Source: a virus
DNA: 25,858 nucleotides
IMG/VR virus record: IMGVR_UViG_3300026512_000053
Span: 1-25,858 of that record
Reading direction: 5' to 3' (one strand)
Below the pieces are notes generated by a model. That model did not search any database. It saw nothing but the letters and a program-made list of their open reading frames with translations, and was not told the DNA's origin. Numbering within the stretch: position 1 is the stretch's first letter; every line of letters begins with the position of its first letter. A program made the position numbers and the translations under genes. Of this stretch, positions 1 to 25,858 are shown one piece after another.

Positions 1-1
1 G

Positions 2-637
2 TTTGATAATACAATTGATAAATATTCTGTTTTAGTTTGAATCGAAGATAATTCATCTAACGTTATAGTTAAATCGAATATAATGCATTTAATTGTTAAT
101 ATTAATGATAATGCAATTATGGATGTTCATGATACAATAAAACCAATAGTTTTGTATCCAATAGTTACAAATTTTGATACATCAACAGATTCATTTGGAG
201 AATGAGATACACATAAAAATGTTTTTTGGTATAAAGATTTTTATGGAAGTGATGAATATATGGATATTCGAAATTCAATGAATAATGATTCTGTTTTATT
301 AGCTGGTGTTATAATAGATGGGATAAATACAAAAATAACAGATTTTAATTTTATGCAACAAATATTTACATTGCAAATTTATTATAGTTTGGATAATTCA
401 GCATATAATTTAATTAATACATCTATTATTAAAAAAATATGTCAACCGTCTTCAACTAATGAAAAAATAAGATATTTTACAAATTCATCAACTGAATATT
501 ATGCGGTTTTTGATTTATTTAGTGATTCAACATTTAGAAGTAATTTTATAAGTTCACATGTTGATAGAATTTATCTTAAAATTGTTTTTAATGGTTTGAA
601 AAATGATTATAAAAATGTAATAATAATGTTTAAATAA
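2..637 (+). CDS. Unknown phage protein, C-terminal part (5' end outside window)
   Basis: The frame is open from the left edge to TAA at 635-637 if TGA is read as Trp (in-frame TGA near 38 and 203), giving about 211 residues. With the standard code only the part from ATG 260 would be seen. The sequence is rich in Asn, Ile, Asp and Tyr and looks like a soluble, beta-rich protein, with no signal peptide or clear membrane segment in the visible part. I recognise no family. Its place upstream of lysis-like and packaging genes makes a virion or baseplate component plausible, but that rests only on position. It is followed by a 70-nt AT-rich gap and a strong ribosome binding site for the next gene. 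Confidence 0.7.
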
Positions 638-709
638 AATTGATAGAATGTAATAATTAAAAAATAATTAATAATAATTAAAAAATAATAATTAAAGGAG
701 GAATAACAA

Positions 710-1093
710 ATGACAAATCAAGTACTTTCAGAATTAATATTACAAATAATTTTATATGTAATATTATCAATTTTTGTTTTTGCAACAATTGAAGTAATTA
801 AAGGGGTGTATAAATCAATAACCAAAGGTAAAAAAATTCATAAAAATATTTTACGTTATGCGAATTTTGTAATTGCGTATGGATATGCTTGGACTTTTAA
901 TTTTCAATTTGCGAATAATGTAATGAAATTGGCAAATCCAAGCAATCGAAGTTTATTAAATCAACATATAAATTATTTAATAGTCGCTTCATTAATCTAT
1001 GTTGGTGCAAAGAAAATTTGAATTTCGTATTACAAAAAAAATAAAGAAATAATTAATGATGTGGTTAATGCAAAAAAATTATTATTAGGTTAA
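710..1093 (+). CDS. Small membrane protein, holin candidate
   Basis: This 127-residue protein starts at an ATG preceded by a near-perfect AGGAGG site. Residues about 8-30 form a strong hydrophobic segment, followed by a basic loop (KSITKGKKIHKN). One or two further segments lie at about 48-70 and 86-102, and the tail is basic. Reading through TGA at 1019-1021 as Trp (KKIWISYYKKN) adds 24 residues and reaches TAA. The size, two to three membrane segments and charged tail fit a phage holin, and a spanin-like gene lies two genes downstream, but holins share little sequence. Function is inferred from topology and neighbours only. Any other small inner-membrane protein is possible. Confidence 0.75.
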
Positions 1094-1164
1094 ATTAAAA
1101 TTTTAAAAAAATAATAAAAGTTATATTTAATATAAAGTATAACAAAAACAATGGAGAAAAGAAA

Positions 1165-1551
1165 ATGCAAATTAGAAAAAAAGATTTACAAAAAATGATT
1201 GATGAATCAATTCAATTAAAATTAAATGAGAGTAATCGTGAATTTAAAATTGACGATGTTGCTTCAATAATTCAAAATTATCTTAAAACAATAGGTTTAA
1301 ATATTAGAATAAATTCTAATAAAATAGTTCCTTCATCAGAAGTAATGAATATTTATTCTGGTAAAATTAAAAATTTTGGTGAAATGTTTCCTGTTTTTAA
1401 ATCAGCAATATTAAATATTAATGTATTAGTATCTGAAGAAAATCAATTTATTACACTATTTTTAGATTATAGTTGGAAACATTATAGGGGTCGTAATGGA
1501 TATACTGCAACCAGAACATATAGAGATAACGCTTGGGAAATACGAGATTAA
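1165..1551 (+). CDS. Small protein with capsid-targeting-like N-terminus
   Basis: This 128-residue protein has a GGAG site 10 nt before its ATG. The first 22 residues (MQIRKKDLQKMIDESIQLKL plus NE) form a predicted amphipathic helix ending in Leu-Asn-Glu. The same position-22 LNE ending is found in the proteins at 13476 and 14071, whose N-termini are clearly similar. In T4, the prohead protease gp21 cuts after (Leu/Ile)-x-Glu and removes N-terminal capsid-targeting peptides from packaged internal proteins, and a gp21-like protease is encoded at 7572. An internal head protein is therefore a reasonable hypothesis. The rest of the protein ends with a Tyr/Arg/Trp-rich stretch and matches no family I know. 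Confidence 0.72.
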   Translation: MQIRKKDLQKMIDESIQLKLNESNREFKIDDVASIIQNYLKTIGLNIRINSNKIVPSSEVMNIYSGKIKNFGEMFPVFKSAILNINVLVSEENQFITLFLDYSWKHYRGRNGYTATRTYRDNAWEIRD

Positions 1552-1553
1552 TT

Positions 1554-2207
1554 ATGTTTTCAAAATCTTTCTATATAGTTGTTATATTTCTTATTATTAG
1601 TTTGTTTATTAATTATATTCAATATAAAAATAATACAGATATAATAACTAATAATCAAAATAACAACTATATAGTTAAAGATACAATTTATACTAAGATA
1701 ACAAAGATTGATACAATTTTTACATTCAATAATATAACAAAAATTGATACAATAATTATTTCAGATTCATTACATACACAAGATAATGGTATATCATATA
1801 CTCCGATATTTAATAAAAATTATATTGATACATTAAAATTTGATAAAAGTTTTAAAGACAGTCTTTTATCTATTAATATTAAAATGGATATAAAACATAG
1901 CACTAATCTTTTATTGTCAGTAAATGATAATAATATATTAGAATTGGTCAATAATAGTAATTTTAATATTAGTAACATAACATTTAATCCGACATTAATT
2001 TATCAAATGAAACAAATTAAACCGAAACAGCCATTACGCAAACATATATTTATTACATCTGAATTTGGTTTACGCACCGATGTAAACTCTAAATTATATA
2101 TATTAAATCCGACAATTGGAATAATATATAATAATAATAAACTTTTATACAATGTTAATTTAAATACAAATAGAATTATGTTTGGTATTGGGTATAAAAT
2201 ATTTTAA
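1554..2207 (+). CDS. Membrane-anchored protein, spanin-like topology
   Basis: The ATG at 1554 lies 2 nt after the stop of the previous gene and I see no strong ribosome binding site, so coupled translation is likely. An in-frame alternative start at 1533 would lie inside that gene. The product has 217 residues. Residues about 5-26 form one hydrophobic segment (YIVVIFLIISLFINYIQY), followed by an Asn/Thr/Asp-rich region with repeated I-D-T-I units (TKIDTIF, TKIDTII). The C-terminal 50 residues, starting near KQPLRKHIFI and ending GIGYKIF, alternate like beta strands. A single N-terminal anchor with a long external domain next to a holin candidate suggests a role in lysis, such as a spanin. This is inferred from topology only. 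Confidence 0.7.
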   Translation: MFSKSFYIVVIFLIISLFINYIQYKNNTDIITNNQNNNYIVKDTIYTKITKIDTIFTFNNITKIDTIIISDSLHTQDNGISYTPIFNKNYIDTLKFDKSFKDSLLSINIKMDIKHSTNLLLSVNDNNILELVNNSNFNISNITFNPTLIYQMKQIKPKQPLRKHIFITSEFGLRTDVNSKLYILNPTIGIIYNNNKLLYNVNLNTNRIMFGIGYKIF

Positions 2208-2224
2208 ATGGATGGTAATTAATA

Positions 2225-2992
2225 ATGAAAGAAGCAAAGTCAAATACAAATATTAAAAAAGATATAATTTCAAAAAAAGAAGCAGAAATTAATAAATTAT
2301 TGAATAATATTAATTATGATATGATAATTCAATATGAAATAGAAAAAATTAAAAAAGATGTTTTTTATTTCATATTGAATTATTCATATATTCAACATCC
2401 AATTAAAGGTGTAATTCCATTTTCATTATATGATTTTCAAATAAAAACATTAGAACAGTTTGTAAATCATAGTTGAAATATTATTTTAAAATCGAGACAA
2501 ATGGGCATTAGTACATTAGTTGCTTCTTATGTTTGTTGAAAAATGATAACTAACGAATCTTATATTGTTAATATTATTGCGAATAAAGAAAGAACCGCAA
2601 AAGAATTAATAAATAAAATTTCATTAGTTTTTAATTTAATGCCTTCGTGAATTTTTAAAGCATTTAATATAAAAATTGAATCGGATAATGCGTTAAGTGT
2701 CAGATTATCAAATCGTAGTATTGTTAATGCTCAAGCAGCGTCAGAAGATGCTGGAAGAAGTTCTGCGGGAAGTTTGGTAATATGGGATGAAATGGCGTTC
2801 GGTAGAAGTGAAAGAATTATAAAGGAAATTTGAACATCAATAGTTCCTACATTATCAACTGGCGGAGATTTAATTTGTTTGTCGACTCCTTGTGTTTTGG
2901 GTAATACTAAAGTAAAAATTAGAAATAAAAAAACCGGAGAAATACAAGAAATTAATATTGAAGAGGTAATGAATAATGAAAAATATAAATAA
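2225..2992 (+). CDS. Terminase large subunit, N-terminal half fused to split-intein IntN
   Basis: This 255-residue protein is the ATPase half of a T4 gp17-type terminase, the motor that packages DNA into the prohead. Residues 90-97 (SRQMGIST) are the gp17-style Walker A and residues 184-191 (LVIWDEMA) the Walker B, with Asp188-Glu189. TGA at 2474, about 2538, 2648 and 2831 falls where the family has Trp (for example EIWTSIVPTLSTGG). The extein part ends at STP, residue 222. The frame then enters an intein N-terminus beginning with Cys (CVLGNTKVKIRNKKTG) and stops at TAA 2990-2992 after 33 intein residues. The nuclease half is encoded separately from 3082. The ribosome binding site is weak. 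Alone this product lacks the nuclease and should depend on trans-splicing. Confidence 0.9.
2891..2989 (+). other. Split intein N-terminal fragment (IntN, 33 residues)
   Basis: This segment starts with the nucleophile Cys1 directly after the terminase STP motif, as expected for intein block A (CVLGNTKVKI), and continues with charged residues (EINIEEV) to a stop codon. Known family: the AceL-TerL intein is also in a terminase and also split very early, with an IntN of about 25 residues. The position, length and Cys1 fit that atypical split class. Activity is inferred. Confidence 0.85.
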
Positions 2993-3068
2993 AATTGAAA
3001 AATATGGTATGGGTAATGTAAGAAAATCGAAAATTACAAAATGAAAGGTTATGATTATTACAAGGTAA
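2976..3068 (+). other. Short overlapping reading frame between the intein halves
   Basis: In the third frame, an ATG at 2976 opens a 30-codon reading frame ending at TAA 3066-3068. It overlaps the end of IntN and fills most of the 89-nt gap before the IntC start. The peptide is very basic (VRKSKITKWKVM) and uses one TGA as Trp. It is not recognised. It may be a remnant of intein or endonuclease sequence lost when the gene was split, or chance. It has no evident ribosome binding site. Confidence 0.25.
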
Positions 3069-3081
3069 TTTGGGTAAAATA

Positions 3082-3414
3082 ATGGAAAAGATAAAAAATA
3101 TTACAGAATGGGAAGTTTTGACACCATCAGGATGGTCTGATTTTGAAGGAATAAAAGAAAAAACTGTTGATAAATATTTAAAACTAAGTTTTGATGAAGA
3201 TTATTTAGAATGTACAATCGACCATGAAATAAAATTAAAAAATAATATTTTTACCAGAGCTGATATGTTGAGTGTAGGGGATAAAATACTGCATAAAAAT
3301 AAAATTGTAAAAATTATTAAAATAGAATATGTAAATAAAAAAGCTAAAGTTTATGATTTATTAAATGTTGAAAAACATAATGAATATTATACAAATAATA
3401 TTGTTTCACATAAT
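3082..3414 (+). other. Split intein C-terminal fragment (IntC, about 111 residues)
   Basis: The segment contains a conserved early motif (EVLTPSGWSDFEGI), block B with the TxxH signature (TIDH at 3214-3225), and blocks F/G (VYDLLNVEKHNEYY, then VSHN) ending in His-Asn before Cys+1 at 3415-3417. No LAGLIDADG or HNH endonuclease lies inside, so this is a mini-intein. From memory, AceL-TerL IntC has the same arrangement (ILSPNGF near the start, INVEK and VVSHN at the end). Residues needed for splicing are all visible. Confidence 0.88.
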
Positions 3415-4470
3415 TGTGGTCGGGGAGGACAGTTCTATAATCAATGAATTAAAGCATTGAATGGTGAAAATGAATTTAATCCAATTAAATTATCTTGAAA
3501 TTTACACCCCGACAGAGATGAAGAATGAAAAAACAAAATGATTACTAAATTTGGTGCAAGAGAATTTAATCAAGAATATGCATGTTCATTTTTAAGTTCC
3601 GGTACAAATGTTATTTCATCTTCAGTTATAGATTGATATAGCGAAAATCACGTTAAAGAACCAATTGAAAAACGATATAATGATAAATTTTGAATTTGAG
3701 AACACTCAATTGCTGATGATTCAGATATTAGATATTTTATTTCTTGTGATGTTGCAAGAGGTGATGGTGATGATAATTCAGCAATGAATGTTTATAAGGA
3801 AACAATATCAACTGGGATAATTGAACAAGTTGCAGAATATTATGGTAAAATTCCGACATCGACTTACGCAAAATATATTGTAGCGGTTGCAATTGAATAT
3901 AATAATGCTTTTGTTATTATTGAAAATAATTCAATAGGATGGAATACATTACAAAAAGTTATGGAATTATATGATAATGTATTTTGAAGTCCAAAAACTG
4001 CAAATGTTTATAAATCAATATCAATTGAAAAAGTAATTGAAACATTTAAAAATATGGATTTATTAGTACCGGGATTTTCAACTAATAAATCAACAAGAGA
4101 GTTATTGGTATTAAATTTAGAAGAAAAAATAAGATTAAAACAATTAATATTTCATTCTATTAGATTTATTAACGAATTAGATAATTTTATATACAAGGCA
4201 AGTGGTAAAGCAGAAGCGCGAAGTGGGTATCATGATGATTTAGTAATGTCATCGGGAATTGGTTTATTTATAATATATTTTTTACGAAAAATAAAAGATA
4301 TGGGATTCGATATTTATAATTATATGAATGAAAATATTAATGGAGTAGATAATATCGAAGGGACTGAAGATGATGTTTTAAATGATTTATACGCTTTAAC
4401 TCCAAAATCATATTCAGAAAATCAATTTGGTATTATCTCTGGACAGCAAGGTGAGGATGACTGATTTTAG
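3082..4470 (+). CDS. Split-intein IntC fused to terminase large subunit C-terminal half
   Basis: The first 111 residues are an intein C-terminal fragment and residues 112-462 are the nuclease half of the terminase. The extein begins CGRGGQFYNQW, so splicing would give the expected ...LSTP-CGRGGQFY junction. The RNase H-like nuclease motifs are present: SCDVARG (Asp223), VIIEN (Glu281) and HDDLVMS (Asp385-Asp386). Eight or more TGA codons fall on family Trp positions such as LSWNLHPDRDEEW. The spliced protein would have about 573 residues, close to T4 gp17 (610). ATG 3082 is preferred because it gives the same IntC start as in AceL-TerL, a few residues before VLTPSG. TTG 3070 is an alternative. 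The ribosome binding site is weak (AAGG at 3062). The stop is TAG. Confidence 0.9.
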
Positions 4471-4517
4471 TTAATTTATAAAAAATAATAAAAAATATAA
4501 TAAAAATACAAAAAAAT

Positions 4518-4545
4518 TTTAAAAAATATAAAAAAAGTTTATAAT
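4518..4545 (+). promoter_or_regulatory. Promoter TTTAAA-N16-TATAAT before the portal gene
   Basis: TTTAAA lies at 4518-4523 and TATAAT at 4540-4545, exactly 16 nt apart, followed by ATAAAA. The same box pair and spacing recur at six other intergenic sites in this window, which supports it despite the AT-rich background. Confidence 0.6.
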
Positions 4546-4596
4546 ATAAAAAAAAATTAATAAAAAACGAAATAATTTTTAAAAAACAATTTTTGC

Positions 4597-4626
4597 CTAC
4601 TATTTAATTAAAATAGAATAGTTTTT
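4597..4626 (+). terminator. Weak hairpin with T-run in the portal leader
   Basis: CTATTT (4600-4605) pairs with AAATAG (4611-4616) around a 5-nt loop. CTA (4597-4599) can pair with TAG (4619-4621) across a 2-nt bulge, and five T follow. It lies between the 4518 promoter and the portal start, so it could be a weak terminator or attenuator. The stem is short and AT-rich. Confidence 0.3.
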
Positions 4627-4650
4627 AACTAAAAATTAAGGAATATAAAT

Positions 4651-6360
4651 ATGGCAAAAACAAAAAATACAGTAAAAACAAATAAATTATCAAGTGGTAA
4701 ATTTACTGAAATATTAAAGCAGTTATTTACTAATAACTTAACAATTACTACAGTTTCTAATAGTAATATAAATGTTGATAGTATAATTGGTAAAGATTTT
4801 AAAAAACATTCATCTGATGCTCAAAAAAATGAAGACCGTATTTATTCAATGTTATATGAATCAAATAATAAATATAATTTTGATAATTATGATTCTGTTA
4901 CAGTAACAAGGGAGCAACGGTATTCAGAATATGACCAAATGGATGACGACCCGATTATATCATCAGCATTAGATATATATGCGGATGAAGTAACTGTTAA
5001 AAATGAAACGGGTAATATTATATCAATTATTTCTGAAAATAAAGAAATTGTAGATATTTTAAATATTTTATTTAATAATATATTAAATGTTGAATTGAAT
5101 TTATGGGGATGGATTAGAAATACTTTAAAATATGGTGATTACACTCTTTTATTAAATATTACAAATAAGTATGGAATAACAGCATTTCATAATATACATC
5201 CTTCCAAAATTAAAATTGTTCAAAAACATGAAAGTGATACTAATGAACCATATTATATTGTTAATGATGATGAAAAACAACGATTAGAAATATTTGAAGT
5301 TGCACATTTTAAAACATTATCTGACTTTAAAAACTTACCATACGGAACATCAATTTTAAGAGGCGCATTAAGTCATTGACAATCTTTAAAATTAATGGAA
5401 GATGCTATGTTAATACATCGAATTACCAGAGCACCTGAAAGACGAATTTTTAAAATTGATGTTGGTAATTTAAAACCCGCAGATGCAAAACAACATATTC
5501 AAAACGTTAAAGATAGAATTAAAAAAGTTCCAGTTATTGATTCAAGGACCGGTAAATATAATTTAAGATATAATGTTCAAAATATGATGGATGATTTTTT
5601 TGTTACTAAACGTGGTAATAAATATGGTACTGAAATTGAAACATTATCAGGATTATCTGGAATAGAAATTGAAGATATTCAATATATGCAAAATAAATTA
5701 TTTGCTGCATTAAAAATTCCAAAAAGTTATTTAACATATGAAGAGGATGTAAATTCCAGAACAACTTTAGCAACTGAAGATGAAAGATTTAGTAAAACAA
5801 TTGCAAGAATTCAAACAACAGTAGTAATTCCAGTTTTATATAATGTAGCAAAACTTCATTTATTTGCATTGGGTATTCCAGAAACTGAATTAAATAATTT
5901 TAAATTGAAATTAAATGAACCATCATTAATTAGAGAAACATTAAAATTAGATTTAATTTCTGCAAAAATTAATTTAATTAGAGACGTAAAAGATAGTAAA
6001 ATGTTAAGTGTTGATTGGGCGTATAAACATATTTTTGAAATGGCTGATGAAGAAATTAAAGTTGAAAAAGCAAAAGTTATTGATGATACATACCAAGAAT
6101 ATGTTTTAGATAATTTACAAAATAATGGAGAATTATCCCCTGATAAACCAGTTAAAGCAGATTCAGACGATGAAGATATGTATGAATCAACTACAATACC
6201 ACAACCCGATAAACCACAAAAATTACAAAAAATTAATGCGTTAGATTCAATAGCACAAAAAGATAATAATATTAAAATTAATAATAGGTATAATGATTTA
6301 TATGAGTCGTATAAACATTGACTAACTAATGATAAATTAATAACAAACCATGGAGAATAA
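4651..6360 (+). CDS. Portal protein (T4 gp20-like)
   Basis: This 569-residue protein is probably the dodecameric portal at the head vertex, through which DNA is packaged and to which the terminase docks. It directly follows the terminase and is close in length to T4 gp20 (524). Family-like stretches include DDDPIISSALDIYADEVTVKN near residue 105, LRGALSHWQSLKLMEDAMLI near 235-255, IHRITRAPERRIFKIDVGNL just after, and the QYMQNKLFAALKIPKSYL segment near 350, which resembles gp20-type portals. Two TGA codons (5377-5379 and 6319-6321) must be read as Trp; otherwise the gene would look broken in two. AAGGA lies before the ATG. The acidic, Pro/Gln-rich C-terminal 80 residues are probably disordered. 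Confidence 0.88.
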
Positions 6361-6365
6361 AAAAT

Positions 6366-7337
6366 ATGAAATCATTAAAACATAAGAAAATAAAAAACAC
6401 TTGATTGTTATTTGATGTTTTAACAAGACAAATCGTTTCAGAATCATTTGATATTGATGCAGAACAATTAGTTAAAAATGAAAATTTTAAAATAATTGAT
6501 AAGTACTTTATTAATAAAACTAATCTTAATAAAGAATTATCATTATATAAAATGATAATTGAAGGTAAAGGTTGCACTGAAAATAATGTTAATGATTATA
6601 TTGAAACTATTATTAAAAATTATACTACTAAAATAAATATTTCAGAATTACAATCTGAAAAATATAATTTAGTAGGTGATATTCGACGTACATTTGAAAA
6701 CCAAAATAAAAATTTAGATTTTGCATTACAATCAAATGTTAAAAATTATAAATTAGTTGCTTCCATTTATAATATATTTGAATATATTTCAAATGATGAC
6801 GTAATGTATAATATTGAACAATATATGGATGCAAAAAATTATATTTATGAATATCTAACAAATAAAGTTACTAAAAAATATATGAATGAATCAGATTTAA
6901 ATGTTATGGATATTATTAATAATGCAGATGATGAAATTGATAATTTTGATACATATAAATCATTAGATAATTCATCAAAATTATTACTTTATAAAGTATT
7001 GACTGAAAAATTTAATAATAAATATAAAGAAAAATTAAATAAAAATCAAAAACGAATTTTAAAAAAATATGTTTATAGTGTTTATGATAGTGAAGAATTT
7101 AATCAATTTATAATTAATGAATTTCAAACTGTTACTAAAATTATTAATGATATTTTACCAGCAGTTCATGAATCAACAGTTGATTCAAATAAAATTATCG
7201 AAATTAAACTTAATGAAATTAAAAATCAAATATCTTCAATATTAAATAAAAAGTTAATTAAGGAAAAATATGTTTTAGCATTATTAAAAGCGTATAAATT
7301 ATTTGATGATGTTCGAACAACATATAAAGGTAAATAA
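6366..7337 (+). CDS. Unknown helical protein between portal and prohead protease
   Basis: This 323-residue protein begins at ATG 6366, whose GGAG site lies at the end of the portal gene. One TGA (6402-6404) is read as Trp, so the standard code would give a false start at 6405. The composition is rich in Lys, Asn, Ile and Glu and looks mostly alpha-helical, with no membrane segment. In T4 the genes between portal and protease (67, 68) encode prohead core proteins, so a role in prohead assembly, perhaps scaffold-like, is possible. Sequence alone does not show it. No scaffold gene is seen elsewhere in the window. Confidence 0.75.
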
Positions 7338-7339
7338 TA

Positions 7340-7585
7340 ATGACATATAAATATTTTAGTAAAGATGAAATTGTGGAATTACATACAATAATTAAACAAG
7401 ATATTGCTGAATTATTTTTTACATTATTTGTTAAAAAAAATGTTTGACAAAGTGCAATGAAAGAATCTATTGATATTACAGATGATGAAGTTAAATATTT
7501 AAATGAACAAATTAATAATAGAATTGATTTAACGATTAATAATTATATAAAGGAGAAGGAAGAATTTAAAAATGAAACAAAATAA
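7340..7585 (+). CDS. Small helical protein overlapping the prohead protease gene
   Basis: This 81-residue protein starts 3 nt after the previous stop and overlaps the protease gene by 14 nt, so the three genes are probably translated in a coupled operon. One TGA (in KKNVWQSAMKE) is read as Trp. It is predicted to be two or three helices with a charged C-terminus (IKEKEEFKNETK). It occupies the place of T4 prohead core genes 67/68, but I see no sequence match. Its last codons hold the AAGGAG site of the protease gene. Confidence 0.7.
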
Positions 7586-8237
7586 AGTAATTGATTATCA
7601 ACAGTTTAAAATAGACAATATTGAAACAGTAATTAAAAGTATTAATGAAAATACTTCAACAATGAGTGGTGGAAGTTATAATCCAGTATTTTTGACAGGT
7701 ACTATTCAACGTGCAAATGCAGTTAACCATAATGGTAGACTTTATAGAAAAGATATTCTTAGTAAACAAATTGATGAATTTATAACAACTAAAGTTAATA
7801 CAAATAATGCATTAGGTGAATTAGACCATCCAGAAGAAAGGGATTGGATTTCATTGCAAAATGTTTCACATAATATCAAAAAAATTTGGTGGGATAATGA
7901 TGATGTTAAGGCAAAAATTGAAATTCTTGATACTCCTGCTGGTCATATTTTAACTGCATTAATTAAAAGTGGAATTAATCCCGGAATTAGTTCACGTGGT
8001 TTAGGTAGTTTTGTTAATAAAAAAGTTCTTATAAATGGTATTGAAGAATATGTTTCAGAAATTCAAGATGATTATAAATTAATTACATTTGATTTTGTTA
8101 CAAATCCTTCAACACAAGGTGCTTTCTTAAAACTTTCAGAATCTGAATCATTGACAAAATCCGAAATTGAAAAAAATGCAAGAATTAATGAAATTAATAA
8201 TAACATAACAAGTATTTTAGAATTGTTAACTAAGTAA
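7572..8237 (+). CDS. Prohead maturation protease (T4 gp21-like)
   Basis: This 221-residue serine protease should cut scaffold, capsid and internal proteins during head maturation. His86 in GELDHPEE and Ser140/141 in GISSRGLG are in the places expected for the gp21/U9 family catalytic pair, and T4 gp21 has about the same length and spacing. The segment FDFVTNPSTQGAFLKL near the end is also typical. The N-terminal 30 residues are polar and may be a self-cleaved propeptide. The AAGGAG site lies within the overlapping upstream gene. In T4 the enzyme cuts after (Leu/Ile)-x-Glu, and four other proteins in this window end their N-terminal helix with a matching or near-matching motif. Only Trp codons TGG occur in it. 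Confidence 0.9.
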   Translation: MKQNKVIDYQQFKIDNIETVIKSINENTSTMSGGSYNPVFLTGTIQRANAVNHNGRLYRKDILSKQIDEFITTKVNTNNALGELDHPEERDWISLQNVSHNIKKIWWDNDDVKAKIEILDTPAGHILTALIKSGINPGISSRGLGSFVNKKVLINGIEEYVSEIQDDYKLITFDFVTNPSTQGAFLKLSESESLTKSEIEKNARINEINNNITSILELLTK

Positions 8238-8238
8238 T

Positions 8239-8796
8239 ATGTCAAGATTATTTCATTCTAAACGTGATATTAAATTATTTGATTCAATTAATAAAGAATT
8301 GATTCAAAAACTTATGGACACATGTGTTGATATATATATTTATGATGACACATTTGCAAAGATAGATGTGTATAATGATGTATTTGATAAATTATATTAT
8401 AAAGATATTCAAATTAGTGGTATAATTGACCATCCTGAAGTCGATATTGATTTTGAAAATTTTCAAGAAAAAAATTATACAATAACTGTTAAGTTCCATA
8501 AAAATACGTTAAAAGAATATAATAATTTAGATGAAAAATTAAAACCATCAGATTTAATTAAATATAATGATAAATATTTTAAAATTGTTCAAATAACTAA
8601 TAATCAATTTATTGGTGGTCAAACAAATTTGAAACATTCATTAATTTGTTATTGTGTACAAACAAATGATTCAAAAAATTATGTTGATAAAGTTGAAAAA
8701 TATACAGCATTAATTAATAAATCAAAATTGAATATTGATACAACATTTAACGACACTACAGAAATTTTAAATAGGAATAATATTTATGGAGAATAA
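8239..8796 (+). CDS. Neck or head-tail connector-like structural protein
   Basis: This 185-residue protein starts 1 nt after the protease stop. The middle (SGIIDHPEVDIDFENF, then VKFHKNTL near 90, then PSDLIKYNDKYFKIVQI and the NNQFIGGQ stretch) resembles a structural protein found between capsid and tail genes of many marine and gut T4-like phages, usually annotated only as virion structural or neck protein. The family match is from memory of the pattern and is not certain. Position between protease and gp15-like gene fits a head completion or neck role (T4 gp13/gp14 functions). It overlaps the next gene by 11 nt. Confidence 0.8.
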   Translation: MSRLFHSKRDIKLFDSINKELIQKLMDTCVDIYIYDDTFAKIDVYNDVFDKLYYKDIQISGIIDHPEVDIDFENFQEKNYTITVKFHKNTLKEYNNLDEKLKPSDLIKYNDKYFKIVQITNNQFIGGQTNLKHSLICYCVQTNDSKNYVDKVEKYTALINKSKLNIDTTFNDTTEILNRNNIYGE

Positions 8797-9481
8797 TATT
8801 TACTTCGATAATTATGAGCAAGTTGATAGTATGATTAAATTATATATTGATAATGTTATTCAACCAATGATAAAAAATCATACAACAAAAGAATTGCAAA
8901 AAGTACCAATATTGTATAGTACTGGTGGAGTAAATTCAATTTCTTCAAATAATTATAAAACATTATTTAAAATTAATGATAAATTACAATTACCCATTAT
9001 GTTCTATAATAGGAATAGTGATAGTGTTTCGAGTAATCAAATGGTGCATAGAATGGATTATGCACCAAATAAACCATATAATTATTATACTGAAAAAATA
9101 ATGGATAAACGTTTAAAAAAATATAAATTTATTAGATATGAACTACCAGTTACAATAGAATTAAGTTATGATTTTAAAATTTTATCAAATTATATTACAG
9201 ATATAAATATGTTAAAATCAATGTTCTTATTACATAATAATAGTTATTGAAATATTAATACTAATGTTGCACCCCAATATGTAAAAAGTTTATATTGTAC
9301 TTTTGATTCTTTTTCAAATTCTGGTGGAAATGAAGATAAATCAAAAGAAACAATATATGAATCAACATTTTCTTTAAATGTTATAACAAATTTTGTTATT
9401 AAAAATAGAAGTATAGTTAATAGAAATAATGTTAAAACTTATATTAATAAAACTAATATTGGTGTTAACATTAGTAAATAA
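8786..9481 (+). CDS. Tail terminator / sheath stabiliser-like protein (gp15-like)
   Basis: This 231-residue protein uses an AGGA site inside the preceding gene. Features include VPILYST near residue 40, the LPIMFYNRN segment near 70, a Tyr-rich region (NKPYNYYTEKI), the YELPVTIELSYDF strand pair and NSYWNINTNVAPQY. That order is typical of the protein that caps the tail tube and sheath in T4-like phages of marine and gut origin (gp15-like). The Trp in NSYW is TGA (9248-9250), so the standard code loses the last 77 residues. The C-terminal part resembles a beta sandwich ending in an Asn-rich tail. Family assignment rests on pattern memory plus its place before the sheath gene. Confidence 0.78.
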
Positions 9482-9499
9482 AATAAAGGAGTATAATAA

Positions 9500-9808
9500 A
9501 TGGGAATAATTAAACCTAATATTAAAAAACCAGTGGTAGATGAAATTAAACTTTCAGATGAGGTTATTGAAAAAATTAATTCAATACTCGATAATCAAAG
9601 TAAAGTTTATATGGCAATTGGTATTTTAAATGAGGATTATGATATTAGTAAATCAATGTTAAAATCTAAATTGAATACAATTACAGAGGATTACAATAAT
9701 TTACTTAAAGAATTAGAAAAAAAATACGGTAAAGGTATAATTGATTCAACAAATTGATTATATAAATTACAAGATGAAAATGAAACAAATAATAAACAAG
9801 GAGATTAA
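9500..9808 (+). CDS. Small coiled-coil protein before the tail sheath
   Basis: This 102-residue protein has a strong AAAGGAG site. Residues about 15-80 are predicted helical with heptad-like hydrophobic spacing (VIEKINSILDNQ, then ITEDYNNLLKELEKKYGKG). One TGA (9755-9757) is read as Trp, extending the protein by 17 polar residues. Many phages have a small helical protein at this position that takes part in tail assembly, but I cannot name a family. Its last codons carry the AAGGAG site of the sheath gene, so the two are likely co-translated. Confidence 0.7.
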
Positions 9809-9813
9809 ATAAT

Positions 9814-11688
9814 ATGCCAACAAATGATAATAATTCACCAGAAACTACACCGTCAACAAAACTTAATCAAAAAATGCCAGATTTTATTGCTCAAGGTACA
9901 GTTGTTGATATGATTGATAATTCGTACGTAAGTCCATCAATGACATCACAAAAAGCAGTTGCCGTAATTGGAGTTCCGACTGCGCAATCAACTGCAGATT
10001 GTAGTGGTTTTCCAGGTTTTGGTGTACCAACTTTAATAACAAGTTGAGTAGATTATGTTGCTAAATTTGGAGAGAAACATAGTGATTTATATGCACCATA
10101 CTATGTTGAAAATATTCTTGCAAATGGTTCTAATGTATTATTTACTGCAATAGAAGGAACACCAAATTCAGTTGAATCACCAGCATCTGCAATATGGAAA
10201 GTTAGAGAAAATGAAACTTATGGATTAAAACAAATTCAATTTCACGCATTTAATGATGTAAATGCTAATAAATTTTATATGACATTTAGTTTGAATAGTT
10301 TAACTGCTCCAACAAAATTGCAACTTCGATTATTTCAAGAAGTTGTGGATGGTAATGATATTGAAATAACTAATTTCGCAACTCAACCAATTGAAATCAA
10401 TATTACCACTATCGATGGTGAAAAAGGTTTTACATTATATAATTTAATGAGTGCATTATTAACAGATATTAATGCAGAAGCGTATACTGATGATGGTACT
10501 GGTAATATGATTCCAAATCCTGTTTATAAACAAATTGACCCAAATTTTATTAAATCAGAGTTTGTGGATTTAGTATTAAAAATTGGAAGTTATGTTCCGA
10601 CATCAAATCTCATTAGTGAAGACCCGAAGAATTATACAATCGTTTTAGATTATAACGCATCTGACTCCGAATATATGAATTATCCTTCTATTGGATTTGA
10701 TGGTGCTTCATTACGATTTACAAATATTTCAGAACAAAATATGTTGTATGGACATGATTTAGGAATGGGATTTAATCAATATGCTGAAGCAATAACTGAA
10801 ATTTTAAATCATTATGATTATGATTTTAGTACAATTTTTATTCCAGGACTTAATTTTATTCATCATAAAAATTTTATTGATGGAACAATATCAATGATTA
10901 AATCTGAGTATTTTGGAAATGCAATGTTAATTGCAGATTATGCACCAGTAACAGAAGATTGACAAACATCTCATGGTGTTAGTTTTAATTTTGATGGAAG
11001 AACACCAATTGAAGATTTACAATCACCAATCGATGTACCATTTTCATTGAGTGAAGCAAATCAATCAAAATTTGCTTGTTACTATCCAAGTATTATTAAG
11101 AATAATGAAGAAGGTATTAAACAACTATATCCAATAACAATGTATGTATGTGGTTTATATTCAAATGTTGAATCAATTGGAGTACCTTGACAAGTAATAT
11201 CTGGAATGAATAAAGGTGTTTTAGAGGGTAATGTAAAATTATCACGAAAATTAAATAAACGACAAGTCGGTGCTTTATATAAAGCAAATATTAATCCAGT
11301 AATTTCATATGTTACTAAAACAGCAAAACCTATTGTTTGGGGGCAAAAAACAGCGATGCCCGATGGTTCTTCACTTAGTAGAATTAATGTTTCGAAATTA
11401 GCAATTTATTTACAAAAAACATTCTTATCTGTCGGAGATAGTTTTGCATTTGAATATAATGATTCAATTACAAGAACGGCATTATCTAAACAATTAAGTT
11501 CTATTTTGGATGATGTTAAATTTAATAGAGGTTTATATGATTTTAAAGTTAAATGCGATTCAGAAAATAATACACCAACAATAATTGACAGAAATCAATT
11601 AATTGCGGAAGTATGGTTTAAACCGTCAAGAACAGCTGAATTCATTTATATTCCTGTAACAATCGAAAAAACTGAAACTAATTTATAA
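9814..11688 (+). CDS. Contractile tail sheath protein (T4 gp18-like)
   Basis: This 624-residue protein forms the contractile sheath around the tail tube; T4 gp18 has 659 residues. The C-terminal 170 residues carry the sheath core pattern: KANINPVISYV near 490, then VWGQKTAMPDGSS, the INVSKLAIYLQKTF segment, FAFEYNDSITR near 550, FKVKCDSENNTP and a final EFIYIPVTIEKTE. The N-terminal 45 residues are Ser/Thr/Pro-rich. The middle third (about 130-400) is less conserved, as in gp18 where it forms exposed domains. Three TGA codons (10045, 10960, 11188) are read as Trp and otherwise split the gene in four. It is closely followed by the tail tube gene, as is usual. Confidence 0.92.
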
Positions 11689-11704
11689 AAGGAGATAAAT
11701 AATT

Positions 11705-12211
11705 ATGAGTAAATTTGGAGCAACTACAAATCCTGAAAATTTATTAATTGGTAAATTTACACCAAAACAACAACATAGATTTTTGTTATCATTTGCTGAT
11801 GGGTATAGTTTACCAGCATTTTTAATTAAATCATTGGATAGACCAACATTAAATATTGGTAAAATTACCCATGAATATGGTAATAAAAAAGTACATTTTG
11901 CTGGCAAAGCGGAATGGCAGGATATTAACCTTGTTTTACTTGACCCAATTGACGTATCAGCAAGTGCTAAAATTATGGAATGGGTTCATTTGGAACATGA
12001 AGCACTGACAGGTGTAGATGGATACCCAGCAGAATATAAAAAAGATTTAACGATTAATGTTTTGGGTGCGTATGGTGAAACTGTTGAAGAATGGACGTTA
12101 AGAGGTGCTTTTATAACAAGTGTCGATTTTTCAAATAGTGATTCATCTTCAGCTGATTTCCATACACTTAGTATAACACTTTCAATAGATGACGCGATTT
12201 GGGAATATTAA
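11705..12211 (+). CDS. Tail tube protein (T4 gp19-like)
   Basis: This 168-residue protein is the likely inner tail tube subunit (T4 gp19 has 163). It has the family layout: an N-terminal RFLLSFADGYSLPAFLIKSL strand pair, a RPTLNIGKI turn, the AEWQDINLVLLDPID segment, and a final THLSITLSIDD-like strand (FHTLSITLSIDDAIWEY). A good AAAGGAG site lies between it and the sheath stop, 16 nt upstream. All four Trp codons are TGG. It ends the head-tail cassette: the next 260 nt contain a promoter, leader repeats and a structured RNA, so it may be the last gene of its operon. Confidence 0.92.
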   Translation: MSKFGATTNPENLLIGKFTPKQQHRFLLSFADGYSLPAFLIKSLDRPTLNIGKITHEYGNKKVHFAGKAEWQDINLVLLDPIDVSASAKIMEWVHLEHEALTGVDGYPAEYKKDLTINVLGAYGETVEEWTLRGAFITSVDFSNSDSSSADFHTLSITLSIDDAIWEY

Positions 12212-12229
12212 AATAAAATTAAATTAATT

Positions 12230-12257
12230 TTTAAATTTATTATTTTATTATTATAAT
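12230..12257 (+). promoter_or_regulatory. Promoter TTTAAA-N16-TATAAT after the tail tube gene
   Basis: TTTAAA is at 12230-12235 and TATAAT at 12252-12257 with 16 nt between, followed by AATATG. The promoter and about 45 nt of leader are repeated at 13342. It would drive the structured RNA at 12378 and the endonuclease remnant. Confidence 0.6.
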
Positions 12258-12260
12258 AAT

Positions 12261-12302
12261 ATGTTAAAAAATAATAATGTAAATAATAAAAGTTACATAA
12301 AT
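12261..12302 (+). repeat. Leader repeat, copy A
   Basis: This stretch is nearly the same as 13373-13416, where it is partly duplicated again to 13443. Differences are a 3-nt insertion and two A-to-G changes. Both copies lie just after a TTTAAA-N16-TATAAT promoter. Both can be read as short related peptides (MLKNNNVNNKSYINFKII here), but the ATG lies only 4 nt after the -10 box, so translation would need an unusual start site. Confidence 0.65.
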
Positions 12303-12377
12303 TTTAAAATAATTTAAAATAATTAATAATTTAAAATAATTTTTTAAAAAATATTTTACATAAATATTTAAACATAA

Positions 12378-12456
12378 TAAATAATAAGAGGAGATAATGG
12401 AGTTATAAACCATTTTCTAATTGCTCCTCAATCAATTAGACTTCTCTTATTGTTTA
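12378..12456 (+). ncRNA. Predicted three-way-junction RNA with SD and anti-SD sequences
   Basis: Three helices fit together with linkers of only 2, 2 and 1 nt. P1 pairs 12378-12393 with 12441-12456 (16 pairs, two of them G-U). P2 pairs AATGG (12396-12400) with CCATT (12410-12414). P3 pairs CTAATTG (12417-12423) with CAATTAG (12433-12439). The 5' strand of P1 holds GAGGAG followed by ATAATG, a good start signal for a three-codon frame. The P3 loop holds CTCCTC, its exact complement, so a pseudoknot or alternative fold could hide it. It lies 23 nt before the ATG of the endonuclease remnant. It may be a translation switch or a free small RNA. I recognise no known RNA family. Confidence 0.55.
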
Positions 12457-12479
12457 AATAAAATATTGAGGATAGAAAA

Positions 12480-13083
12480 ATGAAAAATTTATTAAGTAAA
12501 GAATTAACAAATCAAACAAATCAAGAAGAATTAACAAACCAAGAAGAATTAACAAATCAAACAAACCAAACAAATCAAACAACTCGAAAAAATTAAATAA
12601 CACAAACAAACCAAACAAATCAAGAAGAATTAACAAATCAAACAAATCAAGAAAATCAAGAAAATCAAACAACCCAAACAAACCAAACAAATCAAGAAAA
12701 TCAAGAAAATCAAACAAATCAAAAATTATACAATTATACATATAGAATTATTAATAAAATTAATGGAAAAATTTATTATGGTAAACATTCAACTGATATT
12801 AAAAATGATTTAGGTAAACATTATTTTGGTTCAGGAACAGCAATAACTAAAGCAATTAAAAAATACGGTAAAGATAATTTTATTTATGAAGTTGATAAAT
12901 ATTTTAAAACTCCAGAAGAAGCATATGCATATGAAAATAAAATAGTTACCTTAGAATTTATTAAAAGAGATGATACATATAATATTGCTCTTGGTAGAAT
13001 TAGTTGGTACAAATAAAAATAAAGTAAATGTTAGAAATGAAAACGGAAAATGTTTTCAAGTTGATATTAATGATATTGAATAA
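12480..13083 (+). pseudogene. Decayed GIY-YIG homing endonuclease with Asn/Gln repeat N-terminus
   Basis: From ATG 12480 the frame encodes about 38 residues of N-Q-T and N-Q-E repeats and meets TAA at 12594-12596. The same frame then stays open to 13016. It has more repeats and a GIY-YIG nuclease domain: YTYRIINKINGKIYYGKHST, an F-G-S-G-T motif, the AIKKYGKDNF segment and a conserved late Glu (AYENKIV). After YNIALGRISWYK-stop, the +1 frame carries KVNVRNENGKCFQV to TAA 13081-13083, resembling the C-terminal DNA-binding motif of phage Seg-like endonucleases. One nonsense and one frameshift therefore separate three recognisable parts, and the domain has no ATG of its own. It is probably a dying mobile endonuclease. 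Readthrough or sequencing error are alternatives. Confidence 0.75.
12504..12722 (+). repeat. Low-complexity repeats encoding NQT / NQE units
   Basis: Imperfect 9-nt units of the form AAYCAAACA, mixed with CAAGAA units, run for over 200 nt. They encode Asn-Gln-Thr and Asn-Gln-Glu repeats in the endonuclease remnant. The repeat continues in the same frame on both sides of the TAA at 12594. Such tracts can change length by slippage. Confidence 0.8.
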
Positions 13084-13210
13084 TACGTTATTGATTTAAA
13101 AAACGATTGAAAAATAGGATAAAATTTAATCACTAAGAAATAAAATACAATTTAACGAAATACAACTTAATAAAATAATACTTATTATAGAATTTTTTAA
13201 TAGAATTTAT

Positions 13211-13269
13211 TTTAAAAAAATTAAAAAACTTTTAAAAAAATTAAAAAACTTTTAAAAAATTAAAAAACT
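13211..13269 (+). repeat. Three tandem 20-nt AT-rich repeats
   Basis: Units of 20, 20 and 19 nt (TTTAAAAAAATTAAAAAACT) lie at 13211-13230, 13231-13250 and 13251-13269, followed by a partial copy. They sit in the 390-nt noncoding stretch between the endonuclease remnant and the gene at 13476. I see no gene in that stretch. The rest holds a broken promoter copy, a promoter and a leader repeat. Confidence 0.75.
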
Positions 13270-13275
13270 TTTAAA

Positions 13276-13304
13276 AATAATTTTTAAAAATCTATTTATT
13301 ATAT
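13276..13304 (+). repeat. 29-nt copy of the ligase promoter region
   Basis: These 29 nt are identical to 17567-17595, which hold the -35 box and spacer of the DNA ligase promoter. Here the -10 box that should follow is disrupted: three bases are missing, leaving AGTAAGATG instead of TATAATAAGATG. It looks like a copied promoter that has lost its -10 box. Confidence 0.7.
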
Positions 13305-13341
13305 AGTAAGATGATAAACTAAAATTAATATTAAAATATTT

Positions 13342-13369
13342 TTTAAATTTATTGTTTGGTTATTATAAT
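13342..13369 (+). promoter_or_regulatory. Promoter TTTAAA-N16-TATAAT for the paralogue operon
   Basis: TTTAAA is at 13342-13347 and TATAAT at 13364-13369, 16 nt apart, followed by AAAATG. It lies about 105 nt before the gene at 13476, which has a good ribosome binding site. It probably drives 13476-15974. Confidence 0.6.
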
Positions 13370-13372
13370 AAA

Positions 13373-13443
13373 ATGTTAAAAGAAAATAATAATGTAAGTA
13401 ATAAAAGTTGCATAAATAATAATGTAAATAATAAAAGTTATTT
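13373..13443 (+). repeat. Leader repeat, copy B with internal duplication
   Basis: The first 44 nt match copy A at 12261, and the AATAATAATGTAA-type core is repeated once more to 13443. Read from ATG 13373 it gives a 29-residue Asn-rich frame whose TAA (13460-13462) touches the AAAGGAG site of the gene at 13476. A leader peptide is possible but not supported by the start position. Confidence 0.6.
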
Positions 13444-13475
13444 AAATTTTAATATAATTTAAAGGAGATAATATA

Positions 13476-14054
13476 ATGAAAATTACAAAAAATGAATTAG
13501 AAATATTGATTAATAAAAAAGTTAAAAAAATGTTAAATGAAAGTTCAATAACATCTGTTTTAACAGATAGAGATTTAGATATTTTTATTGAAAATATTGA
13601 AAAAACAATTAAAAAATATTTTCCGAAATCAAATATTGATGTTTTTAGAGTTTCAAAGAAATGGGCATCTTATGATATGCCAGATATTCAAATTAGATTT
13701 ACATTTGAACCAAAAAATATGATACAATTTGATGATATGTTTTCATCAATGTTTCCATTATTTTTTAAAATAATTCCAGCAAAAAATATTAATGGTATTG
13801 ATAGTAGAGATATTACAGAAAATAATATTTCTTTAGTTCCATCAAATAACATAAACGCATTAAAAATTAAATCTGTTAACAAAAATAGAGGATTACAACT
13901 TGTTCGTTTAAAAGTTAGAAAAGTTTCTGGAACAACTGATAAAATATTAAAAAATATTGATAAAATTTTTAAAACCGCACATAAAATGATTAAAGATAAT
14001 TATAATAATTTAACTGATAAAAATAAATTATTAGTTGATAAATATTTAAAATAA
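13476..14054 (+). CDS. Protein with capsid-targeting-like N-terminus, paralogue 1
   Basis: This 192-residue protein has a strong AAAGGAG site. Residues 1-22 (MKITKNELEILINKKVKKML plus NE) are an amphipathic helix ending in LNE, the type of site cut by T4-like prohead proteases. The N-terminus closely matches those at 14071 and 1165. The C-terminal 45 residues (GTTDKILKNIDKIF, then MIKDNYNNLTDKNKLL) also match the next gene, so the pair arose by tandem duplication. The middle has diverged and holds predicted beta strands (IQIRFTFEP). I propose a protein packaged in the head and injected with DNA. This is inferred from the N-terminus and the gp21-like protease at 7572. No family is recognised. 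Confidence 0.75.
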   Translation: MKITKNELEILINKKVKKMLNESSITSVLTDRDLDIFIENIEKTIKKYFPKSNIDVFRVSKKWASYDMPDIQIRFTFEPKNMIQFDDMFSSMFPLFFKIIPAKNINGIDSRDITENNISLVPSNNINALKIKSVNKNRGLQLVRLKVRKVSGTTDKILKNIDKIFKTAHKMIKDNYNNLTDKNKLLVDKYLK

Positions 14055-14070
14055 TAAAGGAGATAAAACA

Positions 14071-14616
14071 ATGAGAATTACAAAAAATGAATTAGAAGTA
14101 TTGATTAATAAAGAAGTTAAAAAAACATTAAATGAAATGAGTATAAACGAATCTGAAACATTAATGACAGATGATGAAATTAATAAATTTATAGATGATT
14201 TAAAACGAATTGGAAAAAAATATTTTCCAAAATCATTTCATGATGTTAGAATTTATAAAGGACTTGGAAAAAGTATTGCATACGATTTTTCAATTGAAGC
14301 AAAACAAGATTGGGAGAATAACATATTTCAAAATTCTCCAGTTGGTTTTGTTAAGTTAATATATTCAAAAAAATATAATGATGATTTAACAATTCCCCTT
14401 GAAGTAGAAGGTGGAAACATTGCAATGGTTTTAAAACCCGATAATAATTATATGGTGTATAGTCGAAAAAAAATTCCATTTAGAAAAGCAAGTGGTGATA
14501 CTAAAAAAATATTAAAAGCATTTGATAAACTATTCAGCAAAATGAAACAAATGGTTAAAGATAATTATGACAATTTCACAGAAAAAGACAAAGCAATAAT
14601 TAAAAAATATATATAA
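14071..14616 (+). CDS. Protein with capsid-targeting-like N-terminus, paralogue 2
   Basis: This 181-residue protein lies 16 nt after its paralogue, with its own AAAGGAG site. Residues 1-22 end in LNE exactly as in the neighbours, and a second possible site (INE) lies at about residue 27. The C-terminal region (SGDTKKILKAFDKLF, then MVKDNYDNFTEKDKAI) matches 13476. The central part (DVRIYKGLGKSIAYDFSIEA) is different in sequence but similar in size and predicted strand pattern. Function is unknown. As for its partner, a packaged internal protein is the best guess. The diverged middle of two tandem copies is what is often seen for phage proteins under pressure from host defences, though that is speculation. 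Confidence 0.75.
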   Translation: MRITKNELEVLINKEVKKTLNEMSINESETLMTDDEINKFIDDLKRIGKKYFPKSFHDVRIYKGLGKSIAYDFSIEAKQDWENNIFQNSPVGFVKLIYSKKYNDDLTIPLEVEGGNIAMVLKPDNNYMVYSRKKIPFRKASGDTKKILKAFDKLFSKMKQMVKDNYDNFTEKDKAIIKKYI

Positions 14617-14670
14617 TTTTTAATCAATTGCAGTTACATTATTAAAATTTGATATTATATTGGAGGTATA

Positions 14671-15381
14671 ATGAATAGTAAAAAAAATAATCAAAAAAAT
14701 AATCGAAATTTAAAAATATTTTATTTACATGGTTTTAGAGGTCATTATTTAAAAGGAAGTAAAATTAGATTTTTACAAGCAACTTATGGAAAAGAAAATG
14801 TTATTGGTTTTGATTTATATAATTCCCCAATTCAAAATATTGAAAAAATAAAACAAGTTATTAATGAATTATATCTTAATGATGAAAAAATTTTTATTGG
14901 AACAAGTTTAGGGGGATATTATGCTTTTATTTTATCTCATATATATGATAGTCATTTATTGTTAATTAATCCTGTAATTAATCCAAGTATTACAATGCAA
15001 AATTTCGTAAATAAAAAATATTTTTCATTTCAAGATGAAAATAAAATAATAACTATAACAAATAATGATTTAGAAGAATTTAAACAATTAAGTAATTTAT
15101 ATGAAAATATTGAACAAAATAATAAATTTATTCATCAGGTTTGGATTGGAAAATATGATGAATTTTATTCAAATGTCAATAAAGTTTGTGCGCATTATAT
15201 TAATTTAGGGTATAGTGCACAAATATTTGAAAATGAAAGTCATAGATTTACTGGATTTGAAGAACATTTTCCGACATTTTATAATAAAGTACTTAATCAT
15301 AATGTTATAACTGATATATCAGATTCAAACGTTTGAAGTTATTTATTACAATATGCAAAGGAAAACCATAAAGGAAAATAA
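14671..15381 (+). CDS. YqiA-like alpha/beta hydrolase (esterase)
   Basis: This 236-residue protein matches the UPF0227/YqiA pattern: IFYLHGFRGHYLKGSKIRFL near the start, the nucleophile elbow GTSLGGYYA (Ser79), LLLINPVINPS just after, an Asp163 in GKYDEFY, and His191 in ESHRFTGFEEHF. The full Ser-Asp-His triad is therefore visible, and the Tyr-Tyr after the elbow and the TGFE after the His are typical of YqiA. Known YqiA enzymes are esterases with unknown natural substrates. TGA at 15334-15336 is read as Trp and adds 15 residues. It has a GGAGG site and sits among candidate internal proteins. Its role in infection is unknown; it could act on host lipids, cell-surface esters or modified nucleotides. 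Confidence 0.85.
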
Positions 15382-15383
15382 TT

Positions 15384-15974
15384 ATGAATAAAAATGAATT
15401 AAATAAATTTATTAATAAATTAGTAAATGAATCAATAAATGATGTAATAATTAATAATCAAAATGATGTTTCAATTAATGAGCATATTGTTAATATTATT
15501 AGTACTAAAGATAAAATGAAATATATTGATAAAGTTTGAGAAATGCTTATTGCATCATATAAGTATATTGGAGGTTTTAAATCATTTCCGAACAAACAAT
15601 CAATGATTGATAATAGTTATATTTGGAAATTATTAAGAGTTAATGGTGAAATTTATGCAGTAATAATTTATAAATATAATAAAAATTACGGTAGAAAATG
15701 TGTTGCAATGGGAACAACACATGGTAAACGCAGACAGTTAGTTAATTTGGTAAAGGAAATATTACGATTTTCTTTTATGGAAGTTTCAGGTAAAGCAGAA
15801 AAATTTTTATTTAATGATTGTGGTGCTAAAAATTATGTTATTAAACCCGAAATTATTCAAAAAGTAATGCATAATAAAAATATTGAAATTATTGATGATA
15901 CTTATTATGTTCGACAATTAAAAGATGGTTCTGTTGTTAAAAAAGTTGCAGTGGGAACATTGTTTAAGAAATAA
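15384..15974 (+). CDS. Phage protein with short targeting-like N-terminus and YIGGFKS domain
   Basis: This 196-residue protein begins 2 nt after the hydrolase stop, with AAGGA upstream. The first 16 residues (MNKNELNKFINKLVNE) resemble the LNE-type N-termini of 13476, 14071 and 1165 but are shorter and end in V-N-E. The domain from about residue 55 (SYKYIGGFKSFPNKQSMI, then YIWKLLRVNGEIYAVIIYK, the GRKCVAMGTTHGKR segment and a late KNYVIKPEII) resembles an unnamed domain found in many T4-like phages, where it also often follows a short helical N-terminus. I recall this pattern rather than a named family. TGA at 15537-15539 is Trp. A packaged internal protein is plausible. Confidence 0.75.
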
Positions 15975-16019
15975 ATATAATAATAGTTAAATAAAATTAA
16001 TAATTAAGGAAAAAAGAAA

Positions 16020-16091
16020 ATGAAAGTACTTTATATCATCTTATATTGGATTAAAAAATTTTTCATAACTATTTGAAATTTTTTTAAATAA
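16020..16091 (+). CDS. 23-residue hydrophobic peptide
   Basis: ATG 16020 is preceded by AAGGA at 9-10 nt. The peptide (MKVLYIILYWIKKFFITIWN plus FFK) is one hydrophobic, Trp/Phe-rich helix with two central Lys and uses one TGA as Trp. It could be a small membrane-active peptide involved in lysis. It lies just before a promoter and long hairpin and upstream of the transglycosylase. Its 3' end overlaps the -35 box of the 16083 promoter. It is too short for a firm call. Confidence 0.45.
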
Positions 16092-16110
16092 TTAAAATTA
16101 TAATTATAAT
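16083..16110 (+). promoter_or_regulatory. Promoter TTTAAA-N16-TATAAT before a long hairpin
   Basis: TTTAAA is at 16083-16088 and TATAAT at 16105-16110, 16 nt apart, followed by ATAAAA as at 4540 and 21384. The expected transcript start is about 16117, inside the 5' arm of the hairpin that follows, and a T-run follows the hairpin. It may drive a small RNA of about 75-85 nt. Confidence 0.5.
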
Positions 16111-16112
16111 AT

Positions 16113-16191
16113 AAAAATAAACATTAAAAATTAAATTAAATTAAATTAGAATTGGCACGTTAGTAAAATTTAAGTTTTAATGTTTATTTTT
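16113..16191 (+). ncRNA. Long hairpin, small RNA or bidirectional terminator
   Basis: Positions 16113-16129 pair perfectly with 16175-16191 (17 pairs). After one mismatch, TTAAATT (16131-16137) pairs with AATTTAA (16167-16173). The apical loop of 29 nt contains GGCACG, unusually GC-rich for this genome. The 3' arm runs into a long T-tract, so the hairpin can act as a terminator in both directions. A promoter just upstream and another just downstream make a stand-alone regulatory RNA possible. Confidence 0.5.
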
Positions 16192-16197
16192 TTTTAT

Positions 16198-16225
16198 TTT
16201 AAAAATCATTAAACTGAATTATAAT
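16198..16225 (+). promoter_or_regulatory. Promoter TTTAAA-N16-TATAAT before the lytic transglycosylase
   Basis: TTTAAA is at 16198-16203 and TATAAT at 16220-16225, 16 nt apart, followed by AATATG, the same extension as at 12252. It lies about 85 nt before the gene at 16311. Confidence 0.6.
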
Positions 16226-16310
16226 AATATGAAAATTTAAAAAGATAAATTGATTAAATGATTATGAAAAATTTAAAATAAAGTTTAAAAAGAAAAGAGG
16301 AAAATTAATA

Positions 16311-16901
16311 ATGAAATTAAAAAAAATTTTTACTTTAAAAAATGTCACAATTGCATCAATGATATTATTTACAAATGTTAATGTATTTAAATCCGATTTA
16401 GAAATTAAAAATGATTTGGAAATTATTAATAACAATAATAATATTGCTATTAAACGACAATATAAAAAGTTACAAGAATTAAATCATTTTTATTTAATTA
16501 AGAAAAAAATATTATATTTATCACCAAATATCAGTAATAATGAATTAAATAAAATTTCAAAATTATTATGTGAAATTGATGATAAGAATTCAGTTATAAC
16601 ATCTGATTTATTAATTTCTTTAATTTATGTTGAATCACGATTTAAAAAATATGCAAAAAGTAGTGCAGGTGCAGTTGGTTATTGCCAAATAATGCCATCT
16701 ATTCATAAAGTACCAAAAAATAAAATGTATAATACAGAATTTCAAATTAGATTTAGTTATAATTATTTAATGACAATATATAAATTTTATACACCAAATA
16801 AATTAGATAAAGCATTAAATTATTATAATGGTAGAGTTTGTAATAATAATTATGCAAATAAAGTATTTACAGTTAAAAATGAAATTAGTAAATTAAGATA
16901 A
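16311..16901 (+). CDS. Lytic transglycosylase (SLT domain) with signal-like N-terminus
   Basis: This 196-residue protein probably cleaves peptidoglycan between MurNAc and GlcNAc. The SLT-family core is clear: LLISLIYVESRFKKYA with catalytic Glu108, SAGAVGYCQIMPS just after it (usual form GAxGLxQxMP), and ALNYYNG near 172. The N-terminus has a basic start (MKLKKIFTLKN) and a short hydrophobic segment (about 13-23), compatible with a signal peptide or anchor. Residues 24-80 are helical and Asn/Lys-rich. A GAGG site precedes the ATG. It could be the endolysin or an entry enzyme. Its presence implies a host with a cell wall, which matters because TGA recoding would otherwise suggest Mollicutes. 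Confidence 0.85.
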   Translation: MKLKKIFTLKNVTIASMILFTNVNVFKSDLEIKNDLEIINNNNNIAIKRQYKKLQELNHFYLIKKKILYLSPNISNNELNKISKLLCEIDDKNSVITSDLLISLIYVESRFKKYAKSSAGAVGYCQIMPSIHKVPKNKMYNTEFQIRFSYNYLMTIYKFYTPNKLDKALNYYNGRVCNNNYANKVFTVKNEISKLR

Positions 16902-16934
16902 GTAATAATTAATAAATAATAAAGGTGGAATGTA

Positions 16935-17387
16935 ATGAATGATACAAAAAATAAAAAACCATATATTTTTGTATATATTAAATCTGATTATCAGCATGTA
17001 TATAAAATGAAACAAATTATTTATGATTTAGGTAATTATTATAATTTTGTAATGTTTAGTATTCCAAAAGAAATTAATCCAGCGCAACATAAATTTAAAG
17101 ATTTATTGTTAAAATATGATATTGAATTTAGTGAAATAATGTATCATAAGACTGAAAATTTTAGATATGTTATTAATATGTTTCAAAAAAATTTATTAAA
17201 AAAATTAAAAAATAAATCAATCGAATATAGTTTAAAATATTTATTAAAAATTATGGGGAATAATTTAACTGGATTTATTATTTTACGTGATGAAGATAAA
17301 TATTTTAAAACAAATAATTATTTTATAAAATCGATTAATAAAATAGTAGATAAAACAAAGTATTATGTTTCAGAAATTGTAACATAA
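16935..17387 (+). CDS. Unknown 150-residue protein
   Basis: The gene has a strong AAGGTGGA site 33 nt after the transglycosylase stop. The sequence alternates strands and helices (PYIFVYIKSDYQHVYKMKQI, then FVMFSIPKEINP near 40, FIILRDEDKYF near 113), as in a small Rossmann-like fold. I see no membrane segment and no catalytic motif. It has no Trp codons. It is basic, with many Lys in the second half (LLKKLKNKS). No family is recognised. It is probably in the same transcript as the transglycosylase. Confidence 0.7.
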   Translation: MNDTKNKKPYIFVYIKSDYQHVYKMKQIIYDLGNYYNFVMFSIPKEINPAQHKFKDLLLKYDIEFSEIMYHKTENFRYVINMFQKNLLKKLKNKSIEYSLKYLLKIMGNNLTGFIILRDEDKYFKTNNYFIKSINKIVDKTKYYVSEIVT

Positions 17388-17424
17388 AATTAAAAATATT
17401 ATAAGTAAATTAAAGGAGATTATT

Positions 17425-17541
17425 ATGAAGATGAAAAAAATTATAATATTAATTACTACACTATTTAGGAAAAATTTAAAGCAAAATAAAATTAATAATT
17501 CCGGAATTAAAACAGTTAGTGACGCCAAAAATCGTTGGTAG
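17425..17541 (+). CDS. Small basic 38-residue protein
   Basis: ATG 17425 follows a strong AAAGGAG site. The peptide starts MKMKKIIILITTLFRK, a short hydrophobic stretch flanked by basic residues, and ends in a polar tail (GIKTVSDAKNRW, TGG as Trp) before TAG. The hydrophobic core is only about 9 residues, short for a membrane helix. Some codons (TCC, GAC, GCC) are unusually GC-rich for this genome. Function is unknown. It is followed by the ligase promoter. Confidence 0.5.
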   Translation: MKMKKIIILITTLFRKNLKQNKINNSGIKTVSDAKNRW

Positions 17542-17573
17542 TAATTAAAAAATTAAAAAATTTTAAAATAATT

Positions 17574-17601
17574 TTTAAAAATCTATTTATTATATTATAA
17601 T
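17574..17601 (+). promoter_or_regulatory. Promoter TTTAAA-N16-TATAAT for DNA ligase
   Basis: TTTAAA is at 17574-17579 and TATAAT at 17596-17601, 16 nt apart, followed by AAGATG. It lies about 70 nt before the ligase start. The 29 nt at 17567-17595 are copied exactly at 13276-13304. Confidence 0.62.
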
Positions 17602-17669
17602 AAGATGTCAAAAGAAAATAAAAAGTTATAAAAAGTGAATAATTAAAAAACTTAAAAAGGAGATTACAA

Positions 17670-19121
17670 ATGATTAATACTACAAACACTGGAACAGTCA
17701 ATATTACAAAGTTACTTCAAGATTTACGAAACATTAGTTCAACTAATTCAAAAATCGAATTAATTAAAAAATATAAGGATGATGAATTATTAAAAAAAAT
17801 TTTTTATTATACTTTTAATACTTTATTAACTTATCATATTAAAAAAGTAACAGTAAAATCAATTTCAGAAACAAATTCATTGAATGATATTTTTTCTATT
17901 TTAGATGATTTAAATTCAAGAAAAATTACTGGTAAAAAAGCAAAAGAAACATTAAATAATTTTTGTATGCATTTAAGTAATGATGATATTGAAATTGTTA
18001 ATTTAATTTTAAATAGAAATTTAAAAATGGGAATAACTGCAACATTATTAAATAGTAAAGTATATCCAAAAATTAAATTAATACCAGAATTTAAAGTTGC
18101 TCTTGCATCAGGTGAAAAAAATATTAATAAATCAATTAAATATCCAGCATATGCTCAGAAAAAAATGGACGGAAAACGTACAATTATTATTATTACTCCA
18201 ATCAATAATAATGATGATGATTTTGATGTTAAATTTTATTCACGTTCTGGAAAAATTGATACAAAATTATCAAATAGTGAATATTTAACAAATCAAGTTA
18301 AATCATTAATCGTTGATTTACCGACTGATGAAAATGGAGAAAAAATTGGATTAGTACTGGATGGAGAATCTGTGATTGTTGATAATAATGGAATTGAAAT
18401 TGATAGAAAAACTGGAAATGGAATTTTAAATAGAAAAGAATTTAAGAATAAAGAAATGATTTATAATGTTCAAATTACAGTTTGGGATATTATAACATTA
18501 CCAGAATTTTTAAATAAAAAAGGTAATGTTCTTTATAATGAAAGATTTGAATTATTACAAAGATTATTTAGTACATACACAGGTAATGCATTACAATTAA
18601 TTCCGACACAAATTGTGAGTTCATATAAAGAAGCAAAAGAAGTTGCAAAAAATTATATTAAAAATGGTTTCGAAGGAGCAATAATCAAAAATATAAATTA
18701 TTTGTATGAAGGAAAACGAAGTAATCATATGATTAAGATTAAAGATGAAAAAGTTGCTGATTTAAAAGTTATTGATTATCAATTTGGAACTGGAATTATG
18801 GAAGGATATTTAGGTGCATTAGTATGCGCTTCAAAAAATTCAAAAATTATTGTAAATGTCGGTTCGGGTTTTTCACACGAAGAGCGTGGTTTTAAGTTAT
18901 CTGATAATTTAAATGAAGCAATTCCAGTTAATACGAGTGTTTCTGAAAACTTTAAAAAAGAAAATATTATTGGAAAAATTATTTCAGTTAAATTTAATGA
19001 AATCATAAAAGATAAAACTAAAAAAACTTATTCATTGTTTTTGCCAAGATTTTTAGAAATTCGAGATGACAAAAACGAAGCAGATTCTTTTGAAAAAATT
19101 AAAAATGAAATTGAGGTATAA
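17670..19121 (+). CDS. ATP-dependent DNA ligase (T4 gp30-like)
   Basis: This 483-residue enzyme seals nicks in DNA using ATP; T4 gp30 has 487 residues. Motif I is KMDGKR with the adenylated Lys165 (T4 Lys159). Further motifs follow in order: FYSRSGK (Ia), LDGESVI (III), TVWDII (IIIa), FEGAIIKN (IV) and HMIKIKDE (V). The N-terminal 150 residues are helical with the LNRNLKMGITATLLN segment typical of phage and archaeal-type ligases (DNA-binding domain). The C-terminal OB-fold part includes KIISVKFNEI. It has a strong AAGGAG site. It contains no TGA codon and only TGG for Trp. It serves replication and repair, so it is out of place among late genes, and it has its own promoter. Confidence 0.93.
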   Translation: MINTTNTGTVNITKLLQDLRNISSTNSKIELIKKYKDDELLKKIFYYTFNTLLTYHIKKVTVKSISETNSLNDIFSILDDLNSRKITGKKAKETLNNFCMHLSNDDIEIVNLILNRNLKMGITATLLNSKVYPKIKLIPEFKVALASGEKNINKSIKYPAYAQKKMDGKRTIIIITPINNNDDDFDVKFYSRSGKIDTKLSNSEYLTNQVKSLIVDLPTDENGEKIGLVLDGESVIVDNNGIEIDRKTGNGILNRKEFKNKEMIYNVQITVWDIITLPEFLNKKGNVLYNERFELLQRLFSTYTGNALQLIPTQIVSSYKEAKEVAKNYIKNGFEGAIIKNINYLYEGKRSNHMIKIKDEKVADLKVIDYQFGTGIMEGYLGALVCASKNSKIIVNVGSGFSHEERGFKLSDNLNEAIPVNTSVSENFKKENIIGKIISVKFNEIIKDKTKKTYSLFLPRFLEIRDDKNEADSFEKIKNEIEV

Positions 19122-19122
19122 A

Positions 19123-19329
19123 ATGGGATATTCAGAAGTTAATAAAATGATAAATAATATAATGCGAGAACGACATCGTAATCAATTATTTAGAATTGAA
19201 AAAAAAGTAACAACATTAAATCAAGAAATAAAAAAGACTAATACCATTAAAAATATTTTGGGAATAATTGGAATTATATACAGTACAATAACCATAATTT
19301 CTAAATTAAAAAATAAAAATAATAATTAA
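19123..19329 (+). CDS. Small coiled-coil protein with C-terminal membrane anchor, copy 1
   Basis: This 68-residue protein starts 1 nt after the ligase stop, with GAGG inside the ligase gene. An upstream in-frame ATG at 19066 lies deep in the ligase gene and is unlikely. Residues 12-45 are charged and helical (RIEKKVTTLNQEIKK), followed by TNTIKN and a hydrophobic helix (ILGIIGIIYSTITII). The layout matches the next protein. It is probably a tail-anchored membrane protein. Function is unknown. Confidence 0.7.
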   Translation: MGYSEVNKMINNIMRERHRNQLFRIEKKVTTLNQEIKKTNTIKNILGIIGIIYSTITIISKLKNKNNN

Positions 19330-19348
19330 TAAAAAAGGAGATTGAAAA

Positions 19349-19498
19349 ATGAATGATTTGAAACGTATTAAACAAACTGAAAAAACTATAATAGCATTAA
19401 CACAGAAAATAGATAAATTAAATACTATTGAAAATATGTTAGTTTGAGGTATTTTTAGTCTGTTTATTTTATATAGTATAGTAATTTTAATTGTTTAG
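19349..19498 (+). CDS. Small coiled-coil protein with C-terminal membrane anchor, copy 2
   Basis: This 49-residue protein has a strong AAGGAG site. TGA at 19445-19447 is read as Trp and is essential: it lies at the start of the membrane helix (MLVWGIFSLFILYSIVILIV). The helix before it (TIIALTQKIDKLNTIENML) aligns with the same part of copy 1 (LNQEIKKTNTIKNIL), so the two look like tandem paralogues. The stop is TAG. A holin-like or membrane-remodelling role is possible but not shown. Confidence 0.65.
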
Positions 19499-19541
19499 TT
19501 GTAATAATTGTTATAAAAAATTGTAGGTTAAAAATATAATT

Positions 19542-19670
19542 ATGTTATTTATTTGTTTAATTGTTGGTATAACATTATTTATTAGTAATTGGATTAGTAT
19601 ACATATATGTGACATTGCTAATAAAGATTTAAACGTTATCAATAAACACATCAGATATTATAGAATTTAA
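19542..19670 (+). CDS. Possible 42-residue membrane peptide
   Basis: The frame from ATG 19542 encodes a hydrophobic helix (MLFICLIVGITLFISNWISI) and a basic, polar tail to TAA 19670. The ribosome binding site is poor (TAGGT about 12 nt upstream). It fits a run of small membrane proteins, but could be chance. Confidence 0.4.
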   Translation: MLFICLIVGITLFISNWISIHICDIANKDLNVINKHIRYYRI

Positions 19671-19698
19671 AGTTTTAGAATGTATTGGTTTATTAATA

Positions 19699-19953
19699 AT
19701 GATAGTGTCAAGTTATTTAATTCTTAAATTTGAATTATTATCTTATATATTATTAATGATATTAATTGGTGCAATCATAATAATTATTAGATTTGTATTT
19801 AATTTATTTTATTGTAATAATATTTTTAATCATAATAAATATATTGATACTAAAATTAAATTATTGACATATAGGCATATAGTTAGTGAGTTGGGTTTAG
19901 TTAGTATTAGTATTATTGTATTATTAGTATTATTTCATAAATTTATTTGATAA
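19699..19953 (+). CDS. Small membrane protein with two transmembrane segments
   Basis: This 84-residue protein has hydrophobic segments at about 4-36 (ILLMILIGAIIIIIRFVF) and 65-81 (LGLVSISIIVLLVLF), joined by a polar loop with a Cys and several Lys. It ends in Trp (TGA 19948-19950) and TAA. I see no ribosome binding site before ATG 19699. The frame is open upstream to 19633, so the true start is uncertain. Function is unknown. Confidence 0.55.
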
Positions 19954-19958
19954 AATCG

Positions 19959-20012
19959 TAAACATAAATGTAAATATAAATGTAAATATAAATGTAAACA
20001 TAAATGTAAATG
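19959..20012 (+). repeat. 12-nt tandem repeat, four and a half copies
   Basis: Units TAAAYATAAATG at 19959, 19971, 19983 and 19995, plus a half unit, fill the gap between two membrane-protein genes. In the frame shared by both flanking genes they would encode alternating Lys with His, Tyr or Cys (KHKCKYKCKYKC), but TAA 19951 precedes them and no start is seen upstream of them. Confidence 0.75.
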
Positions 20013-20040
20013 TAACAATCATAAAATGGAGAAAAAAATT

Positions 20041-20499
20041 ATGAATTTGATATTTTGGTGAATTGGAGTAATTTTATATGTAATTGGTGAATCTATAACC
20101 GAAGCATATACACACATGAGTAATACTAAGAGATTAAAAAATAAATATATTGGTAATCCAAATATTAGAAAAAATACTAAAAAGTATTTATTAGATTATC
20201 ATGGTTATAGATTAATTGAAAACAGTGGATTTTTAATATTAATTATAATTAGTTTTTTATTAAATACAAATATTCAATTTAAAGAGTTTTTAATATTAAT
20301 TTTATCAAGTATTTGTATTGGTGATTTTATTTATGAAAAATTGTATAATAAAGTTGCGTATGGAAAATATTTTGTTAAAAAAGCAGATTATATATTTTTT
20401 AAAAAATTTAAAATAATAAGAGGAAAGTATACAATAATTGAAGATATAATAATGTTAATAATTGGTATTTGTTTATTATATTTTTATATAAAATTTTAA
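20041..20499 (+). CDS. Membrane protein with four hydrophobic segments
   Basis: This 152-residue protein starts at ATG 20041 with GGAG 9 nt upstream. TGA at 20059-20061 is read as Trp (FWWIGVILYVIG). The standard-code start at 20116 would lose the first segment. Hydrophobic segments lie at about 2-16, 62-74, 80-94 and 134-150, separated by Lys-rich loops (KRLKNKYIG, then KFKIIRGKYTI). No family is recognised. It belongs to the local run of small membrane proteins. Confidence 0.7.
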
Positions 20500-20532
20500 A
20501 ATATAATGCAAAATAATAAAATAGGAGGTAAT

Positions 20533-20910
20533 ATGGCAAAGCAAGATATTATAATAAACATTTTTGATAATAGTGTTTTAACACATATTGCTTTATATGA
20601 AATTTTAAATAATAATAAAAATATTAATATTGATAAACAAATAAGTAATGGGAGTTATAATAATAATTTAGATAAATTTTTAAATTTACACCATACAATT
20701 TTAGTTTCTACTAATTCAGTTAAAGAATCAATTAAATCAATAATTCTTAATTTATTACATTCTAATTCTAAATATAAAGTTAAATATGTTTTTCATAATG
20801 ATGAATATGATTCAATATTATCAAATTTTGCAGAAACATTTTATCATTGTATTGAATTAGATAATGATTATTTAAATAATAATGTTAATAATACTAATAT
20901 AGTTATTTAA
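20533..20910 (+). CDS. Unknown 125-residue soluble protein
   Basis: The ATG at 20533 has a TAGGAGGT site at ideal spacing. The in-frame ATG at 20506 lies before that site and is not the start. The sequence (DIIINIFDNSVLTHIALYEI at the start, then ILVSTNSVKESIKSIILNLL, the VKYVFHNDEYDSIL stretch and an Asn-rich tail) looks alpha/beta with no membrane segment. It has no Trp. I recognise no family. Confidence 0.7.
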   Translation: MAKQDIIINIFDNSVLTHIALYEILNNNKNINIDKQISNGSYNNNLDKFLNLHHTILVSTNSVKESIKSIILNLLHSNSKYKVKYVFHNDEYDSILSNFAETFYHCIELDNDYLNNNVNNTNIVI

Positions 20911-20948
20911 TTTATAAATTTAAAAATTTAAAAATGGGAGGTTTAATA

Positions 20949-21245
20949 ATGATTGAAAAAATAACAAAACAACAATTAATTAATTCAGTTGGAAAAAGAT
21001 TTACAAAAGTCTATTATAATGATATTACTAAGACGCATATTTGTCATGAATTAAAATCTAAAAAACCAAAAACTGAAAAAGAAGTATGTGATATTATTGG
21101 AAATAATAGTTGGACAACTTTACAATGTCATAATTGTGGAAATGATTTTAATCAAGTAATTAAATTTACAGATTCATTTGATAAAGATAAATATTTATAT
21201 ATTTGCAAAGATTGTTTACAAAAAGCATTATCTGAATTAGATTAA
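20949..21245 (+). CDS. Small protein with a zinc-ribbon-like CxxC...CxxC
   Basis: This 98-residue protein starts at ATG 20949, behind a GGGAGG site at 20936-20941. An in-frame ATG at 20934 overlaps that site. Cys60-x2-Cys63 (QCHNCG) and Cys86-x2-Cys89 (YICKDC) are spaced as in a zinc ribbon, with a Phe/Asp-rich loop between. Two more Cys (HICHEL, EVCDI) lie upstream. Such small phage proteins often bind nucleic acid or transcription machinery. A regulator is possible but unproved. It is the last gene before a strong terminator. Confidence 0.72.
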   Translation: MIEKITKQQLINSVGKRFTKVYYNDITKTHICHELKSKKPKTEKEVCDIIGNNSWTTLQCHNCGNDFNQVIKFTDSFDKDKYLYICKDCLQKALSELD

Positions 21246-21279
21246 CAATTTAAGATTTTATAAAATTTAAAATATTTGT

Positions 21280-21330
21280 AAAACTGGTATGGTATTAATT
21301 ATCGTATCAGTTTTATTTTTATTTTTATAT
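21280..21330 (+). terminator. Intrinsic terminator after the zinc-ribbon gene
   Basis: Positions 21280-21291 (AAAACTGGTATG) pair with 21303-21314 in 12 pairs, two of them G-U, around an 11-nt loop, and T-rich sequence (TTTTATTTTTATTTTT) follows. It is the clearest intrinsic terminator in the window and closes the small-membrane-protein cluster. Confidence 0.8.
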
Positions 21331-21361
21331 GAAAAAATTTTAAAAAAATACAAATTTATTT

Positions 21362-21389
21362 TTTAATTTATCCCATAATTAATTATAAT
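21362..21389 (+). promoter_or_regulatory. Promoter TTTAAT-N16-TATAAT before the noncoding region
   Basis: TTTAAT is at 21362-21367 and TATAAT at 21384-21389, again 16 nt apart, followed by ATAAAA as at 4540 and 16105. Transcription would enter the long noncoding stretch and could reach the surface-protein gene at 21808. Confidence 0.5.
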
Positions 21390-21748
21390 ATAAAAATTTG
21401 TTTAATTAACTATACTAACTATATTTTATTTTTTCAACGATATTTTATAACTCTTTATATATCAATAACTTACGACATTTTTAAAATCAAGTCCTCGTTT
21501 TTTATAAGTCATTGGTATATAAGGACTTACATTTTTTAAGAATCGTTAAAATAAAAAATTAGTATAAATACTCACCTGCAACTTTAAACTCTCTTAGAAC
21601 GCGTTTTTTGAAGCATTTTGGAGTTTTTACTTTATTAATTTTTATGATTTTATTTTTTAAAATTTTATAATTACTATAGAAATTTTTAAAAAAAATAATA
21701 AATCAAATAGTTATTATAAAATAATAATTATTAAATCTGTAATTTAAT
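21390..21748 (+). other. Noncoding region with inverted repeats
   Basis: No open frame of useful length exists on either strand. Composition differs from the rest, with C-containing stretches such as CTCACCTGCAAC and GAACGCGTT. AAGTCCT (21489-21495) and AGGACTT (21522-21528) form an exact inverted repeat, as do AAACTC (21586-21591) and GAGTTT (21621-21626). Two similar stretches start at CTTACGACATTTTT (21470) and CTTACATTTTTTAA (21526). It could be a leader RNA, a replication or packaging site, or an acquired fragment. I recognise no known element. Confidence 0.5.
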
Positions 21749-21780
21749 AAATTGATAAATTGATAAATTGATAAATTGAT
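21749..21780 (+). repeat. 8-nt tandem repeat upstream of the first surface protein
   Basis: AAATTGAT is repeated four times exactly at 21749-21780, followed by a partial copy. It lies about 15 nt before the AAGGAG of the gene at 21808, so a change in copy number would alter the leader but not the frame. Confidence 0.8.
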
Positions 21781-21807
21781 AAATTTGAGAAATAAGGAGT
21801 TTACTAA

Positions 21808-23064
21808 ATGGATGAAAATACAAAAGATAATGAAAATCAAAATTTTAAATCTAAAAAAATAAAATTAATAAAAGATAAAGATACAAAAATATTAGACTAT
21901 GGTATTGAAACAAATATTATGTCTCCTTCTGAATATTATGAAGATTTATCAACTAAAAATGTAGTTTTAGTTTCTGAAATATTTGATAAAGAATCTAATG
22001 ATAAATTAGAAAATATAATTGTTCCGATTAGTGAAAATATTAATAAAGTTTATTTTGAATTAGAGTCAAATTATACAAATGTCGAAGAAGAACCAGTTGA
22101 GAAACCAAATCTGAATTTATATCTATTAATAGGTGGTAGAGATGAAATTGAAGAACCTCTACCAGAAATTCCACATACAATTTTAACATTTAGAACAACA
22201 ACAGATAATGAATCAATTAAATTACCTTTAGAATCAAATGGTAATTATGATTTTAATGTTGATTGGGGTGATGGAACAAATAATGATATTACGAGTTATG
22301 ACCAAACAGAAGTTGAACATACTTATATTACTGCTGGTGATTATGATATTAATATTACAGGGACGTTAGAAGGTTTTAATTTTCATAATGGTCATTCTGA
22401 TAGTAACAATAAAATTATTGATATTAAACGATGGGGTGATTTAAAATTAAGAACTACTAATTACGGCTCAGATGGATGGTATTTTTATTACTGTAATCAG
22501 TTAGAAACTTTTAGCGCCACAGATGCACCAGATTTAAGTGAAGTTAGTAGTTTTGAAAGTTTATTCTTATCTTGTTCCAAATTTAATGGAAATATAAATC
22601 ATTGGAATGTTAGTACTATAACAAATATGTATAAGGCATTTCAATCATGTAAATATTTCAATCAACCATTAGATAATTGAGATGTTAGTAATGTAATTGA
22701 TATGGGTCAGATGTTTTATCAAGCAACTAAATTTAATCAATCATTAAATAATTGAGATGTTAGTAGTGTTACTAATATGGCATATACATTTTATTCTGCG
22801 TTTAAATTTAATCAACCATTAAACAATTGAAATGTTGGTAATGTTGTTAATATGAATCAAATGTTTTATCAAGCATTGGTATTTAATCAACCATTAGATA
22901 ATTGAAATGTTAGTAATGTAACTGATATGTCACGAATGTTTATGAATGCTAATGTATTTGACCAAGATATTCATAATTGAAATGTTGATAATGTTACAAG
23001 TTATTATCAATTTAAAGCAAATTGTTTATTAACTGATGAGCATACACCATCAAAATTTTTATAA
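21808..23064 (+). CDS. PKD and BspA-like (DUF285) repeat surface protein, copy 1
   Basis: This 418-residue protein is probably a tail-fibre or adhesin-like protein. Residues 1-120 are polar and acidic and unrecognised. A PKD-like domain follows (about 125-190) with DFNVDWGDGT, VEHTYITAGDYDINI and a GTLEGFNFHNG motif. From about 245 there are BspA-like repeats of the form FNQPLDNWDVSNVTDMSxMF. Their Trp codons lie at 22603, 22678, 22753, 22828, 22903 and 22978, exactly 75 nt apart; the first is TGG and the rest TGA. With the standard code the protein would end at 290 residues. A good AAGGAG site precedes the ATG. It has no signal peptide, which suits a virion protein better than a secreted one. 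Confidence 0.85.
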
Positions 23065-23154
23065 TAAAAATTATTATGAATAAATTAATTAAAGCACATT
23101 TAATATTTAATAACATAAAGAAAAATTTTAATAACATAGAGAGATACAACAAAT

Positions 23155-23610
23155 ATGAATAATTATATGACAATTATACAAATAAGAGAATTGGAACGAA
23201 TTAATGCTGAAATAATAAATTATTACAGTTATGAAATTGATAGTTTTAAACAAGATGAAAATTTAAAAAAATATGTAACAACACCAATTGCACATTATTC
23301 AAAATTAATAAAATTCCATGAAATGTTTAATGAATATTTTTCAGAATTGGTTTTTACAGATGATATAAATAGTTTAAATTATCAGTTTAAAAATTTATAT
23401 TATGAAAATATCATAGATTTAATATTAAATATTGCAAAACTTAAAAATATTTTATCTGCAAAAATAATAACTATTTCGAAAGATAAATCTATTGAACCAA
23501 GAGTTAGATTAGTTATTGCAAATAATTTACTTGAGCATATTGTTGATTTTAATAATTTTTCAAATTTTTTATTAAATTTTTTACAATGTAAAAGTTTATA
23601 TATGAATTAA
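23155..23610 (+). CDS. Unknown helical protein between surface-protein genes
   Basis: This 151-residue protein is predicted almost entirely helical (IREL-ERINAEIINYYSYEI, then LKNILSAKIITISK, ending in FNNFSNFLLNFLQCK). The start is uncertain: ATG 23155 and ATG 23167 are both possible, and only a weak GAGAGA lies upstream. No Trp and no recognised motif. Its place between two fibre-like genes suggests an assembly factor or chaperone, as such genes often follow phage fibres, but this is inference from position. Confidence 0.65.
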   Translation: MNNYMTIIQIRELERINAEIINYYSYEIDSFKQDENLKKYVTTPIAHYSKLIKFHEMFNEYFSELVFTDDINSLNYQFKNLYYENIIDLILNIAKLKNILSAKIITISKDKSIEPRVRLVIANNLLEHIVDFNNFSNFLLNFLQCKSLYMN

Positions 23611-23648
23611 CATTAATAATTAATATAATAGAAATTGATTAAATTTGA

Positions 23649-23696
23649 TTATTTTGAATTGCAGTTATTTTGAAATTTAATTATTTTGAAATTTAA
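23649..23696 (+). repeat. 16-nt tandem repeats before surface protein 2
   Basis: TTATTTTGAAATTTAA occurs exactly at 23665-23680 and 23681-23696, with a diverged copy at 23649-23664. The array lies 50 nt upstream of the gene at 23747. Confidence 0.75.
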
Positions 23697-23746
23697 TTAT
23701 TTTTTAAAAATTAAATAATGAAAAACTAATAAGGAAAAAACAAAAA

Positions 23747-25411
23747 ATGAAAACATTTTTAGATGAATTAAAAGATACGAAAACAGGAATTGTTGTACAA
23801 CTAACAAACGGTAAACAATACTATATCTTTGACGATTATGACGATACCTTTGAATTTACAAAAATAGAAAATACAGATTATGATTCAGTTGAAAAAACAA
23901 TTGAAAAAATTCAATTAAATGATAATTTTGTATCAATATGAAGAACGACAATTAATAATGAAATGATAAAATTACCATTGGTTGATTACGGAGAATACAA
24001 TTTTACAGTAGAATGGGGGGACGGGAGTTTCGATAAAGTAACTGAATATAATCAAGATTCAATAATGCATACTTATTTGGAACCAAATGATTATACAGTT
24101 AAAATATACGGAAAGTTAAAAGGTTTTAATTTTACGGATTCATTTAGTTTAAATTCTAATAATTTAATAGCAATTCTAAATTGGGGAGTTTTAGAATTAA
24201 TTGATTCTCAAAAATCAAATATTAACGGGATTTTTAAAGGTTGTGTTAATTTAGAATTAATTAAATCTTTATCAGAATTGAAATCAGATAATCTTACAAA
24301 TGCGACTTCAATGTTTGAAAATTGTAATAAATTAAAAGATATAACTGGATTAATTAAATTTAAGAAATTTCATAAAGTTAAAAAATTTGAAAATATGTTT
24401 AAAAATGTTACTTTATCAACTAACGTTTATGATATTTTTTTAACTCATTTAAATAATAGTTTTTTACCAATAGATATACCTGAAGATTCAAAATTAAATA
24501 TAAATTTTGGAAATTCAAAATATAGTAAATCAAAACAAGTTAGAAACGATTTGAATATTAGATTTAATATTGTTGATGGTGGTGAAAATTTAAATATGAG
24601 TATTTTAACTTTTAAAACAACTACCGGAAATGAACCAATTAAATTACCATTAGAAGCAACTGGAAATTATAATTTTACCGTTGATTGGGGAGATAATACA
24701 AGTGATGTAATTATAAGTTATGACCAATCAGAAGTAAATCATTATTATGAAAATGCTGGATTACATGATATTTATATTTCAGGAATGTTAGAAGGATTTA
24801 ATTTTTATCATGGATTTAATAACAGTAAAGATAAAATTATTGATGTCAAACAATGAGGGAATTTAAAATTAAGAACAATTAATTATGGTTCAGACGGTGC
24901 TTATTTTTGTCAATGCTCCAATTTAGAAACTTTTAATGCAGAAGATGCTCCTGACTTAAGTGAAGTAACAAATTTAATGTACACATTTTATGGGTGTTCT
25001 AAATTTAATGGAAATATAAATCATTGGGATGTAAGTAATGTGACAAAATTTACACAAATGTTTGAGCACGCTTATAAATTTAATCAGCCTTTAAATAATT
25101 GAAACACCAGTAATGTTACCGATATGTTTGCAATGTTTTATGAATGTTATGAATTTAATCAACCTTTAAATAATTGAGATATTAGTAAAGTAACAAGAAC
25201 TTGAGATATGTTTTGACGTTGTTATAAATTTAATCAACCATTAAATAATTGGGATACAAGAAATGTCGTCAAAATGCATGGAATGTTTTATAGAGCATAT
25301 AAATTTAATCAAAATATACATAATTGAAATGTTAGTAAAGTAACTGATTGAGGTGATTTTAGAAATTATTGTCCTTTATATAAATCGTATACTCCTTCAA
25401 AATTTAGATAG
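23747..25411 (+). CDS. PKD and BspA-like repeat surface protein, copy 2
   Basis: This 554-residue protein has an N-terminal domain of 64 residues (MKTFLDELKDTKTGIVVQL then NGKQYYIFDDYDD), nearly identical to that at 25512. A PKD-like domain follows (EYNFTVEWGDGS, then IMHTYLEPNDY), then a linker with LRR-like pieces (FENCNKLKDI). A second PKD-like domain (NYNFTVDWGDNTSD) and BspA-like repeats closely resemble copy 1. Repeat Trp codons at 25025, 25100, 25175, 25250 and 25325 are 75 nt apart and alternate between TGG and TGA. Other TGA codons include 23939, 24854, 25202 and 25214. The stop is TAG. It looks like a fusion of a copy-1-type protein with an extra N-terminal module. The role is probably host attachment. 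Confidence 0.85.
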
Positions 25412-25511
25412 ACAATTAAAATAGTAAAATATAAAATAAAAGTAAGCAAAATATAAAACAAAAAATGAAAAATAGTTACATAAAAAAATAAATACATAGG
25501 AAAAACAAAAA

Positions 25512-25858
25512 ATGAAAACATTTTTAGATGAATTAAAAGATACGAAAACAGGAATTGTTGTAAACTTAACAAATGGTAAACAATATTATATTTTTGATGA
25601 TTATGATGATACTTTTGAATTTGCAAAAATAGAAAATACAGAATATAGTACAATTGAAAAGACAATTGAAAAAATTCAATTAAATGATAATTTCGTTTCG
25701 ATATGAAGAACAACAATTAATAATGAGACAATAAAATTACCTTTAGTTGAATATGGTGAATACAATTTTACTGTAGAATGAGGAGATGAAAGTTTTGATA
25801 AAGTAACCGAGTATAACCAAGATTCAATAATGCATACATATTTAGAACCAAATGATTA
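25512..25858 (+). CDS. PKD surface protein, copy 3 (3' end outside window)
   Basis: The first 115 residues are visible and align almost perfectly with copy 2: the MKTFLDELKDTKTGIVV domain, then INNETIKLPLVEYGEYNF and a PKD-like part to the window edge. The upstream AGGAAAAACAAAAA leader is also duplicated. TGA at 25704-25706 and 25779-25781 are Trp. At the second, copy 2 has TGG (24014-24016), which is direct evidence for the codon reassignment. The third gene of this tandem family probably continues with BspA-like repeats, but that part is not visible. Confidence 0.82.

What the first reader, a model, noticed from the sequence alone, without database searches (positions are those of the whole stretch)
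2225..4470. Terminase large subunit encoded as two genes joined by an atypically split intein
The ATPase half ends in a 33-residue IntN starting at Cys after STP. The nuclease half begins with a 111-residue IntC ending in HN before Cys+1. Block A, block B (TIDH) and blocks F/G are all visible, and joining the exteins restores a normal gp17-like protein. The very short IntN and long IntC match the rare split class known from AceL-TerL, also in a terminase. DNA packaging in this phage would then depend on protein trans-splicing.
Basis: partly seen in the sequence, partly recalled or inferred. Interest (0 to 1): 0.93.

Follow-up and report, generated by a model that had tools for sequence, protein, structure and literature searches.

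The report
Split-intein phage DNA-packaging motor gene
A T4-like phage that reads the stop codon TGA as tryptophan makes its DNA-packaging motor protein as two separate pieces that should be joined by a self-splicing split intein; it is a convincing new example of a kind already known from a few phage terminases, placed at an insertion site that only one other split example shares in the set I collected.

Summary
Homologues carry Trp at most of these positions. The N-half (2225-2992) ends in a 33-aa IntN. After an 89-nt spacer, the C-half (3082-4470) starts with a 111-aa IntC ending in HN before Cys+1. The joined exteins align without a gap at the junction to intein-free TerL (41% over 471 aa). 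IntC's closest solved relative, by sequence and by predicted fold, is the Cat consensus atypically split intein (6dsl). A second, diverged phage contig (41% identity) has the same split, the same STP|C site and the same code, so an assembly error is very unlikely. AceL-TerL itself was recovered in IMG/VR and sits at a different TerL site. Related inteins, often split, occupy at least five sites in TerL. In the cultivated Campylobacter phage NCTC12673 the two halves lie about 27 kb apart on opposite strands. Trans-splicing in the window phage is inferred, not shown.

The parts
2225..2890 (+). N-extein: ATPase domain of the T4-type terminase large subunit (222 aa), 4 in-frame TGA=Trp
   Evidence: PHROG TerL matches; T4 gp17 structures 3ezk/2o0h/3cpe E 1e-13 to 1e-14, query 38-222; W at TGA columns
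2891..2989 (+). IntN, 33 aa, Cys1, block A
   Evidence: 54-58% identical over 26 aa to IntN of phages HY03, phiR1-RT, G2494 and phiS; 53.5 bits against a 14-sequence IntN profile that includes it
2990..2992 (+). TAA stop ending the N-half
2993..3081 (+). 89-nt spacer with stops in all frames, no intervening endonuclease gene, no structure above chance, no Rfam match
3082..3414 (+). IntC, 111 aa, blocks B, F, G (TIDH ... SHN); alternative TTG start at 3070
   Evidence: phmmer to 6dsl_B E 2.7e-11; AF2 pLDDT 91; best fold match 6dsl_B Z 15.5
3415..4467 (+). C-extein from Cys+1: last part of the ATPase domain and RNase H-like nuclease of TerL, 8 in-frame TGA=Trp
   Evidence: PHROG TerL matches; T4 gp17 E 1e-8; joined exteins align to Mel-JY01 TerL 41% over 471 aa, E 6e-109
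4468..4470 (+). TAG stop of the C-half
4651..6360 (+). T4-like portal protein (gp20), code 4: genomic context
   Evidence: Pfam Portal_T4 E 5e-77
7572..8237 (+). T4-like prohead protease (gp21): genomic context
   Evidence: Pfam Peptidase_S77 E 3e-30

Best explanation
The phage encodes TerL as two polypeptides. IntN on the ATPase fragment docks into the partly folded HINT domain at the start of the nuclease fragment. Cys1 makes an N-S acyl shift, Cys+1 takes over the acyl group, Asn111 cyclises, and a normal TerL is released with a peptide bond in the coupling motif (STP-CGRGG). Because the break lies in the ATPase coupling motif, neither fragment should work alone, so DNA packaging would wait for splicing. 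Shown here: the sequence anatomy, homology, predicted fold, conservation in a second phage, and the genetic code. Inferred: assembly, splicing chemistry and dependence of packaging on it.
For: Exact extein join: one alignment crosses the junction (residues 41-508) to intein-free TerL of Microcystis phage Mel-JY01, and immuto and RM378 agree. IntC to Cat intein 6dsl_B by sequence and as top fold match, Z 15.5, 105 residues at 1.3 A, IntC residue 1 at about Cat residue 29, i.e. the same split position. All splice-junction residues present (Cys1, block B His, penultimate His, Asn, Cys+1). Independent case L107: IVISTP|CVTGDTKVKIRNKITGEIKMVNIEDIYENNL stop, then a separate C-half ending SHN|CGVGN(W), also full of in-frame TGA, with C-halves 41% and portals 38% identical to the window. 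Related split TerL inteins in cultivated phages, including NCTC12673 with halves about 27 kb apart on opposite strands.
Against: No splicing assay or proteomics. The record is a 25.9-kb fragment, so a second intact TerL elsewhere cannot be excluded. The C-half has a weak ribosome-binding site. No Trp-tRNA(UCA) or other tRNA is in the fragment.
Confidence: 0.9

Rival explanations
1. The split is an assembly or sequencing error in a contiguous mini-intein; splicing would then be in cis.
For: Contiguous versions exist at other sites (L104, L122, L124, L125-L128, L180/L181), and the record is a metagenomic contig.
Against: The 89-nt spacer carries stops in all frames and the two open frames do not overlap, so one indel does not mend it; L107 has the same arrangement with a different spacer.
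Confidence: 0.03
2. Degenerate remnant: terL is broken here and a functional copy lies elsewhere in the unsequenced part of the genome.
For: The record is a fragment.
Against: Both halves keep the ATPase (SRQMGIST, WDEMAF, STP) and nuclease motifs and the splice residues; the gene sits before portal and prohead protease; the same split is kept in a phage only 41% identical.
Confidence: 0.04
3. The two fragments work as a non-covalent two-subunit terminase and the intein halves are vestigial or only cleave.
For: T4-like phages do carry other genes in pieces that work without joining (ribonucleotide reductase, cited in PMC3322345 and PMC10448857).
Against: The break lies in the coupling motif, and the catalytic intein residues are conserved across the 40-sequence set; vestigial ones would be free to decay.
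Confidence: 0.03

Closest known systems
AceL-TerL and GOS-TerL atypically split inteins, and the engineered Cat consensus (PDB 6dsl)
   Same: Same protein family (TerL), short IntN (AceL 25, GOS 37 aa; PMC11766414) and about 104-aa IntC; IntC homologous (E 2.7e-11) and same split position; two adjacent genes with a short spacer, as in AceL (L174/L175)
   Different: Insertion site STP|C instead of EFE|CEFLGS (AceL, read here in L174/L175); different phage; TGA=Trp
Split TerL inteins in T4-like coliphage/Yersinia/Campylobacter phages (HY03, phiR1-RT, phiS, NCTC12673)
   Same: IntN 54-58% identical over 26 aa (HY03, phiR1-RT, phiS); same split point; two-gene TerL
   Different: Insertion at Walker B (DE|CAF); an endonuclease gene lies between the halves in HY03/phiR1-RT; halves unlinked in NCTC12673
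TerL6-f inteins of mycobacteriophages such as Chandler gp6 (PMC5050341)
   Same: Also placed in the terminase ATPase coupling (C-) motif
   Different: Not described as split there ('split intein' does not occur in the text); sequence and exact residue not compared here

Membership tests
Atypically split TerL inteins (AceL/GOS/Cat) | IntN much shorter than IntC, on separate genes | tested here: met
   33 aa and 111 aa, stop at 2990 and start at 3082
Atypically split TerL inteins (AceL/GOS/Cat) | Sequence homology and same split position as Cat | tested here: met
   6dsl_B E 2.7e-11, top fold hit Z 15.5 with IntC residue 1 at Cat residue 29
Atypically split TerL inteins (AceL/GOS/Cat) | Catalytic residues: Cys1, block B Thr-x-x-His, C-terminal His-Asn, Cys+1 | tested here: met
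Atypically split TerL inteins (AceL/GOS/Cat) | Protein trans-splicing activity | not testable with these tools
   needs expression of both fragments
AceL-TerL insertion-site allele | Insertion at EFE|CEFLGS between ATPase and nuclease domains | tested here: not met
   Window site is model position 192 (STP|C), AceL copies L174/L175 at 248; so not an AceL-site allele
T4-type terminase large subunit (gp17) | ATPase plus RNase H nuclease restored when exteins are joined | tested here: met
Genetic code 4 (TGA=Trp) | TGA at conserved Trp columns, never a stop | tested here: met
Genetic code 4 (TGA=Trp) | tRNA-Trp(UCA) available | not testable with these tools
   No tRNA in this fragment; host unknown

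The most novel reading that the evidence does not exclude
Pre-split inteins behave as a mobile family that has settled repeatedly at the functional motifs of TerL (Walker A, Walker B and its upstream strand, coupling motif, ATPase-nuclease linker), and the coupling-motif site is a lineage of TGA-recoded T4-like phages; keeping the halves apart may act as an AND-gate that delays packaging until both genes are expressed.
Probability: 0.2. Interest if true: 0.7.

Novelty: new member of a known kind. Interest (0 to 1): 0.45.

Why it matters
It adds a complete natural pair with a short IntN (useful for protein labelling) at a TerL site that only one other split example in my set shares. It shows that a recoded, T4-like phage probably makes its packaging motor by trans-splicing. 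The comparison set collected around it indicates that split TerL inteins are common rather than rare, including in cultivated Campylobacter, E. coli and Yersinia phages in which the requirement for splicing could be tested directly.

Tried and rejected
First IMG/VR scan with the C-half alone found no relative; alignments were needed. Two DNA patterns for the STP|C site were wrongly built (they could not match the known L107); the corrected one finds only L107, but it is an exact-match pattern and a weak negative. The genome-contig scan found no relative. Programmed frameshift rejected (no overlap of open frames). Intron in the spacer: no Rfam match, no structure above shuffles. TGA=Gly (code 25) rejected: TGA columns are Trp/aromatic, except one column of an unnamed gene that is Gly (6402), outweighed by the rest. 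IntN alone gives no meaningful PDB hit (too short). NCBIfam and Pfam intein models are below threshold, so the intein call rests on homology to 6dsl, on relatives and on fold. The intein tree does not resolve where the window and L107 inteins come from; their pairing has weak support (76/30).

Full report
1. Observation. The window is a 25,858-base virus record in IMG/VR, classed linear and probably a fragment. In the standard code the region 2225-4470 holds only short frames. With TGA read as Trp it holds two clean genes, 2225-2992 and 3082-4470. The first ends ...STP followed by a 33-residue IntN; the second begins with a 111-residue IntC ending SHN before Cys.

2. The code. In 31 genes of the window there are 41 in-frame TGA and 37 TGG, and every gene ends in TAA or TAG. 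Aligned homologues of TerL, portal and sheath have Trp in 710 of about 1,096 cells at TGA positions; eight of the TerL columns are mostly or wholly Trp and the others largely Tyr or Phe. TGA=Trp is therefore well supported. No tRNA is in the fragment and the host is unknown.

3. TerL. Both halves match terminase large subunit families and T4 gp17 structures. The joined exteins align in one piece, with no gap at the junction, to intein-free TerL of Microcystis phage Mel-JY01 (41% over 471 aa, E 6e-109), and also to Flavobacterium phage immuto and Rhodothermus phage RM378; the window's STP|CGRGGQFYN stands against STP|NGVGNFFHK. The intein thus sits in the ATPase coupling motif (T4 TTPNG). Neighbouring genes are T4-like portal, prohead protease, sheath and tube.

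4. The intein. IntC matches the Cat consensus atypically split intein, 6dsl chain B, at E 2.7e-11. An AlphaFold2 model of IntC from 40 relatives has mean pLDDT 91, and its best solved match is again 6dsl_B (Foldseek E 4e-8; VIA Z 15.5, 105 residues, 1.3 A). IntC residue 1 falls at Cat residue 29, so the break is at the same place. IntN is 54-58% identical over 26 aa to the IntN of coliphages HY03, phiS and G2494 and Yersinia phage phiR1-RT.

5. Relatives. Scans of IMG/VR with IntC alignments gave 80 and 70 loci. Mapped on a TerL profile, the inteins lie at five main places: Walker A (position 72), just before Walker B (154-156; a further group at 159), Walker B DE|CAF (162), coupling motif STP|C (192) and ATPase-nuclease linker EFE|CEFLGS (248). 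In a non-redundant set of 81, counting only cases where the IntN has the extein context of the same site, 37 are split, 11 contiguous and 33 have no IntN on the fetched locus. Position 192 holds two sequences only: the window and L107. L174/L175 carry the IntN CVYGDTMVETEDGKIKIEDLYKRLA, which is the AceL-TerL IntN as I remember it (25 aa, as in PMC11766414), at site 248.

6. Independent case. L107 (IMGVR_UViG_3300035102_000301) has the same site, the same split (31-aa IntN, spacer, separate IntC gene) and in-frame TGA codons. It is distant from the window: C-halves 41% and portals 38% identical. The split is thus conserved or recurrent, not an assembly error. L105/L106 are a third TGA-recoded case, split at Walker B.

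7. Does this kind of split work in nature? In cultivated phages the same arrangement occurs: HY03 and phiR1-RT with an endonuclease gene between the halves, phiS, and Campylobacter phage NCTC12673, where the N-half with IntN lies at 46,755-46,027 on the minus strand and the C-half at 72,897 on the plus strand. In the latter only trans-splicing (or non-covalent assembly) can give TerL. No record of a test was found in the papers searched; the library is partial.

8. Mechanism. Shown: two genes, complete set of intein residues, fold, precise extein join. Inferred: IntN docking, acyl shift at Cys1, transfer to Cys+1, Asn111 cyclisation, ligated TerL, and packaging that needs it.

9. What is known. 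Atypically split TerL inteins are known (AceL-TerL, GOS-TerL, Cat; PMC11766414). Inteins in the coupling motif are known from mycobacteriophage TerL6-f (PMC5050341). A Campylobacter phage terminase with intein plus endonuclease gene was noted in 2012 (PMC3322345). The window combines a split intein with the coupling-motif site and a TGA=Trp code. I rate it a new member of a known kind; the wider pattern of many sites and many split forms is more interesting than the single case, but rests on a set biased by my queries.

Noticed in passing
window 2319-2389: Near-perfect hairpin (26-nt arms, 92% complementary, 8-nt loop) inside the TerL N-half coding sequence; RNA fold -27.9 kcal/mol, z -7.9, no shuffle as good. 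Homology of the protein runs through it without a gap.
   Followed up: partly
window 1165-1551, 13476-14054, 14071-14616, 15384-15974; L107 5251-6655: Several small proteins share a short N-terminal motif like ITKNELEVLINKEVKKxLNE; L107 proteins have a similar SEQKLREIIKEEI motif. Possibly a capsid-targeting signal cut by the gp21 protease (lead from memory, untested).
   Followed up: no
window 21808-23064, 23747-25411, 25512-25858: Three genes of the same type (PKD-like part plus DUF285/BspA-like repeats in the first); the last two start almost identically, as a tandem duplication.
   Followed up: no
Campylobacter phage NCTC12673, L256 and L021: Both TerL halves (46027-46755 minus; 72897 onwards plus) lack a coding feature in the RefSeq record; the halves are unlinked and each ends or begins in an intein half.
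   Followed up: yes
L107 1732-3975: Portal gene of this TGA-recoded phage carries a further, contiguous intein (CIALDTNIPLLSG ... IIIHN|S).
   Followed up: no
L103 5962-8886: TerL C-half carries a second large intein (CLSGDTRVITNKG ...) of the size expected with a homing endonuclease, besides the split one at Walker B.
   Followed up: no
L010 (Campylobacter phage CP21): TerL appears to be broken by several inteins: one in the Walker A region, plus two IntC-like stretches and an IntN near Walker B, with an extra gene between pieces.
   Followed up: partly
L009, L017 and many IMG/VR loci: Where the halves are 500-1,100 bp apart an extra gene, annotated endonuclease in HY03 and phiR1-RT, lies between them, like the 'fractured gene' arrangement.
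   Followed up: partly
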